Under the pieces are notes generated by a model. That model was not told where the DNA came from. It saw nothing but the letters and a program-made list of their open reading frames with translations, and did no database searches. This document shows positions 1 to 64,000 of a stretch of DNA of 64,000 nucleotides, one piece after another; within the stretch, counting starts at the first letter, position 1; every line of letters starts with the position of its first letter. Made by a program: the position numbers and the translations under genes. Source of the DNA: a bacterium A37T11. Lineage in GTDB: Bacteria; Bacteroidota; Bacteroidia; Sphingobacteriales; Sphingobacteriaceae. The DNA is taken from positions 62,001 to 126,000 of the forward strand of contig FOBR01000008.1 of NCBI GenBank assembly GCA_900109895.1, given 5' to 3'.

Positions 1-1256
1 ATGGGTTCATAATTATGCAATTTACAACCGGAATTGGATCCCTGACTGTTTTGATCATCTCATTCAGGGTGATGGCGAAGGGGTACAGTCCGGCGAAATT
101 TTTTGTGTTTGGCTGGTCTGTATTATTATTAGGCTCCATTATATTCCTGTTAAAAGATTATGGAGTTCTTCCATATAACATCTTTACAAGTTATTCTGTC
201 CAGGGGGCATCGGCAATAGAAATGGCCCTTTTATCCTTTGGTTTAGCCTATAGTATAAATATATTAAAGCAAGAAAAGGAATTATCTCAAGCCGAGGCGC
301 TTCGGGTTTCAAAAGAAAACGAAAGGCTGATCCGCGAACAGAATGAAGTGCTTGAAAGAAAAGTTGGGGAGCGCACCAGTGAGCTCAAGGAATCAAATAT
401 AAACCTGGAACAGGCCATGACCAATTTAAAGGAAGCTCAATCTCAGTTGGTCGAATCAGAAAAAATGGCTTCCCTTGGACAGCTGACGGCTGGTGTGGCA
501 CATGAAATCAATAACCCTATTAATTTTGTAACTTCTAATGTAAAACCATTAAGGAGGGACTTGAGCGTGGTATTGGAAGCCCTGCAGGAAATTGAAAAAA
601 TCGGCTTAAGTGACCTATCAGTTAGTGAAAAATCAAAGCAAATGAAGGCCTACAAGGCTCAGCTTGATTTTGACTATCTTAAAACGGAGATAGACCATCT
701 TCTTAACGGCATGTACGAAGGGGCTACCAGAACTTCTGAAATTGTTAAAAGTTTACGCATATTTTCCCGGGTAGATGAAGATGACCTGAAAATGGCTAAT
801 ATTAATGAATGTATGGAGTCAACACTTGTGATTCTTAATAGTTTACTTAACGATAAGAATGTATTTGTTGAAAAAGATTTAGGCGATTTGCCCGATATAG
901 AATGTTATCCGGGCAAGCTGAATCAGGTTTTCCTGAATATTATGAGTAATGCTATATATGCGATTCATAAGCAACATAGTTTGGATGGAAATGGTAAACT
1001 TTATATTAGTACCAGGGCGAAGCAAGCGTATATTGAAGTACTTTTTAGGGATAATGGTATAGGTATGGACGAAAGGACAAAAAGTAAGATGTTTGAGCCT
1101 TTTTTTACGACTAAGGATGTAGGAGAAGGCACGGGATTAGGAATGTCCATTGTCTATAACACGGTTCAAAAACACAATGGTAAAATAGAGGTTACTACTG
1201 CACCGGGGGAGGGAGCTTCTTTCATTTTAAAATTTCCATTACGCCAAAAAAATTAA
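1..1256 (+). CDS. 7TMR-DISM sensor histidine kinase (5' truncated)
   Basis: Inner-membrane sensor kinase that would autophosphorylate on His and signal to a response regulator. The reading frame is open to the left edge (codons from base 3 on, before the first ATG at 15), so the N-terminus is missing. Visible, numbered from the ATG at 15: three C-terminal membrane helices of a 7TMR-DISM module (about 1-80), a coiled coil (about 85-150), a HisKA H-box with GVAHEINNP (phospho-acceptor about His163), and a HATPase_c domain with N-box NQVFLNIMSNA, DNGIGM and GTGLGMSIV. The usual extracellular DISMED2 domain is presumably outside the window. Two receiver-domain genes follow and are plausible partners, but no partner is proven. 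Confidence 0.88.
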   Translation, partial: GFIIMQFTTGIGSLTVLIISFRVMAKGYSPAKFFVFGWSVLLLGSIIFLLKDYGVLPYNIFTSYSVQGASAIEMALLSFGLAYSINILKQEKELSQAEALRVSKENERLIREQNEVLERKVGERTSELKESNINLEQAMTNLKEAQSQLVESEKMASLGQLTAGVAHEINNPINFVTSNVKPLRRDLSVVLEALQEIEKIGLSDLSVSEKSKQMKAYKAQLDFDYLKTEIDHLLNGMYEGATRTSEIVKSLRIFSRVDEDDLKMANINECMESTLVILNSLLNDKNVFVEKDLGDLPDIECYPGKLNQVFLNIMSNAIYAIHKQHSLDGNGKLYISTRAKQAYIEVLFRDNGIGMDERTKSKMFEPFFTTKDVGEGTGLGMSIVYNTVQKHNGKIEVTTAPGEGASFILKFPLRQKN

Positions 1257-1354
1257 GTGGGATCGTGATTTTTCTAAACAAAATAGTAATTTTACATGTT
1301 AAACGGCCTCTCGGGTAAATATAGCTTGCGGATAGATTAAATTTGGCACAAATC

Positions 1355-2440
1355 ATGGCAGAAAAAATAAAGATCTTATATGTTGATGATGAGATTAATA
1401 ATCTCATTTCATTTAATGCGTCATTCCGCTTAGATTTTAATATTTTGACGGCAGAAAATACTACTAAAGCTGAAGCGTTACTTGCCGAGCACCCTGATAT
1501 CCGGATCGTTTTTAGCGATCAGCGAATGCCGGATAAAACAGGAGTTGAGTTTTTGAGCGAAATCCGGTACCGATATCCAAATCCTATCCGAATCCTTTTA
1601 ACGGCTTATGCAGATTTGTCCACTGTAATTGGGGCGATAAATAAAGGAAATATTTTCCGTTTTGTGAGCAAGCCCTGGATTGAAGCTGAAATACTTTCAG
1701 CCATTGAAGAAGCCAATAAATTTTACCTTGCCAATTCCATGTTAATTGTTAAAAATGAAGAATTGCAATTAGCATATGATGAGTTGGATAAATTTGCTTA
1801 TAGTGTAAGCCATGACCTTCGAGAACCTTTATCCAGCATTTTATCAGCAGTGAGGCTTGCCCGTGAATTTGATTCACTGACCGATATCCATGACCTTCTT
1901 AAGCTGATGGAAAAATCAGTTATTAAATTAAATGCGTTTATATTGAGCCTGCATGATTATTATGCCACTCAACGGGGAGAATTAACTATTCGGGATATTT
2001 CGTTGGAGGTACTTGCCAATTATTTTTATGACATGTATAATGTAAACGCGAATACTGCTGGGGTAAATTTTCGGTTATCTTTTCATCAGGACGGTCCGTT
2101 CCGGGGTGATGATGTAAGTTTAAAATTAATCATTAATAATTTACTTTCAAATGCCTTTAGGTATCAGCGGACGGACATTGAAGATAAATGGGTATCACTT
2201 AATCTTACAGCGAACCAAAATAAGGCGGTCATAACCATTTCCGATAACGGTATCGGCATTTCAGCACACCATCTACAAGGTATATATAAACCTTTTTATA
2301 AGGCTAGCTTTGAAAACGGTGGCGCCGGACTAGGTCTATTTAATGTGAAAAGCGCATTGGCCAAATTATCCGGCGAAATTTCAGTAAATTCTGTTGAAGG
2401 GGAGGGAACATCGTTTACGATTACCATTCCCGGAAAATAA
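1355..2440 (+). CDS. Hybrid receiver-histidine kinase
   Basis: Cytoplasmic signalling protein with reversed hybrid architecture: an N-terminal receiver (about 1-120; acidic DD in YVDDE, phospho-Asp in SDQRMP, Lys in SKPW), then HisKA (SHDLREPLSSIL, acceptor His) and HATPase_c (NNLLSNAFRY, DNGIGIS, GAGLGLFNV). No membrane segments. I start at ATG 1355 rather than the in-frame TTG at 1343, because MAEKIKILYVDDE is the normal receiver beginning. 361 aa. It lies about 100 nt after the sensor kinase on the same strand and is tail-to-tail with another receiver gene. Possibly a relay between them; the output is unknown. Confidence 0.85.
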   Translation: MAEKIKILYVDDEINNLISFNASFRLDFNILTAENTTKAEALLAEHPDIRIVFSDQRMPDKTGVEFLSEIRYRYPNPIRILLTAYADLSTVIGAINKGNIFRFVSKPWIEAEILSAIEEANKFYLANSMLIVKNEELQLAYDELDKFAYSVSHDLREPLSSILSAVRLAREFDSLTDIHDLLKLMEKSVIKLNAFILSLHDYYATQRGELTIRDISLEVLANYFYDMYNVNANTAGVNFRLSFHQDGPFRGDDVSLKLIINNLLSNAFRYQRTDIEDKWVSLNLTANQNKAVITISDNGIGISAHHLQGIYKPFYKASFENGGAGLGLFNVKSALAKLSGEISVNSVEGEGTSFTITIPGK

Positions 2441-2446
2441 CATACG

Positions 2447-2905
2447 TTAAGAAAGTAATTTTTGCCTAAGCAAAAATTCAAGCTGATCATTACTAAGGGA
2501 TAACTTGTCATTCATCTCTTTTATGCGTTCTTTTTCTTTATATAGGTTAAATGCATTGGTTATTGTTTTATCCAACTCTTCTTCAATCCACGGTTTGGTA
2601 AGGTAATGGAATATTTTTCCTCGGTTTACAGCATCTATAACGGCAACCATATCGGCATAACCGGTCAATAATATACGCATAGGGTCAGGATATATCTTAA
2701 GAACCTCTTCCAGAAACTCTACGCCGGTCATGCCTGGCATACGTTGATCTGTAATAATGATATTGATTGGCTTTTCTTTTAGAATAGCCATCGCTTCCTG
2801 CCCGCTTATGGCCGTATATACATCATATTTCATACGAAATACGGCTTTAAAAGAAATGAGGTTATTGGCCTCATCATCTACATACAGTATAACAATCTTA
2901 TCCAT
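2447..2905 (-). CDS. Response regulator, receiver domain plus helical tail
   Basis: 152 aa with one receiver domain: YVDDE acidic pair, ITDQRMPG phospho-acceptor Asp, TGYAD switch region, TKPW Lys. A charged helical tail (about 120-150) replaces any DNA-binding output domain. The receiver is very close to that of the convergent hybrid kinase (shared NNLISF, DQRMP, TGVEFL), so the two look like a duplication. The tail resembles the linker that follows RpfG-type receivers, but no HD-GYP domain is present. Its role is probably phosphate relay or protein-protein output; this is an inference. Confidence 0.85.
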   Translation of the reverse strand: MDKIVILYVDDEANNLISFKAVFRMKYDVYTAISGQEAMAILKEKPINIIITDQRMPGMTGVEFLEEVLKIYPDPMRILLTGYADMVAVIDAVNRGKIFHYLTKPWIEEELDKTITNAFNLYKEKERIKEMNDKLSLSNDQLEFLLRQKLLS

Positions 2906-3046
2906 ATTATTAATATTTGAGTTGTTTTAGCGAAACAGGAATTTGTTTTTTTTCATAAATTGTTTTCAATTACAAACTTAGATATAATTGTATGCAAAAG
3001 CAATTTATTAAAATATTTGAGGCTGACTCAATGTTAAGTAACACCG

Positions 3047-4765
3047 TTATCTTCCAGTTTTGCCATCGCCGTATCTAAAATAACTATTTATCGTTACAGG
3101 GAGCTTACCGGATGGTGAAATTTGCTTTAGAATAACATTTGCAGCTGCCTTTTGCATAACTGGGTTATTTTGATATCCTATTAAAATGGTTTTTGCGGTT
3201 TCTATTCCTGGAAGACCCGCTAAAGTGTAGGGATTAGCAAATAGGCAGAAAATGGAGGGCCTGTTAGCTAATTCATTTATAAATAACCGTACTGTGGCAT
3301 TATAATTCAATATGCTTTGTGGTTTTGAACGGTTATCAAACAGCGCTATTATAATTTGTTCGTATGATTTTAGTTCATTGGCTACGTGCACAACATCATC
3401 TGCCGAGGCTTGGGCGGATAATAAGAAATCTAATTTATTATCAAAATGTTTATTCAATATTTTTTGAAATTCGCTGACTTGTTCAGTACCAATGGCTACA
3501 ATTGCCGTATTTTTGCTAAAATTAAGCGCATTCAGCATGCTATCGCTTTTTAAAAGGGTTATTGCTGCATTAGCCAATTGCTGGTTGAGGACTTTGGCTG
3601 TGGAACGATTTATATCGCTGCTAAGCATGGATAGATTGATCGGTTTTTGCTGATCAAGGTGTAGCCAATACTTGGCTGCGAGTACTTTTTTTACGCTAAA
3701 GTCAATTTCTTTCTGTGCAAGGCGTTTATCTGAAATCGCTTTCAACACCATATTAATGGCCCTGGTACTGTTTTGTGATAGTTCTAAAAGATCGTTCCCG
3801 GCCATCAAAGCGCGCACATCTGCTTCTCCATTTCTGAAATATTTTACCACGCCATTCATATCCATGGCATCAGTAAAAACTAGCCCCTTAAATCCAAGTT
3901 CGTCTTTTAGTATTCCAGAAACAATTTTTTTTGACAATGAAGAGGGAAGATTAGGCGTATTGTCCAATGCGGGAATATTCATGTGTGCAACCATTACTCC
4001 TGAGGCTCCAGCATTTATCAATGTCCTGAAAGGAAGCATTTCAAGCGAATCAAGTCTTTCACGGGTAAAAGTAAGTTGCGGAAGGTCATAGTGCGAATCT
4101 ACGTCTGTGTCTCCATGTCCGGGGAAATGCTTTAGTGAGATAATAATTCCTTCATCCATCATTCCTCGCATATAAGCCATTCCCTTACGCGTTACATTTT
4201 CTTTATTTTCACCAAAGGATCGATAGTTAATAACCGGATTGCGCGGATTATTATTGATATCAACCACAGGTGCAAAATTGATATGCAGACCCATTCGTTT
4301 AAAATCCTTGGCTATTTCATGTCCCATCCGATAAATCAAGTCGTCATCCTGTATCGCCCCCAAGGTCATCTGGTATGGGTAAGATATGCTCGAATCAGGC
4401 ATACGCATACCTAAACCCCACTCTCCGTCAATTGCTACTAATAATGGCACCTTTACTAATTGTTGGTATTGATTATTTAGACGAGCTTGACTTACTGGCC
4501 CGCCTTGAAAAAGCACAATTCCTCCCAACTGCTCTTTAGCAATGATATTTCCGATGGAATCTATGTACCGCTGTCCAAGATTGCTTTGCGCCCGTATCAA
4601 AAACAGTTGTGCCACCCTTTCGCGTGCAGTAAGTTTATTAAAAACTGAGTCAACCCAAGGGTGCATTTGGTTAACGAAATTAATAAAAGTAGGCGTTGGC
4701 TGACTTGTTGCCCTCATAACAATCGAGCAGGTCATAAAAATTAATAAAAGGGTTTTGCTCTTCAC
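3047..4765 (-). CDS. Glycoside hydrolase family 3, NagZ-like
   Basis: Exported hydrolase expected to release beta-N-acetylglucosamine residues from cell-wall or chitin-derived saccharides. The N-terminus (about 22 aa) is a signal peptide. The GH3 TIM barrel spans about 30-370: KHFPGHGDT with the DSH general acid/base dyad seen in NagZ, and the nucleophile Asp in FTDAMDM. A GH3 C-terminal alpha/beta domain follows (about 380-570). Many Bacteroidota relatives carry a further beta-lactamase-like domain; this one (572 aa) stops before it. The start is GTG (4763-4765). The divergent pepT promoter overlaps this start region. Confidence 0.82.
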   Translation of the reverse strand: MKSKTLLLIFMTCSIVMRATSQPTPTFINFVNQMHPWVDSVFNKLTARERVAQLFLIRAQSNLGQRYIDSIGNIIAKEQLGGIVLFQGGPVSQARLNNQYQQLVKVPLLVAIDGEWGLGMRMPDSSISYPYQMTLGAIQDDDLIYRMGHEIAKDFKRMGLHINFAPVVDINNNPRNPVINYRSFGENKENVTRKGMAYMRGMMDEGIIISLKHFPGHGDTDVDSHYDLPQLTFTRERLDSLEMLPFRTLINAGASGVMVAHMNIPALDNTPNLPSSLSKKIVSGILKDELGFKGLVFTDAMDMNGVVKYFRNGEADVRALMAGNDLLELSQNSTRAINMVLKAISDKRLAQKEIDFSVKKVLAAKYWLHLDQQKPINLSMLSSDINRSTAKVLNQQLANAAITLLKSDSMLNALNFSKNTAIVAIGTEQVSEFQKILNKHFDNKLDFLLSAQASADDVVHVANELKSYEQIIIALFDNRSKPQSILNYNATVRLFINELANRPSIFCLFANPYTLAGLPGIETAKTILIGYQNNPVMQKAAANVILKQISPSGKLPVTINSYFRYGDGKTGR

Positions 4766-4786
4766 GTATTATTCTATGTAACTTTG
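4754..4786 (+). promoter_or_regulatory. Bacteroidota-type promoter for pepT
   Basis: TTTG (4754-4757), 21 nt, TAACTTTG (4779-4786): an exact match to the -33/-7 consensus. Predicted start near 4791, giving a leader of about 27 nt before the pepT ATG. The -33 box lies inside the first codons of the divergent GH3 gene. Confidence 0.7.
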
Positions 4787-4817
4787 CCAATTATACTAAA
4801 AAAACCTCAACGTTTTT

Positions 4818-6074
4818 ATGCCCCAAATAGCTATTGATAAGTCTGCGGTAGCCAATCGCTTTTTAAAATATGTTCAGTTAGACACACAGTCTGATCATCA
4901 CTCCAGTAATTATCCTTCCACATCTAACCAATTATCCCTGGCCCGTATACTGGTGGAAGAACTATTGGATTTAGGGATAACGGATGCGCAGATGGATAAT
5001 TTTGGATATGTATACGCAACGCTGCCCGCAAATTCAAATAAATCGGTTCCGGTAATCTGTTTTTGCTCCCACATGGACACTTCTCCAGATTGCAGTGGTA
5101 CGGGTGTCAAACCAATCGTACATGAAAAGTATCACGGTCAGGATTTGGTTTTACCTGATGATGTTTCTCAAGTCATTCGCTTGTCTGAACATCCCGACCT
5201 GAAAAACCAGTTGGGCAATGATGTGATTACTGCTAGCGGAACTACCTTACTCGGTGCCGATGATAAGGCAGGTATTGCTGAAATTATGACTGCAATAGAA
5301 GAGCTCCTGTCGCATCCCGAGATAAAACATGGTATGATAAAAATACTGTTTACCCCGGATGAAGAAATTGGCAGGGGAGTAGATAAGGTTGATTTAATAA
5401 AACTAGGAGCTGATTTTGGGTATACCGTGGATGGTGAAACGGCAGGCACCATTGAAGATGAAACTTTCTCCGCCGACGCCGTCCGAATAGCTATTCAAGG
5501 CGTAAGTGTACATCCTGGTTTTGCAAAGGGAAAAATGCAGAGCGCCGTTAAAATAGCTTCTGCAATTGTTGCAGCCCTTCCCGAGGATCAGCTCTCCCCA
5601 GAAACTACATCAGGCAGGGAAGGTTTTATTCATCCGGTACAGCAAGCAGGTACGGTAGAGCAAGCACAACTTGACTTTATCATCCGGGCCTTTACCGAAG
5701 AGGAATTGCTTGAGCAGGAAACAAAATTGGAAAGTTTAGTAATTGACGTATTAAAAAAATTCCCGAAAAGTCGTTACACATTTACGGTTACGCAACAATA
5801 CCGAAATATGAAACAGGTGCTTGATAAATATCCGCAGATCGTGGAATTAGGCAAAGAAGCTATTAAGGCCGCTGGTATGGAACCTATATGCCGTTCAATA
5901 CGGGGAGGAACCGATGGTTCCCGCTTATCCTTTATGGGTTTGCCTTGTCCAAATATCTTTGCAGGTGGGCATGCTTTTCATGGTAGGCAAGAGTGGATAT
6001 CAATACAAGATATGCAGAAGGCTGTGTTAACGCTAGTTAATTTAGCACGTTTATGGGAAGAAAGAGTGGTTTAA
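4818..6074 (+). CDS. pepT: Peptidase T (tripeptide aminopeptidase)
   Basis: Cytoplasmic M20B zinc aminopeptidase that removes the N-terminal residue from tripeptides. 418 aa, close to the usual 405-415. Metal-site motifs are all visible: HMDTSPD, GADDKAG, PDEEIG, TVDGE and the C-terminal GGHAFHGRQEW; the dimerisation (lid) domain lies between about 215 and 325. Starts at ATG 4818, 27 nt after the predicted transcription start. Its stop codon interlocks with that of the convergent arginase-fold gene (shared TTAA at 6071-6074). Confidence 0.95.
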   Translation: MPQIAIDKSAVANRFLKYVQLDTQSDHHSSNYPSTSNQLSLARILVEELLDLGITDAQMDNFGYVYATLPANSNKSVPVICFCSHMDTSPDCSGTGVKPIVHEKYHGQDLVLPDDVSQVIRLSEHPDLKNQLGNDVITASGTTLLGADDKAGIAEIMTAIEELLSHPEIKHGMIKILFTPDEEIGRGVDKVDLIKLGADFGYTVDGETAGTIEDETFSADAVRIAIQGVSVHPGFAKGKMQSAVKIASAIVAALPEDQLSPETTSGREGFIHPVQQAGTVEQAQLDFIIRAFTEEELLEQETKLESLVIDVLKKFPKSRYTFTVTQQYRNMKQVLDKYPQIVELGKEAIKAAGMEPICRSIRGGTDGSRLSFMGLPCPNIFAGGHAFHGRQEWISIQDMQKAVLTLVNLARLWEERVV

Positions 6075-7252
6075 ACAAGTTTCTGATAGGTACGCCACCA
6101 GAGATCAGGCATCTCTCCTTCAACGGCCGTTTGGTAGTCTTCATATCGGCATGGTACAAGGTGATAGCGTTCATTCGCTGATTTATTGTTATGATAGGGA
6201 ACCTGCATCCACCAGCGGTCTGTTTTTTTGCTTTTAATAAAGACCAATTCATGGGCATCGTTCTTTAGGGCCGTTCGAAAAATAAGATATGATGACTTCG
6301 GATGTAAAGGGAAATCTTTTTTCCGATTATAAAAGCCGTCGATAAAATACCAGACCATCTGTGCCAAGAGCATTCCCGTTTGCCCATTTTGATCAAAGAC
6401 GGGATTATATTCATAAAAGCCAATGGAGCTTAGTTTGTCTGTCATGCCTGCATAACGGCATAAGCGGCAGGCCTCTTCACCATAAAAACCATTTGGCGAA
6501 GCATTGGCATTAGCCATGGCATCAGAAGACCGGATAGCCCCTATATCGAAACTCAGCATATTCGCATTCCTGATAACAGGTTCTGCCTGATCGGTCATTC
6601 CCGAAAATTGACCAAGTCTATAGGCATCAAAATAGAGTTTGTTAATAACCCGTAGGCTGTCTTTGCTTACAAAATAGGTTTGATAGCCAATGTTACTGAA
6701 GTTAAATAGATAATTGGGTTCATGAGTCATGATTTTATTAAGATAGGATCTGGAAGTAGCGGATCCATCAGGGCCAACATCTTCTTCAATATCAAATTGG
6801 GAATCAATTACCACAAGATCTACTTTTTGTTCCAGTTTTTCATAGGCTTGGTATTGAGCATAGGTAATGTCCTGTCCTCCGCCAATAATAATGGGCACTA
6901 TTCCGGACTTAATAAGTTCACTGATTATTAAACTTACAGCAACATAGGTGTCTTTGATGGTCTTTCCGGCCTTGATATTGCCAAGATCCACGATGCTTAC
7001 GTTATAATCTCCGTGATGTAGTTTATAAAAATTTTCCCGAAAATAATCAGGTCCTAAAGCACAACCTTCATTATTGACTGCATGGCGATCGTCAAGCACA
7101 CCAAAAATCGCAATATCAGCCTTTTTTTCCGATAGATCGGGGAAAACTTGATGATAAGAAGAAATAATGGTGCCAATTTGAGTGCTATAATATCCATGAA
7201 CAGGAATATAACGACTCATATCTATTGGACTAAAAAATTCTGCTAGTGACAT
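6071..7252 (-). CDS. Arginase/formiminoglutamase-fold protein with degraded metal site
   Basis: 393 aa ureohydrolase-fold protein. Relatives in Bacteroidota are usually named formimidoylglutamase. The positions of the three metal motifs can be aligned but are altered: GGGQD instead of GGGH(D/S), IDSQFD instead of DAHxD, SFDIG instead of SxDxD. Three of six Mn ligands (two His, one Asp) are therefore replaced, so hydrolase activity is doubtful. I chose ATG 7252 over the in-frame GTG at 7294 because the extra 14 residues look non-conserved. No hut genes are nearby. The true role is unknown; a structural or regulatory role is possible. Confidence 0.75.
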   Translation of the reverse strand: MSLAEFFSPIDMSRYIPVHGYYSTQIGTIISSYHQVFPDLSEKKADIAIFGVLDDRHAVNNEGCALGPDYFRENFYKLHHGDYNVSIVDLGNIKAGKTIKDTYVAVSLIISELIKSGIVPIIIGGGQDITYAQYQAYEKLEQKVDLVVIDSQFDIEEDVGPDGSATSRSYLNKIMTHEPNYLFNFSNIGYQTYFVSKDSLRVINKLYFDAYRLGQFSGMTDQAEPVIRNANMLSFDIGAIRSSDAMANANASPNGFYGEEACRLCRYAGMTDKLSSIGFYEYNPVFDQNGQTGMLLAQMVWYFIDGFYNRKKDFPLHPKSSYLIFRTALKNDAHELVFIKSKKTDRWWMQVPYHNNKSANERYHLVPCRYEDYQTAVEGEMPDLWWRTYQKLV

Positions 7253-7322
7253 CTTATATTGTATATAGGTAAAATTTAATGCTAAATTCGACACTTTGGA
7301 TGCAAATATCCATTTAATCCCT

Positions 7323-7359
7323 TACTTTTGGAAGCGAAATTACAATATCGATAATTTTG
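7323..7359 (+). promoter_or_regulatory. Overlapping tandem promoters for the SDR gene
   Basis: TACTTTTG (7323-7330) is itself a -7 box, and its TTTG (7327-7330) also stands 21 nt before a second -7 box, TAATTTTG (7352-7359). The distal box would give a leader of about 35 nt, the proximal one only about 7 nt before the GTG. Confidence 0.6.
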
Positions 7360-7370
7360 ACAGATAAAAC

Positions 7371-8345
7371 GTGATCTTAGTTACCGGCGGAACGGGCTTC
7401 ATAGGTTCTACACTGATCGTTCATTTATTGGCGGCCGGAAAGTGTGTTAAGGCAATTAAAAGACCTGATTCTGTTATACCTATATATTTGAACGGTGTTG
7501 CCAACTTGGAATGGGTAGACGCAGATATTGTCGATTACTTTAGCTTGGAGGACGTTTTTTTAGGAATATCGAAGGTTTATCATTGCGCAGGAATGATATC
7601 CAACTATCCTGAAGATCGTAAACAATTAATGAAGATCAATGTAGAGGGAACTGCAAACTTGGTAAATCATTGTTTACGCATGAGTGTCCGCATGGTTCAT
7701 GTAAGTTCCATTGCCACTATTGGCCGTCCGCGTGTGGGTACTGAAAGTTGTGAAAAGGACTTGTGGGAAAATGATGGTCGTCAATCTATGTATGCGATAT
7801 CTAAATATCTTGCCGAAATGGAGGTTTGGAGGGGAATTTCTGAAGGAATGGATGCGGTTATTGTAAATCCTTCGCTGGTTATTAGTAAACAGGCAGGTAA
7901 ACGGGGCAGCGGAGCTTTGTTTTACCAATTAAAAAAGGGTCTTAGGTTTTTCCCGTCTGGTTCAATCGGATTGGTGGATGTGGAGGATGTAGTCAAGGCA
8001 ATGATTTTGCTAATGGACCGGACAGATCTGCAAGGAGAACGATATATTTTAAACGCTGCAAATCGCACTTATAAAGATCTTTTTAGGCAATGTGCGGCTT
8101 TTCTTGCTGTTCCGGTTCCACGTGTAACATTAAATCGATTCGTGCTTGGCTTAGCTTGGCGCGGAGCCTGTATATTAACAATGCTAACAGGAAAACGCGC
8201 TGCGATTACCAAAGAAACTGCGCGCACATCACAAAAACTACTGGCTTTTAGTAATCAAAAAATAATGCATGAAATAGGTTTTGAATTCAAGCCAATTGAT
8301 GAAACTATAAAAGAAATATGCAATACCATAAAAAACGATAATTAA
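7371..8345 (+). CDS. NAD-dependent epimerase/dehydratase (extended SDR)
   Basis: 324 aa short-chain dehydrogenase of the extended type, cytoplasmic. Rossmann motif TGGTGFIGS at residues 5-13, the Ser of VHVSSIATIG, and catalytic YAISK (Tyr-x-x-x-Lys). Overall most like dihydroflavonol-4-reductase/3-beta-hydroxysteroid-type reductases; the substrate cannot be read from sequence. Start is GTG at 7371, directly before the glycine-rich loop as expected. The next gene starts 4 nt after its stop, so the two are probably cotranscribed. Confidence 0.85.
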   Translation: MILVTGGTGFIGSTLIVHLLAAGKCVKAIKRPDSVIPIYLNGVANLEWVDADIVDYFSLEDVFLGISKVYHCAGMISNYPEDRKQLMKINVEGTANLVNHCLRMSVRMVHVSSIATIGRPRVGTESCEKDLWENDGRQSMYAISKYLAEMEVWRGISEGMDAVIVNPSLVISKQAGKRGSGALFYQLKKGLRFFPSGSIGLVDVEDVVKAMILLMDRTDLQGERYILNAANRTYKDLFRQCAAFLAVPVPRVTLNRFVLGLAWRGACILTMLTGKRAAITKETARTSQKLLAFSNQKIMHEIGFEFKPIDETIKEICNTIKNDN

Positions 8346-8349
8346 ACCG

Positions 8350-9645
8350 ATGGCAAAAAATTACTACATCATTGATTTCGATAGTACATTTACCCAGGTG
8401 GAGGCTTTGGACGAATTGGCCCGAATTTCAATGAATAAACATCCGGCAAGCCATCTAGTTTATGAAGAGATAGAACGGCTCACAAATGCTGCGATGGAAG
8501 GACATTTATCATTCAGAGATAGTCTTTCAGGACGAATAAAACTTCTGCAGGCTAACCGCAAACATCTAGAGCAACTGGTAAGAGTGCTTAAAAAAAAGGT
8601 ATCGGCGTCTTTTTCAAGGAACCGAGAGTTTTTTAGGAAACACAGCGACGAAGTCCTTATCGTTTCTGGAGGGTTTAAAGAATTTATTACCCCTGTAGTA
8701 ACTCCATACTTTATAAAGACAGAAAATATATATGCCAATACTTTTGTTTTTGACAAGGATGATAACATAGTGGGTTATGATGAAAGCAATCCCCTGTCAA
8801 ATGAGGGAGGAAAGGTGCGTTTACTTACTGAAATGAACTTGCAAGGCCACATCTTTGGAATTGGAGACGGTTATTCGGATTTCCAACTTAAAGAATCTGG
8901 ACTTATTGAAAAGTTTTTTGCATTTACTGAAAATATTGAACGTAAATCTATAACTGAAAAAGCAGATCATGTAACTCCCAGTTTTGATGAATTTTTATAT
9001 GTCAACCATCTTCCCCGTGCCATTTCATATCCTAAAAACCGTATTCTTTGCCTATTGGTCGGTAATGTGCCTGATATTGCAGCCTATGTGCTCAAACGAG
9101 ACGGTTTCTCCATCCGGCAAAAGGAAACTTTTGAAGAAAAGTATGTGAAAGATGTCGGTATGCTATTGTTGGGAGATGGGGTAACGGTTGCAGATGAGTT
9201 CCTAATGCAGGCTGCGAAACTAAAGACCATCGGTTACTTAGGAGACAGTAAAAATCTACTCAACAAAGATCTCTGCAATCAGATGGGGATCGTCATTTTT
9301 GATGACAAAAAATATAAAAAAAGGAATGCCGAATTTATACCCCGTCGAATGGCAGAGTTCATTAATAAGGGTGATACCTATATGAGTCGTAATTTCCCGA
9401 ACCTGCAACTACCTCCTATTGGTCCCGCCCACCGCCTGATCCATATACATAATAATGTCCCTGGTATTATGGCTCAGATTAATAAGGTTTTTGCTGACAA
9501 CCATATCAACATCACTGCCCAATTTTTAATGACAAAAGGAAACATTGGCTATGCAGTAACTGATATTTCCCTTGGATATGATGGAAGTGTATTGCGACAA
9601 CTTCGGCAAATTGCAGATACCGTAAAATTTCGGATCCTTTATTAA
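8350..9645 (+). CDS. SerB-like HAD phosphatase fused to SerA-like segments and ACT domain
   Basis: 431 aa three-part protein. Residues 1-215: HAD-IB phosphatase of the phosphoserine phosphatase type (nucleophile Asp in DFDST at 9-13, SGGF motif II, GDGYSD). Residues about 222-320 look like the N-terminal substrate-binding half of 3-phosphoglycerate dehydrogenase. Residues 361-431 are a SerA-type ACT domain (HRLIHIHNNVPG, close to the E. coli SerA form). The NAD-binding Rossmann domain of SerA is absent: only about 140 residues separate the phosphatase from ACT. It probably keeps phosphatase activity, perhaps under serine control through ACT, without dehydrogenase activity. Cotranscribed with the SDR upstream. 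Confidence 0.8.
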   Translation: MAKNYYIIDFDSTFTQVEALDELARISMNKHPASHLVYEEIERLTNAAMEGHLSFRDSLSGRIKLLQANRKHLEQLVRVLKKKVSASFSRNREFFRKHSDEVLIVSGGFKEFITPVVTPYFIKTENIYANTFVFDKDDNIVGYDESNPLSNEGGKVRLLTEMNLQGHIFGIGDGYSDFQLKESGLIEKFFAFTENIERKSITEKADHVTPSFDEFLYVNHLPRAISYPKNRILCLLVGNVPDIAAYVLKRDGFSIRQKETFEEKYVKDVGMLLLGDGVTVADEFLMQAAKLKTIGYLGDSKNLLNKDLCNQMGIVIFDDKKYKKRNAEFIPRRMAEFINKGDTYMSRNFPNLQLPPIGPAHRLIHIHNNVPGIMAQINKVFADNHINITAQFLMTKGNIGYAVTDISLGYDGSVLRQLRQIADTVKFRILY

Positions 9646-9663
9646 CATCATATCCTAAAAACA

Positions 9664-9702
9664 CAGGGGAAACGAATGAATTTTCGTTTCCCCTGCGATA
9701 TT
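9664..9702. terminator. Intrinsic terminator, serB-like end
   Basis: Perfect 13-bp inverted repeat (9664-9676 with 9683-9695; CAGGGGAAACGAA and its complement), 6-nt loop, then a T-rich run on the plus strand. Lies between two convergent genes and probably serves both. Confidence 0.85.
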
Positions 9703-9723
9703 TTTTATTTTACCTTAAAAAAG

Positions 9724-10842
9724 TTAATCTAAAATTTCTTTAAGCTTTTTATCCAATGCTTCTCCCCTGAGATTTTTACCTACAATCTTACCATCAGGCC
9801 CAATAAGAAAATTTTGAGGAATAGACCTTATTCCATACAGCTGAGCCACTTCATTGTTCCAGAATTTAAGGTCAGACACTTGCGTCCACCCGTTCAAATG
9901 GTCATCTTTAATCGCTTGTAACCACTTGTCCTTTCCTCCGGGCTGATCAAGGGATACACCCAAAACGGTAAAGTTTTTATCCTTGTATTTATTGAAGGCA
10001 GCCACAACATTTGGATTTTCACCACGGCAAGGACCACACCAGCTTGCCCAAAAGTCAACCAACACATATTTTCCTTTAAAAGACGACAAGGAAACCGGGG
10101 TACCAGCCGTATCTGTTTGTGAAAAATCTGGGGCTACCGCTCCGATATCGGTAGCTTTAAGGCTGGCAATCTGCTTAGCTGTCGCTTTACCGGCTTCAGA
10201 ATCTTTTAATGCGGGTGATAGCGCGTTGAAAGCCGGTTCAATAACAGTGGCTAATGGTTCTGTACTTAAGTATTGATTAAGAATATCCAACGAAACTGGA
10301 GATGATGTATGAGTTTTAGCAAATGCTAAATCAACCACTTTACCTTCATTTGCGGCAACTTGGTATTCTTCGCGAAGCTTATTTATAAAAGTTTCCGATT
10401 TTTTGTCCGTATCCGATGCCGCCTGATATTTGGCATCAACGGCTTTCATTTTATCATTAACCGCTTTTTTGGTAACGCTTAACGATTGAAAGTCCTTATT
10501 GGCAATACCACCTTCTATTTTTGCGTTTGTTAACGAGTCCGCCGCTGTAATCTGTACATTTCCTGGCTCTATATATAGATCTGCCATATCTACGCCGCCC
10601 TGAATTTGACGGATATTTTCCCCATTGTGTACCAAATAGACACGAGCTCTGGTTGGAGATGCTATAGTTCCTTTAAACTCAAATATGCCTGCATTAACCG
10701 CAGAAGAATCTAATTTTCCGGCATACTGAATATACGCTTTAGCTGGACTTCCTAGTTGCCCTACCTTTCCTTTTACAGAAAATTCCTGTTGACCAAAGAC
10801 CACCATGGGGGCAAAAGCCAATAAATTTGCTAATAATTTCAT
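9724..10842 (-). CDS. DUF4369-thioredoxin (TlpA/AhpC-TSA family) envelope oxidoreductase
   Basis: 372 aa exported thiol-disulfide oxidoreductase. Signal peptide (about 1-18), DUF4369 domain (about 20-110), helical linker, and a TlpA/AhpC-TSA thioredoxin fold (about 235-372) with WASWCGPC (Cys269, Cys272). Typical Bacteroidota architecture, thought to reduce or isomerise cysteines in envelope proteins; the partner is unknown. A -7-like element on the minus strand (10864-10871) precedes it. Single gene, divergent from ilvE. Confidence 0.87.
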   Translation of the reverse strand: MKLLANLLAFAPMVVFGQQEFSVKGKVGQLGSPAKAYIQYAGKLDSSAVNAGIFEFKGTIASPTRARVYLVHNGENIRQIQGGVDMADLYIEPGNVQITAADSLTNAKIEGGIANKDFQSLSVTKKAVNDKMKAVDAKYQAASDTDKKSETFINKLREEYQVAANEGKVVDLAFAKTHTSSPVSLDILNQYLSTEPLATVIEPAFNALSPALKDSEAGKATAKQIASLKATDIGAVAPDFSQTDTAGTPVSLSSFKGKYVLVDFWASWCGPCRGENPNVVAAFNKYKDKNFTVLGVSLDQPGGKDKWLQAIKDDHLNGWTQVSDLKFWNNEVAQLYGIRSIPQNFLIGPDGKIVGKNLRGEALDKKLKEILD

Positions 10843-10863
10843 GTATATAATTTTTTTACGCTA

Positions 10864-10871
10864 CAAATCTA
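10864..10871 (-). promoter_or_regulatory. -7 promoter element for the DUF4369-thioredoxin gene
   Basis: Reads TAGATTTG on the minus strand, an exact TAnnTTTG match about 22 nt before the ATG. No clear -33 box. Confidence 0.4.
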
Positions 10872-11001
10872 ACAAACATCATTCCGATTAAAGGTATTAG
10901 CAGCGTATCCGTAACAGTGTTTTTACGGGTTAAGAATATTCTTTCAACAATTGCATGTTTTTTCATAACTTGCGCTCATTACATCGCAAAACTATATTAC
11001 C

Positions 11002-12066
11002 GTGGTTGATTCAATAAATATTCAAGTAGAGCAATCTCCTGATTCGAGGTTGTCTCAGGTAGATTTCAACAATCTAAAATTTGGCCAGATCCTTTCAGAT
11101 CACATGCTGGTGGCTAGTTATGACAAGGGTTCCTGGCAGTCAGTAAGGATTCTGCCATATGGTAACCTGCCTTTAAGCCCGGCTACCTCTGCATTGCATT
11201 ATGGCCAAGCTATTTTTGAAGGAATTAAGGCCTATAAATTTGAAGATGACCGTGTCAGTATTTTCCGCCCAGACAAAAACTATGAGCGGTTTAATAAATC
11301 AGCCGTCAGACTGGAAATGCCGGAAGTCCCTGAAGAAATATTTATAGACGGGCTAGCTAAACTAATTGACCTGGATCGCAATTGGGTACCCAGCACCCCC
11401 GGAGCCTCCTTATACATCAGGCCATTTATGTTTGGAACAGAGGCAGCATTGGGCGTTCATCCTTCTGCATCTTATCAATTTATTATTATCACCAGTCCGG
11501 TTGGTGCTTATTATAATAAGCCTTTGCGTGTAAAAGTGGAGATTGAATATACACGTGCCGCTGAAGGGGGCGTGGGTTTCTCAAAAAATGCGGGCAACTA
11601 TGCCTTGTCACTTTATCCTACCCGCATTGCTCAACAGGAGGGATATGATCAGTTAATTTGGACCGATGCCAAGGAGCACAAATATGTAGAGGAGGCCGGT
11701 ACGGCCAATTTAGTCTTTAAGGTGGGTGATACGTTAATCACACCTTCTGCAGAGACAATTTTGCATGGGGTAACTCGCCGAAGCATTATAGAACTTGCCC
11801 GCCATTGGGGATATAAAGCCGAAGAACGCAAGGTCACGGTTCAAGAACTGTTGGAGGGAATTGAAAATGGCACCGTGACAGAGGCTTTTGCTGCCGGCAC
11901 TGCGGCTACGCTCACACCGATTTCTGTCATTGGCTTCGATGGGAAAGACTATACCTTGCCAGATCCAGATAATCGGGAATTTTCCAATAGAGTGCTGGCT
12001 TACCTTTCGGACCTTCGGTATGGTCGTATTGAAGATCCATTCGGATGGAACTATGTGATCGGCTAA
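11002..12066 (+). CDS. ilvE: Branched-chain amino acid aminotransferase
   Basis: PLP fold-type IV transaminase that interconverts Leu/Ile/Val and their 2-oxo acids with 2-oxoglutarate/glutamate. 354 aa, the usual length of the BCAT type II group. Schiff-base Lys in GFSKNAGNYALSL, and EEAGTAN and GVTRRSI motifs. Starts with GTG (11002); the reading MVDSINIQ matches the common beginning of Bacteroidota homologues. Not linked to other ilv/leu genes here. A perfect terminator follows. Confidence 0.93.
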   Translation: MVDSINIQVEQSPDSRLSQVDFNNLKFGQILSDHMLVASYDKGSWQSVRILPYGNLPLSPATSALHYGQAIFEGIKAYKFEDDRVSIFRPDKNYERFNKSAVRLEMPEVPEEIFIDGLAKLIDLDRNWVPSTPGASLYIRPFMFGTEAALGVHPSASYQFIIITSPVGAYYNKPLRVKVEIEYTRAAEGGVGFSKNAGNYALSLYPTRIAQQEGYDQLIWTDAKEHKYVEEAGTANLVFKVGDTLITPSAETILHGVTRRSIIELARHWGYKAEERKVTVQELLEGIENGTVTEAFAAGTAATLTPISVIGFDGKDYTLPDPDNREFSNRVLAYLSDLRYGRIEDPFGWNYVIG

Positions 12067-12072
12067 ATCCGA

Positions 12073-12110
12073 GATTAACCACGGCAAAGAAATGCCGTGG
12101 TTAATCTTTA
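12073..12110. terminator. Intrinsic terminator after ilvE
   Basis: Perfect 14-bp stem (12073-12086 with 12093-12106; GATTAACCACGGCA and complement), 6-nt loop, then TTTAATTT. Bidirectional use with the convergent AsmA-like gene is likely. Confidence 0.85.
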
Positions 12111-12112
12111 AT

Positions 12113-13915
12113 TTATTCGTGGTTAATCTTAACCTTATTGTTCAACGAGTCCTGCTGATGTTTTTTACCAAACAAACTTTTAAAAAACCCATTTACTTTT
12201 TTAACTCCAGTCCCTGCATTCTGAGCTGCTTTGGTTAATTTGGCTTCTCGTTCCTTACTTACTCCCACAGATTCTTTAATTCCTTGCAGCAAGCTTTTCC
12301 ACATGGTTTTAAAGAAGGGAAATTCCGGAGGTCTTACAAAATCTACATGGCCAATATGGTATTTACCATTTGCATCCGGATTACTATCATTAATAACAAA
12401 AGTATTTGCCAATGCTGACATAAAACTTTTCTGTTGTTGTGTTCCGTCAGCTTTTCTTTCAAAGATATTTATTTTTAAATTACGATATTTCATTTCTACG
12501 ATACCCCAATTACGACGATCGTTCGCTTTAATATCAAACCGCAATGAAACTAAATTTGCCGATTTTATTTCAGCAGGCAATAGTGGTTTAACGATTCTAT
12601 TAAATACCCGTCCATCGGTAGGACCAAGACTTCCTTTATAGCTAAAACCACCTTCCGGATCCGTCATATTGAATGCAAAGGACAAGTTTAGTCTGCCTTT
12701 ATCCATTACATAAGTTAGCAAATCTGCCCGCATAATATTATTTCCTGCAAGGGCAAGAGAGTCATTGGTCACATTATAAAATGCACCAGTTATCCGGTTA
12801 AATGTAATTTTACCCTCATTTGGTGTCGTTTTACCTATTTCAGCATAACTAACGTCTACTCGCTTAAGTTCAAGTGTATCAATTTTAATACTTGCCTTTA
12901 ACTTTAAAAATTGTTGGTGAGGTGATTGTCCGATCTTACTTCTCGCCGCTTTTTTAGGATATTTAAGGTTATTGGAGGCATTAACTGCGCCGCTGTCAAT
13001 TAACATTTTTGCGGCACGAATTTTTTGCTGTTGCATAAATTTAAGCAGGTCTATTTGTTCAAGCCGTATGGTATCAAAAGCAAGAGATACCAAGGTATTA
13101 GCCTGGTTTATTCTTTTATAAACCTCTGCTTTGCTATAGCGCGGCTCATATTTAAGCCCTGTAATGGTTAAACTGCGATGACCGGTAGACAAACTTAAAT
13201 CCTTAAAGCTTACATAATAAATACTATCAGGGGCATTATAGCGATATTGGTTAAAATGCAAAGCGATGTCGCGGGTATTAAAAAACCGTGTTGAATCATA
13301 TTGTGAAGCTGAATCAATCAAGACATCAGTTATTACAAGATCAACATTTTTAATGACCGTTTTCTTTTCAACGTTTTTGCTTTTTTTGATAAAAGTGAAT
13401 GCTATCCCTTCAAACTTAATAGCCCCAATACTAATCTCATTCAGAATAGAAGAAATCCGCTGATAAATGTTTCGACTATCTTTTAATTTTGCGGTATCAG
13501 GACGTCCTTGATACTCATTATAAATGGCAATTGTAGGCCGATCTATAATAATTTCGTCAATGTTCAAACGCATGCCTGTTAACAACCTCCGTGGATGAAA
13601 ATTTTTAATGTCAAGGCTTGCCACACTTATATCGTAAATATTATCGGGAGCCGTACCAATTTTTTTTAACCGTTTGTATACATTGGTATCGGGTATCAGC
13701 TTGAAATTAATCAGTGATGCATTGCCCGAAAGCACATTTAAATTAATCTTATCATAGGCAATACGGTATAAGCTGTCTGTAGACTTTGTGACAGTTTCAT
13801 CCAGCTTTTCGCTCAATAAAGGCTTCCAGTGGTTACTTAAGTACCAAAGACCACAAAATGCCGCGATTACAATTATAATTAGAATCCCGGCAAACCATTT
13901 CCAAAAAGCTTTCAT
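12113..13915 (-). CDS. AsmA-like envelope protein
   Basis: 600 aa. One N-terminal membrane anchor (about 5-28) followed by a long periplasmic beta-rich region with AsmA/DUF748-like repeats of short strands (pattern such as IDEIIIDRPTIAIY), and a basic C-terminal tail. AsmA-type proteins are thought to form lipid-transport bridges or affect outer-membrane assembly; that role is inferred here. Single gene with its own promoter at 13953-13982. Its last codons duplicate one arm of the neighbouring terminator. Confidence 0.65.
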   Translation of the reverse strand: MKAFWKWFAGILIIIVIAAFCGLWYLSNHWKPLLSEKLDETVTKSTDSLYRIAYDKINLNVLSGNASLINFKLIPDTNVYKRLKKIGTAPDNIYDISVASLDIKNFHPRRLLTGMRLNIDEIIIDRPTIAIYNEYQGRPDTAKLKDSRNIYQRISSILNEISIGAIKFEGIAFTFIKKSKNVEKKTVIKNVDLVITDVLIDSASQYDSTRFFNTRDIALHFNQYRYNAPDSIYYVSFKDLSLSTGHRSLTITGLKYEPRYSKAEVYKRINQANTLVSLAFDTIRLEQIDLLKFMQQQKIRAAKMLIDSGAVNASNNLKYPKKAARSKIGQSPHQQFLKLKASIKIDTLELKRVDVSYAEIGKTTPNEGKITFNRITGAFYNVTNDSLALAGNNIMRADLLTYVMDKGRLNLSFAFNMTDPEGGFSYKGSLGPTDGRVFNRIVKPLLPAEIKSANLVSLRFDIKANDRRNWGIVEMKYRNLKINIFERKADGTQQQKSFMSALANTFVINDSNPDANGKYHIGHVDFVRPPEFPFFKTMWKSLLQGIKESVGVSKEREAKLTKAAQNAGTGVKKVNGFFKSLFGKKHQQDSLNNKVKINHE

Positions 13916-13952
13916 TAGTTTTATTTGGTTGCTAATTTATCTGTTTTGTTTT

Positions 13953-13982
13953 CAAAATTAGAATATATCGTAAATATACAAA
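13953..13982 (-). promoter_or_regulatory. Promoter for the AsmA-like gene
   Basis: On the minus strand: TTTG (13982-13979), 18 nt, TAATTTTG (13960-13953). Predicted leader about 33 nt. Confidence 0.5.
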
Positions 13983-13999
13983 CTATATGCCGATTTGTT

Positions 14000-14031
14000 T
14001 TTGCTTAAAAGTGTGATTTTAGGTAAGTTTG
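14000..14031 (+). promoter_or_regulatory. Promoter for yebC
   Basis: TTTG (14000-14003), 20 nt, TAAGTTTG (14024-14031): consensus match. Predicted start near 14036, 18 nt before the ATG. Confidence 0.7.
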
Positions 14032-14053
14032 CCCTCCAAAACAACATTTTCAA

Positions 14054-14779
14054 ATGGGAAGAGCTTTTGAATTTAGAAAAGAACGCAAGTTTAAACGTTG
14101 GGCAAAGATGGCTGTTCAATTTACGCGATTGGGCAAAGAAATTGCCATTGCCGTGAAAGAAGGAGGGCCACACCCCGAAAACAACGCTCGCCTTCGCACT
14201 GCAATCCAGAATGCAAAAGCGGTCAATATGCCTAAAGACCGTGTTGATGCTGCAATAAAACGCGCTTCTGAAAAAGACGCAAAAGGTTATGAAGAGTATG
14301 TTTACGAAGGTTACGGCCCGGGCGGTGTGCCCATCCTGATTGAAACTGCAACCGACAATACGAATAGGACAGTCGCCAACATCCGCAGTTACTTTTCAAA
14401 AGCTGGCGGAACACTTGGAAAGACCGGTTCACTCGATTTCATCTTTCAGCGCAAATCTGTTTTCCGTTTTATTCCGGGTGATAACCTCAATTTAGAAGAA
14501 TTGGAGCTTGAATTGATAGACGGTGGTTTGGAAGAATTGTATGTTGAGGCGGATGAAGATGAAAATGATGTAGCCGTAATCCAAACTTCTTTTGAAGATT
14601 TTGGTAACATGCAAAAATTATTGGAGGAAAAAGGTATTGAGGTTAAAAGTGCAAAACTGGAGCGGATCGCCCTCACTACAACAGATGTACCTGAAGATGC
14701 TGCTGCCGATGTCCTGAAATTGATTGACCGGATTGAAGAGGATGATGACGTGCAAGCCGTATACCATAATATGGCTTAA
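14054..14779 (+). CDS. yebC: YebC/PmpR family regulator
   Basis: 241 aa, full-length YebC family (DUF28). The N-terminus MGRAFEFRKERKFKRW is the Bacteroidota variant of the usual AGHSKWxxIKHRK, followed by the signature GGPHPENNARLR and YEGYGPGGVPILIE. YebC proteins act as DNA-binding regulators and, in recent work, as helpers for ribosomes stalled on proline-rich stretches. Followed after 29 nt by a small gene with Lys/Pro/Phe-rich repeats, probably in the same operon. Confidence 0.92.
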   Translation: MGRAFEFRKERKFKRWAKMAVQFTRLGKEIAIAVKEGGPHPENNARLRTAIQNAKAVNMPKDRVDAAIKRASEKDAKGYEEYVYEGYGPGGVPILIETATDNTNRTVANIRSYFSKAGGTLGKTGSLDFIFQRKSVFRFIPGDNLNLEELELELIDGGLEELYVEADEDENDVAVIQTSFEDFGNMQKLLEEKGIEVKSAKLERIALTTTDVPEDAAADVLKLIDRIEEDDDVQAVYHNMA

Positions 14780-14808
14780 TTGAAGCTAAAGCGGAAAGCT
14801 AAGATAAA

Positions 14809-15474
14809 ATGACGTTTGAAGAATTTTTTGTAAAGAAAAAAATTGATCTGGGTTTGTTGAAAATTCAACAGCCAGCTCTTTATGATGAATTCCAACTTCA
14901 TTTTAGGTTAATGGGCGAAAAAAGCTTTGACCACACCAAGAAATATTGGTTTAACCGTTTGCGTAAAGATTTTTTATTGTGCGAAGAAACCGTTACAATA
15001 CTTCCGGAAACAAAAATTCTTACTTCAAACCCGTCCCAGAACAGACTCGAGACCCCTTCTGGCAATTCTTTAGCCACAAAGCCCGCAGGCTTTAAGCCTC
15101 GCTTCAAGGTAGGCGTAACGGCTGCTCCTAAACCAGCGGATGATGTGGTTCCAGAGACGACACATGAAGTAGCTAAACCTGCGGAAGTACTAACCAACGA
15201 AGAGACCAAAACCAAAAAGAATGCTGCTGTAGCATCCAAGCCAGTAGGTTTCAAGCCCAGGTTTAAAGCTGGGGTTACGGCCACGAAACCAACAGATGAG
15301 TTATTGTCTAAGCCTATTCCCGAAGAATCCAACCCGGTGCAAGAAACATCCGATAAAGAGACAACTCAGTCGGATATACCACCTGCGGCTTCAAAACCCA
15401 CCGGTTTTAAACCTCGTTTCAAAGCAGGGGTAACAACCATTAAAAAAGACCCTCCTGCAGAAAATGGCGTTTAA
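14809..15474 (+). CDS. Hypothetical protein with three GFKPRFKAGV repeats
   Basis: 221 aa, not assigned to a named family. Residues 1-60 form a compact helical, basic segment (contains FDHTKKYWFNRLR). The rest is low-complexity Pro/Thr/Glu/Lys linker carrying three near-identical 15-residue units, (S/T)KPxGFKPRFKxGVT, at about 90-105, 143-157 and 195-209, spaced by about 53 residues. Such repeated short linear motifs usually bind a partner or nucleic acid. No signal peptide, so probably cytoplasmic. Lies 29 nt after yebC; its stop interlocks with the convergent TetR gene (TTAA, 15471-15474). Confidence 0.75.
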   Translation: MTFEEFFVKKKIDLGLLKIQQPALYDEFQLHFRLMGEKSFDHTKKYWFNRLRKDFLLCEETVTILPETKILTSNPSQNRLETPSGNSLATKPAGFKPRFKVGVTAAPKPADDVVPETTHEVAKPAEVLTNEETKTKKNAAVASKPVGFKPRFKAGVTATKPTDELLSKPIPEESNPVQETSDKETTQSDIPPAASKPTGFKPRFKAGVTTIKKDPPAENGV

Positions 15475-16046
15475 ATAACAGTTGCCTTAACGAGGTAAGG
15501 CAATAATTCTTTCTGAAAGGAAATGAAATATTTACGAACGTCTGCCACAGACACCGCCGTAAAAGCAAAAGAAAATACAATGCTTTTACTGGCTTTTATT
15601 AAAAAACGGAGATTTTCGGGTGGGATATTTGGGTCAATTACCTCACTCTCCATAAAGGACAATATCAGAAGATTCTCCAAATCATCTGACAGGGTTTTTA
15701 GGTACTCTTGGGCATTAGCAGATTCCCGGATAAAATCCCAACCAATAAATTCATTGCAAATGGTATAGGTAAGCCGGCTTACCCGAAGAATTAATTTGCT
15801 TAAGTATGCTTCCTGCGTAGTCTCATTACTGGGATTTCGAATTAATTCTTCAACGCTTTCGCGGATATAATCCATCAAAATGGCGTGTAAAACAAGCTCT
15901 TTACTTTCAAAATATTTATAAATGGTCGCCTTAGCGATCTTAGCCTTTTTCGCGATCTCTGTAACGCTGGTTTTTTTATAACCATAATGCCTAAAGAGTT
16001 CCCGTGAAGCCTTTTTGATACTCTCTTTAATTTCTTCGGCTTCCAT
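15471..16046 (-). CDS. TetR/AcrR family transcriptional regulator
   Basis: 191 aa. N-terminal TetR helix-turn-helix at about 10-55 (ASRELFRHYGYKKTSVTEIAKKAKIAKATIYKYF), then an all-helical ligand domain. Ligand and targets unknown. Its start lies 3 nt after the stop of the upstream lipoprotein gene, so both likely belong to the pheS transcript, an unusual location for a TetR repressor. Confidence 0.87.
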   Translation of the reverse strand: MEAEEIKESIKKASRELFRHYGYKKTSVTEIAKKAKIAKATIYKYFESKELVLHAILMDYIRESVEELIRNPSNETTQEAYLSKLILRVSRLTYTICNEFIGWDFIRESANAQEYLKTLSDDLENLLILSFMESEVIDPNIPPENLRFLIKASKSIVFSFAFTAVSVADVRKYFISFQKELLPYLVKATVI

Positions 16047-16049
16047 TAA

Positions 16050-16457
16050 TTAGTTTATAACATAAATAATGTTCCCTTGCTTGGACACAACATATTTTTT
16101 AAGCGGACATTCTGCAATCTTTGAAGGCGAACCATTGATAAGTAGGTATTCCGCTCCGCTTTTTGGATCGGTCGCAATAAGCCCATCGGTGGTCTCTACG
16201 GCGTTCCTTTCGCTAGGATTTACTGTGCTACAACGATCAAAAGCCAATATTTCCCCATTGTACTTCACCAGGTAGATCCCCGCAACTCCCCCAGGTATAC
16301 TGTCATAACCTCCGTTTACAGCCAATCGGGGGTGAGCAGTTATAGATATAGCTTCACTTTGAAAAGAATAGCTGGGAATAACATTACAACCACCCTTTTT
16401 GCAAGATGCAAATGGCAGTATGATCATCAGAATGATCCCTGCAATGTATTTTTCCAT
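16050..16457 (-). CDS. Small lipoprotein, degenerate Rieske-like fold
   Basis: 135 aa. Lipoprotein signal with lipobox-like FASC-KK (Cys about 19), so probably outer-membrane anchored. The body has the strand order of a Rieske ferredoxin-like domain as seen in Bacteroidota lipoproteins (GIYLVKYNGEILAFDRCS ... AEYLLINGSPSKIAECPLKKY ... GNIIYV), but the CxH pairs that hold a [2Fe-2S] cluster are missing: only two single Cys remain. Start set at ATG 16457, not the upstream TTG. Sits 17 nt after pheS and 3 nt before tetR. Family assignment is tentative. Confidence 0.6.
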   Translation of the reverse strand: MEKYIAGIILMIILPFASCKKGGCNVIPSYSFQSEAISITAHPRLAVNGGYDSIPGGVAGIYLVKYNGEILAFDRCSTVNPSERNAVETTDGLIATDPKSGAEYLLINGSPSKIAECPLKKYVVSKQGNIIYVIN

Positions 16458-16474
16458 GTCACGCAACCCGCTAA

Positions 16475-17515
16475 TTAAATAATTTCCGTTTCAAACTGCT
16501 TTAAAAACCGTACATCATTTTCTGAAAATAACCGAAGATCTTTGATCTCGTACTTAAGGTTTGTGATACGTTCTATACCCATTCCAAAGGCGAAACCTGT
16601 ATACTTCTTGCTGTCTATGCCACAATTCTCCAAAACATTCGGATCTACCATCCCGCAACCAAGAATTTCCACCCAACCAGTATGCTTGCACATAGCGCAG
16701 CCTGTGCCGCCACAGATTGTACAGCTAATATCCATCTCAGCAGAAGGTTCGGTAAACGGAAAATACGATGGACGGAAACGCACCTTGGTTTCTGCCCCGT
16801 ACAATTCCTGTACAAAATGGAACAAGGTCTGTTTAAGATCAGCAAATGAAACCCCTTCATCTACATACAGCCCTTCCACCTGATGAAAAAAACAGTGTGC
16901 CCGTGCAGAAATTGCCTCATTCCGGTATACACGACCAGGCATAATCGCTCTAAATGGAGGCTGCCCTTTTTCCATCATTCGCACCTGGACCGAAGAAGTA
17001 TGTGTGCGGAGCGCAATATCATTGCCTTCTTGCTTTTTAATGAAAAAAGTATCCTGCATGTCCCTTGCAGGATGTTCCGGAGGAAAATTTAAGGCTGAAA
17101 AATTATGCCAATCATCTTCTATCTCCGGTCCTTCCGCTACAATAAATCCCAGCTTTTTAAAGATCTCCACAATTTCCTTTCGAACAAGTGAGAGCGGGTG
17201 CCGGGATCCAAGGTTAAATCCCTCTCCAGGCAAGGAAAGGTCGGCCAAATTTGCGGACTTTTCGTCAGTATTGCTAAGGCCTATGCGTTCTTGTGCTACC
17301 TTAAATTTTTCTTCGGCCAGCTGCTTAAATTCATTCAGCACTTTACCCAGTATACGCTTTTCTTCTTGGGAGACAGTCTTAAACTCTTCAAACAAGCTTC
17401 TTATGATGCCCTTATTGACCAAAAAACGGAGCCTGAAGGCCTCCACCTGTTCAGCAGTATCCAGATGAATATTTTCTACTTCTGTGCTATAATCCTGTAT
17501 TTTATTCTGCAACAT
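16475..17515 (-). CDS. pheS: Phenylalanine-tRNA ligase alpha subunit
   Basis: Class II aminoacyl-tRNA synthetase catalytic subunit; with PheT it charges tRNA-Phe. 346 aa, normal length. N-terminal coiled coil (1-85), motif 2 (GRVYRNEAISARAHCFFHQVEG), a Cys-rich CxxC-x4-CxxC insertion, and motif 3 (GFAFGMGIERI). PheT is not in the window. The -7 box TATCTTTG lies only 4 nt before the ATG, which suggests a leaderless transcript. Two further genes follow closely on the same strand. Confidence 0.95.
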   Translation of the reverse strand: MLQNKIQDYSTEVENIHLDTAEQVEAFRLRFLVNKGIIRSLFEEFKTVSQEEKRILGKVLNEFKQLAEEKFKVAQERIGLSNTDEKSANLADLSLPGEGFNLGSRHPLSLVRKEIVEIFKKLGFIVAEGPEIEDDWHNFSALNFPPEHPARDMQDTFFIKKQEGNDIALRTHTSSVQVRMMEKGQPPFRAIMPGRVYRNEAISARAHCFFHQVEGLYVDEGVSFADLKQTLFHFVQELYGAETKVRFRPSYFPFTEPSAEMDISCTICGGTGCAMCKHTGWVEILGCGMVDPNVLENCGIDSKKYTGFAFGMGIERITNLKYEIKDLRLFSENDVRFLKQFETEII

Positions 17516-17519
17516 GGTT

Positions 17520-17527
17520 CAAAGATA
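17520..17527 (-). promoter_or_regulatory. -7 promoter element for pheS
   Basis: TATCTTTG on the minus strand, ending 4 nt before the pheS ATG, inside the 20-nt gap between kbl and pheS. No -33 box seen. Confidence 0.4.
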
Positions 17528-17535
17528 CTAAAATG

Positions 17536-18723
17536 TTAGATGACACCCAGACTCTTGCCTACTTTGGTAAATGCAGCAATAGCTTGGTCCAAATGTTCTT
17601 GCTGGTGAGCCGCGGAAATCTGAACCCGGATACGGGCTTTCCCTTGCGGTACTACCGGATAGTAAAATCCGATGACATAGATGCCTTCGTCCAGCATCGA
17701 TGCGGCAAATTCCTGCGCCAACTTAGCATCATACAGCATGACGGGTACGATGGGGTGAAAGCCAGGTTTAATGTCAAACCCCGCTTCAGTCATCTTATCG
17801 CGGAAATAACGCGTGTTTCTTTCCAATTTATCCCTAAGCTCTGTCGTCTCGCTAAGCATGTTAAGCACAGCAATCGACGCACCGGCGATGGATGGAGCCA
17901 AGGTATTTGAAAACAAATAAGGCCTGGAGCGTTGTCGAAGCAAATCAATGATCTCTTTCCGGCCAGAAGTAAATCCTCCCGATGCTCCTCCCAATGCTTT
18001 TCCTAGAGTACCGGTAATGATGTCCACCCGATCCACCACCCCAAAATGTTCGTGGGTGCCCCGGCCCGTTTTTCCAATAAATCCAGAACAATGTGACTCA
18101 TCAATCATCACCAGTGCTTCATATTGGTCTGCCAGGTCGCATATTTTATCAAGGGGGGCTACCGTTCCATCCATAGAGAAGGCGCCGTCGGTCACAATAA
18201 TCCGATGCCGGGCACCCTGTGCGGCCTTTAACTGTGTTTCCAGGTCATCCATATCCCCATTTTTGTACCTAAAGCGCTGCGCCTTGCATAAACGCACACC
18301 ATCAATAATAGACGCATGGTTCAATTCATCACTTATTATAGCATCCTCCGCAGAAAAAAGAGGTTCAAAAACTCCGCCATTGGCGTCAAATGCGGCAGCA
18401 TATAAAATGGTGTCTTCTGTACCCAGAAAAGTAGAGATTTTTGCTTCTAGTTCCTTATGTATATCTTGCGTACCACATATAAATCGCACGGACGACATGC
18501 CATAGCCATGGCTATCGATAGCCTGCTTGGCAGCTTCTATAACTTTAGGATGTGAAGACAAACCTAAATAATTATTTGCGCAAAAGTTAATAACGGCTTT
18601 TCCTCCCTGTACTTTGATTTCTGCGCCCTGTGGGGTAATAATAATGCGCTCTTTTTTATACAATCCGGCATCTTCGATTGCTTTGAGCTCTTTTTGCAGA
18701 GCTGGCTGTAAGGTTTTGTACAT
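17536..18723 (-). CDS. kbl: Glycine C-acetyltransferase (2-amino-3-ketobutyrate CoA ligase)
   Basis: PLP-dependent alpha-oxoamine synthase, 395 aa, the standard Kbl length. It cleaves 2-amino-3-ketobutyrate with CoA to glycine and acetyl-CoA in threonine breakdown. PLP Lys in [23 protein letters not shown] motif, VRFICGTQ region. No threonine dehydrogenase gene is adjacent. Serine palmitoyltransferase belongs to the same superfamily, but length and motifs favour Kbl. Confidence 0.9.
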
Positions 18724-18743
18724 TGTATATGAATTTCAAGGGA

Positions 18744-18751
18744 CAAAATTA
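18744..18751 (-). promoter_or_regulatory. -7 promoter element for kbl
   Basis: TAATTTTG on the minus strand, about 20 nt before the kbl ATG; back to back with the xseA promoter. Confidence 0.45.
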
Positions 18752-18774
18752 CATAAATATATCAAAAAAGGCCG

Positions 18775-18806
18775 TTTGCCAAAAGATGAATAATGTATTA
18801 CCTTTG
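18775..18806 (+). promoter_or_regulatory. Promoter for xseAB
   Basis: TTTG (18775-18778), 20 nt, TACCTTTG (18799-18806): exact consensus. It overlaps the in-frame ATG at 18793, so that codon cannot be the start for this transcript. Confidence 0.75.
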
Positions 18807-18819
18807 GTCTATGCCTGAG

Positions 18820-20124
18820 ATGCTTGCTGACAGAACAATTTTTTCCCTCGCAGAGGTCGCCCGTAGCGTACAAAAAACCATTGCGGAGCGCTATAAGAGC
18901 CTTTATTGGATAAAAGCAGAGATGAATAAATTGAATTTCTACAGCCATTCGGGTCATTGTTATCCAGAACTTCTGGAAAAAAAAGAGGGTAAAGTTATCG
19001 CAGAGATGCGGTCCATTTTGTGGAAAAATGATTATTTGCGCATAAACCAACAGTTTCAGGAAATAACCAAAGAGCCTTTAAAAAACGGTATCACAATTTT
19101 ATTGCAGGCAGCAATCTCTTATGACCCGCTCTACGGGATGAGTTTGCGCATAGTGGATATCGACCCTTCATTTTCATTGGGAGTGCTTGAGCGCGAAAAA
19201 GCAGAAACAATCGCTTTTCTCAAAAATGAGGGCATTTTTGACGAAAACAAACGCCGGGCCTTTCCGCTGTTGCCTAAAAGGCTTGCCCTTATTTCTGTAG
19301 AAACGAGCAAAGGTCTCTCTGATTTTTTAAAAATAATTGATTACAACCCTTGGAAATACCGGTTTGAACATGTCTTATATCCGGCATTGCTGCAGGGAGA
19401 AAAGGCGGTTTCGTCCATTTTGGGTCAGCTAAAACAGGTGGAAGCACAAAAAGACCAATTTGATGTGGTGGCCATCATTAGGGGTGGGGGAGGAGATGTA
19501 GGTCTTAGTTGTTACAATCATGTTGACCTAGCCACTTACATTGCCCGTTTTCCAATTCCTGTCCTTACAGGCATTGGGCACTCCACCAATGAAACCGTCA
19601 GTGAGATGGTTGCTTATAAAAATGCGATAACCCCTACCGAACTCGCCGATTTCCTCATTCAGCATTTCCATAATTTTGCGATACCCGTGCAGCGGGCGGT
19701 TGATGCCCTTCAACAACAAAGCCGACAATTACTGGTGTTGGCAAAGACAGCATTAGATCGAAGCAGCAAAGAATTCAGCCGATCAGGTGTATACCGCATC
19801 CGCAAAGAATTGCAACAATTGGAACACAATAAGCTTCAGTTGAAACAAGCCACACGTTCAGGCCTTAAATTAGCCACTGAGAAGCTGCGATATCCTCAAA
19901 GAGGACTACTATCCGCCGGCCATATCCTCCTTAAGAACCAGCAAAGTTTGCTACTATCCCAGCAACGGCAGGTAGAACTTTTAGATCCACAGCAAATCCT
20001 TAACAGGGGCTATAGCATTACGCTTGCAAAAGGGCGTCCAGTGAAAAGTGCAGACGAACTATCATCTGGCGAACCGCTGGAGACCCTCTTTGCTGAAGGC
20101 AAGATAACCAGTATCGTTCGTTAA
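18820..20124 (+). CDS. xseA: Exodeoxyribonuclease VII large subunit
   Basis: Catalytic subunit of the single-strand-specific exonuclease VII. About 434 aa. N-terminal OB-fold (LYWIKAEMNKLNFY, SGHCYPELLEKK), central catalytic domain (LISVETSKGLSDF, IIRGGGG, PVLTGIGH), and a long coiled-coil C-terminal half ending RGYSITLAKGRPVKSADEL. In-frame ATGs exist at 18793, 18811 and 18820; the promoter position excludes the first, and I favour 18820. xseB follows after 21 nt. Confidence 0.93.
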   Translation: MLADRTIFSLAEVARSVQKTIAERYKSLYWIKAEMNKLNFYSHSGHCYPELLEKKEGKVIAEMRSILWKNDYLRINQQFQEITKEPLKNGITILLQAAISYDPLYGMSLRIVDIDPSFSLGVLEREKAETIAFLKNEGIFDENKRRAFPLLPKRLALISVETSKGLSDFLKIIDYNPWKYRFEHVLYPALLQGEKAVSSILGQLKQVEAQKDQFDVVAIIRGGGGDVGLSCYNHVDLATYIARFPIPVLTGIGHSTNETVSEMVAYKNAITPTELADFLIQHFHNFAIPVQRAVDALQQQSRQLLVLAKTALDRSSKEFSRSGVYRIRKELQQLEHNKLQLKQATRSGLKLATEKLRYPQRGLLSAGHILLKNQQSLLLSQQRQVELLDPQQILNRGYSITLAKGRPVKSADELSSGEPLETLFAEGKITSIVR

Positions 20125-20145
20125 AAATATTCATAAATTAATAGG

Positions 20146-20346
20146 ATGACCTACACAGAAGCATACGAAGAACTTCAAAAATTGGTACGGGAAATAGAAA
20201 ATGGCGATATTTCAGTCGATGAATTATCCGCCAAAGTAAAAAGAGCAGTCTCTTTGATACAACTCTGCAGAGCCAAACTCAGTGCAACGGAAAGTGAAGT
20301 AAATGACATCTTGGCTCAGCTTAGTAATGAAGAAGAGGACGCTTAG
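20146..20346 (+). CDS. xseB: Exodeoxyribonuclease VII small subunit
   Basis: 66 aa helical hairpin protein, partner of Xse[34 protein letters not shown] is the family signature. It ends in an acidic tail (NEEEDA). Its TAG overlaps the TAA of the convergent symporter gene by sharing TTAG (20343-20346). Confidence 0.93.
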
Positions 20347-21590
20347 CCCATTGCCACATTTAGTTTTTTCATATCCAATTCGTTTTCCCACTTGGCTATG
20401 ACCAATGTCGCGGCGGTATTGCCGATTATATTAGTGATCGCCCGCGCCTCACTCATAAACCGGTCTATGCCAAAGATCAATGCAACCGATTCAACCGGAA
20501 CATGGCCAACTAAGGGGAGGGTTGCAGCAAGAATTATAAAACCGCTGCCAGTCACTCCCGCCGCGCCCTTTGAACTCAGGATTAAAATAAGCAACAGCAG
20601 AAATTGCTGTTCCAGCGTCATATGCATATCTAATGCCTGTGAAATGAATACCGCTGCCATAGTCAAATAAATGGATGTGCCATCCAAGTTAAAAGAATAG
20701 CCCGTCGGGATCACCAATCCTACAACCGGTTTGGAACAGCCTGCCCTTTCTAATTTTTCAATAATCCCAGGCAGGGCAGACTCTGAAGACGAAGTGCCTA
20801 ATACAATTAAAAGCTCCTCGCGAATATATTTTAGCATCTTGAACACGCTTATCCCATTATATCGTAGTATCAGGCCAACAATCAAGAAAATAAAAAGGAT
20901 ACATGTAATGTAAAAACTAGCCATCAACATGGCCAATGAGGAGAGAGAACCTAACCCGTAGGCCCCAATCGTATAACCCATCGCGCCCAATGCGCCCAGT
21001 GGAGCCACTTTCATAATAATCCTAATAACAGCAAAAACACCGTCCAGAAAAGATTGCATAACCCGCAGAACAGGTTCAGCCTTCTGGCCTATTCTGGATA
21101 AACCAAAACCAAGAAGAATAGCAAAAAATAATACCTGAAGAAGGTTTCCGGATGTCAGAGCACCTATAGCACTATCTGGGATGATGTCCAACAGAAAACT
21201 GGTGATGGAGGGATGTTGGTCAGGCTTTATATATGACTGGACCGCGTTGGTGTCAAGGCTGGCAGGATTTACATGCATCCCGGTACCGGGCTGTAGCAGG
21301 TTAATAACCACAAGTCCCAGGATCAATGCAATCGTTGACATGACTTCAAAATAGATTAGCGCCGTAATACCTACTTTTCCAACCTTTTTAACATCCTGCA
21401 TCCCTGAAATACCCAAAACAATGGTGCAGAAGATCAAAGGAGCAATGAACATTTTGATCAACTTGATAAACCCGTCTCCCAGGGGCTTAAGCGCAATCCC
21501 AGTTGTAGGATAGAAATGACCGATGGCAACACCGATTAGTATGGCCACTACAACCTGAAAATAGAGAGTATGGGTGAGCTTTTTTATCAT
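20343..21590 (-). CDS. Dicarboxylate/amino acid:cation symporter (DAACS family)
   Basis: 415 aa inner-membrane transporter of the GltP/DctA family, coupling uptake of C4-dicarboxylates or glutamate/aspartate to H+ or Na+. About eight helices plus two re-entrant loops: Ser-rich [11 protein letters not shown] (HP1), [20 protein letters not shown] (NMDGT-like motif in TM7), [10 protein letters not shown] (HP2). Substrate specificity is not decided by these motifs. Single gene. Confidence 0.9.
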
Positions 21591-21616
21591 AATTTAATTA
21601 AATGCGGTTAGTCTGC

Positions 21617-23773
21617 TTATGGCTTTAAATAAAGATCAAAGTAATCAGTAATTTTTTGCATTAAATGCACCCGGTCGTATCCCCGCACGTTGTGCTCATA
21701 TCCCGGGTATACAAAATAATCCACTTGTACTTTTGCTGTAACAGCTGCTTTTAAAAAATCAATACTATGTTGCCAGACCACCGTACTATCAGCTGTGCCG
21801 TGAATAAGCAATAACTTTCCTTTCAAGTTGCCCACTTTACTAAGCAAGTTGGCTTCTTCGTAACCGTTAGGATTTTCTTGAGGCGTATCCATATAGCGCT
21901 CAGTATACATCACTTCATACATTTTCCAATCCATAACCGGCCCCCCGGCTACCGCACAGGCGAATATTCCTGGCTTCCGCAACATAAACGAGGTGGTCAT
22001 GAACCCGCCAAAGCTCCAGCCATGTATACCCATGCGTGCGCTGTCAACATAGGGCAGCGATCGTAAATAATCCACGCCTTTCATCTGATCCTCCAGCTCA
22101 ACCGTGCCCAAGTGCCTAAACGTCGCCTGCTCAAACTTTAGCCCACGATTGCTACTGCCCCGCCCATCCATTGTGAACACCATGTAACCGCGTTGAGCCA
22201 AATACTCATACCACAGATTGCCGCTGGCTGGAAAACTGTTAGACAATAGCTTTACATTGGGGCCATTATAAAGGTAAACGATCACCGGATATTTGCGCTT
22301 TGGGTCAAAATGGGTAGGGTAAATTAATTTGCCATATAATGGCGTGCCATCATCCGCTTTAAGCTGAATATTTTCAATAGTAGGCCGATCATAGCCTAAG
22401 AGTGGATTTTTAGAAGATAATACGGTCTGTTTCCCCTTTTTGCCGATGCTAATTACATCAATAATCCTGGGAATGGTGTCATTACTCCAAACGTCAGCCA
22501 CATAAGTCCCCTCCTTATTAACGATGCCGTTGTGTGTACCAGGCTGTTCATCCAGGCGGGTCATTTTACCATTTTCCCAATTAACAGAATACAGGTGTTT
22601 TTCAAGGGGTGATTCCTTACTTGAGGATAAGTAAAGCACCTTTTTCTTGGCGTTTTTACCCAAGATCTCATTAACAACCCATTCCCCTTTTGTCACTTGG
22701 TTCAGCAATTTACCTTCCGTATTATAGCGGTAAAGATGCATATATCCATCGCGTTGACTCCACCATATAAATTGATCGTCCTTTTTGCCAGGCAAAAAAT
22801 AGAGCGAATGGAGCGGTTGGACATATTTAGGATCAGTTTCTTCAAACAATGTTTTTACCAGTGCACCAGACTGCACATTGTATTTATTAAGCCGTAAATG
22901 ATTCTGGTCACGATTAAGCAAGGCAACGTAAATATAAGCTTCATCCGGGCTCCACGTAACGCAAGTTAAATACTGATCTTTGGGTTCACCCGTTTGCAAA
23001 AAAACTGTTTTCCCTATTTTTGGATTATAAATTCCTACCGTGACCTGGTGAGAAGTGCGACCAGCAAAGGGGTATTTTGCATAATGAATTGTTGCAGGTG
23101 TATTGTCCCAATTAACGATGGGATAATTCTCAACCATTCGCTGGTCCATACGGTAAAAAGCCAGGTAATTTCCGGCGGGAGAAAAGAAAATCCCGTCTTC
23201 AATACCAAATTCATCCCGATGCACTGACTGTCCGTTTAAAATTCCAACATCTGCATCCTTAGTCACCTGATGGGTTTTCCCCACGCTATCCAGCAGGAAC
23301 AGATTATTTCCTCGAGTGTAAGCAAATTGAATTCCGGCCTGATCTAACTTCGTGTGGGCTGCATCTTCCGGCAAAGTTACCCACGAACTTGCTTTCCAAA
23401 CAGCACCTTGTTTAGTTACCTTAAAGAAACGATTTTCAAGATTCAGGTAAAAGTTTTTGCCATTAAGCCATGATATTTCCGGAAAAAGCCGGAAAGCCTG
23501 CTTTCCGAAAATCTGCTGGCCCAATGAATCCAACCTAAGAATAGTATCAGTTAACAACGAGGGGATCTTTTTTCGAACAAGGGCTTCTCCGTATATAGTG
23601 CGCACCATATGGGATACGGCCGGTTCGCCCGGTATCCATTGAAGCTGCCTTAATTCATCCTGTGCCAAGTTACTATACAAGCCTAATGTAGCTTCTTCCA
23701 TGGAATATTGCTTTTGCTGGCAATAAACAGGAGTTATAATAATAATGGTAAAAAACGCAAAAATGATCTTCAT
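21617..23773 (-). CDS. S9 family prolyl dipeptidyl-peptidase (DPP IV-like)
   Basis: 718 aa exported serine peptidase with the DPP IV layout: signal peptide (1-18, ending VYCQ), an N-terminal beta-propeller (about 40-460), and a C-terminal alpha/beta hydrolase with GWSFGG (Ser), HGTADSTV (Asp) and EHNVRG (His). It removes X-Pro dipeptides from peptides in the periplasm. 718 aa matches Bacteroidota DPP4. A -7 box (23781-23788, minus strand) sits just before the ATG. Confidence 0.9.
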   Translation of the reverse strand: MKIIFAFFTIIIITPVYCQQKQYSMEEATLGLYSNLAQDELRQLQWIPGEPAVSHMVRTIYGEALVRKKIPSLLTDTILRLDSLGQQIFGKQAFRLFPEISWLNGKNFYLNLENRFFKVTKQGAVWKASSWVTLPEDAAHTKLDQAGIQFAYTRGNNLFLLDSVGKTHQVTKDADVGILNGQSVHRDEFGIEDGIFFSPAGNYLAFYRMDQRMVENYPIVNWDNTPATIHYAKYPFAGRTSHQVTVGIYNPKIGKTVFLQTGEPKDQYLTCVTWSPDEAYIYVALLNRDQNHLRLNKYNVQSGALVKTLFEETDPKYVQPLHSLYFLPGKKDDQFIWWSQRDGYMHLYRYNTEGKLLNQVTKGEWVVNEILGKNAKKKVLYLSSSKESPLEKHLYSVNWENGKMTRLDEQPGTHNGIVNKEGTYVADVWSNDTIPRIIDVISIGKKGKQTVLSSKNPLLGYDRPTIENIQLKADDGTPLYGKLIYPTHFDPKRKYPVIVYLYNGPNVKLLSNSFPASGNLWYEYLAQRGYMVFTMDGRGSSNRGLKFEQATFRHLGTVELEDQMKGVDYLRSLPYVDSARMGIHGWSFGGFMTTSFMLRKPGIFACAVAGGPVMDWKMYEVMYTERYMDTPQENPNGYEEANLLSKVGNLKGKLLLIHGTADSTVVWQHSIDFLKAAVTAKVQVDYFVYPGYEHNVRGYDRVHLMQKITDYFDLYLKP

Positions 23774-23780
23774 AATACAA

Positions 23781-23788
23781 CAAACTTA
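23781..23788 (-). promoter_or_regulatory. -7 promoter element for the DPP IV-like gene
   Basis: TAAGTTTG on the minus strand, ending 7 nt before the ATG; predicts a leader of only a few nucleotides. Confidence 0.4.
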
Positions 23789-23825
23789 TCAAATTTTTAC
23801 CTTATTTGTACCTTTCTTTGTATAT

Positions 23826-23833
23826 TAGGTTTG
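23826..23833 (+). promoter_or_regulatory. -7 promoter element for the phosphatase gene
   Basis: TAGGTTTG, with TTTG at 23805-23808 (17-nt spacer, slightly short). Ends 7 nt before the GTG start. Confidence 0.4.
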
Positions 23834-23840
23834 TTAAGCT

Positions 23841-24284
23841 GTGAGAAAAAAAATTTTGATGGTTTGCTTGGGCAATATATGCCGCTCCCCATTAGCCCAT
23901 GGGGTATTGCAGAAGCTGGCTAACGAAGCTGGGCTGAACTGGGAAATAGATTCAGCTGGCACCGGTAACTGGCATATCGGTGAGGCTCCGGATATACGAT
24001 CCGTCAGGATCGCCCAGAAATTTGGCGTGGACATCAGTCAACAAAAGGCCCGCCAGTTCCACAGAAATGATTTTGACTACTATGATGCTATTTTTGTAAT
24101 GGACCGCAACAATCTGCGGGATGTGATGGACATGGCTAAAACGGAGGATCAACGCGCCAAAGTTTCATTATTCCTTTTTGACAGCGAAGTGCCCGACCCT
24201 TATTACGACAATAAGTTGTTTGAACCCATTTTCCGGACAATTGAAGCCCGGTGTATAGAATTGATCGAAGAACTCAAAACCTGA
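23841..24284 (+). CDS. Low-molecular-weight protein-tyrosine phosphatase
   Basis: 147 aa cytoplasmic phosphatase. P-loop CLGNICRSP (C-x5-R-S) at residues 9-17 and the general-acid Asp in VPDPYYD (about 122). Start is GTG 23841, immediately before the beta strand leading to the P-loop. Relatives dephosphorylate tyrosine kinases that control capsule or exopolysaccharide export, but no such cluster is in view. Arsenate reductases of this fold are less likely because they lack the DPYY motif. Confidence 0.92.
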   Translation: MRKKILMVCLGNICRSPLAHGVLQKLANEAGLNWEIDSAGTGNWHIGEAPDIRSVRIAQKFGVDISQQKARQFHRNDFDYYDAIFVMDRNNLRDVMDMAKTEDQRAKVSLFLFDSEVPDPYYDNKLFEPIFRTIEARCIELIEELKT

Positions 24285-24313
24285 ATTTCACGCCTTCATA
24301 TAAAACAAAACCA

Positions 24314-24493
24314 TTATCGGTCATGTTCCCGTTCTGGCAGCAGGACTTTCACAAAAAACCAGGCGATGAACAATCCGACCACAGCGCCAACCACGGCAGC
24401 CAAAAACGACTCGGCGATCAGCCCACCAGTTAACGCCGCAAATACTACCCCCAATAAATAAAAAATACCAGTGTTACTATTTTGTTTTTCCAT
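24314..24493 (-). CDS. 59-aa predicted membrane protein
   Basis: A short ORF with ATG at 24491-24493: a polar head of about 9 residues, two adjacent hydrophobic, Gly/Ala-rich helices (about 10-28 and 30-50) and a charged tail ending REHDR. Starts 4 nt after the stop of the PIG-L deacetylase gene, so it is probably translated from the same mRNA. Resembles small two-helix Bacteroidota membrane proteins of unknown role. Confidence 0.7.
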   Translation of the reverse strand: MEKQNSNTGIFYLLGVVFAALTGGLIAESFLAAVVGAVVGLFIAWFFVKVLLPEREHDR

Positions 24494-24497
24494 TGAA

Positions 24498-26981
24498 TTA
24501 TTTTTTTTGTTCTTTAGCCAACAAATTTATAAATAATCTATAAGCTCCGGGCACTCCCGCCGGTAATTCCCTAAAAAAAGCAAGGGAAGTATAAACAAAC
24601 TTCCCTTTCCCATAGGGAGTAATGACCAAAGATCCCTTATTCGGTCGCTCTCCAGTATCGTGCATCTGCAAAGGCTGTTGATAATGGCTATCAACTTCTT
24701 CCACAAAATATAACCCGCGCTCTTGTGTCCAGCCTTCAAAATCGGTTGCCTTGATCTTATTTGGATAGTTAAGTGCCTGGTTTGACGCATCGGTTATTTC
24801 TACCTCCGCGTCTTCTTCAGTCACCCGGTCACGGCCAATGGAAAAAGGATAAGGGCCAATTTTGTTCAGGGTTAATCTTGAGTTAACGTTGTATTGCACA
24901 AGCAAGGTACCTCCGTTATTGACATATTCCAGTAAATGTGGCTGTAACAAGCGCATCCGATCATTGATGTTATACAGCCTAACGCCGGTAACAATAGCGT
25001 CATACATGGACAGGTCCTTTTTTAAAATTGTTTCCTCACTTAAATCATCTACCTGTATTCCTAACTCCCTTAAAGAAGGGGCGACCAGATCACCAGCCCC
25101 GGCTAAATAACCGATCCTCTTCACCGTGACCACCGCATCAATCTTACTCAGTCGCAATTTGCTCTCCGGAAACCAGGTTATCGCTGGGATGTGGTCATAA
25201 ACTATATTATGAATAGCTTTCGCTTGAACAGTTTGGCCACTTTCGGTAATTTCGAAAACCATTGAATCAGTTACCGACACATCTTTTGCAGGATAAATCG
25301 TGAATACTTTATCCATCTCTTCGCCCCGCCTCTTTAGGTCGAGATCAATGCTTTCTGGATCTGCGCGCCAGCCTTCGGGCACCACAGCTCTTACCATAGC
25401 CTTAACCCCATCTCGCTGTGCAGTGATCACCGCTTCCAATTTCCTGGGTTCTTCTCCCTTAAATATCAATGCCTTTTGCGACAAATTGACGGTTAAAGCA
25501 GGCGAAATGGAGAGGGGCACATAAATCTCTCCTTTGGCGGGATCCGCAAATTTGTACGATACAGACCTTTCAAACACGAGGCTTTTACCATTAATAGCTA
25601 GTCTAATGAACATTTTAGGGGTCGTCCTATTTTCGGGAAGAGTACGATCTTGTTGCCTATTAACAACGTAAGTACCTCTTGAATGGGGTAAGGATAGCCA
25701 ATAGGGCTGTGTTAACTCTTCTGCATGAAAAGTACTATGCTGTTCGGTCATCTCATTAAATTTGAGCACAGTGCTTCCGGACCCACTCTCTTCTGTTTGC
25801 AGCACGCTATTTGAAAGCTGTTGGATTTCTACACGTACATTCGGATTACGTACAATAAACTGAGTAGTTATTTGAATAGTTTCACCTAGAGCAAAACGGG
25901 GTGCGGGAGCATAGCTTTCTATCCAAACACCCCCGCAGGCCAGTATTAAGTTCTTTATTTCGCTAGCTTTTTGCGCCTTCCAATAGGTATCGTCAAGCGA
26001 TTCCACTTTGTTTAATAAATCAATAAGGGCCTGAATCGATTTTTCAGGATGCCGCATGTCAAAATCCATATTGATTTTATCGATCAGATCCGTGATCAGA
26101 TCCCCTCCTTTTATCCTGTTCCATGTGGTATCTACCCCATCCATCAATGAGCTGGTGGGCGCCTGCCCCAACAAAGTCTGAAAATATTCGGTTTCAGAAC
26201 CCCGTTGTTTTTCAGAACCGAAACCCTGTGTACGGTGATTAGACCGACTTTCAGCAGCTATTTCGCCATATGATTTTCCCAAAAGGGGATTATATTGGCC
26301 TATTTCCAATTTCAACTGGTTGAAATTGGAAGTATTTATAATCCCATATGAGAAGGTATTCCAAAGTAAACGCTTCGCTTGCCAAGGCTTCACAAACGCC
26401 AGTTGTTCCGGAAATCTCTTTGGATCGGCTGCCGCCACAAAAGCTTCTTTCGCCAGTATGGCAGAAGCTTGGTGATGTCCGTGGCCCGCTCTCGAATCCG
26501 GAGGAAACCGCGTAATGATCACATCAGGGTGAAGCAATCGTATAACCCACACGGCATCGGCCAATACTTGCTCTTTGTTCCAGTTATTTAGCGTTTCTTC
26601 AGCTGTTTTTGAGAAGCCAAAATCAATAGCCCTGCTAAAATACTGCTCGCCTCCATCCATGCGGCGGGCAGCCAGCAGCTCCTGCGTCCTTATAAGCCCT
26701 AATTCCTCTCCCTGCTCTGAACCAATTAAGTTCTGGCCACCATCCCCACGGGTTAGTGAAAAATAGGCTGTGCGGTAATGCTTTTCATTGGCCAGCCAGG
26801 TGATCAACCGCGTATTTTCATCATCCGGATGCGCAGCAAAGTACAACACATTTCCTAATGTACCCAATTTCTCCATTCCCGCTTTAATTGCAGAAGCATC
26901 CATTATTGGGGATGGCTGAGCCGACAATTTTAAAAGCTGTGAAAATGTCATCCAAATAAGAAGAGCGTACCTTTTATCCAT
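24498..26981 (-). CDS. PIG-L family deacetylase, large multidomain form
   Basis: 827 aa exported protein. Signal peptide (about 1-21), then an N-terminal PIG-L/LmbE domain (about 35-260) with zinc motif HPDDE and GHGHHQ, matching de-N-acetylases of GlcNAc-type sugars. The remaining 550 residues are beta-rich, followed by a C-terminal Rossmann/GATase-like domain (about 640-820; YVNNGGTLLVQYN). I start at ATG 26981: the upstream in-frame extension runs through the promoter-proximal region and is not signal-like. It follows a leader with mini-ORF and terminator (27081-27236) and precedes the 59-aa membrane gene. Confidence 0.85.
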   Translation of the reverse strand: MDKRYALLIWMTFSQLLKLSAQPSPIMDASAIKAGMEKLGTLGNVLYFAAHPDDENTRLITWLANEKHYRTAYFSLTRGDGGQNLIGSEQGEELGLIRTQELLAARRMDGGEQYFSRAIDFGFSKTAEETLNNWNKEQVLADAVWVIRLLHPDVIITRFPPDSRAGHGHHQASAILAKEAFVAAADPKRFPEQLAFVKPWQAKRLLWNTFSYGIINTSNFNQLKLEIGQYNPLLGKSYGEIAAESRSNHRTQGFGSEKQRGSETEYFQTLLGQAPTSSLMDGVDTTWNRIKGGDLITDLIDKINMDFDMRHPEKSIQALIDLLNKVESLDDTYWKAQKASEIKNLILACGGVWIESYAPAPRFALGETIQITTQFIVRNPNVRVEIQQLSNSVLQTEESGSGSTVLKFNEMTEQHSTFHAEELTQPYWLSLPHSRGTYVVNRQQDRTLPENRTTPKMFIRLAINGKSLVFERSVSYKFADPAKGEIYVPLSISPALTVNLSQKALIFKGEEPRKLEAVITAQRDGVKAMVRAVVPEGWRADPESIDLDLKRRGEEMDKVFTIYPAKDVSVTDSMVFEITESGQTVQAKAIHNIVYDHIPAITWFPESKLRLSKIDAVVTVKRIGYLAGAGDLVAPSLRELGIQVDDLSEETILKKDLSMYDAIVTGVRLYNINDRMRLLQPHLLEYVNNGGTLLVQYNVNSRLTLNKIGPYPFSIGRDRVTEEDAEVEITDASNQALNYPNKIKATDFEGWTQERGLYFVEEVDSHYQQPLQMHDTGERPNKGSLVITPYGKGKFVYTSLAFFRELPAGVPGAYRLFINLLAKEQKK

Positions 26982-27080
26982 TCGAACACTGTTTTTGAGG
27001 CCGTAAATATAAAAAGACCCTTCTGTAATGGCGCAGTGGAACGACAGTTTGATAAAAATTTTACCTAATAGCTGCAATTG

Positions 27081-27119
27081 AAAAAACAAAAGCCGCCCCG
27101 GGATCTGGACAGCTTTTGT
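27081..27119 (-). terminator. Strong intrinsic terminator/attenuator upstream of the PIG-L gene
   Basis: Minus-strand stem of 13 bp (ACAAAAGCTGTCC with GGGCGGCTTTTGT, including two G-U pairs), 8-nt loop, followed by an uninterrupted T run (27086-27081). It lies only 4 nt after the mini-ORF stop and 99 nt before the PIG-L ATG. Confidence 0.8.
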
Positions 27120-27122
27120 AAA

Positions 27123-27170
27123 TTAACAATTAAAAAAATTTACCGCTTCGAAGCTTACAGAATTATGCAT
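27123..27170 (-). CDS. Candidate 15-aa leader peptide
   Basis: ATG at 27168-27170, TAA at 27123-27125; encodes MHNSVSFEAVNFFNC. It has three Phe and three Asn and ends in Cys. Too short to judge by coding statistics; supported only by its place between a promoter-like element and a terminator. Could be a leader peptide of an attenuator or an ORF within a small RNA. Confidence 0.4.
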   Translation of the reverse strand: MHNSVSFEAVNFFNC

Positions 27171-27228
27171 CACTGCATGGTGGATTAAGCTATTAATAAG
27201 CCTTGAAGTAACTAACCTTTAATGCTAG

Positions 27229-27259
27229 TAAATGTACAAAACATTTTTTCCGGAACCAA
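27229..27259 (-). promoter_or_regulatory. Promoter-like element for the leader
   Basis: Minus strand: TTG (27259-27257), 20 nt, TACATTTA (27236-27229), 7 of 8 matches to the -7 consensus. Predicted start near 27224. Confidence 0.4.
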
Positions 27260-27387
27260 CAAAGTTTTCAACACCTGTTTGGTGTTTTCCACATAACTTT
27301 CGTCATTTTATTGAAATAGAAAGCTTTATCTGTGCTTATTTTTATATTAATGAAAACAAAGAATTTTAAAATACCGGGTTTCTTTAA

Positions 27388-27645
27388 TCATTTATCTATA
27401 GAACCCAAAACCCGTTTCATAAATGCATTTAAAGCATCCTTTTGTTCCATACCACTTTTCACCAGCTTATTCACCTCCAGGGCACCATAAAAATTGGAAA
27501 TCAATTCTCCGATAACATCCAACTCTTCGTCTTTTAGTGCAGATGATTCGGTTAAATATTCAAGTGTTTCGATCGTCTCCAGCACATAGTCCTCATCATT
27601 ATCTGCAATAAACTGCTGCAGATGTTTAATTATGGGTAACTTCAT
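27388..27645 (-). CDS. DUF6952-like small protein
   Basis: 85 aa, acidic and helical, no signal peptide. I recognise it as the small protein that commonly accompanies thioredoxin and peroxiredoxin in Bacteroidota (DUF6952), but the family name is from memory. Starts inside the last 20 nt of the thioredoxin gene in another frame, so translation is coupled. Function unknown; probably part of the same peroxide response. Confidence 0.7.
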   Translation of the reverse strand: MKLPIIKHLQQFIADNDEDYVLETIETLEYLTESSALKDEELDVIGELISNFYGALEVNKLVKSGMEQKDALNAFMKRVLGSIDK

Positions 27646-27940
27646 TGACCAGCTCCGTTAAAGATTCCAATTTATTCGTCTGAACCTGGTTGATGAGCTT
27701 TCCACCTTTAAAAGCGGCAAAAGTGGGCAGATTTGATACGTCAGCCAATTTCCGTGATTCGGGAAACTTCTCAGCGTCGGCAATCACAAACGGCACATCT
27801 TCATGTTCTCCGGCCAGTTTTTTAAATTTCGGCTTCATGATTTTGCAGTTTCCGCACCAGGAAGCCGCGTATTGTACCAGTACTACATCATTGCCCGAAA
27901 CAATTTCCGACAAGTTGTCCTGTTCTAACTCTTGTACCAT
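27626..27940 (-). CDS. Thioredoxin family protein
   Basis: 104 aa single-domain thioredoxin, cytoplasmic. Active site WCGNC (Cys29, Cys32), cis-Pro in NLPTFAAF. The usual GP is replaced by GN between the cysteines, which alters redox potential. Located 16 nt after the peroxiredoxin gene, which it likely reduces. Confidence 0.9.
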   Translation of the reverse strand: MVQELEQDNLSEIVSGNDVVLVQYAASWCGNCKIMKPKFKKLAGEHEDVPFVIADAEKFPESRKLADVSNLPTFAAFKGGKLINQVQTNKLESLTELVNEVTHN

Positions 27941-27956
27941 ACGTAATTTCTCCTTA

Positions 27957-28595
27957 TTAATTTGCAGACAGGTAACTGGCTACACCCTGACGGGTAGCAC
28001 TCATGGCTTCTTTGCCCTCTTCCCAGTTTGCCGGGCATACTTCCCCGTGTTTCTGTACATGAGCGTAAGCATCAATCAGCCTAATATATTCTTTAACATT
28101 TCTTCCCAATGGCATATCGTTCACACTCTCATGAAAAACCTTTCCATCCTCATCTATGAGATACGTGGCGCGATACGTAACGTTTGATCCTTCCGTAATC
28201 ACTTCCCTAAGCTCCTCGTCATATTCTTCTTTCCCTATATCCAATATACCCAGCAATTTTGACAAATTACGGTTGGTATCTGCCAAAATTGGATAGGTCA
28301 CGCCCTCAATGCCTCCATTATCCTTGGCAGTATTTAGCCAGGCAAAGTGCACTTCATTGGTATCACAAGAAGCACCAATAACGATGGTATGCCGTTTTTC
28401 AAACTCTGGTAATGCTTCCTGAAAAGCGTGCAACTCTGTTGGGCAAACAAACGTAAAATCTTTAGGGTACCAGAATAGTAATACTTTTTTTCCTTTGGAA
28501 ACAGCTTCCTGAAAAATATTTATTTTTAAATCATCGCCCATGTGGTCCATGGCGTCAACAGCAATGTTTGGAAACTTTTTACCTACTAAACTCAT
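27957..28595 (-). CDS. Peroxiredoxin, typical 2-Cys (AhpC/Prx1 class)
   Basis: 212 aa cytoplasmic peroxidase that reduces H2O2 and alkyl hydroperoxides. Peroxidatic Cys51 in FTFVCPTE and resolving Cys187 in HGEVCPANW. Start taken as ATG 28595 (MSLVGKKFPN); the upstream in-frame extension crosses the predicted promoter. First gene of a three-gene unit (prx-trx-DUF6952). An 18-bp dyad at 28697-28714 stands about 50 nt upstream of the -7 box and may be an operator. Confidence 0.93.
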   Translation of the reverse strand: MSLVGKKFPNIAVDAMDHMGDDLKINIFQEAVSKGKKVLLFWYPKDFTFVCPTELHAFQEALPEFEKRHTIVIGASCDTNEVHFAWLNTAKDNGGIEGVTYPILADTNRNLSKLLGILDIGKEEYDEELREVITEGSNVTYRATYLIDEDGKVFHESVNDMPLGRNVKEYIRLIDAYAHVQKHGEVCPANWEEGKEAMSATRQGVASYLSAN

Positions 28596-28638
28596 AACTC
28601 TTTTAATTTGTTGATTAAACTCATTTTTATTAACAGTA

Positions 28639-28646
28639 CAAAGATA
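28639..28646 (-). promoter_or_regulatory. -7 promoter element for the peroxiredoxin operon
   Basis: TATCTTTG on the minus strand; predicted leader about 37-40 nt. No -33 box at the normal distance, as expected for a promoter needing an activator. Confidence 0.4.
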
Positions 28647-28696
28647 GGGCAAAGAGCCTTTAGGGTGTTATCCTTTTTATCGATACAGGAATAGCT

Positions 28697-28714
28697 TGTG
28701 TCTATTAAGACACA
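28697..28714. promoter_or_regulatory. 18-bp dyad, candidate operator
   Basis: TGTGTCT-ATTA-AGACACA, perfect 7-bp arms, located in the 5' region of the peroxiredoxin operon. Confidence 0.35.
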
Positions 28715-28815
28715 GTAAATTCATAGTTATATTTGATATATAAATTTTGTAAAATGCCTGCTAAAAACATTTTTTTGCTTTAGTAGCGGTGAAGTATTAC
28801 TTTTGCTCGAAGTTT

Positions 28816-28890
28816 GGCCCTGTAGTTCAACGGATAGAATAGGCGTTTCCTAAACTCTAGATATGGGTTCGATTCCCGTCGGGGCTACCA
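28816..28890 (+). tRNA. tRNA-Arg(CCT)
   Basis: 75 nt including encoded CCA. Acceptor GGCCCTG pairs with CGGGGCT (two G-U), D-stem GTTC/GAAT, T-arm with loop TTCGATT, anticodon loop TTCCTAA giving CCT (reads AGG). The anticodon stem GGCGT/ACTCT contains one C-U mismatch at pair 29-41. Followed directly by a terminator. Confidence 0.88.
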
Positions 28891-28928
28891 ATCCCATGCT
28901 AAAAAACCTTAGCGTGGGATTCTAGTTT
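28891..28928. terminator. Terminator after tRNA-Arg
   Basis: 12-bp stem (28891-28902 with 28909-28920, one G-U), 6-nt loop, then TCTAGTTTTT. Also positioned for the convergent VirJ-like gene. Confidence 0.75.
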
Positions 28929-29627
28929 TTACTTTACCTGCCTAATGATCAAATCTATTTCTTTCGTGACGGTTGCGGCATCTTTATTATAACCATGGCT
29001 TCCAGGAAACAAGGTAAGGTTAAAACCACTATTTTTAAATAACGTTATGTCACGTTTATTTTCTTCTTTTCCAAAAAATATATAAACTTGATTGTGATTT
29101 AATTTCTTCAATTCAGGGATAACCGGATAATTTTTATTTTCGGCACTAATGTTTAGCATAGTGGTTACTTTTACCTCAAAATCTGCATAGCCGCTTGGTG
29201 AAAGGCAAAAAACCTTCTTAATAGTGTGCTGCTCTAAAATTGGTAACCTGCTGATAAAAAAAGGGAGCACACTAGCTCCAAATGAATATCCGGCCACTAC
29301 AATTTGCTTCTCTTTAAAATCTGCCGGAAACGTTTTAAAGATACCCGAAATCATGATGGCAACCTCTTCAGGAGTCTTTTTTTCCCAAAAATATTTCTTG
29401 GAATCTATGCTAAAGATGGTATATCCCTTTTGGTTGATGTTTTCAGCTATTTGCTGGCTAAAATCATTCCACCCACCATCGCCCGTAAAATAGATCACCA
29501 CAGGTAACGCTGGGTTACTACCTCGTTTTATGATAACAGGTACATCGCCCTGGGCAGCAAAAAGGCCCAGGACAGACGTCCATAACAATTGTCCAAGAAT
29601 TGTCAAAACAAACGGAACTTTTTTCAT
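28929..29627 (-). CDS. VirJ/AcvB-like alpha/beta hydrolase
   Basis: 232 aa exported serine hydrolase. Signal peptide (about 1-24), then the VirJ domain: FTGDGGWNDF, IDSKKYFW, nucleophile in GYSFGA, His in PGSHGYN. AcvB of Agrobacterium and related periplasmic enzymes hydrolyse lysyl- or alanyl-phosphatidylglycerol; the same role is inferred here. The ATG overlaps the TGA of the upstream MprF-like gene (ATGA), which supports a shared pathway. Confidence 0.8.
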   Translation of the reverse strand: MKKVPFVLTILGQLLWTSVLGLFAAQGDVPVIIKRGSNPALPVVIYFTGDGGWNDFSQQIAENINQKGYTIFSIDSKKYFWEKKTPEEVAIMISGIFKTFPADFKEKQIVVAGYSFGASVLPFFISRLPILEQHTIKKVFCLSPSGYADFEVKVTTMLNISAENKNYPVIPELKKLNHNQVYIFFGKEENKRDITLFKNSGFNLTLFPGSHGYNKDAATVTKEIDLIIRQVK

Positions 29628-32215
29628 AAAGAATCTTTACTTCTCATCACTTTATTTAATGCCTGGGGTATTTGCAACAAATCATAATAATTAGAATATA
29701 CCAAGTATTTGTTATGCCATTCAGGCTCATACTTTTCTTTAAACTCACGTAGTCCCTTATAATGTTTAAATGCAGGCAATTTTTCATAGGCAAACCTAAT
29801 CGTCCTTTGTGAAATATTTTCGGGTGCATCTATTCCTGAAAATGGCACCAAACCCATATTTAAATGTGTATACCCGTTTTCCCTGCCATACAAAATAAGC
29901 GCCACAATCAAACTATCCATATTTCCTCCAGGAGCATCTTCCGTTCGCCGTATTAGATCATAGGTAATTTCATTTTTAACGTTATCCGGAATGATGTTTA
30001 AAAAAGCTACGATTTGGCCATCCTCATTTTCCAATGAAATAATAGTACATTGTTTTAACTCATCGTCATCAAACCATCCTTGCGAAAAGGTAAATTCTTC
30101 CCGATTATTAAATTTGAGCCAATTGTCAGATACCAGACGTAGTTTCATTACCAGACCATCATTTAATGGACTTGGATAGATTGCCGTATGAAAACCTTTT
30201 TTTTGAATACTATTCATCGCATTGCGCAAAGACTTATGCCCTTTGCCCTCCAGGCTAAATTGGCTAAGGTTTACAATAGCTTCCTGGCCTATAGGTAACG
30301 CCTTTTTACCAGCCTTTTCAAAAAAAACAACCCTATCTTGATCTACCCGATAAAAGCAACTATTTAAGCTGTTATCCGCACAAAACTCGTCGAACTCCTC
30401 CAATATCCGGTTCGATGTTTCATCATTGGCACCTACTGGTTCATCCAAAACAACAGCAAAGCTATTGGCTACCTTGTAAGCAATGAATGCATCGCCCGCC
30501 CTGCTGAAAAAAAACCGCTTATCCTTGGCAATTTTAAAATAATCCACTGCAGATATTCCATGAGCATCTAATAGTTTTTTTGCCAACACTCGCTCCTCCT
30601 TATCAGAATAAGCCGCTGGTTTAAATGGTTGAAACAAGGTATAGCACAAATAGGCAATTGCAGCAATCCCCAAAAAATTAATGGAATAAACAAATAACCT
30701 GGCAAATTCTGTCCGTGGAGCCAGATGTACCGGATCCATTAAAACCAGGCAGGAAAGCGTATTCGTAATTGACTCACGAAGGGAGAAATCATTGTTGAAA
30801 TGATGTACTTGTAAAAAATAGAATCCCATTGTCCCATAAGCCAGCACGGCCATTAATACAAGCAGCGCAGTAGCAATGCTCGTATCATTAATAGTATTTT
30901 TACCCTTAATATAATATTGTTTATAAGTAATGGCCAAGGTAATTACAGAAAATAGTGCAAATGATGCTTCCTCGTAATCGATGGCCTTTGTCAAGTGACC
31001 TATAAAAGATAATACACTAAGTACCATTGCCATATACCATGCGTTCTTAAAACCCTTAAATAATAATGCAGAACACACCATTAACAAGAATCCCAGAAAC
31101 AAGATCATGTGGTTGGAAAAGTAGATGGTCTCTGCAGGAATGAATTGCAGCAGGACATGCACTCTGCTAGAAATTGCCGGAGTCAATATGGAAAGCACAT
31201 TGACGATCCCCAACATAAACAGCAATACTGGAGGAAATACACGAAAAAACAAATTCCCCTTTTTAAACAAAAACATCAAAAGCCCTGCAACCAGGGGTAA
31301 CCAAAATTCAAATAATCGGTAAAGAAACGTGATTGAAAGACCTTCAGTTTGATTGTATCCATATCCGGAAAGAACATAAACCATAGAAATCTCTACAGCC
31401 CCAAGCCCCCGCATAAATGGTGAAAGACACAAAAACAAGGTTGGTATGGCATATCCAACCGTAGCAGACAGCAAAGACCCCTCAAAACCAAGAGCTCGCG
31501 TGGCTACATATAAATGAGAAATACCAATGCACTCAATGCAACAAGACAGCAGCAACGTTATTAACAAATCTTTTTTGGAAAAAGTTCCTTGGGTAATTTC
31601 AGTAACAGTAGCAGAAAAAGCAGGGAAAAACCGATTAATTAATCGAAAGACAGCTCCTCTTTTGTAAATAGATACACTGATATAGGTTAATAATAGCAAT
31701 AAGACCACTAAACCACCAACTTCTTCCCACTCCGATCCAACCGATTTTCCCGACAGTCCAGTAAAAATAATAACTGGAATGACCAAAATGACCACCGTTA
31801 CAATTCCGATAACACCATATATATAGGAAGCAAGATGGATCTTGCCTTTGCTCACACCACTCTTTTCAATCTCTTTATTAAATAACGCCAAGGAAGTGAT
31901 GCCGCCACCGGGAAGAAAAACACTCGCCAAATTTCTTTTTAAAAACAAGATAATAGCCTGTTTCAAAAACACCTTTTCGCCTACCGTACGAAAACTAAAG
32001 ACGTACATCAATGATTGAACCGTAATATAGATTACAACCAAGCCAACTCCAATCAAAAGCCAGAAGGGATTACTATGAAAGATGGAATCTTTTACACGTA
32101 TAAGCTCATCACGCTGTTGCCTTAAAAAATAGATTCCCATTAAAATAAATAGAAATCCAATAATTTCTTTGGCATAATAATGCCGTTGCCGAAGATATAT
32201 TTTTATTTTTTCCAT
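29624..32215 (-). CDS. MprF-like phosphatidylglycerol aminoacyltransferase/flippase
   Basis: 863 aa inner-membrane protein. The N-terminal half has about 8 helices of the UPF0104 flippase type (1-330), followed by more helices (to about 530) and a cytosolic C-terminal DUF2156 GNAT-like domain (about 545-855) that transfers Lys or Ala from aminoacyl-tRNA to phosphatidylglycerol. Length and order match MprF. The modification lowers surface charge and protects against cationic peptides. First gene of a two-gene unit with the VirJ-like hydrolase. The specific amino acid cannot be predicted by eye. Confidence 0.83.
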   Translation of the reverse strand: MEKIKIYLRQRHYYAKEIIGFLFILMGIYFLRQQRDELIRVKDSIFHSNPFWLLIGVGLVVIYITVQSLMYVFSFRTVGEKVFLKQAIILFLKRNLASVFLPGGGITSLALFNKEIEKSGVSKGKIHLASYIYGVIGIVTVVILVIPVIIFTGLSGKSVGSEWEEVGGLVVLLLLLTYISVSIYKRGAVFRLINRFFPAFSATVTEITQGTFSKKDLLITLLLSCCIECIGISHLYVATRALGFEGSLLSATVGYAIPTLFLCLSPFMRGLGAVEISMVYVLSGYGYNQTEGLSITFLYRLFEFWLPLVAGLLMFLFKKGNLFFRVFPPVLLFMLGIVNVLSILTPAISSRVHVLLQFIPAETIYFSNHMILFLGFLLMVCSALLFKGFKNAWYMAMVLSVLSFIGHLTKAIDYEEASFALFSVITLAITYKQYYIKGKNTINDTSIATALLVLMAVLAYGTMGFYFLQVHHFNNDFSLRESITNTLSCLVLMDPVHLAPRTEFARLFVYSINFLGIAAIAYLCYTLFQPFKPAAYSDKEERVLAKKLLDAHGISAVDYFKIAKDKRFFFSRAGDAFIAYKVANSFAVVLDEPVGANDETSNRILEEFDEFCADNSLNSCFYRVDQDRVVFFEKAGKKALPIGQEAIVNLSQFSLEGKGHKSLRNAMNSIQKKGFHTAIYPSPLNDGLVMKLRLVSDNWLKFNNREEFTFSQGWFDDDELKQCTIISLENEDGQIVAFLNIIPDNVKNEITYDLIRRTEDAPGGNMDSLIVALILYGRENGYTHLNMGLVPFSGIDAPENISQRTIRFAYEKLPAFKHYKGLREFKEKYEPEWHNKYLVYSNYYDLLQIPQALNKVMRSKDSL

Positions 32216-32243
32216 GGCCTTTGCACAAGAACCTGTATTTTAC

Positions 32244-32277
32244 TTATTTGTTTGTTCCATGTGGAACAAACAAATAA
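32244..32277. repeat. 34-bp palindrome upstream of mprF-like gene
   Basis: Two perfect 16-bp arms (32244-32259 and 32262-32277) around a central TG. The core TGTTCCATGTGGAACA resembles parS. No strong T run follows on either strand. It could be an operator, a parS relative, or an mRNA hairpin 28 nt before the mprF-like ATG. Confidence 0.6.
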
Positions 32278-32282
32278 AATCG

Positions 32283-33218
32283 TTAAATCTTACCGCGTAC
32301 TCGCAGCAATATCAGGCTTGTATGAGGAAAACCCAGGGTGACTGCTGGTTTAATAGACAGCCAGTGTTTCAGGTATACGTTAATAACTCCAGTTAGCACA
32401 CGTCTTTTCGATTCTTCAAATTCAGGCATGGCCGTAACTTTCGCCAGATGTACATCACCGGAACCATCAACTAATACTGAAAAAACATCATAAAAATTTT
32501 TATAGCATTTATTGATTTCTATATCATATTCTGGATATAGATAGTAGTATGCTGCGGAAGCATTGATCGTTTCTGAATTGTCAGGAACGTGCCGTTTTAC
32601 GGTGATATGCGGATTGATGGACTTCAGCTCTACGACATTTTTGGAAGAAAAAGCACTGTCAATGACGGTGGCATTTCTATTAGACCGGTCAGCAAGCCAC
32701 TTAATAAAAACACTGTCGTTTCTGCGTGGTTTACGCAATTCCTCTACGGTTGTATGCAGCACGTCCTTTATATAATTGGCAGCATACAATTTCATATACA
32801 CATTTGAGCGCTTTTCTTTGACATGCAAATTTTGAACTTGTAGCCGTTGCAGCAATAGGCTGTCCTTAGCAAGATTTTTAACACGAAACCACTCCCTACC
32901 AAAATTAAATATAGAATCCTGATCATAGTAAATTGAATATCCCAGCATCTTACCGCTGTCCGGACTAAAAATTTTTACAGAATCATTATTTATGAAATTG
33001 ACCTGCCACTGTGGTTCCTGTTCAAAGCCGATGGTATCAAAAGCCAGTCCGTTATCAAAAGAGCGGCGAACTTCAAAAAACATAGTCCCGGCAATGGGTT
33101 CAAATTTAGGCCTGATTTTCTCTTCCTTTTCTTTCTTGATTTGCTGTGGAGTTTTACTTCCAGTACAGGCGGTCAAAAAGGCCCCTAGGAAGGATAAATA
33201 CAGATATATTTTCTTCAT
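32283..33218 (-). CDS. Hypothetical lipoprotein with TonB-C-like tail
   Basis: 311 aa. Lipoprotein signal with lipobox LTAC (Cys18), then a Lys/Glu-rich segment and a mostly beta-strand body. The last 90 residues (DVFSVLVDGSGDVHLAKVTA ... LKHWLSIKPAVTLG) resemble the TonB_C/energy-transducer fold, but without a periplasmic Pro-rich spacer. Function unknown. Lies between DUF4407 and mprF genes on the same strand, separated from the latter by the palindrome. Confidence 0.6.
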   Translation of the reverse strand: MKKIYLYLSFLGAFLTACTGSKTPQQIKKEKEEKIRPKFEPIAGTMFFEVRRSFDNGLAFDTIGFEQEPQWQVNFINNDSVKIFSPDSGKMLGYSIYYDQDSIFNFGREWFRVKNLAKDSLLLQRLQVQNLHVKEKRSNVYMKLYAANYIKDVLHTTVEELRKPRRNDSVFIKWLADRSNRNATVIDSAFSSKNVVELKSINPHITVKRHVPDNSETINASAAYYYLYPEYDIEINKCYKNFYDVFSVLVDGSGDVHLAKVTAMPEFEESKRRVLTGVINVYLKHWLSIKPAVTLGFPHTSLILLRVRGKI

Positions 33219-33271
33219 TACGATGTATCAACTATGCATATAACGGCTGCAAGATACGTAATTTACAAAAA

Positions 33272-34357
33272 TCATTCCTTGTCTACCTGCCTTTTCCGAG
33301 TATGAATTGCCGTATCTACGCGATAGGCGTGTACTCCCGCAATTACCTCTTGCTCCACACTTCGCTCCTCTGAAGATTGCAATTTATAAATAGCTTCCAT
33401 ATCCTGAACAGCTAAATCATAAGGCCCTCTTCCGCTCATTAGTTTTACCAAAACGGGTAAACATTCAAAAAAAACAAAAAGCAATCCCAAAAAACGAATG
33501 GCCCAATAGGTTGAATCGTCGGTCATACCATTATTTTTTAGTTGCAGTTCACCCAACATTCGGTTACGGTCGGCAAAACCAGCAACATTGACCAAACTAT
33601 CCAACCATGGCCCGGCCAGCAATTTTTCAGATAGTAACCCATCAAACTGCTTCCGCCCATTAATATACTGTTCCTGCTTCTGAATATAAGATCGCAGCGT
33701 ATCCAAATAGTCTTCCTTTTTCCTCAATTCCGTTTCTTTTCGGGCCGCATAAGGTCCATAACCAACTATACCCGAAGTCTCAGTGGTTTTATTTCCAAAA
33801 ATTTCAAAATTAAGCTTTTGACGATCCTCTTTAATAGCTACATCCAAAGAGTCGCGTTGATTTTTTAACTCTCCCAGCTTTCCCAGTTCAATTGCATACT
33901 TATTCTGGAAAGCTTGGTTAAGCGTATCTATTTTTGCTCGTTGATCGTTAAGATACGTAACCCTAAGTTTCTCCCGGATTTCTTTGTCAAAAATCTTAAG
34001 CTCCAAAGATCTTGAAATGACCAACCCAATTAATATGGCCAACAAGATCCGGGGGGTTGCCTGTAACAACTGCTTAAAACTGCCCGCATTTTTATTAATG
34101 CTAGAGACAATATAACGGTCCATGTTAAAGATTGCTAAACCCCAAATAAGACCGAAAAATACCGAATAGACCACAGCCCAAGGGTTACCGCTAAACACAA
34201 AATATAATGCATATCCGCCTGAAAGCGCAGCAAAAAACCCTGTAAAGAAAATAGTGGCTCCAATACCCACATATTTGCTATGCTCTGTAGGATATTTTTC
34301 TATCGTTTGCCGATGCACTGCGCTGCAAAACCAGAAAAATCTATTTATTCGTTCCAT
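33272..34357 (-). CDS. DUF4407 domain membrane protein
   Basis: 361 aa. Four predicted helices: two near 30-80, one near 95-115, and one near 290-310; between the last two lies a long charged coiled coil (about 125-270) expected outside the cytoplasm. This matches DUF4407, a common Bacteroidota family of unknown function. Start at ATG 34357. No evident partner gene. Confidence 0.82.
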   Translation of the reverse strand: MERINRFFWFCSAVHRQTIEKYPTEHSKYVGIGATIFFTGFFAALSGGYALYFVFSGNPWAVVYSVFFGLIWGLAIFNMDRYIVSSINKNAGSFKQLLQATPRILLAILIGLVISRSLELKIFDKEIREKLRVTYLNDQRAKIDTLNQAFQNKYAIELGKLGELKNQRDSLDVAIKEDRQKLNFEIFGNKTTETSGIVGYGPYAARKETELRKKEDYLDTLRSYIQKQEQYINGRKQFDGLLSEKLLAGPWLDSLVNVAGFADRNRMLGELQLKNNGMTDDSTYWAIRFLGLLFVFFECLPVLVKLMSGRGPYDLAVQDMEAIYKLQSSEERSVEQEVIAGVHAYRVDTAIHTRKRQVDKE

Positions 34358-34450
34358 AAACCCAATATTCTCCAGAAGTTTGATTTAAATAAAAAGCAGA
34401 TGTTACACTTAAATATGAAAAATTACCAGGTTGTGAATTAATTATTACAT

Positions 34451-34478
34451 AAAAAAAGCCCTGCCGTTAGGCAGAGCT
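34451..34478 (-). terminator. Terminator after tRNA-Pro
   Basis: Minus strand: AGCTCTGCC, 4-nt loop, GGCAGGGCT (one G-U), followed by six T. Begins about 6 nt past the CCA end of the tRNA. Confidence 0.85.
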
Positions 34479-34484
34479 AATCAT

Positions 34485-34561
34485 TGGTCGGGATGGCCAG
34501 ATTCGAACTGACGACCTCCAGCACCCCATGCTGGCGCGATACCGGGCTACGCTACATCCCG
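34485..34561 (-). tRNA. tRNA-Pro(GGG)
   Basis: 77 nt with encoded CCA. Acceptor CGGGATG/CATCCCG perfectly paired, anticodon stem CCAGC/GCTGG, loop ATGGGGT giving anticodon GGG (reads CCC/CCU), T-loop TTCGAAT. Confidence 0.93.
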
Positions 34562-34652
34562 CAATAAAGATCCATGTTTGTGTAAAAAAGCACTTAACCT
34601 TTCAAGGGGAGGCAAATCTAGTCATAAATATATTTAAGTACAAGAAAAGAAT

Positions 34653-34660
34653 TAACTTTG
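34653..34660 (+). promoter_or_regulatory. -7 promoter element for ybeY
   Basis: TAACTTTG ending 7 nt before the ybeY ATG; suggests an almost leaderless mRNA. No clear -33 box. Confidence 0.4.
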
Positions 34661-34667
34661 TAACCAA

Positions 34668-35105
34668 ATGAAGACAGAATCCAAACACATCCATTTTTTC
34701 ACGCAGGACATAGACTTTACACTTAAGAAAAAAGGTTTGGTCCGTGAGTGGATGGTGTCGACCATTCAATCAGAAGGATTTAAAAAAATTCAGGACCTCA
34801 ACATCATTTTTTGCAGTGATGAATACCTTTTTCAAATCAATGTGCAATACCTAAATCATCATACCTATACAGATATTATTACCTTTGATAACAGTGAAAA
34901 AAATGATACAATTTGTGGAGATATTTTCATTAGTATAGACCGTATAAAAGAAAATTCCCAATCATACGGTACTGGAATGAAGGATGAATTAGATCGGGTT
35001 ATTATCCACGGAGTATTGCACCTATGTGGCTATAAAGATAAAGGGAGCGAAAATAAAAAAGAAATGACTGCCAAAGAAAATCATTACCTCTCGCAACGCC
35101 CTTAA
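34668..35105 (+). CDS. ybeY: Endoribonuclease/rRNA maturation factor YbeY
   Basis: 145 aa UPF0054 metalloprotein that helps 16S rRNA 3'-end processing and ribosome quality control. Motif HGVLHLCGYKD: the two helix His ligands are present, while the third ligand of the H-x3-H-x5-H signature is Asp here, as I recall for other Bacteroidota. NHHTYTDIITF upstream is also typical. Probably monocistronic. Confidence 0.9.
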   Translation: MKTESKHIHFFTQDIDFTLKKKGLVREWMVSTIQSEGFKKIQDLNIIFCSDEYLFQINVQYLNHHTYTDIITFDNSEKNDTICGDIFISIDRIKENSQSYGTGMKDELDRVIIHGVLHLCGYKDKGSENKKEMTAKENHYLSQRP

Positions 35106-35168
35106 GTGTAATCGCTTCATTTTACTTAATTTAACATTAAGATTATCGGTACGATCTATATAAATATG

Positions 35169-35176
35169 TATTTTTG
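35169..35176 (+). promoter_or_regulatory. -7 promoter element for the NAD(P)-binding gene
   Basis: TATTTTTG, 18 nt before the ATG at 35195. It overlaps the in-frame TTG at 35174, which argues against that start. Confidence 0.45.
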
Positions 35177-35194
35177 CAGGATTTGCAATTAAAT

Positions 35195-35854
35195 ATGGAG
35201 AAGAAAACGGTCATTGTATTTGGTGCCAGCGGGCTAATAGGCCGTCACTTAGTTGACGAATTGCTGGTGAATGATGCATTTGAATTTGTCAAGGCCGTTT
35301 ATCGCAAAAATCCAAACTTTTCACATCCAAAATTAATACCTATAATAGCTGATTATCATTCAATTACCAATAAATTATCAGAACTTGTGGCTCACATTGT
35401 TTTTAGTTGCCTGGGCACAACTCGGCAAGATACCCCTGATAAAAAAACTTATTACCAAATTGATCACGACTATCCATTAAAAGTGGCAACACTTTTAAAA
35501 AAAGTTGGAGCAAATCAATTCCACCTAATCTCTAGCATTGGTGCCAACGCTTCCTCCAAAACATTTTATATTCGGATGAAAGGGGAGACCGAACGAGATA
35601 TTTCAGCCATTGGTATGGAAAGCCTATATATATACAGGCCCAGCTTATTAGTTGGTAAACGCCTTAGAACCAGACCTGCTGAACGCCTTTTTATTTGGAT
35701 ATTTAAAATCATTAACCCCTTATTGGCAGGGCCATTAAAAAAATATCAAAGCATCACAGCAAATACGGTAGCCAAAGCAATGGTAAAACAGGCATTAAAC
35801 GCCCATAAAGGTACCTTTATTTTAGAAACAGACGCTATAAAACAACTCGCGTGA
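35195..35854 (+). CDS. NAD(P)-binding oxidoreductase, atypical SDR (HTATIP2-like)
   Basis: 219 aa Rossmann protein: glycine loop VFGASGLIGRHL at residues 9-20, SCLGTTRQD, and HLISSIGANASSKTFYIRMKGETE (Ser/Tyr/Lys region). Similar to NAD(P)H-binding SDR proteins of the CC3/TIP30 type; substrate unknown. Start at ATG 35195. Its TGA overlaps the GTG of the following ABC-F gene (GTGA). Confidence 0.82.
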   Translation: MEKKTVIVFGASGLIGRHLVDELLVNDAFEFVKAVYRKNPNFSHPKLIPIIADYHSITNKLSELVAHIVFSCLGTTRQDTPDKKTYYQIDHDYPLKVATLLKKVGANQFHLISSIGANASSKTFYIRMKGETERDISAIGMESLYIYRPSLLVGKRLRTRPAERLFIWIFKIINPLLAGPLKKYQSITANTVAKAMVKQALNAHKGTFILETDAIKQLA

Positions 35855-37719
35855 GCATATTATCCACTGAACAATTAGGACATTCATTCAATGACCGATG
35901 GTTATTCCGGTCTCTTCATTTCGGTCTGCAACAAGGCAGTAGGGTAGCACTGGTCGGAATCAACGGCACGGGCAAATCCTCATTATTAAAAATTTTAGCG
36001 GGTAAACTTATACCCACAGAAGGACGCGTAGTAAGTGAACGCGGATTAAAAATAGGTTATTTAGACCAGGATCCACAATTTGCAGGTCTTAAGACCGTCA
36101 ACGACTTTATTTACAGTGCTGAAAATGAGCAACAGCAACTTATCCGCCAATACGAGGAGCTCCTGGAACAAGAAAATCCGAGCGAAAAGCTTCTACAAGA
36201 ATTAACCGATAAATTAAGTGAGTTGAACGCCTGGGAATATGAATATGAAATTAAAACCATCTTATCTCGCCTTGGAATACAACAGTTAACACACGAAATA
36301 GAAAAACTCTCCGGAGGCCAGCGAAAACGTTTAGCTCTTGCCAAACTACTAATTGACGAACCAGACGTCTACATATTGGATGAACCAACCAATCATTTGG
36401 ATATTGAGACCATAGAATGGCTTGAAAAATTACTTACTACCGGGCAGAAGACCGTATTGCTGGTCACCCACGACCGATATTTTCTGGATAATATTTGCAA
36501 CGAAATCAGAGAAATTGATCGGGGAAATCTATACACCTATCAAGGAAAGTATGAATACTTTTTAGAAAAAAAATCTGAAAGGGAAGCTACGGAATCTGTC
36601 ATGGCCGAACGAGCGCGCAATCTATTAAGGAGAGAACTTGAATGGATGCGACGTCAACCACAGGCACGAGGAACTAAATCAAAAGCGCGCATTGACGCCT
36701 ATTACGATCTGGAAGAACGATCGAAAGGGAAACAAGATCAAGGCCAAGTCAATCTAAGTATGAAAATAGCCCGACAGGGCAATAAAATAATTGAACTAAC
36801 ACAAATTGGCAAACGGTTTGGAAATATAAATTGTATTGAAAATTTCTCATACACTTTCAAAAAAGGCGATCGTATTGGGCTTGCCGGACGAAATGGAACA
36901 GGTAAGTCAACCTTCTTAAATTTACTAACCGGAATAAGCTCACCTGATCATGGGACCATACAGATTGGAGAAACTACTGTCTTCGGATATTATAAACAAG
37001 GCGGACTCCCGATAAAGGATACAGACAGGGTTATAGATGTTGTTAAAGAAGTTGCCGAATATATTGCTATGGCTAACGGAGAAACCATTACGGCATCGCA
37101 GCTGCTTACCCATTTCCTTTTTCCTCCTGAAAAGCAATTTGGCATGGTAAGCAAGCTCAGCGGGGGAGAACGCAAACGTCTTCAATTGATGCGAGTATTA
37201 ATGACCAATCCTAATTTTTTAATTCTCGACGAGCCTGCAAATGACCTGGACATTGATACACTCAATGTCCTGGAAGATTTTTTACTTCAATACACTGGGG
37301 TACTTATGTTGGTATCGCACGATCGTTATTTATTGGACAGACTCACTGATCAACTTTTTATTTTCGAAGGGGAGGGTAGCGTAAAAATTTACAATGGAAA
37401 CTATGCTGACTACAAAAACGAACTTGAAGCAGAGCAGAAGGAGCGAAAGAAAATTGAGATAGCTTCTGCAACACTCACACCCAAAGAAAAAATAGTTAGC
37501 AAAAGCAAGCTGGCTTACAAAGAACAAAAGGAACTTGAATTGCTCAACCATGAAATACCGCTACTTGAAAAAGAGATTATGGAAAAACAAGCCATTATGC
37601 ATCAAACTACAGATCCAAACCAGTTGATAGCGTTGTCTAACGAATGCACATCCTTAACAACATTATTGGACGATAAAAGTACGCGTTGGCTGGAATTAAG
37701 TGAAATGGCTGAAGTGTAA
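35851..37719 (+). CDS. ABC-F family ATPase (Uup-like)
   Basis: 622 aa soluble tandem ATPase: first NBD Walker A GINGTGKSS, signature LSGGQRKR, Walker B YILDEPTNHLD; second NBD GRNGTGKST, LSGGERKRLQ, LILDEPANDLD; C-terminal coiled coil (about 540-620). ABC-F proteins act on ribosomes; the coiled-coil C-terminus points to the Uup subgroup (linked to DNA branch-migration and translation). Start is GTG, coupled to the upstream gene. The second Walker B has EPAND rather than EPTNH. Confidence 0.92.
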   Translation: MSILSTEQLGHSFNDRWLFRSLHFGLQQGSRVALVGINGTGKSSLLKILAGKLIPTEGRVVSERGLKIGYLDQDPQFAGLKTVNDFIYSAENEQQQLIRQYEELLEQENPSEKLLQELTDKLSELNAWEYEYEIKTILSRLGIQQLTHEIEKLSGGQRKRLALAKLLIDEPDVYILDEPTNHLDIETIEWLEKLLTTGQKTVLLVTHDRYFLDNICNEIREIDRGNLYTYQGKYEYFLEKKSEREATESVMAERARNLLRRELEWMRRQPQARGTKSKARIDAYYDLEERSKGKQDQGQVNLSMKIARQGNKIIELTQIGKRFGNINCIENFSYTFKKGDRIGLAGRNGTGKSTFLNLLTGISSPDHGTIQIGETTVFGYYKQGGLPIKDTDRVIDVVKEVAEYIAMANGETITASQLLTHFLFPPEKQFGMVSKLSGGERKRLQLMRVLMTNPNFLILDEPANDLDIDTLNVLEDFLLQYTGVLMLVSHDRYLLDRLTDQLFIFEGEGSVKIYNGNYADYKNELEAEQKERKKIEIASATLTPKEKIVSKSKLAYKEQKELELLNHEIPLLEKEIMEKQAIMHQTTDPNQLIALSNECTSLTTLLDDKSTRWLELSEMAEV

Positions 37720-37723
37720 AAAT

Positions 37724-37739
37724 AGTTCCACGTGAAACA
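37724..37739. promoter_or_regulatory. parS-like site 1
   Basis: AGTTCCACGTGAAACA: 14 of 16 positions match the parS consensus TGTTTCACGTGAAACA. Confidence 0.6.
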
Positions 37740-37761
37740 AAATAATTTAACAAATAATAGC

Positions 37762-37777
37762 TGTTCCACGTGAAACA
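37762..37777. promoter_or_regulatory. parS-like site 2
   Basis: TGTTCCACGTGAAACA: 15 of 16 positions match parS. 38 bp from site 1, both in the 72-bp gap before mnmG. Confidence 0.65.
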
Positions 37778-37791
37778 CAAAATAGGAAGAG

Positions 37792-39651
37792 ATGTTTAAA
37801 AAATATGATGTTATTGTAGTAGGAGCAGGGCATGCGGGTTGTGAAGCAGCTGCAGCTGCAGCTAATCTAGGTTCTTCTGTATTGTTAATAACCATGAACA
37901 TGGGTACAATTGCTCAAATGAGCTGTAACCCTGCAATGGGAGGTGTTGCAAAAGGCCAGATCGTTCGCGAAATAGATGCTATGGGAGGATTCTCAGGTAT
38001 CATTGCAGATAAAACTACCATTCAATTTCGAATGCTTAACCTTTCAAAAGGACCGGCAATGTGGAGTCCACGTAGCCAAAATGACCGAATGCGCTTTGCG
38101 GAAGAATGGCGATTACAATTAGAAAAACTTTCAAATTTAGATTTTTGGCAAGATACCGTTAAAGAGATCATCGTAAAAAATGGAAAGGCTGCAGGAGTTG
38201 TTACTTCACTCGGTATTGAAATAGAAGCTACGGCCGTTGTACTTACCAACGGTACTTTTTTAAACGGTCTTATACATATTGGTGATAAAAAAATAGGCGG
38301 TGGCAGAACAGCTGAAAAGGCTGCAACGGGTTTAACAGAACAACTACAACATTTAGGGTTTGAATCCGGACGTATGAAAACTGGTACACCCCCACGAGTA
38401 GATGGACGCTCATTGAATTATAACCTCATGGAAGAGCAGTGGGGCGATACAAAAAGAGGCCGTTTTTCATTTACAGAGGTTCCTATAAATACGGAACAAA
38501 GATGCTGTTGGATTACCTATACAAACAGCGACGTCCACGAAACACTCAAGGAAGGGTTCGACCGTTCTCCCATGTTTACAGGCAGAATCAAAGGGCTAGG
38601 CCCCCGCTATTGTCCATCCATTGAAGATAAGATAAACCGATTTGCAGAAAGGGACCGCCATCAGATATTTGTAGAACCAGAAGGTTGGAATACGGTAGAA
38701 ATCTATGTCAATGGTTTTTCAACCTCTTTACCCGAAGATATCCAATATAAAGCCCTTCGAAAAATTGTTGGGTTTGAAAATGTACGCATGTTCAGGCCTG
38801 GCTATGCTATCGAATATGACTACTTTCCACCCATGCAATTAGATCTCACTCTGGAGACAAAATTGATCCCACACCTATTCTTTGCTGGACAAATTAATGG
38901 TACAACTGGTTATGAAGAAGCAGCCAGCCAAGGTTTACTTGCCGGTATTAATGCGCACCAACGTATACATGATCTGCACGAATTAATATTCAAAAGATCT
39001 GAATCGTATATTGGCGTTTTAATTGATGACCTCGTTACCAAAGGAACAGAAGAACCTTACCGTATGTTTACATCCCGGGCTGAACATCGGTTATTGTTGC
39101 GACAAGATAATGCCGATGAACGGCTCACACCTATTGCGCATAAACTCGGCCTAGTTGATGATGAGCGATTAGAAAAGGTAGCAACCAAAGTGGCACAATC
39201 TGAACAATTAGTAGATTATATGCGTAAAACATCGGTTAGTCACCAAACGATGAACCCTGTATTAGAACAAGTAGGATCAAGCCCCATCCATCAAAATACA
39301 CGCATGTTCCATATTCTTAGCCGGCCACAAGTCAGCATACAACATCTCGCAAAAGCTGATCAGGCATTCAGTCATATGCTTGACCATTATGCGGAAGAAG
39401 TGGTAGAACAGGCCGAGATTAAAGTTAAATATGACAGCTATTTTGAGAAAGAAAATGAGATTGTTAATAAAATGAAACACATGGAAAGCCGGGAGATCAA
39501 TCCACAATTTAACTATAACCAGCTTGTATCACTGTCAAAAGAAGCACGCGAAAAACTGATGAAAATCAAACCACGAACACTCGGACAAGCTTCCCGTATA
39601 TCTGGAGTATCACCTTCGGACATTTCAGTATTAATGGTACACATGTCTTAA
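37792..39651 (+). CDS. mnmG: tRNA uridine-5-carboxymethylaminomethyl modification enzyme
   Basis: 619 aa FAD protein that, with MnmE, modifies the wobble uridine of certain tRNAs. FAD motif [12 protein letters not shown] (residues 9-20), the GidA signature [21 protein letters not shown] region, GGRTAEKAA, and the C-terminal helical domain ([14 protein letters not shown]). Normal length. Preceded by an SD-like AGGAAGAG and two parS-like sites. mnmE is not in the window. Confidence 0.96.
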
Positions 39652-39823
39652 AAAAATTTAAATAAATATATAAAAATTAGTATATACCATACTAACTAAT
39701 TAAATATCAATATATAACAATTACGCTTAAATAATTAACACACAACACACTATTTTTATTTTTTTGATGTACATATCCAAAATTTATAAAAGTTACTTAA
39801 AACAGCTTAAAATAGCCTCTATT

Positions 39824-41614
39824 ATGAAATGGTTATTTTTAGCGTATACTATTATACTTTTATTATTAAGTGTACAGTGTGCTAGTATCCAGGCACCACT
39901 TGGAGGCCCAATAGATTCTCTACCACCAAAACTAATTGAAGAAAGCCCCAGAAATCTGACCCGAAACTTTTCAGCAAAGAAAATTGAAATCAGTTTTGAT
40001 GAATTCATCAAACTGGCAGACCAGTTTAAACAAATCAGTGTTTCTCCGGATATGGATAAATTGCCTTATTTTACTGCTAAGAGAAAAACACTCGAAATCG
40101 CTATGCCAGATAGCCTTGAAAAAAACACGACATACACCATTAGTTTTGGTAAGGCCATCACAGACTATAACGAAGGAAATCCATTTTTAAATTATACTTA
40201 TGTTTTTTCTACGGGCAACCAAATAGATTCATTATCCATATCAGGCAATGTACGCGATGCCAGAACCCTTGATCCTGTACTTGAAGCCAGCGTGCTTCTA
40301 ATTCCCACAAGCCAAGATTCTATATGGGGAAAAAGAAAAGCCAATATATTCAAACTAACAGACTCAAGCGGTAATTTTACCTTCAAAAACCTCAGGGAAG
40401 ATACCTATCGTATTTATGCACTTAAGGAAGAAAATGGAGACCGTATATATAACTCACCCTCAGAATTGATGGCCTTTCAGGCAGACTCGTTCCATCTAAG
40501 TAAAGACACCGGCAATTTTCACCTCGAATTATTTAAAGCAATCCCCGAAAAATTTAGGCTGGATGACAGGAAAATAGAAAAAAGCGGACGTATGACGTTT
40601 ATATTCAACAAATCCCTCAAAAAACCTTCCATTATATTCAATGATACTGATTTAGAAAACAGTAAAATCACAGAATTCAGTAAAACTAACGACACAGCCT
40701 TCGTTTGGTTTCCTGCACTTAAATTTGATACCGTTAAAGTAGCGTTCTTTGATGACACTACCAAGCTGGATTCCGTAACACTACGACGAGGAAAAAATGA
40801 CAAATATGACCGAAGCATCCTCATTTCTGATAATATAAGTTCCAGAAAAGTTGATAAAATACAGCACATCAAATTAACTTCAAGCGCTCCAATCAAAAGT
40901 GTAGACCGTACCAAGATCATCCTGCTTGATGACTCAGTTCCCCGAACTAACTATCAATTTATAAAAGATAGCCTTTCTACCAGAAAGTACACACTTCGGT
41001 ACAATTGGCGTCCAAAACACAACTATTCGTTAACTTTTGATGAGGGAGCCTTTACTGGCTATGGCGAAGATGAAAAAAATAAAAAATCTACCATGGATTT
41101 CACGTTGGAAGAAACTGAAAATTATGGGGATATGATCCTTAAATTAAAAGCACCAGACACTTCAACCCATTATTTGGCAGAAATTACCAATGATAAAATG
41201 GAAACAACCTTTAGCTCAAAAGCCTTTCAATCGGATACCACGCTCAATTATAAACAATACCCCGGAGGAAAATACCTTGTCCGTATTATCTATGATGTTA
41301 ACAAAAATGGAATTTGGGATACCGGAGATCTTAAAAAGAAATTACAGCCTGAGAAACTTTGGTACTTTGAAAAAGTCATTACCATACGCCCCAACTGGGA
41401 ACAAGAAGAAATTGTTACAATACCAACATTTAAGCAGCTACCTGCTGCCATTCAGGAGCGAGATAGAATACGGATAGAACAACTGAAAAAAGCGGCAAAT
41501 CAACAACAACAGCAACGCAATAACAACAAACGTCAACAAGATCAACAACAGCAGCAACAACGCCAGCAAGATCTACGTAATAATGAAAATCAAAACATTA
41601 TACAACGTCAGTAA
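39824..41614 (+). CDS. Ig-like (Big_5) lipoprotein
   Basis: About 596 aa, lipoprotein signal with Cys near residue 20 (LSVQC-ASIQAP). N-terminal Ig-like Big_5 domain (about 30-130; SPRNLTRNFSAKKIEISFDEFI), then a CarboxypepD_reg-like beta domain (about 140-230) and further beta-rich modules. Ends with a 40-residue Gln/Asn/Arg-rich low-complexity tail. Common in Bacteroidota, function unknown, probably outer-membrane anchored. Start at ATG 39824; the upstream in-frame extension is not signal-like. Overlaps the convergent carbonic anhydrase gene by 17 nt. Confidence 0.72.
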   Translation: MKWLFLAYTIILLLLSVQCASIQAPLGGPIDSLPPKLIEESPRNLTRNFSAKKIEISFDEFIKLADQFKQISVSPDMDKLPYFTAKRKTLEIAMPDSLEKNTTYTISFGKAITDYNEGNPFLNYTYVFSTGNQIDSLSISGNVRDARTLDPVLEASVLLIPTSQDSIWGKRKANIFKLTDSSGNFTFKNLREDTYRIYALKEENGDRIYNSPSELMAFQADSFHLSKDTGNFHLELFKAIPEKFRLDDRKIEKSGRMTFIFNKSLKKPSIIFNDTDLENSKITEFSKTNDTAFVWFPALKFDTVKVAFFDDTTKLDSVTLRRGKNDKYDRSILISDNISSRKVDKIQHIKLTSSAPIKSVDRTKIILLDDSVPRTNYQFIKDSLSTRKYTLRYNWRPKHNYSLTFDEGAFTGYGEDEKNKKSTMDFTLEETENYGDMILKLKAPDTSTHYLAEITNDKMETTFSSKAFQSDTTLNYKQYPGGKYLVRIIYDVNKNGIWDTGDLKKKLQPEKLWYFEKVITIRPNWEQEEIVTIPTFKQLPAAIQERDRIRIEQLKKAANQQQQQRNNNKRQQDQQQQQQRQQDLRNNENQNIIQRQ

Positions 41615-42116
41615 ACCAGGAAGCATACAACACATAATTATGCGGAAGCTTATCGAGCATCAAACGCTGTTCAGAGGTAAGCGGTTTTATTTTTTTTGCT
41701 GGCACACCCGCGTATAAAAAACCCGATTCACAAATTGTGTTTTCAAGAACAACTGCACCAGCAGCAATAATCACGTATTCCTCCAGGCGTGCATGATCCA
41801 TGACGATAGCGCCCATACCAACCAGCACATGATCAAGTATGTGGCACCCATGTACTAAGGCATTATGCCCGATGGAAACATAATTTCCAATATCTGTACC
41901 CGCACCCTGGTACGTACAGTGGACCACCGCTCCATCCTGAATATTTGTAAACCGACCGATCCGGATATAATTAACATCACCCCTAATCACCGCATTAAAC
42001 CAAACAGAACAATTTTCTGCCAAATTTACATCACCAACAATCGTCGCATTTTCAGCTATAAAACAATCAGGTGCAATGAAGGGTGCAACGCCTTTAACAG
42101 GAAGAATAAGAGCCAT
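41598..42116 (-). CDS. Gamma carbonic anhydrase-family hexapeptide protein
   Basis: 172 aa left-handed beta-helix trimer protein (CamH/PaaY/YrdA type). Repeated hexapeptides (ATIVGD, VNLAEN, CSVWFN, AVIRGD) and the three zinc His positions (VVHCTY, GHNALVHGC). May hydrate CO2 or act as a metal-dependent transferase relative; activity cannot be told from sequence. Downstream of nadB on the same strand (40-nt gap). Confidence 0.88.
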   Translation of the reverse strand: MALILPVKGVAPFIAPDCFIAENATIVGDVNLAENCSVWFNAVIRGDVNYIRIGRFTNIQDGAVVHCTYQGAGTDIGNYVSIGHNALVHGCHILDHVLVGMGAIVMDHARLEEYVIIAAGAVVLENTICESGFLYAGVPAKKIKPLTSEQRLMLDKLPHNYVLYASWFTDVV

Positions 42117-42156
42117 GATTAAAATGTTAAAATTAAAAAAGTAAAACTATTGGTTG

Positions 42157-43743
42157 TTAAAAAATAGTGTCCTGTATCTTTTCCTGATGGTTTGGATAGT
42201 CAGTGGTGTAGTGCAAGCCCCGGCTTTCTTTACGTAAAGTGGCAGATTTTATTACCAGAAAAGCTACCTGTATCACATTCCTCAGCTCACACAATTTCAC
42301 TGAAAGCCGGGTATTCTTATAAAAACTCTCGGTTTCATCAAATAACAGCCCAAGCCTACGATGTGCCCGGTCTAACCGAAAGTCAGAACGAACAATACCC
42401 ACATAGTCACTCATCATTTTCTGTGTTTCACGCAGGTTATGCGTTACCAGGATATCCTCATTAGAAAGCTGCGTATTGGAATCATCCCAATCAGGAATAC
42501 CAGTAGGAATTTCTATCTGCTTATAAACCTTTATTGCATCTTCAAAAATACGATGAGCAAACACGGTAGCTTCTAACAATGAATTAGACGCCAACCGATT
42601 AGCACCATGCAAACCTGTTGAAGAACACTCACCACACGCATACAAATGCTGTATAGACGATCGCCCATTCTCGTTCACATATACACCACCACATAAATAA
42701 TGTGCTGACGGCGTAACAGGAATATAATCACGGCTCATGTCAATACCTAAACTCAGACATTTCGCATAAATATTAGGAAAATGCTTTAGGATATCAGCCT
42801 TTTTTCGGTTGGTAATATCCAAATAAACGAAGTCGTCACCCGATTTTTTCATCTCAGCATCAATCGCCCTGGCCACAATATCGCGTGGAGCTAATGACAA
42901 CCTTTCATCATACTCCTGCATAAATTCCTCACCATTCCGCCTACGCAGCACGCCACCAAAGCCCCTTACTGCTTCTGATACCAGGAACGAAGGATACTCA
43001 CCTGGGTTGTATAGCGCAGTCGGATGAAATTGAATAAATTCCATATTCCTGACCTTTCCTTTTGCACGGTACACCATAGCTATCCCGTCACCGGTAGCTA
43101 TAATCGGGTTAGTCGTACTTGAATATATATGTCCGGCACCACCAGAAGCCATAACGGTAACCTTACTAACAATCTTCTCCACCTGGTGCGTATGCGTGTT
43201 AAGCGCATAAATACCATAACAAGTAATATCCGTTGAACTCTTATCCACAAACACGCCTAAATGATGTTGGGTTATCAGGTCCACTGCAAAATAATGTGTA
43301 AGTATTTCAATGTTGGTATTCTCATGCACACGCTCCAAAAGGGCCCTTTCTATTTCATAACCGGTAATGTCCTTATAATGCAATACCCGGTTTTCAGAAT
43401 GTCCGCCTTCTTTACCTAAGTCATAAGCACCCTGCCTTGTTTTATCAAAGTGAGTTCCATAACCAATAATCTCGTCAATTCGTTTAGGACCTTCTTTCAC
43501 CACGATTTCCACAATCTTTTCATCACACAGGCCATCCCCAGCAATCAGGGTATCAGCTATATGCTTATCAAACGAGTCAGACTTATCCACAACTACAGCC
43601 ACACCACCCTGGGCATACTTTGTGTTGGATTCATCCTCATTTGATTTTGTAACAACCAATACCTTACCATATTCGGCGGCTTTAAGTGCAAAACTTAGGC
43701 CGGCAATCCCCGAACCTACTACCAAGAAATCAACATGACGCAT
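42157..43743 (-). CDS. nadB: L-aspartate oxidase
   Basis: 528 aa FAD enzyme that oxidises aspartate to iminoaspartate, the first step of NAD synthesis. FAD motif VVGSGIAGLSFAL (about 8-20), KYAQGGVA, GHSENRVLH (substrate loop), GGAGHIYSSTTN, ECSSTGLHGANRLASNSLLE. Length and motifs separate it from SdhA/FrdA. Divergent from nadA, which uses its product. Confidence 0.95.
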   Translation of the reverse strand: MRHVDFLVVGSGIAGLSFALKAAEYGKVLVVTKSNEDESNTKYAQGGVAVVVDKSDSFDKHIADTLIAGDGLCDEKIVEIVVKEGPKRIDEIIGYGTHFDKTRQGAYDLGKEGGHSENRVLHYKDITGYEIERALLERVHENTNIEILTHYFAVDLITQHHLGVFVDKSSTDITCYGIYALNTHTHQVEKIVSKVTVMASGGAGHIYSSTTNPIIATGDGIAMVYRAKGKVRNMEFIQFHPTALYNPGEYPSFLVSEAVRGFGGVLRRRNGEEFMQEYDERLSLAPRDIVARAIDAEMKKSGDDFVYLDITNRKKADILKHFPNIYAKCLSLGIDMSRDYIPVTPSAHYLCGGVYVNENGRSSIQHLYACGECSSTGLHGANRLASNSLLEATVFAHRIFEDAIKVYKQIEIPTGIPDWDDSNTQLSNEDILVTHNLRETQKMMSDYVGIVRSDFRLDRAHRRLGLLFDETESFYKNTRLSVKLCELRNVIQVAFLVIKSATLRKESRGLHYTTDYPNHQEKIQDTIF

Positions 43744-44228
43744 AGCAAAACATTATTCTATAAAACTTCAAACAAAAGCTGTGGATAACCCCCACAAAAA
43801 TGTTAATTATATGTAAACAAACTGTGCAATAAAAAACCCTTATGGTGTGTAATTAGCAAAATGACTTACTTACACACAAAACAAATTTAGTTGCTACCAC
43901 AAAACAGTAGTCTTTTCCACTGTGGACTTACACTTACTAACTGACAAAAAAATAAAGAAAGAAAAATTTGGCCGGATCATCGATTCTGTAAATCAAGGTG
44001 CTACTGTTAAACGAATGTTAACAAACTGTTGAAACATCCTAAACAACCAAAAATCCAAATAAAAATGCTCTCTTTTCTTCACAAAACTAACATACTAATA
44101 AACAATAAAAATACTTTTATTTAAAATAACATTATCATTATTAAACGGTGCAAAACGGCAAACGCTCAATTCAGCAAGTTTGCGTACTTTTGTAAACTAA
44201 CGACTAACAAAAAAACAAAACTGAGAAG
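43744..44228. other. 485-bp AT-rich nadB-nadA intergenic region
   Basis: No ORF of note. Contains a perfect DnaA box TGTGGATAA (43780-43788), a one-mismatch box TTACACACA further on, and a -7 box for nadA (44185-44192). No NAD riboswitch structure or NrtR/NadR palindrome that I can identify. Confidence 0.5.
44185..44192 (+). promoter_or_regulatory. -7 promoter element for nadA
   Basis: TACTTTTG, predicted leader about 32 nt. No clear -33 box. Confidence 0.5.
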
Positions 44229-45224
44229 ATGGAAACATATTCAGAAGTACTTGATGCAAAAGGATATATAGATGAAGCTATTGATCCACGCCTGGATTTA
44301 GTTGCAGAGATACAGCGGCTCAAGAAAGAAAAAAACGCAGTTATCCTGGCGCACTACTACCAAGAAGCGGAAATACAGGATATAGCAGATTATATTGGTG
44401 ACAGCTTAGGACTGTCACAAGAAGCTGCCAAAACCCAGGCAGATGTTATCGTGTTTGCAGGCGTACATTTTATGGCAGAAACCGCTAAAATACTATCGCC
44501 ACAGAAAAAAGTACTGTTGCCAGACCTTAAAGCAGGATGTTCCTTATCTGATAGCTGCCCACCACACCTGTTTGCTAAATTTAAAGAGTTGTATCCCGAT
44601 CACCTCGTTATTACCTATGTTAACTGTACAGCCGAATTAAAAGCACTCAGTGATATCGTTTGTACATCCTCAAACGCCGTACAGATTGTAGAAAGCCTGC
44701 CTGCAGACCAGAAGATCATTTTTGGGCCAGACAAAAACCTCGGAGCCTATGTTAAGCGCAAGACAGGCCGCGATCTTGTTTTATGGAATGGCGCCTGTAT
44801 GGTACACGAGATCTTTTCGCAGGAAAAGATTGATCGTATCCGGCGGGAATATCCCGAAGCCAAATTTATAGCCCATCCGGAATGTGAGGAACACATCTTA
44901 AAAGCGGCTGATTTTATAGCATCCACAACAGGTTTGCTTAATTATACCCAAAGAGAATCAGCCAATACATTTATTGTAGCTACCGAGAGTGGCATTATCC
45001 ACCAAATGCAAAAGGCAAGCCCCCACAAAACATTTATACCAGCCCCACCCAATAACGCCTGTGCCTGTAATGATTGCCCCCACATGAAGCTAAATACGCT
45101 TGAAAAACTCTACAATTGTATGAAATTTGAGCTACCAGAAGTCACGTTGCCAGCCGATGTTATCATTAGGGCACAGCGCCCTATAGAACGAATGCTTGAA
45201 ATTTCAGCAAAACTTGGATTATAA
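44229..45224 (+). CDS. nadA: Quinolinate synthase
   Basis: 331 aa [4Fe-4S] enzyme joining iminoaspartate and dihydroxyacetone phosphate to quinolinate. [33 protein letters not shown] and the C-terminal CACNDCPHM carry the expected cluster-ligand Cys region. Length fits the type without extra C-terminal extension. nadC is absent from the window. Confidence 0.95.
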
Positions 45225-45249
45225 GCCGTATATAACCCCGTTCAAAAAG

Positions 45250-46677
45250 TTAACATTCAGGTAAACTTAACGGTATTTGTATAGCCAAACCCCCATCAGC
45301 TGTTTCCTTATATTTTACGTTCATGTCCAGTGCTGTTTCCCACATCGTTTTCACCACAGCATCCAAGCTTACTTTGGCTTTATCCGGGTTGGACTGCAAC
45401 GCCAATTGTGAAGCGGTAATAGCCTTAATGGCACCCATCGTATTGCGCTCAATACAGGGTATCTGAACTAAACCGCCGATGGGATCACAGGTAAGGCCCA
45501 AGTGATGTTCCATGGCTATTTCAGCAGCCATCAGCACTTGTCGTTGAGAACCGCCAAGGCACTCAGTGAGGGCGGCAGCAGCCATTGCAGATGATACACC
45601 AATCTCCGCCTGGCATCCACCCATTGCAGCAGAGATGGTAGAACCCTTTTTGAAAATACAGCCTATTTCTGAAGCGGTGGAAATGAATTGAATAATCTTG
45701 TCCGCTTGGAAAGCATCATAAAAGGTAATGTAATATTGAAGCACAGCCGGGATCACTCCGGCCGCACCATTGGTAGGTGCAGTTACTACGCGGCCAAAAG
45801 AAGCATTTTCCTCATTAACAGCCAATGCAAAGCAACTCACCCAATCCAGCGTATATTGAAAACTATTTCCCCCAGCCCTAATTGCTTCCAGCCAGGATTC
45901 ATAATCTGTATAAATTTTTCCTCCTATCAGCTTGTTATTAAGCTTATTAGCCCTACGTTCCACGTGGAGCCCACCAGGTAGTGTACCCGTGCTATGGCAT
46001 CCGCGATATATACAGTCCTTTATTGTATTGAATATCTTTAAGATACCTTCTCTTATCTCATTTTCGCCACGCCAGGCTAATTCGTTTTCCATCACGACTT
46101 CAGAAACCTTTAAACCCGTTTTAATGCACCAAAAAAGGAGATCCTTTGCATTTTGTACCGGAAAAGGAAGGTCTGCCTCTTCAGCATCCTGACCATTTTC
46201 GCCTTCCTGTATAACAAAACCCCCGCCTACGGAATAATAAGTTTGTGACACAGCTTTCCCATTATCAAGAAATGCCTGAAAAGTAACCGCATTTGGATGA
46301 AAAGGAAGACTTTCGGTATACAAAAACAACAGATCATCGTTATAACTAAAGGGAATTAACTTGATACCAGCAAGATTCAATATACCCAAATCTTTGATCC
46401 CATTAAACGCAGGTGTTACCATGTTTACATCAAAAGTTACCGGATCAGCACCACTCAACCCTAACAAAACAGCAATATCAGTACCATGTCCACGGCCAGT
46501 CTTTGCCAGCGATCCGTAGAGTAATACCTTCACCTGAACGACCTGCTCTGAAAAGTGGTTAAGGCTAAGGAAAGCTGTGAAACGTTGAGCCGCTCGCCAA
46601 GGGCCAAGGGTATGCGAGCTCGAAGGGCCTATGCCTATCTTAAAAATGTCGAAAACAGATATTTGCTCTTTTATCAT
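45250..46677 (-). CDS. sdaA: L-serine ammonia-lyase (single chain, iron-sulfur)
   Basis: 475 aa. Converts L-serine to pyruvate and ammonia. N-terminal beta domain ([21 protein letters not shown]), alpha domain with [26 protein letters not shown] (Cys ligands of the [4Fe-4S] cluster). Start set at ATG 46677, with [10 protein letters not shown] reading; TAACTTTG lies just upstream (46690-46697, minus strand). The XRE regulator gene lies 114 nt upstream on the same strand. Confidence 0.92.
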
Positions 46678-46689
46678 CAAAATTAAAAG

Positions 46690-46697
46690 CAAAGTTA
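46690..46697 (-). promoter_or_regulatory. -7 promoter element for sdaA
   Basis: TAACTTTG on the minus strand, 12 nt before the ATG. A second match (TAATTTTG, 46678-46685) abuts the ATG. Confidence 0.35.
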
Positions 46698-46791
46698 AAG
46701 CAAAACAAGTTGAAAAAAGCAGAATTATTACTGATACAATGAATTTAGCAAAAAAATATTCCCGCAGGGAAATAAGATGTCTAATAATCGA

Positions 46792-47373
46792 TTATTTAAC
46801 CTTTTTATATCGTTTAGGGCTGGCGTCAGGATCGCGGATCAGAAACCCTTTCTCAACCGCCAGGTCAAGTGTGTTGGGGATGCTTTTGCGTAGAAATCGA
46901 TAATTATAGTTCTCTTTACAATATTCATACACCTCCTTATCGGTAATCCAATGATCAAATAGCGAAGTTTCTAACAAGGTGCTTTCAATAAAATTGATCA
47001 ATTTAGGACGATTGTACACTACTTTGTAAGCTTCCGTACCATACTTTTCATGAAAGCGCATCATTTTGGTTTTTAAAGCCTGCGAACTAGGTAAAGCTTT
47101 ACTAAAGTTAAAGAACTCCGTAAGGCTAAAACCATAAAAGGCCAGCAAAGGAATGAGCGTAGCCAGGCTGGGAGCAGATGCCTGATTTTCGAGCGACCCT
47201 ATGTGTTCCTCATCCAGGTGGGTAACCCTAGCCACTGATTGAATTGATAAACCCAACAGCTCACGGGTTTCCTTTAAGCGGCGTGGCAGTTGTCCCAAAA
47301 TATGGTCTGCCAAATCCATAAATAGCGGTATTTCGGGTGGTTGATTTGATTCTATTATCGGCTGTTCTTCCAT
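46792..47373 (-). CDS. XRE-family transcriptional regulator
   Basis: 193 aa. Helix-turn-helix of the HTH_3/XRE type at about 33-90 (LKETRELLGLSIQSVARVTHLDEEHIGSLENQ), followed by a C-terminal helical half of unknown type. Start at ATG 47373; the upstream TTG/GTG-type extension is less likely. Divergent from the DUF3347-multicopper oxidase pair and upstream of sdaA, so either could be its target. Confidence 0.75.
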   Translation of the reverse strand: MEEQPIIESNQPPEIPLFMDLADHILGQLPRRLKETRELLGLSIQSVARVTHLDEEHIGSLENQASAPSLATLIPLLAFYGFSLTEFFNFSKALPSSQALKTKMMRFHEKYGTEAYKVVYNRPKLINFIESTLLETSLFDHWITDKEVYEYCKENYNYRFLRKSIPNTLDLAVEKGFLIRDPDASPKRYKKVK

Positions 47374-47466
47374 TTTGATAGTTTCCTGATGGTAAATATG
47401 CAAAAAAGCATCAAAATTTTATAATCCATTTCCTAAATTCTGTAAAATATTATCCTAAAATGGAGG

Positions 47467-47474
47467 TATTTTTG
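47467..47474 (+). promoter_or_regulatory. -7 promoter element for the DUF3347 gene
   Basis: TATTTTTG; predicted start near 47479, about 41 nt before ATG 47520. It excludes the upstream in-frame ATG at 47460. Confidence 0.5.
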
Positions 47475-47519
47475 CATACATTAAGTACGGGCAATGCCTT
47501 CACTAAAAAAAATAAACAA

Positions 47520-47981
47520 ATGAAAAAGATCTTTTTAATGCTTTCAATTGTAACAGCGGCCTTCGCGCAAAGCGTGTTTGCGCAAAAAAATACCAGCCCA
47601 ATATTGGTTAAATACTATGCCTTAAAAGATGCATTGGTGGCAGGGGATGTCAAAATAGCCTCTCAAAGTTCAGGTGAATTGGTTAAGGCCTTAGATGGCG
47701 CGGATACAAAACTCGTACCGTCCGCAAATAAAAAAACACTGGTACTGGAAGCAAAAAAAATTGCCAGCGGTACAGACATTGAAAAGCAACGGCAAGATTT
47801 CGCCACTTTATCAACAGATGTTATTGCCTTGCTGAAAAAGTCAAAACTGACTGATCAACCCGTATATACCCAGTATTGCCCCATGAAAAAGAGCAGCTGG
47901 GTAAGCAGTGAAAAAGCCATCAAAAACCCTTACTATGGCAGCATGATGCTTTCCTGCGGCAAGGTGACGGAGACGCTTTGA
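47520..47981 (+). CDS. DUF3347-like periplasmic protein
   Basis: 153 aa, signal peptide (about 1-20, FAQSVFAQ), then a helical DUF3347-type domain (YYALKDALVAGD) and a conserved C-terminal stretch YTQYCPMKKSSW ... NPYYGSMMLSCG, with two Cys and Met residues suited to copper binding. DUF3347 is often attached to or next to copper/heavy-metal efflux genes. Its TGA overlaps the TTG start of the multicopper oxidase. Confidence 0.8.
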   Translation: MKKIFLMLSIVTAAFAQSVFAQKNTSPILVKYYALKDALVAGDVKIASQSSGELVKALDGADTKLVPSANKKTLVLEAKKIASGTDIEKQRQDFATLSTDVIALLKKSKLTDQPVYTQYCPMKKSSWVSSEKAIKNPYYGSMMLSCGKVTETL

Positions 47982-50137
47982 TCAAGGCAATACTGCTTTA
48001 CATTATAAGTTTGGGGCTATGTGCAGCAACCATTGCACAGCCCCAAGCTTCATCACCCATTTCCAAACGCTATGATCTGTATCTAACCGATACACTGGTT
48101 AACTATACCGGAAAAACACGCAAGGCCATGGCAGTTAATGGCAGTATACCCGGGCCAGTACTCAGCTTTACCCAGGGTGATACCGCAGAAATCTATGTCC
48201 ATAACCAAATGAATGTAGAAACTTCCATCCATTGGCACGGCGTTTTTCTACCCAACAGTGTGGATGGCGTACCCTACCTAACGCAGCAACCCATCAAACC
48301 CGGCAGCACCTATCTCTATAAATTTCCGGTTATTCAAAATGGTACCTATTGGTACCACAGCCACACCATGCTGCAGGAGCAGAGCGGCCTATACGGTGCA
48401 TTGATCTTTAATAAAGCCAATGAACCTGCTATTCCCACCATACCAGTCGTACTGAGCGACTGGACCGATCTAAAACCAAGTACCGTAGAGCGCTACCTGC
48501 ACAATGCCAACGATTGGTTTGCTATCAAGAAAGGCAGTACCCAAAGCTATGCTGAAGCCATAAGCCACGGCGAGTTCAAAACCAAACTGGTTAATGAATG
48601 GAAACGAATGGCCGCGATGGATGTAAGCGACGTCTATTATGAAAAGCTGCTGACCAATGGCCGCGAAGTAAGAGAATACCCTGGATACAAAGCCGGGGAT
48701 AAAGTTAGGCTGCGCATCGTAAATGGCGGGTCATCCACCTATTTCTGGCTCACGTGGGCCGGGAGCAAAATTTCTGTAGTAGCCAATGATGGCAACGCTG
48801 TAGCGCCAGTGGAAGTAGACCGCCTCATCATCGCCCCTTCAGAAACCTACGATGTGGTACTGACTATTCCAGGCAACGGCAGCTATGAATTTTTATCGAC
48901 TGGCGAAGACCGTACGCGCAGCACATCCCTATGGCTTGGCAGTGGAAAAAAGCATTCTGCCAAACCCTTGGGCAAGCTTCATTATTTTGAAGGCATGAAA
49001 ATGATGAACGGCATGATGAAGATGAATGGTAGTATGAACCCCATGGGAATGGAGATGAGCAACCAGCAAATGGACATGAATACCGTCATGTATCCGGAAG
49101 GACCGGGTATGGGTACAGACAGCAATGCTTATCAAACATTAAATTATGGTATGCTGCGATCACCCGAAAAAAGCACTTTACGAAAAGGCCGCGAAAAGGT
49201 CCTGAAATTTGAGCTTACGGGCAATATGAACCGGTACGTATGGACGCTGGACAACAAAACCGTTTCAGAAACAGACGTCATCCCCATTAAAAAAGGCATC
49301 AACGTTAAGATCATTTTGTATAACAATTCCATGATGCGCCATCCCATGCACCTGCATGGGCACGACTTCAGGGTGCTTAACGGGCATGGTGCATACGCAC
49401 CCCTTAAAAACGTGCTTGACATTATGCCCATGGAAACCGATATCATCGAGTTTGCAGCCACCGAGAGCGGAGACTGGTTTTTCCATTGCCACATCCTCTA
49501 CCACATGATGGCTGGCATGGGGCGCATTTTTCACTACGAAGGTTCGGCCCCCAACCCCCAGCTGCCCAACCCCATGCAAGCCATGCACAAGCTAGGCATG
49601 GATGACCGCCGGTTTTATCCCTCAGCCACGGTGGGTCTGGAGAGCAACGGTAGCGACGGCGAGCTGCAAGTAGCCAATACCCGCTGGCAGGTTTCTACCG
49701 AATGGCGTCTGGGCCTAAAGGCCGTCCACGGATTTGAAAGTGAAACCTACCTAGGCCGTTACCTGGACCGTATGCAGTGGTTCATGCCTTTCATTGGTTT
49801 TGATTACCACCACAATACACGGGTCAATGTACCAGGGAAAAACATGTTTGGGCAGCGGAGCAACCAAAACAACCGCCAGGCAGCAGTCGTTGGGGTACAA
49901 TACACCCTTCCCCTGCTTTTTTTGAGTGAAGCCAGGCTGGACAGCAAAGGAAAAGTACGTATACAGTTAAAAAGAGAAGACATCCCCTTGTCACAGCGAC
50001 TGCGGCTCAACCTGATGGGCAATACCGACAAAGAATACATGGCCGGATTACGTTATATCGTTACCCGGGTATTTTCCCTTTCTACGCACTACGACAGCGA
50101 TATGGGCTGGGGAGGAGGTCTTACGCTGACGTACTAG
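47978..50137 (+). CDS. Multicopper oxidase fused to a CopB-like outer-membrane barrel
   Basis: 719 aa. Signal peptide (about 1-20), three cupredoxin domains (about 30-530) with all copper motifs: HWHG, HSHT, HPMHLHGH, HCHILYHMMAGMG. A Met-rich insertion near 335-365 (repeated NGM, MxM) is like the copper-sensing loop of CueO. Residues about 545-719 form amphipathic strands (GLESNGSDGEL ... GLRYIVTRVFSLSTHYDSDMGWGGGLTLTY) of CopB type. Likely oxidises Cu(I) at the outer membrane. TTG start overlapping the previous stop (TTGA). Confidence 0.85.
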   Translation: MIKAILLYIISLGLCAATIAQPQASSPISKRYDLYLTDTLVNYTGKTRKAMAVNGSIPGPVLSFTQGDTAEIYVHNQMNVETSIHWHGVFLPNSVDGVPYLTQQPIKPGSTYLYKFPVIQNGTYWYHSHTMLQEQSGLYGALIFNKANEPAIPTIPVVLSDWTDLKPSTVERYLHNANDWFAIKKGSTQSYAEAISHGEFKTKLVNEWKRMAAMDVSDVYYEKLLTNGREVREYPGYKAGDKVRLRIVNGGSSTYFWLTWAGSKISVVANDGNAVAPVEVDRLIIAPSETYDVVLTIPGNGSYEFLSTGEDRTRSTSLWLGSGKKHSAKPLGKLHYFEGMKMMNGMMKMNGSMNPMGMEMSNQQMDMNTVMYPEGPGMGTDSNAYQTLNYGMLRSPEKSTLRKGREKVLKFELTGNMNRYVWTLDNKTVSETDVIPIKKGINVKIILYNNSMMRHPMHLHGHDFRVLNGHGAYAPLKNVLDIMPMETDIIEFAATESGDWFFHCHILYHMMAGMGRIFHYEGSAPNPQLPNPMQAMHKLGMDDRRFYPSATVGLESNGSDGELQVANTRWQVSTEWRLGLKAVHGFESETYLGRYLDRMQWFMPFIGFDYHHNTRVNVPGKNMFGQRSNQNNRQAAVVGVQYTLPLLFLSEARLDSKGKVRIQLKREDIPLSQRLRLNLMGNTDKEYMAGLRYIVTRVFSLSTHYDSDMGWGGGLTLTY

Positions 50138-51395
50138 TATCAATGGTAGGCGCCGGTGCTATTACCCTCGGCAGTATTTCCGGATGGTCGTGTATACGGT
50201 GGCGAATATAGAGCGCAAACGAAAGACTGATCAATAGCCCGGCCACCCCATGAACAATTAACGCATAGTGAATAGTCATTTGGCGCGCCATAAAACCCGC
50301 CAAGAGACTACCCAACGGCAAAACTCCCTGAAAAGCCATCACGTAATAACTAATAGCGCGGCCCCGCAAAGCTGCCGGCGAATGCGTTTGGATGTAGGTA
50401 TTGATCGAGGAGTTTTGGACCATCATCCCCGTCGCCGCCAGCATGGTAAAACCCAATGCAGACCAAAGGTGATGAATGGTTGAAACCAAAAAAATAGAAG
50501 AGCTCAGTAAGGCAGAAGCACCTATTACTAAAAAACGCAAATTCCGGCCTGCCTTCTGAAACGCCATATATACCGCCCCAAACATCGCGCCCATACCTGC
50601 CGCGCTCTCAAACCAGCTGAAAGTTTTGGCATCACCGTGAAAAATCTCTTTAGCCACCACCGGTAGCAAGGTGTTGAAATAGGGCATCACCAGCAGGCTG
50701 CTGGCCGTAAGCAATAAAATGAGCGAAGCAATATGCGGTGATCGTCGCAGGTAGTGGTAGCCCTCTACCAATGCCTCTTTCCAGTTTTCTTTAGACCCAA
50801 CCATAGGCCTTAGGTCAAGTTTCATGAGGTATAACGTCAATAACACCGCTATAAAACTTACAAAATTAACCGTAAAACACACCGCTTCGCCGTAGGCGCT
50901 CAACACTACACCCGCTACGGCCGGGCCAATCATACGCGCACCATTAAATACCGATGAGTTTAGCGCGATGGCATTGGGCAAGTCTTCCTTTACGGGCACC
51001 AACTCCTTTAGCAAAGACTGGCGTGAGGTCACGTCAAAAACGCTGATAATACCCTGCATCAGGGCCAGCACACCAATGTACCATAGGTTGTACACTTTAA
51101 ACCACACCAACAAGGCCAGCAAGCCTGCTTGGATCATCAGGCCCGTTTGCGTGATCATTAGTGTACGGTACTTATTATGCCGGTCAGCAAAGCTACCCGC
51201 AAAAGGAGAAATGACGAGCGTAGGAAAAAGCTGCGCAAAGGTGATAAGGCCCAAGATCAGTGCCGAACCTGAAATGCGGTATACCAGCCAGCTTACAGCA
51301 ACACGTTGCATCCAGGTACCAATGAGGGAGATGGCTTGGCCAGTGATCTGTAGTCGGTAGTTCGGGTGTCTTAAGGAACGGAGTGCTGCAATCAT
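50121..51395 (-). CDS. MFS transporter (EntS/DUF894-like)
   Basis: 424 aa with 12 predicted helices and the MFS loop motif GSFADRHNKYR (about 65-75). Resembles EntS-type exporters. Substrate unknown. Start at ATG 51395 (MIAALRSLRHPNYR, common in the family) rather than the upstream in-frame codon. Overlaps the oxidase gene by 17 nt tail-to-tail; a functional link is not shown. Confidence 0.88.
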   Translation of the reverse strand: MIAALRSLRHPNYRLQITGQAISLIGTWMQRVAVSWLVYRISGSALILGLITFAQLFPTLVISPFAGSFADRHNKYRTLMITQTGLMIQAGLLALLVWFKVYNLWYIGVLALMQGIISVFDVTSRQSLLKELVPVKEDLPNAIALNSSVFNGARMIGPAVAGVVLSAYGEAVCFTVNFVSFIAVLLTLYLMKLDLRPMVGSKENWKEALVEGYHYLRRSPHIASLILLLTASSLLVMPYFNTLLPVVAKEIFHGDAKTFSWFESAAGMGAMFGAVYMAFQKAGRNLRFLVIGASALLSSSIFLVSTIHHLWSALGFTMLAATGMMVQNSSINTYIQTHSPAALRGRAISYYVMAFQGVLPLGSLLAGFMARQMTIHYALIVHGVAGLLISLSFALYIRHRIHDHPEILPRVIAPAPTIDTSTSA

Positions 51396-51436
51396 ATAAT
51401 AACAATGATTGAGCAAATATTGTGCTAAAATAGCAC

Positions 51437-52201
51437 TTATAGCGGTTTTATTAAACTATCCCTGATGACGCTGTCTTTCACCAGCGGTGGTATGCGATAA
51501 GCTTCGGGGTTTTCCTTGTATTGCAAATAGCTATCGCGGATATAGCCGATCAGCTCATAGTCAGACACGCTGCGGATATAATCGAGGGAAGGGCGGTATT
51601 GAACCATGAAGTCGGTTAGATCATCGTTCTTCAAACCAGTTATCCTGCCAACCAACGACTTGGAGAAGCGTGCATCAATGGACGCATTCTCCCGGTCACG
51701 TCTCATTAGGCTGTCCAGGTAGTTAGCCTGCTTTAATTTATGGGTAAACAAAGCATAGAGGAAATCGGTGCCCACCCCGGAGGTTCCCCGACCCGGGTTT
51801 AAGGAAGATGTTGCATCGGTACTGGCCTTATAACTGCTCTCATAGTCCTTCTTGTTCATAAATTCTTTTTTAACGCCGGGCATCCCGATCACCGTTACCT
51901 CCTTTAATAAAATGGATGACCGTTTGAGTTTAAAGACCAGGTCTTTCTGCTGCACTACGGTAGCCGTATCAGGAAAGTAACCCTCGGCATCGGTGATCAC
52001 TACGTCGCCGTCTTTAGCAGCCAGCATAAACACACCCCGCATATCTGTCGTCGTCACCGCTTTGGTCGTGGCGTTCAGAATGCGGGCACCCGACACCCGT
52101 TGCGCGGTTTCAGCATCGTACAAAAAACCTTGCACAGTTTGGCCGATCCCGCAAAAGGGGAGGCCTAACAAACAAAACAGCAGCTGGTAGCGTTTTATCA
52201 C
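51437..52201 (-). CDS. CarboxypepD_reg-like domain envelope protein
   Basis: 254 aa. Signal peptide (about 1-20), then a CarboxypepD_reg-like beta-sandwich (about 22-110; VQGFLYDAETAQRVSGARILN). The remaining helical part is of unknown fold. The type is common in Bacteroidota envelopes without a known role. GTG start (no in-frame ATG nearby). Cotranscription with the MFS gene (41-nt gap) is possible but opposite in order. Confidence 0.72.
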   Translation of the reverse strand: MIKRYQLLFCLLGLPFCGIGQTVQGFLYDAETAQRVSGARILNATTKAVTTTDMRGVFMLAAKDGDVVITDAEGYFPDTATVVQQKDLVFKLKRSSILLKEVTVIGMPGVKKEFMNKKDYESSYKASTDATSSLNPGRGTSGVGTDFLYALFTHKLKQANYLDSLMRRDRENASIDARFSKSLVGRITGLKNDDLTDFMVQYRPSLDYIRSVSDYELIGYIRDSYLQYKENPEAYRIPPLVKDSVIRDSLIKPL

Positions 52202-52345
52202 ATACCAAATATAATAGGTTCAATAAAAAATTTTAAACATTTTAACGGACTTTAACTTTTTTTTAGGCTGTTTTACAAAACGGTCGTAAAAATAACTGCA
52301 CCAATCCGTAAACGTTACCATTATTCGTTAAAAACCCCTTTGCTA

Positions 52346-52377
52346 TTTGCAATTTTAAAAATACATCCCTACATTTA
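52346..52377 (+). promoter_or_regulatory. Promoter for the ECF sigma factor gene
   Basis: TTTG (52346-52349), 20 nt, TACATTTA (52370-52377), 7 of 8 at the -7 box. Ends 9 nt before the ATG. Confidence 0.55.
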
Positions 52378-52386
52378 GACCGTACA

Positions 52387-52986
52387 ATGGAAAATCAGGA
52401 AGGCATTAATGAACAGGACCTGCTGCTGCAATTGCGGCAAGGGGATGAAAGTGCCTTTAACTATTTTTATAAAGCACACAGCAACCGAATCTACGGAAAG
52501 CTCCTGAAGCTGACAAAATCGGCAGAAGTAGCCGAAGAACTATTGCAGGATGTGTTTATGCGCATCTGGGAAAAGCGGGAAGGCATCAACCCGGCACTAT
52601 CCTTCAAAGCCTACCTGTTTCGCATTGCCGAACACCTTGTTAGTGACCATTTCCGGCAGGCAGCCAAAAACCAGGTATTATATGACCAATTGCTGCAGGG
52701 CGGAACCGCTTATTTCACCGGAACGGATGAGGCCGCCGAAGAAATATACGAGGCCAACCTGGCCCGGCTGGAAGAAGCCATCGATCAATTACCACCCAAA
52801 CGCCGCGAAATATACCGACTTTGCAAACTTGAAGGCAAAAGCTATCAGGAAGCAGCAGAAAAACTTAACATTTCGCCCGCCACCGTCAGCAACCAGATGA
52901 CCAAAGCCAACCAATTTATCCAAAACTACATCAGCAATGCCGGTATTGTGCTGTTGGTATTGGAATACTGCCTAACCCACGGATAA
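52387..52986 (+). CDS. ECF sigma factor (FecI-like)
   Basis: 199 aa RNA polymerase sigma-70 factor, Bacteroidota ECF group. Region 2 (about 20-85; NYFYKAHSNRIYGKLL, LLQDVFMRIWEKRE) and region 4 (about 135-185; LPPKRREIYRLCKLEGKSYQEAAEKLNIS). Expected to transcribe the susC-susD locus downstream when released by FecR. FecR gene begins 76 nt later. Confidence 0.93.
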   Translation: MENQEGINEQDLLLQLRQGDESAFNYFYKAHSNRIYGKLLKLTKSAEVAEELLQDVFMRIWEKREGINPALSFKAYLFRIAEHLVSDHFRQAAKNQVLYDQLLQGGTAYFTGTDEAAEEIYEANLARLEEAIDQLPPKRREIYRLCKLEGKSYQEAAEKLNISPATVSNQMTKANQFIQNYISNAGIVLLVLEYCLTHG

Positions 52987-53062
52987 AAAAAATTTAATTT
53001 TTTTTAGTTTAGCGTAGTGGTTTTTTCGGCAAGTTCCGTAATAGCTTACAAACAATAAAATT

Positions 53063-54244
53063 TTGGAGCAGGAACCCAAATATCCATGGCAAGAAATCTT
53101 CAGCCGCTTTGTCGAAGGCAAATGCAGCCCTGCAGAAATGCAAGCATTGCTAAGCCATTTCGGCACAGGCGATACCGCGGAGCTTAGCAACCTGATCAGG
53201 CAAGCCCTTGAAAGCGACCCTCCCGAAGAAGAAAGCACCACACCCGAACGGCAAACCGTCCTTAACCGGGTGCAACACCGCCTAACAGCAACCCTATTCC
53301 CCACAAAATCCACCCCGCGCTATAAGTGGTACTATACCGCCGCCGCCATACTGCTCGTGGCACTAGCCACCACCTTATATTTTTATCGAAGCGCAGCAAT
53401 CGTAAATCGTAAATCAACAATCGTAAATCAAATAGCCCCCGGCTACAACCAAGCCACCCTGACTTTGGCTAACGGAACAACGGTGAAGTTAGACTCAGCG
53501 CAAAGCGGCATCATCGTCAACGACGAAGACATCAAATACCAAAACGGAAATAACGTTCTGGCGGAAAAGGGGAAAGGCCCTGGCGCGTCAGGAGAATCAA
53601 TCGTAACTCGTAAATCTAAAATCGTAAATAATATTTTATCTACCCCGAAGGGGGGCCAGTATCAAATCATCTTACCTGACGGCACCAAAGTTTGGCTCAA
53701 CTCCCAATCCTCTATAACGTATCCAACTCGCTTTAACGGCGATACCAGAACCGTTGAAATATCGGGTGAAGCATTTTTTGACGTTGCACAGGTTAAAGAC
53801 AAACCCTTTACCGTGAAGAGTAATGGTCAGGAGACCATCGTCTTGGGTACAGCATTTAATATCAATTCGTACGAGCCGGTCGTTAAAACAACGCTGGTAA
53901 GTGGAAGCATTCAAGTCAGGGGAAGCAATGCGGTTATTTTGTCTCCCGGAGAACAAAGTATAAATAAAGAGAATACCCTAACCAAGGCAAAGGCAGATAT
54001 CGAGCAAACCGTCTCCTGGCACAACGGCTACTTCCGTTTTCACGATACCCCCATCCGGGAAGTTATGAAACAGCTGGAGCGCTGGTATGATATCCAAGTT
54101 AGCTATGAAGGCCCTGCCCCCGATGACGGGATGAATGGCACCATCCGGCGGGACCGGCCCATTAGCGAAGTGCTGCAATTGCTGGAACAAACCAAGGTTG
54201 TACATTTTCAGGTAAAAGAAAGGAGGGTCATCGTCAAGCGATAG
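53063..54244 (+). CDS. FecR-type anti-sigma factor
   Basis: 393 aa inner-membrane regulator: cytosolic N-terminus (1-85), one membrane helix (about 92-108, AAAILLVALATTLYFY), FecR domain (about 190-290; STPKGGQYQIILPDGTKVWLNSQSSITYP), and C-terminal DUF4974 (about 320-390). TTG start, EQEPKYPWQEIF fits the family. Two short in-frame inserts, built from ATCGTAAATC units (nt 53399-53429 and 53600-53631), encode IVNRKSTIVN and IVTRKSKIVN. Confidence 0.92.
   Translation: MEQEPKYPWQEIFSRFVEGKCSPAEMQALLSHFGTGDTAELSNLIRQALESDPPEEESTTPERQTVLNRVQHRLTATLFPTKSTPRYKWYYTAAAILLVALATTLYFYRSAAIVNRKSTIVNQIAPGYNQATLTLANGTTVKLDSAQSGIIVNDEDIKYQNGNNVLAEKGKGPGASGESIVTRKSKIVNNILSTPKGGQYQIILPDGTKVWLNSQSSITYPTRFNGDTRTVEISGEAFFDVAQVKDKPFTVKSNGQETIVLGTAFNINSYEPVVKTTLVSGSIQVRGSNAVILSPGEQSINKENTLTKAKADIEQTVSWHNGYFRFHDTPIREVMKQLERWYDIQVSYEGPAPDDGMNGTIRRDRPISEVLQLLEQTKVVHFQVKERRVIVKR
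53399..53631 (+). repeat. Two clusters of ATCGTAAATC units inside fecR
   Basis: Cluster 1 (53399-53429) has three exact units, two overlapping. Cluster 2 (53600-53631) has three diverged units. Both keep the reading frame open. Confidence 0.7.
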
Positions 54245-54274
54245 GAGCACATTATCCGTGACGGACTAAAAAAA

Positions 54275-54306
54275 GCCAGGAAAACGGTGGGCGCCGCTTC
54301 CCTGGC
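54275..54306 (+). promoter_or_regulatory. GC-rich hairpin in the fecR-susC gap
   Basis: Outer stem GCCAGG (54275-54280) with CCTGGC (54301-54306) and an inner CGG/CCG pairing. No T run follows, so more likely an mRNA structure than a terminator. Confidence 0.35.
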
Positions 54307-54408
54307 AGCTGTTAGGACCGTTAAAACTATTTTTCGAGTGTTAAACCGCGTTCCGGGCTGAAACTGGCAAGTTGCTCCCGGCACGCATCAATCCAAAACT
54401 TAGGACAA

Positions 54409-57400
54409 ATGTATAAAATTTACCCCAAATTTATCAGGGTCATGAAGATAAGTACCCTCTTTATCCTGCTAGCGGTCATGCACGTAAGTGCCGCTGGTTA
54501 TGCACAAAAAATTACGCTGTATGAAAAGAACAGCCCGTTGTCAGTGGTTTTTGACAAGATCCGCGAACAAACCGGCTATGATTTCCTGGTGTCCAGCCGC
54601 ACGCTCCAAAACAGCAAACCCGTCACCATCCGGGTAGCGCAGGCCGAGCTCAGCCAGGTGCTGGAACAACTGTTCCAAGGCCAAACCCTGGAATACACGA
54701 TCCAGAATAAGGCTGTGGTGGTGTCTGAGAAAGAGAAATCGATTTTGGATCGTGCCATCGACGCATTCGCTGGTTCCCCAACTGTCGGGGGACCTAACGA
54801 AATCCAACAACAAACCATCACCGGTCGCGTCACCGATTCCCTGGGCACTCCCTTAGAAAATGCCACAGTCCGTATCAAAGAAACGAACCGCGCCACCTTC
54901 ACCAACAAAAATGGGGAATTTACCTTAAGAGGCGTTGAGGAAGACGCCACCCTCCAAATCTCCTTTCTCGGCTACACCACCCGCGAAATACCCGTCACCA
55001 GCTTAACTGGCACTATTATCCTCCACCGAACCAATGCTCAGCTGCAAGAAGCAGAAGTAATCGTTAATACCGGTTACCAACAATTACCCAAAGAACGCGC
55101 AACGGGTTCTTTTACCTTTGTAGATAATAAGTTGCTTAACCGAAATCCGGGAGTAGATTTGATTTCCAGACTTAGCGGTGTTACGAATGGCCTTTTGTAT
55201 GATGATGCCAACTCAGGCAATACATTAGGGATAAACATCCGTGGTAAAAGCACCATCTTTGCCAATACTATCCCATTAATTGTACTGGATAATTTTCCTT
55301 ACGTAGGGGATATTAAAAATATTAATGTAAATGATATTCAGGATGTCACGATCTTAAAAGATGCAGCAGCGGCAAGTATTTGGGGCGCAAGGGCAAGCAA
55401 TGGAGTGATCGTCATCACCACCAAAAAAGGGAAAATGAATCAGCCACTCAAAGTTTCCTTAACCGCAAATGTAACGATTAGTGAAAAACCTGCTTTAACT
55501 TCCACCTCCACTTCAGACTATATTGAAATGGAAAAGTATCTTTTTGACCAGGGATTTTATAATTACCGGTTGTCAGACACCTATAACCACCCAGCCATTA
55601 CACCCGTCGTGCAAATTTTGGCTGATCAACGGGATAGCCTAATTTCTGCAGATGAGGCAAACCGCCAAATAGATCTGTTAAAGGGCTACAATGTAAAAGA
55701 CGAATTGACGAAGTACTGGTATCAACGATCTGTTGCGCAACAATACGCGTTAAATTTAAGTGGCGGTGGTAGCCATCATAGCTATTATCTATCCGGTGGG
55801 TGGGACAAAGACCTAAGCAACTACGTAAATAATAGTTATAACCGGTTAAGCCTAAATGGCTCCAATACATTTACAACGGCAAATGACAAATTAAACATTT
55901 CTACGGGATTTCAATACACGCAAAGCACCACATCTAATAATTTCCAAACCCCAGCTCCGGGTAATAGTAATTTATATCCCTATGCAAAACTAGTGGATGA
56001 AAACGGCCATGCACTTTCCTTAGACAAATATAAAGCAAATTTTATGGATACAATTGGCCAAGGTAAATTACTGGATTGGACCTATCGTCCGTTGGATGAA
56101 TTGCGAAATAGTGATAATACCGTAAAAATAGTCGATTACCGCTTTGATCTGGGCGTGAACTATAAAATTTTAAAGTGGCTTAATGTGGATGCGAAATACC
56201 AATATGGAAAAGGGACAACAACGTATAGAAATTTGTATGGACAGGAAACCTTTTATGCCCGAGACCTGATCAATACCTTTAGCTCCATAAATCCGAATAC
56301 GCGGGAAGTCATCCGGGCGGTGCCTTTGGGTGGAATATTGAATTTACAAAATAACGAATATACCTCCCAATACGGGCGCGCTGCATTCAATATCAATCAG
56401 ACGTTTGGTTTTGATCACCAACTTTCAGCTATAATCGGGTCAGAAATCCGGGATATAGCTACAAATGGTTTCGTGAATACAATTTATGGCTATAATGAAT
56501 TGCCTGCCAGTGTCTCACCGGTGGATTTTGTTAATCAATATACAACTATAATAACCGGGGGACAGCGTCAGATACCCGATATGAGTAATGTTACTGAATT
56601 ATCCGAAAGATATGTGTCCTTATTTGCCAATGCGGCTTATACATTTAAACAAAAATACATTTGGTCAGCCAGTGCACGGAAAGATGGTACCAATCTGATC
56701 GGCGTCAACAGCAATCAGAAGTGGAATCCTCTTTGGTCAACCGGATTAGCTTGGATAGTCAATAAAGAAAATTTTTTTCATGTGAATACCATGAATTTAT
56801 TAAAACTGCGGGTAACTTATGGCTATAGCGGAAACATCGATAAATCGGTAAGTGCTTTACTGGTTACAAGTGTTGGACGCAATGCTTTGGGTCAGAGGGA
56901 TGCATTTATTGTAAATCCTCCCAATCCAAATTTGCTTTGGGAGAAAAGCGGCCAAATAAACCTAGGTGCAGATTTTGCACTTTTTGATTCCAGATTAAAC
57001 GGAAGCCTGGATTACTATTATAAAAAGGGGGTAGATCTTATGGGGTATACACCCTTAGCACCTTCTTCTGGATTAACGCAATTTAAGGGAAATAATGCGA
57101 ATCTCAGTGGTAAGGGAATAGATTTGGCCCTGCAAAGTGTTAATATAAAAGGGCGATTGGCTTGGAATTCTTCCTTGAATTTTAATTACAACACCAATAC
57201 GGTTACCAATTACAAAATTAAACCGACATCCAATGACCAATATTTAGGAGGTATTCCCATCACCGGAAAACCATTATATGGTGTATTTACTTATAAATGG
57301 GCAGGTCTTGATCCGGAAACGGGTGATCCACAAGGATATGTAAACGGTGAAATCAGTAAAAATTACAGTCAGATAACCAATTCATTATCCCCAAGAGACC

Positions 57401-57927
57401 TGATTTATAACGGGCCTTCAGTACCCCCGATTTTTGGCAATTTGATCAACACATTCGCCTATCAAAACTTCTCCCTTTCTTTTAATATAACCTACCATTT
57501 TGGTAGTTATTTTAAACGGAAATCGATTGATTATAATAGTGTAATTAATAAATATGGGTATTTTACAGGCAATGATTTTGAGAAGAGATGGCAACAACCG
57601 GGTGATGAAAAAAGTACGGATGTCCCATCCTTAATATACCCAGCAGACCCATCCAGGGACGGCTTTTATACCAATTCAAGCGTTTTGGTTGAAAAAGGAG
57701 ATCTCATCAGGCTGAATGATATCCAAATAAATTACCAGTTAAATTTAAACTCAGCCAAAGCCTTACATGTTACTAACCTGAATGTGTTTGCTACAGCAAT
57801 TAATCTTGGGCTTTTATGGACGGCTTCTAAAAAGGGGTTAGATCCCGATAAATATCAATATTTATACGCACCATACAATTTATATCAACCAAAAACAATC
57901 ACTATCGGTTTTAAAGCAGAATTTTAA
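54409..57927 (+). CDS. SusC/RagA-family TonB-dependent receptor with STN domain
   Basis: 1172 aa outer-membrane transporter, porin half of a SusCD complex. Order: signal peptide (about 12-32), STN secretin-like domain (34-110, interacts with FecR), CarboxypepD_reg domain (137-207), plug (about 215-340; NTGYQQLPKERATGSF), and a 22-strand barrel ending in aromatic GFKAEF. Ligand unknown; peptide or glycan. Base composition changes near 55066, exactly where the plug starts: earlier bases are C-rich and higher in GC, later ones AT-richer with G at least equal to C. Confidence 0.93.
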   Translation: MYKIYPKFIRVMKISTLFILLAVMHVSAAGYAQKITLYEKNSPLSVVFDKIREQTGYDFLVSSRTLQNSKPVTIRVAQAELSQVLEQLFQGQTLEYTIQNKAVVVSEKEKSILDRAIDAFAGSPTVGGPNEIQQQTITGRVTDSLGTPLENATVRIKETNRATFTNKNGEFTLRGVEEDATLQISFLGYTTREIPVTSLTGTIILHRTNAQLQEAEVIVNTGYQQLPKERATGSFTFVDNKLLNRNPGVDLISRLSGVTNGLLYDDANSGNTLGINIRGKSTIFANTIPLIVLDNFPYVGDIKNINVNDIQDVTILKDAAAASIWGARASNGVIVITTKKGKMNQPLKVSLTANVTISEKPALTSTSTSDYIEMEKYLFDQGFYNYRLSDTYNHPAITPVVQILADQRDSLISADEANRQIDLLKGYNVKDELTKYWYQRSVAQQYALNLSGGGSHHSYYLSGGWDKDLSNYVNNSYNRLSLNGSNTFTTANDKLNISTGFQYTQSTTSNNFQTPAPGNSNLYPYAKLVDENGHALSLDKYKANFMDTIGQGKLLDWTYRPLDELRNSDNTVKIVDYRFDLGVNYKILKWLNVDAKYQYGKGTTTYRNLYGQETFYARDLINTFSSINPNTREVIRAVPLGGILNLQNNEYTSQYGRAAFNINQTFGFDHQLSAIIGSEIRDIATNGFVNTIYGYNELPASVSPVDFVNQYTTIITGGQRQIPDMSNVTELSERYVSLFANAAYTFKQKYIWSASARKDGTNLIGVNSNQKWNPLWSTGLAWIVNKENFFHVNTMNLLKLRVTYGYSGNIDKSVSALLVTSVGRNALGQRDAFIVNPPNPNLLWEKSGQINLGADFALFDSRLNGSLDYYYKKGVDLMGYTPLAPSSGLTQFKGNNANLSGKGIDLALQSVNIKGRLAWNSSLNFNYNTNTVTNYKIKPTSNDQYLGGIPITGKPLYGVFTYKWAGLDPETGDPQGYVNGEISKNYSQITNSLSPRDLIYNGPSVPPIFGNLINTFAYQNFSLSFNITYHFGSYFKRKSIDYNSVINKYGYFTGNDFEKRWQQPGDEKSTDVPSLIYPADPSRDGFYTNSSVLVEKGDLIRLNDIQINYQLNLNSAKALHVTNLNVFATAINLGLLWTASKKGLDPDKYQYLYAPYNLYQPKTITIGFKAEF

Positions 57928-57937
57928 AGAAAGAAAG

Positions 57938-59296
57938 ATGAAAAATAGATATATATATGGGGTAATCATTTTTGGATTAGTCCTGAATACAGGATGTAAA
58001 AAGTATTTAGATTCCATTCCCGATAAAAGTGAATCGGTTCCGCAAACGTTAGTAGATTTTCGGCAGATTTTGGACTACGGTATATTGTATAATCAGAATA
58101 GCCCTGGATTACATGAATTTGCTGGTGATGATGTGACCATTCCAGATGGACAATTTTCTTCAACAAATATAATTGCAAGAAATTCATATATTTGGGCTGA
58201 TAATCACTATAATGGGCAATCGATTGGTGATTGGCAATTTCCATATTTGGCCATTTATTATGCAAATGTAGTTTTAGATGCGTTGAAATCATTTAATATG
58301 AATGAAAACAACATGCTAGATTATAATGCAATCAAAGGAACCGCTTTATATTATCGGGGGTTTAATCATTATTGTTTAACCCAGGTTTTTGCCAAGCCGT
58401 TTTCAACAGGAACTGCTAGTAGGGATTTGGGTATACCTTATAAAGAAAACTCTTTAATTGATGAGAAGGTCAAAAGAGGGACGCTTGCGGAGACCTACGC
58501 GAAAATTTTTGCTGATCTTAAATCTTCCGTTTCCCTATTGCCGAAAGAGGTCACGGACCGAAATAAAAACCGGCCTACCAAGGCATCGGTCTACGCGGTA
58601 CTGGCCAGAATATATTTATCCATGAGTGATTATTCCCATGCCAAAATGTACGCAGATAGTTGTTTGAATACATATAATACCTTAATCAATTATAATGATA
58701 TTATACCCGGCACTTTTGCATTCAAGGGGCCGCCAACTTATAATGCAGAAGTTTTGTGTCTTTCTTCCACATCTTTTTACTTAAATTTTATACCGGTGTC
58801 AAGTGAATTGTATAATTTGTACGATATTGACGATTTAAGGAAAACATATTTTTTTAGGCCGAATGTAAGGTTTGGTTCTCATGAATTTAGAGGCAGTTAT
58901 CTTACAGGAGTTTATCCTTTTAATGGGCCTGCTACGGATGAAGTGTATTTAATAAGGGCAGAATGCCTGGCCAGGAGCGGTAACAAACAGGGCTCATTGG
59001 ATGATCTGAATGCATTATTGATCAATCGTTATAAAACAGGTTCCTATCACCCCTATACCGTTGATCAGGTCTCGGATATTTTGGGACTTGTATTGACGGA
59101 GAGGCGGAAAGAATTGGTGTTTCGTGGTCTTCGCTGGTCAGATCTGCGGCGTTTTAATCTGGAAGGTGGGGCTTATGCCAAAGACATCACCCATACCGTA
59201 AACGGTGTCACCTATACCTTGAAAAAAAATGATCCTAAGTATGTTTTTCCAATTCCGGACGCTGAGATTACTCTAAGCGGCATTGAACAAAACTAG
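57938..59296 (+). CDS. SusD/RagB-family surface lipoprotein
   Basis: 452 aa, shorter than the usual 480-600. Lipoprotein signal with lipobox NTGC (Cys20). Helical TPR-like body with the family's C-terminal block (EVYLIRAECLARSG, LLTERRKELVFRGLRWSDLRRF, PKYVFPIPDAEI). Forms the lid of the SusC transporter. Starts 10 nt after susC. Confidence 0.92.
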   Translation: MKNRYIYGVIIFGLVLNTGCKKYLDSIPDKSESVPQTLVDFRQILDYGILYNQNSPGLHEFAGDDVTIPDGQFSSTNIIARNSYIWADNHYNGQSIGDWQFPYLAIYYANVVLDALKSFNMNENNMLDYNAIKGTALYYRGFNHYCLTQVFAKPFSTGTASRDLGIPYKENSLIDEKVKRGTLAETYAKIFADLKSSVSLLPKEVTDRNKNRPTKASVYAVLARIYLSMSDYSHAKMYADSCLNTYNTLINYNDIIPGTFAFKGPPTYNAEVLCLSSTSFYLNFIPVSSELYNLYDIDDLRKTYFFRPNVRFGSHEFRGSYLTGVYPFNGPATDEVYLIRAECLARSGNKQGSLDDLNALLINRYKTGSYHPYTVDQVSDILGLVLTERRKELVFRGLRWSDLRRFNLEGGAYAKDITHTVNGVTYTLKKNDPKYVFPIPDAEITLSGIEQN

Positions 59297-59320
59297 GATA
59301 GACTTTTTAATTTATAACAA

Positions 59321-60766
59321 ATGAAAAATTATATAATAAAACTAACTTTCTTTTTGCTTTTTATGCCGGTTTTAGGGTTTTGCAAAAAGACATCTTTAAA
59401 TCAGGTTACTATCACTATAACATATGTAAACAGCAAAGAATTTCCAACTTCGCTTTCTGCCTATTATTCTAAAAATGCACTTTATGCTGATATAGCCCAC
59501 CATTACACATCGAAGATAGAATTTAAAAAAACCGGGCGATCGTATAAGGTGATTTTACCAGTCACTAAATATGGCTACATCAGCGTTTTGGATAACGATT
59601 TAAAACCATTTTTGGATTGGTATTTTGTAGAGGAAGGTGATAACATAAAGATCACCGTTGATCAGAGTAAAAAACTTCAATTGAATTTTAGCGGATTCGG
59701 ATCACAAAAATATCTGGCTAGATACCGCCCAGAAATGGCGGTTTATTATGATTCGGTAGCTCAAAGCCAAGGTGCAATGGCTTTACAAGCAAAAGAGTTA
59801 AAAATCTTATTGTCTTTTAAAAATAAAATCTCTGACATTTCATATAATGTTTTAAAAGCGGATATCATCGGTAAATATGGTACCCGGATGGAGATGAATA
59901 ATAGTTTTGAATTAGCAAAACCTAATTTTGATACAACTTCCAATGAATTTAAGGAATCCTACTGGACTACCTATTATGATGATAATGATATAAGTGATGA
60001 TGGAAAAGTAATTTCTCATCTTTACAGTCCGTTCTTTTGGAATAAAACTTTGAATGATTACCGCTTAAATAATAAGGGACAAAAATCAGACACAGCAGTT
60101 TACTTCAAAATGTATAAAATGGTAACTAGTCAGAAACTTCAAGATAAGCTGGGGACCTATTTAATTATTAATTATGGCAATCAATTAAAACACTTATCGT
60201 TGATCTTCAACGATTCGATACATCAAATTAAAAATAAAGAATTTCTTGCTGAGATAGAGAAATTCAGAATGATGTTGCCGGGCCAGAAAGCCTTTGATTT
60301 TCAACTTCCAGATATCAATGGAAATATGATCAAATTGTCTGATTTTAAAGGGAAAACTGTTTTTATCGACTTTTGGTATACTGGTTGCGCAAACTGCATG
60401 ATTTTTTATCAGTCGGAACTAAGGAATATCGAAGAGCGCTACAAAGACGATCCTAATGTGGTGTTTATGACGGTTTGTATTGACAAAAGTAAAGATCAAT
60501 GGTTAAAATCCGTCAATAGCGGCTCGTATACATCCGGACATGCTGTTAATCTATATACAGGAGGTACGGGAGCTAATTCGCCCGTTATATTGAAATACAA
60601 TATCTTTGGATATCCGCAACCTTTAATTGTAGATAAAAACGTGAATATTTTCACCTTTGAAAGTAGTAGACTGAGGCATGAAACCACCGCCGTTCCAGCG
60701 ATAGAAGCTGCAAAAGCCATCGCTCAAGAAGAACCGCTACCTAACATTCAAAAACTAGAAAATTAA
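59321..60766 (+). CDS. TlpA-like thioredoxin, third gene of the SusCD locus
   Basis: 481 aa exported protein, signal peptide about 1-20. The first 310 residues are beta-rich/helical without a clear family. Residues about 325-475 are a TlpA/AhpC-TSA thioredoxin fold with active site GCANC (in FIDFWYTGCANCMIFY) and a cis-Pro in FGYPQPLIVD. Starts 24 nt after susD and shares its composition. Suggests that the imported ligand or its degrading enzyme needs disulfide reduction; this is an inference. Confidence 0.85.
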   Translation: MKNYIIKLTFFLLFMPVLGFCKKTSLNQVTITITYVNSKEFPTSLSAYYSKNALYADIAHHYTSKIEFKKTGRSYKVILPVTKYGYISVLDNDLKPFLDWYFVEEGDNIKITVDQSKKLQLNFSGFGSQKYLARYRPEMAVYYDSVAQSQGAMALQAKELKILLSFKNKISDISYNVLKADIIGKYGTRMEMNNSFELAKPNFDTTSNEFKESYWTTYYDDNDISDDGKVISHLYSPFFWNKTLNDYRLNNKGQKSDTAVYFKMYKMVTSQKLQDKLGTYLIINYGNQLKHLSLIFNDSIHQIKNKEFLAEIEKFRMMLPGQKAFDFQLPDINGNMIKLSDFKGKTVFIDFWYTGCANCMIFYQSELRNIEERYKDDPNVVFMTVCIDKSKDQWLKSVNSGSYTSGHAVNLYTGGTGANSPVILKYNIFGYPQPLIVDKNVNIFTFESSRLRHETTAVPAIEAAKAIAQEEPLPNIQKLEN

Positions 60767-60801
60767 AGCCTTTTCTAGCGCCAATTGGCAGGCAAAGTCT
60801 G

Positions 60802-60835
60802 AGTGTAGGGGGCATCTTGAGTAGCCTCCTACACT
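60802..60835 (+). terminator. Hairpin after the SusCD-thioredoxin operon
   Basis: 12-bp stem (60802-60813 with 60824-60835, one G-U), 10-nt loop. T tract weak (GATTT). Likely operon end. Confidence 0.6.
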
Positions 60836-60871
60836 GATTTACCAACCAAATACACTAAAAATAACATCAAT

Positions 60872-61993
60872 ATGAGTAAAATCTCTAATCCCGACATATT
60901 ACAAGAAAACTTCTGGATCTGGGTTCGGCAAACCTTATCCGGAGAAGACCTTATGGCCGATAAAAAAGAGATCGATGCCGAAGCCGACTGGGTCATGATG
61001 ACGTACCACAGTTATATCGGTAAGTGGAATACCAAGCGACTGCAACGCTATTTCAGAGATCAGGAACTGTTATTGGGCAACATGATCAACCAACTACCCG
61101 ATGGCGATCTCCGGGAAGCACTAGTTCGCATCTGGGAGCATTTGCACCGTTATGGACAAGATTACCTGGATGCTCAAGCCGTGCTGCCAACAGCCCTGCT
61201 GGCGCTGGAACGGCAGCAAAATACGGAAGCCTTTACGCCTATAAAACGGGCTATGAAAAAGGCCAAAGTTGACGGTGGGCTCATCAAACTCCTCGAAGAT
61301 ACCTTTCAATTCAGATGCCTGCCAGATGGAGAGCGTGTAGCCATCCGCAAAGCCCGGTACCTGCGAGACCTGATGCCCCTACTCAAATCAATAACAGAAG
61401 AACCCAAAAGTAACCTATCCCTGCAGGAACGGATAGTACACTTGCTGTGTATGCACAACCTGAACTCCGTACAGTTTTATCAATGGCGCCGGGACCAATT
61501 TCTATCACAGGTGCCGCCAGCTTACCCCCTGATGGAACGCTTACGCATCTTCCGGGAGCTCTTGTCCAACCATACTTCCGACCGGCAAAAAAATAACCGC
61601 TATTTCATCAGCGGTTTGCCCGGCATCCACAAACAAGTGGAGGGGTTTCTTTCTGGACAGGTAGATCTTTGGGAAGGGGTACTGCGCATGACCACCCAAC
61701 TCAAAGAAAACGGCTTTTTGCCCATTCACATCGAAAGTATCCTGTCCGTATCTCAGTTGGCCCTGCTGTTTAAGGTATTCCGGGATTGTGAAGTATTTAC
61801 CATACCCAAACCCAAACGCTTTTTTGAATTCATCGCTAACCATTTCGGTTCAAAACAAGCCCAAATCTTTGATCCGGATACCTTCCGGGTCGATTTCTAT
61901 GTTTTTCCCACGGCACACGATGCCAAAGTCGTGTTTAAAATTTTCAAAAAACTGGGGGAACATATGGAGCGGGAATATGGAGTAGCGGTGTAG
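60872..61993 (+). CDS. Hypothetical protein, possible mobile-element regulator
   Basis: 373 aa, soluble, helix-rich, no signal peptide. No family that I can name with confidence. The C-terminal part (SVSQLALLFKVFRD ... KRFFEFIANHFGSKQAQ ... VDFYVFPTAHDAK) has the pattern of a domain common at the C-terminus of RteC-type and other Bacteroidota mobile-element regulators. It is the first gene after the SusCD operon and stands next to two small regulatory-looking genes, so it probably belongs to an accessory insertion. Confidence 0.6.
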   Translation: MSKISNPDILQENFWIWVRQTLSGEDLMADKKEIDAEADWVMMTYHSYIGKWNTKRLQRYFRDQELLLGNMINQLPDGDLREALVRIWEHLHRYGQDYLDAQAVLPTALLALERQQNTEAFTPIKRAMKKAKVDGGLIKLLEDTFQFRCLPDGERVAIRKARYLRDLMPLLKSITEEPKSNLSLQERIVHLLCMHNLNSVQFYQWRRDQFLSQVPPAYPLMERLRIFRELLSNHTSDRQKNNRYFISGLPGIHKQVEGFLSGQVDLWEGVLRMTTQLKENGFLPIHIESILSVSQLALLFKVFRDCEVFTIPKPKRFFEFIANHFGSKQAQIFDPDTFRVDFYVFPTAHDAKVVFKIFKKLGEHMEREYGVAV

Positions 61994-62003
61994 ACTGATA
62001 AAC

Positions 62004-62237
62004 CTACCGATTTAAATAATTAGACAACCCTTTTTCTTCCATAAAATCCAACAGCTCGTTCCACCAGAAGATCGAAAAGTCTTTCTTGGTGAAGACCCTT
62101 TTCTTATTGGATAAAGAGATTTCCCGGAGGGTATTAAACCCCAGAAGCGTGCTACGTAGCTTGAATTCCTCGCTCAGGGGCAATTCCTGTATGGATTGGT
62201 CCAGGATTGCTGTGTTTGGGGATGACTGGCCCATCAT
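62004..62237 (-). CDS. Small helical protein (alpha-CTD/HhH-like)
   Basis: 77 aa. Pattern LPLSEEFKLRSTLLGFNTLREI followed by a second helical pair resembles the helix-hairpin-helix of the RNA polymerase alpha C-terminal domain. Such short proteins occur near mobile DNA in Bacteroidota. Start ambiguous between ATG 62237 and 62234. Divergent from the HTH gene at 62426. Confidence 0.55.
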   Translation of the reverse strand: MMGQSSPNTAILDQSIQELPLSEEFKLRSTLLGFNTLREISLSNKKRVFTKKDFSIFWWNELLDFMEEKGLSNYLNR

Positions 62238-62425
62238 TTATCTTATTTACGATTCATATTTCGTCGTAAATATAAAAAATAATTCTTTTAATAATCAATC
62301 CTTTATCCAAAAAAGGAAGCTTTTTTTCAGGATGTCTGGGAAAACCTCTTTTACATCATCCTTTCATCTATAGGGTCTTGTTTTTCTTTGCGTTATCAGT
62401 TTATGTAACACATTTAATATAAATT

Positions 62426-62824
62426 ATGGATTCACATTTACCCTATTATTCCGTTCTCAATACAATGGTCCAGCAACAAATGGCCATGACCAGCGTACTC
62501 AAGACGATTGACATCCGGCTAGGCCAGCATCAGCACGATCAATTCAACCAATTAATGGTGCATTTACAGCACATGGACCACCGGTTGCAGGTATTTATTG
62601 ATTGTATGATCACCAAGTCACTGCCGTATAAAGAATGGCTGGACAACAACGACCTGATGGCCATGTTCAGCATCCAAAAATCTAAACTCTACGAACTCAA
62701 ACGCAGCGGCTTTTTCCGCGTCTACGACCTGGACGGGAAAGAAATGTGCCGGCATGAGGAGGTGACGCAGGCGGTGCTTGATCATCCGAAGATCTTTTTG
62801 AGCGAAAATCGGAAAGCTCATTAA
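62426..62824 (+). CDS. Helix-turn-helix domain protein (excisionase/HTH_17-like)
   Basis: 132 aa. N-terminal coiled helical half (1-65), then an HTH_17-type winged helix (about 70-120; WLDNNDLMAMFSIQKSKLYELKRSG, FRVYDLDGKEMCRHEEVTQAV). This two-part form is typical of small DNA-binding proteins next to integrative elements in Bacteroidota. No integrase is in the window. Confidence 0.75.
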   Translation: MDSHLPYYSVLNTMVQQQMAMTSVLKTIDIRLGQHQHDQFNQLMVHLQHMDHRLQVFIDCMITKSLPYKEWLDNNDLMAMFSIQKSKLYELKRSGFFRVYDLDGKEMCRHEEVTQAVLDHPKIFLSENRKAH

Positions 62825-63432
62825 ACCGTCATTCTGAGCGGAGCAAAATATTATCATTTGGCTCTGGAAATATAAAATTTCTCCCAAAGGAAAAGTGATT
62901 TTTCTCTGAAGAACATCAATTTAGCTCCAGGAATATTTCATTTAACTTTCCCGTAGAGCCATTCTTCTCTTGTGCTTATTCATTTTTCCTGAAAGAATAA
63001 GGGCATAGATCTAAGGGGTTCTCGTATTTCACTCAAGCAAAATCCTTATGCACTCGTTCATGGTCGTAGTTCTCTTAGGATTTTTCAATTTTTTCTGGAA
63101 CTAAATTATTGTGCTCAAGAAAGGAACTACGAAATTCCCTAATCTAGCCCAAGTTTTTCTTCACATCGTCATCCCGAGTGTGGGTAGTGAGAAGGAAACG
63201 TGGGGAGTCGAGGCGATGTAAATAATGGCAGAGATCCTTCGGCTACGCTCAGGATGACGTTCTGTCGTTACTTTCGTTCAGCAGGATGTTCTAATAAACA
63301 TCATGTTAAGTTTTCCACAAACCACCGTAATCTTCCACAAACTTCCTACTTCGGAGCCTGGATTGAACCGCCTTGCAGGAATCCCCATGTTTGCAGTGTT
63401 GAAAGAAAAATTAAAAAACAACAAGCAACAAA
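62825..63432. other. 608-bp non-coding region with dispersed-repeat DNA
   Basis: Contains the 93-bp repeat at 63167-63259 and a related half unit GTCATTCTGAGCGGAGC near 62829. Otherwise low-complexity AT-rich sequence with no supported gene. Confidence 0.55.
63167..63259. repeat. REP/MITE-like imperfect palindrome
   Basis: Ends CGTCATCCCGAG (63167-63178) and CTCAGGATGACG (63248-63259) are inverted (11 of 12), and the inside includes GATCCTTCGGCTACGCTC. This resembles a dispersed intergenic repeat I recall from many genomes, including Bacteroidota; copies elsewhere in this genome were not checked. Confidence 0.6.
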
Positions 63433-63861
63433 ATGCAACCATTGATTCAATTAACGGAACAGGTAGCTCAACCTGTAGCATGGGGGATCGTCAGGGAGTT
63501 GGCGGTCCAGCCAGAAAAGAGCGATCAAAAAAAGTGGATAACGTGGATTAAACACAACTACCAGCACTGGATGCTGCAACTACTGATGGTACTGCTGCTA
63601 CTCGTGGCATTCCTGCTCAGTACCTGGTACAGCTGGATGCTGGATAGGATGGCAGCACCTTTGGATGCCGGCATGCTGAGTGTACTGCTGTACGCGGTAT
63701 TGGTTACCCTGGTATTTAAACTAATCACAAGCTGGCTATGTGCCGGTATGGTCAAACCACTATTTAACAAAATAACCCCATGGCAAAAAACTTGCTTTTA
63801 TGGCTGCCTGTACTTATCGTATTTCTGGGCGCTGGTGTTGGTTTTCATCGCCGTGCTATAA
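63433..63861 (+). CDS. Membrane protein of likely conjugation-type module
   Basis: 142 aa with three predicted membrane helices (about 46-66, 80-100, 122-141) and a soluble N-terminus of about 40 residues. No named family recognised. Its last 82 nt overlap the start of the next ORF in another frame, indicating tight translational coupling. Confidence 0.6.
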   Translation: MQPLIQLTEQVAQPVAWGIVRELAVQPEKSDQKKWITWIKHNYQHWMLQLLMVLLLLVAFLLSTWYSWMLDRMAAPLDAGMLSVLLYAVLVTLVFKLITSWLCAGMVKPLFNKITPWQKTCFYGCLYLSYFWALVLVFIAVL

Positions 63862-64000
63862 TCGTTGAGACAAGGTATTTCTTGTCTCAACAACGTCAAA
63901 CCCTCCGCAAAATTTACCTCGCAGAGGTTGGGGTGCGGGAGAAGACCGGCCTGAACGACGGGCCACAAGTGGAGAAATACCTAAAAGCCGTCGGGCAGGA
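63780..64000 (+). CDS. Exported CHAP/lysozyme-like protein (3' truncated)
   Basis: Runs off the window; 73 codons visible from ATG 63780. One N-terminal membrane anchor/signal (about 4-22), then the segment YLAEVGVREKTGLNDGPQVE, which is the start of a TIGR02594/CHAP-type peptidoglycan hydrolase domain. Such anchored hydrolases occur in conjugative modules of Bacteroidota. Overlaps the preceding gene by 82 nt. Confidence 0.55.
   Translation, partial: MAKNLLLWLPVLIVFLGAGVGFHRRAIIVETRYFLSQQRQTLRKIYLAEVGVREKTGLNDGPQVEKYLKAVGQ

Follow-up and report, generated by a model that had tools for sequence, protein, structure and literature searches.

Within the window analysed here (the whole 64,000-nucleotide stretch of DNA from the Sphingobacteriaceae bacterium A37T11), a promoter-like pair, a 15-codon mini-ORF and a terminator precede a PIG-L family gene on the minus strand. 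Do these elements control PIG-L, or do they form a gene in their own right? The initial annotation offered either attenuation of PIG-L by leader translation or a stand-alone RNA of about 140 nt with an ORF. Based on comparison of sequences across genomes, the locus is best read as a new small RNA (sRNA) family, known so far only from this bacterial family (Sphingobacteriaceae), and most likely represents a small RNA gene that has its own promoter and stop signal and is located where gene sets for peroxide detoxification end. Judged in this way, the stretch is better as a finding than as first interpreted, a new small RNA family rather than an attenuator.

The elements described initially were all found in place, that is, the TTG and -7 element 20 nt apart, the ORF of 15 codons, the 13-bp terminator stem with its T run, and the PIG-L start codon downstream (Table 1). 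That description lacked two boxes upstream of the promoter and the peroxiredoxin operon beyond them. The start of the RNA is predicted near 27224 because the flavobacterial sigma-A promoter box spans -12 to -5 (PMC9723704). TTAAAGGTTAG follows from 27222 on the minus strand.

Table 1. Positions of the predicted small RNA gene and neighbouring features in the window.
Feature	Position	Strand	Basis or remark
-33-like TTG	27257..27259	-	position only; 20 nt before the -7 element
-7 element TACATTTA, Bacteroidota sigma-A promoter	27229..27236	-	TA and TTTA invariant, 11/11 aligned
Distal box TGTGGAAAAC	27284..27293	-	includes TGTGGAAAA
Proximal box TGTTGAAAAC	27264..27273	-	37 nt before the TA of the -7 element
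Small RNA gene, ~145 nt	27080..27224	-	both ends predicted; 5' end 27224, 3' end in the T run
5' segment TTAAAGGTTAGT, conserved (AAGGTTAA in most relatives)	27211..27222	-	sequence conservation
P1 stem, 5' arm ACTTCAAGGCTTA	27197..27209	-	stem comparison across loci
P1 stem, 3' arm TAAGCTTCGAAG	27146..27157	-	stem comparison across loci
Apical hairpin ATGCAGTGATGCAT	27165..27178	-	kept in Olivibacter with changed pairs; not family-wide
15-codon mini-ORF, MHNSVSFEAVNFFNC	27123..27170	-	not conserved
3' unpaired segment TTTTTTTAATTGTTAATTT, conserved	27120..27138	-	TTTAATTG invariant in 32/32 model-selected sequences
Intrinsic terminator hairpin and T run	27080..27119	-	13-pair stem 27119-27086, then six T
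PIG-L promoter-like box TATATTTA	27004..27011	-	downstream of the RNA terminator, 22 nt before the ATG
PIG-L family gene	24498..26981	-	ATG at 26981; probably a separate transcription unit
DUF6952 gene, third in peroxiredoxin operon	27388..27645	-	
Thioredoxin gene	27626..27940	-	
Peroxiredoxin gene (AhpC/TSA, 1-cysPrx_C)	27957..28595	-	
Peroxiredoxin operon -7 element TATCTTTG	28639..28646	-	
OxyR-like site ATAGACACAAGCTAT, upstream of peroxiredoxin operon	28691..28705	-	motif ATAG-N7-CTAT

The terminator scan was weak by itself, with nine terminator-like sites against 6.2 expected in 6 kb on both strands, and the predicted fold of 27221-27079 was more stable than shuffled sequences (z -2.43, 2/200). 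The locus rises above chance because it is conserved, as seen in its blastn relatives, its pattern-scan matches and its covarying stems. A blastn search with 201 bases against 60 genomes matched six, including the window's own genome. Two matches were long (L003, L004); two were shorter, covered the 3' half (L002, L006) and were later recognized as the same RNA; one further match had only 32 bases (L005). A gapped pattern built from these matches was used for a single scan over 84,980 species genomes and returned 11 stretches, six from Parapedobacter, four from Olivibacter and one from Flavobacterium. The Flavobacterium match (L016), which by eye has neither promoter nor terminator, was dropped as a chance match. 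In an alignment of 11 sequences, the TA of the -7 element and its TTTA were invariant, and neither was part of the pattern that had fetched the sequences. AAAGGTTA and TTTTTTAATTGTTAAT were likewise invariant, mostly by construction; the TTAAAGGTTA and TTTTTTAATTGTTAAT blocks are so because both were in the pattern that fetched 10 of the 11.

At E≤0.1, a covariance model (R1) made from the 11 sequences, which represent three genera, found matches in 83 of the 201 family genomes searched, and not all of these were genuine. Fifty R1 matches were fetched and four were judged false: L050, L059 and L060, which by eye have coding sequence upstream, and L062. A wider model (R2), trained on 32 sequences, matched 110 of 251 genomes at E≤0.01, covariance-model E-values being rough, with one match per matched genome. 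These matches fall in 15 of 25 genera, or about 14 of the sampled genera since the lone match in genus g14 is doubtful. Genus g18 has one locus with a copy that, judged by position, has diverged (35 bits). Among 28 genomes from genera or strains without strong matches, six weak matches were obtained (E 0.0097 to 0.093), and the RNA was not credibly found in the large genus g14 or in several other genera. The loci examined in g14, g5 and g3 have a short terminator alone behind DUF6952; the RNA is thus apparently dispensable. Outside the family, no credible match was found among 395 genomes of the class in a weak scan that scored only seven candidates per genome. That scan gave seven matches at E≤0.01, six of them inside the family; the one outside (G255/L157) reads as the tail of a coding gene followed by a terminator and was rejected.

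For the comparisons below we used 67 loci, these being 70 matches (from 75 sources) minus L157 and L062, considered chance matches, and L206 of g14, considered doubtful from its score and context. Loci of the same genus are not independent, and the shuffles used for stems, covariation and boxes take no account of relatedness. Comparison of these loci establishes a family with a conserved promoter, conserved stems and unpaired segments, and a conserved position in the genome. Its parts have a fixed order, beginning with a sigma-A-type promoter and an unpaired AAGGUUAA, continuing with a stem that covaries and whose cap is variable, and ending with an unpaired UUUUUAAUUGUUAAUU and a terminator hairpin.

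The pairing of the stem before the second unpaired segment (P1) was assessed by an alignment-free swap test, in which the arms were taken at fixed distances from anchors, giving 57 distinct pairs from 63 of the 67 rows (the four rows without an anchor were skipped). Own partners had a mean energy of -13.6 kcal/mol versus -8.7 kcal/mol for swapped partners, a difference that was reached in 0 of 10,000 permutations, and the own partner ranked about seventh of 57 on average. The terminator arms gave -22.5 versus -9.2 kcal/mol for 60 pairs, a comparison that is biased because these arms were drawn from each sequence's own fold. In the MAFFT alignment (A4), 75.8% of cells can pair versus 61.6% after shuffling (0/500), and the covariation score was 0.458 versus 0.228 (0/500). 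Sliding the partner by one column reduced the score to 0.241 or less, although the tested structure had also been selected on A4, which favours it over the slid versions. Changes on both sides of a pair were seen in 9 of 10 pairs of the terminator helix and 7 of 8 pairs of P1, and the overall count of 16 of 18 was equalled in 27 of 500 shuffles. P1 is paired in just 65% of A4 cells because MAFFT places its 5' arm unevenly; checked sequence by sequence, the arms pair. Such pair-preserving changes mean that the stretch acts as RNA. The two segments that flank P1, one before it and one between it and the terminator, are conserved and are unpaired in the structure model.

The initial annotation had tied its reading to the conservation of both the stem and the mini-ORF in relatives. 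The stem covaries, as described above, and the mini-ORF had to be rejected. This is because 43 of the 67 rows have no closed ORF of at least six codons (counting ATG starts only), and no peptide common to different genera could be recognized by eye. That the stretch is a messenger for a tiny protein, a reading that has the 15-codon ORF of the window in its favour, is scarcely credible on these counts. The proposed stand-alone RNA with an ORF thus holds for its first half, the small RNA, and fails for its second. The sequence has what is expected of an sRNA gene, including its own promoter, an intrinsic terminator and no conserved ORF.

The genes downstream of the RNA also vary. PIG-L follows directly, in the same orientation, at 28 of the 67 loci. 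In 33 loci the next gene is on the opposite strand, and encodes an MFS transporter (22), a cyanophycin-synthetase-like protein (5), an AAA_28 protein (4) or another product (2); L188 and L197, both among the five cyanophycin-synthetase-like loci, have an intervening same-strand ORF of 74-80 aa. Of the remaining six loci, four have an aminotransferase-like gene followed by mutL, one has a different gene on the same strand and one has no gene within reach. A scripted rule for a PIG-L promoter (TAnnTTTA after the RNA terminator and no more than 40 nt before an in-frame ATG) was applied to the 28 PIG-L loci, and 16 of them fit. The box was 22 nt before the ATG in the window and just 3-6 nt before it in the other 15, and because of this short distance the PIG-L mRNA in those 15 loci may be nearly leaderless. 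The 12 loci that do not fit the rule are ten of g21, one of g22 and one of g4. In seven g21 loci, a conserved TAAATTTT was seen by eye some 50-80 nt before the ATG and may be the promoter of those PIG-L genes.

These arrangements bear directly on the proposal that the stretch is a translation-controlled attenuator leader of PIG-L. In the window, promoter, ORF, terminator and gene follow one another as they would in such a leader, PIG-L does lie downstream in the 28 loci, and 12 of these have no rule-fitting box at the ATG. However, neither a conserved leader ORF nor a regulated gene that is consistently on the same strand and without its own promoter was found. The RNA is not a PIG-L attenuator, we reason, because PIG-L follows in a minority of loci, the next gene is on the other strand in about half, and 16 of the 28 PIG-L genes, among them that of the window, have a promoter box of their own after the terminator. 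Judging from these gene orders, the RNA cannot in general be the PIG-L leader, PIG-L is probably a separate transcription unit, and attenuation by leader translation, as first suggested, is extremely improbable.

The genes upstream of the RNA are more uniform. A peroxiredoxin operon was found there in 51 of the 67 loci (51 of 70 with L157, L062 and L206 kept), in one of two forms: Prx-Trx-DUF6952 (22/67), as in the window, or AhpC-AhpD (29/67), whose AhpD is a carboxymuconolactone-decarboxylase family protein. The other upstream genes are S9-peptidase-like in eight loci, all in g21, and of other types in eight, including an unrelated gene in Olivibacter sitiensis. (The labels S9-peptidase, cyanophycin-synthetase-like, aminotransferase-like/mutL, MraZ/mraW and B12-dependent reductase are putative assignments, made in part by BLAST similarity.) A search for DUF6952 alone in 15 genomes of eight other genera (g2, g7, g12, g15, g19, g20, g21, g25) found it in none, and 12 of these 15 genomes have AhpC-AhpD before the RNA. 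That DUF6952 is absent where AhpC-AhpD occupies the site suggests an exchange of one peroxide-reductase operon for the other next to an RNA that stayed where it was.

The promoters of these operons differ from that of the RNA in their upstream sites. The OxyR motif is ATAG-N7-CTAT. Within 170 nt of the operon promoters, an exact site was present in 20 of 38 cases versus 0.25 expected; when one mismatch was allowed, 35 of the 38 had a site versus 5.2 expected, including that of the window at 28705-28691. Within 90 nt of the RNA promoter, exact sites were found in 0 of 67 loci and sites with at most one mismatch in 4 of 67.

The operons often lack an obvious end of their own. Under permissive rules, which recovered the RNA's own terminator in 67 of 67 loci, the gap between upstream gene and RNA has a terminator-like site in 15 of 59 loci, including three Olivibacter loci, part of g15 and several AhpC-AhpD loci, and none in 44 of 59; a stricter scan gave 2 of 59. 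With no terminator in the gap in most genomes, the operon there seems to end at the terminator of the RNA, and transcription would probably read through from the operon into the RNA. The same facts could mean that the stretch is simply the untranslated 3' end of the peroxiredoxin operon mRNA, with its terminator, and serves mRNA stability or termination with no independent RNA. The 44 gaps without a terminator-like site and the operon linkage in 51 loci both agree with this. It leaves unneeded, however, the invariant sigma-A -7 element (11/11) and the phased box described below. Ahead of the RNA, the three Olivibacter loci and a number of AhpC-AhpD loci carry another terminator-like site, and the RNA is preceded by the peptidase-like gene in the eight g21 loci and by the unrelated gene in O. 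sitiensis. We consider an untranslated region without its own RNA decidedly unlikely.

Of the 67 loci, 40 carry a box, TGTKGAAAA(C), in the 90 nt that precede the RNA, versus 0.64 expected from shuffled sequences; it was found in 0 of 38 operon promoters. It is present in 22 of 22 Prx loci, 8 of 8 peptidase loci and 7 of 29 AhpC-AhpD loci; of the 27 loci in which it is missing, 22 are AhpC-AhpD. In 39 loci the distance from the start of the nearest box to the TA of the -7 element could be compared: 16 loci have 37 nt, 22 have 48-51 nt, and a single locus has 41 nt. The two preferred positions are about one helical turn apart, which suggests that the box binds an activator of the RNA promoter. 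In the gap before the RNA of one locus (L189), two boxes form an inverted repeat within a 20-pair hairpin.

The window's genome (5.09 Mb) has a single place where two boxes lie 3-25 nt from each other, that of the distal and proximal boxes. A search for the box together with a promoter in eight genomes gave 26 matches versus eight for a reversed control, and the RNA was among them in seven of the eight genomes. We examined 12 other box loci. Five of these have MraZ followed by mraW and a sixth has mraW only, with GTGGG repeats adjoining the box, and in three (L220, L227, L242) the gene is one that we take to be a B12-dependent ribonucleotide reductase. The mraZ-type box loci are L218, L221, L222, L223 and L240. 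The shared box suggests a common regulator for the RNA, mraZ and the ribonucleotide-reductase-like gene. The DnaA-box consensus is TTWTNCACA; TGTGGAAAA and TTTTCCACA fit it, and TGTTGAAAA and the TTTTCAACA form do not. DnaA as the regulator is therefore a lead only, because one form of the box is off consensus and the GTGGG repeat at mraZ may belong to MraZ itself.

Following that lead, the RNA could be linked to replication, with a promoter controlled by DnaA, a regulon shared with mraZ and the B12-dependent ribonucleotide reductase, and an additional supply by read-through from the peroxide-induced, OxyR-type operon. We regard this version as unlikely; if true, peroxide stress in these bacteria would be coupled to DNA synthesis and division. 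The boxes had also made us suspect a replication origin, and the broader proposal is that the stretch acts as DNA, either as an origin or as a site that titrates DnaA. Two or three DnaA-like boxes and the AT-rich conserved blocks would suit such a site. There is, however, no switch of GC skew at the element in the window, and in a complete Olivibacter genome the skew switches near 1.46 Mb versus an RNA position of 1.692 Mb. For these two cases GC skew rules out an origin; in genome G135 the switch zone is broad. Since the pair-preserving changes in the stems indicate RNA, a role of the stretch as DNA is highly improbable.

Overall, our data favour, with a probability of about 0.65, a small regulatory RNA at the 3' end of the peroxiredoxin operon that is made from its own promoter with activation through the box, is additionally supplied by the operon, and acts by pairing in trans. 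In this model, RNA polymerase would start at the RNA's own sigma-A promoter, helped by a protein bound at the upstream TGTKGAAAAC, and would stop at the intrinsic terminator, giving an RNA of ~145 nt. Under peroxide, induced read-through from the operon would add operon-borne RNA and would end at the same terminator, as most genomes show no terminator between operon and RNA. P1 and the terminator would keep AAGGUUAA and UUUUUAAUUGUUAAUU open, and the likeliest role of these open segments would be to base-pair with mRNAs from other loci. At the start region of the neighbouring prx or ahpC mRNA, they paired no better than shuffled sequences did (mean z -0.20 and -0.02, n=31). Expression of the RNA, its activation, the read-through and the pairing in trans are all steps that we infer from the arrangement of the conserved parts.

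To our knowledge, small RNAs of the Bacteroidota are known mainly from Bacteroides and a few flavobacteria. Among the matches listed in a search of the open-licence literature, we found no description of this RNA and no sRNA described in this bacterial family. The present RNA occurs across many genera with covarying stems and its own promoter box, behind two different peroxiredoxin operons. It may thus serve as an entry point to RNA regulation in environmental Bacteroidota and to the way in which peroxide defence and growth are connected there, and the box that it shares with mraZ and the ribonucleotide-reductase-like gene gives a specific, testable prediction on the regulator.

Comparison with known RNAs gave no equivalent. 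At Rfam gathering scores the only two matches in the window were tRNAs and none was on the RNA; at E up to 10, nine sub-threshold matches fell in the region, the best being L10_leader with 21.1 bits versus a threshold of 44. The Bacteroidetes motifs 6S-flavo, Flavo-1 and Pedo-repair, listed with Rfam numbers in PMC2864571, gave no match in the window at the gathering score. The 6S and 6S-Flavo RNAs (RF00013, RF01685) deserve separate mention, as they resemble this RNA in their size and in having one match per genome. The RNA could conceivably be this family's version of 6S RNA, which binds RNA polymerase, in a form that has diverged beyond the reach of the models, as neither Rfam model scored above its cut-off in 31 genomes (19 of this family), although the silence of 6S-Flavo says little because that model passes its cut-off in 0 of 14 control genomes. 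Against a 6S identity, the predicted folds lack a long rod with a central bubble, and the architecture is a different one, in which conservation lies in unpaired segments that accompany a single short stem and a terminator. No 6S model matched the RNA even at E up to 10, and whole genera appear to be without it. We judge a 6S RNA to be very unlikely.

A 429-nt transcript of Porphyromonas with a DUF4248 ORF affects peroxide tolerance (PMC6231650), and from its description is probably unrelated to the RNA. GibS of Bacteroides thetaiotaomicron (RF04182) has a similar layout, being an intergenic gene of similar length (model length 142) whose 5' part is conserved and largely single-stranded and is followed by central hairpins, a linear part and an intrinsic terminator (PMC7366714). 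There is no credible sequence relation, as the RNA scores 18.4 bits against the GibS model (E 4.1) versus a gathering score of 115. Rfp18 of Flavobacterium psychrophilum is likewise a conserved stand-alone sRNA, in another group of the Bacteroidota; it affects metalloprotease mRNAs and is predicted to pair through its third stem-loop (PMC9723704). In these respects Rfp18, compared by description, differs from the RNA described here.

OxyS of E. coli is a small RNA made from an OxyR-activated promoter. The present RNA is similarly a small RNA tied to peroxide defence and, compared by description, differs in that no exact OxyR-like site stands in the 90 nt at its own promoter in any of the 67 loci. 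The sRNAs located in 3' untranslated regions form a class with their own promoter and a terminator in common with the parent operon. Criteria for this class are given in PMC7366714, and the present RNA is alike in having its own promoter within the 3' region and, in most genomes, an apparently common terminator. It differs in that the parent operon varies between genera while the RNA stays.
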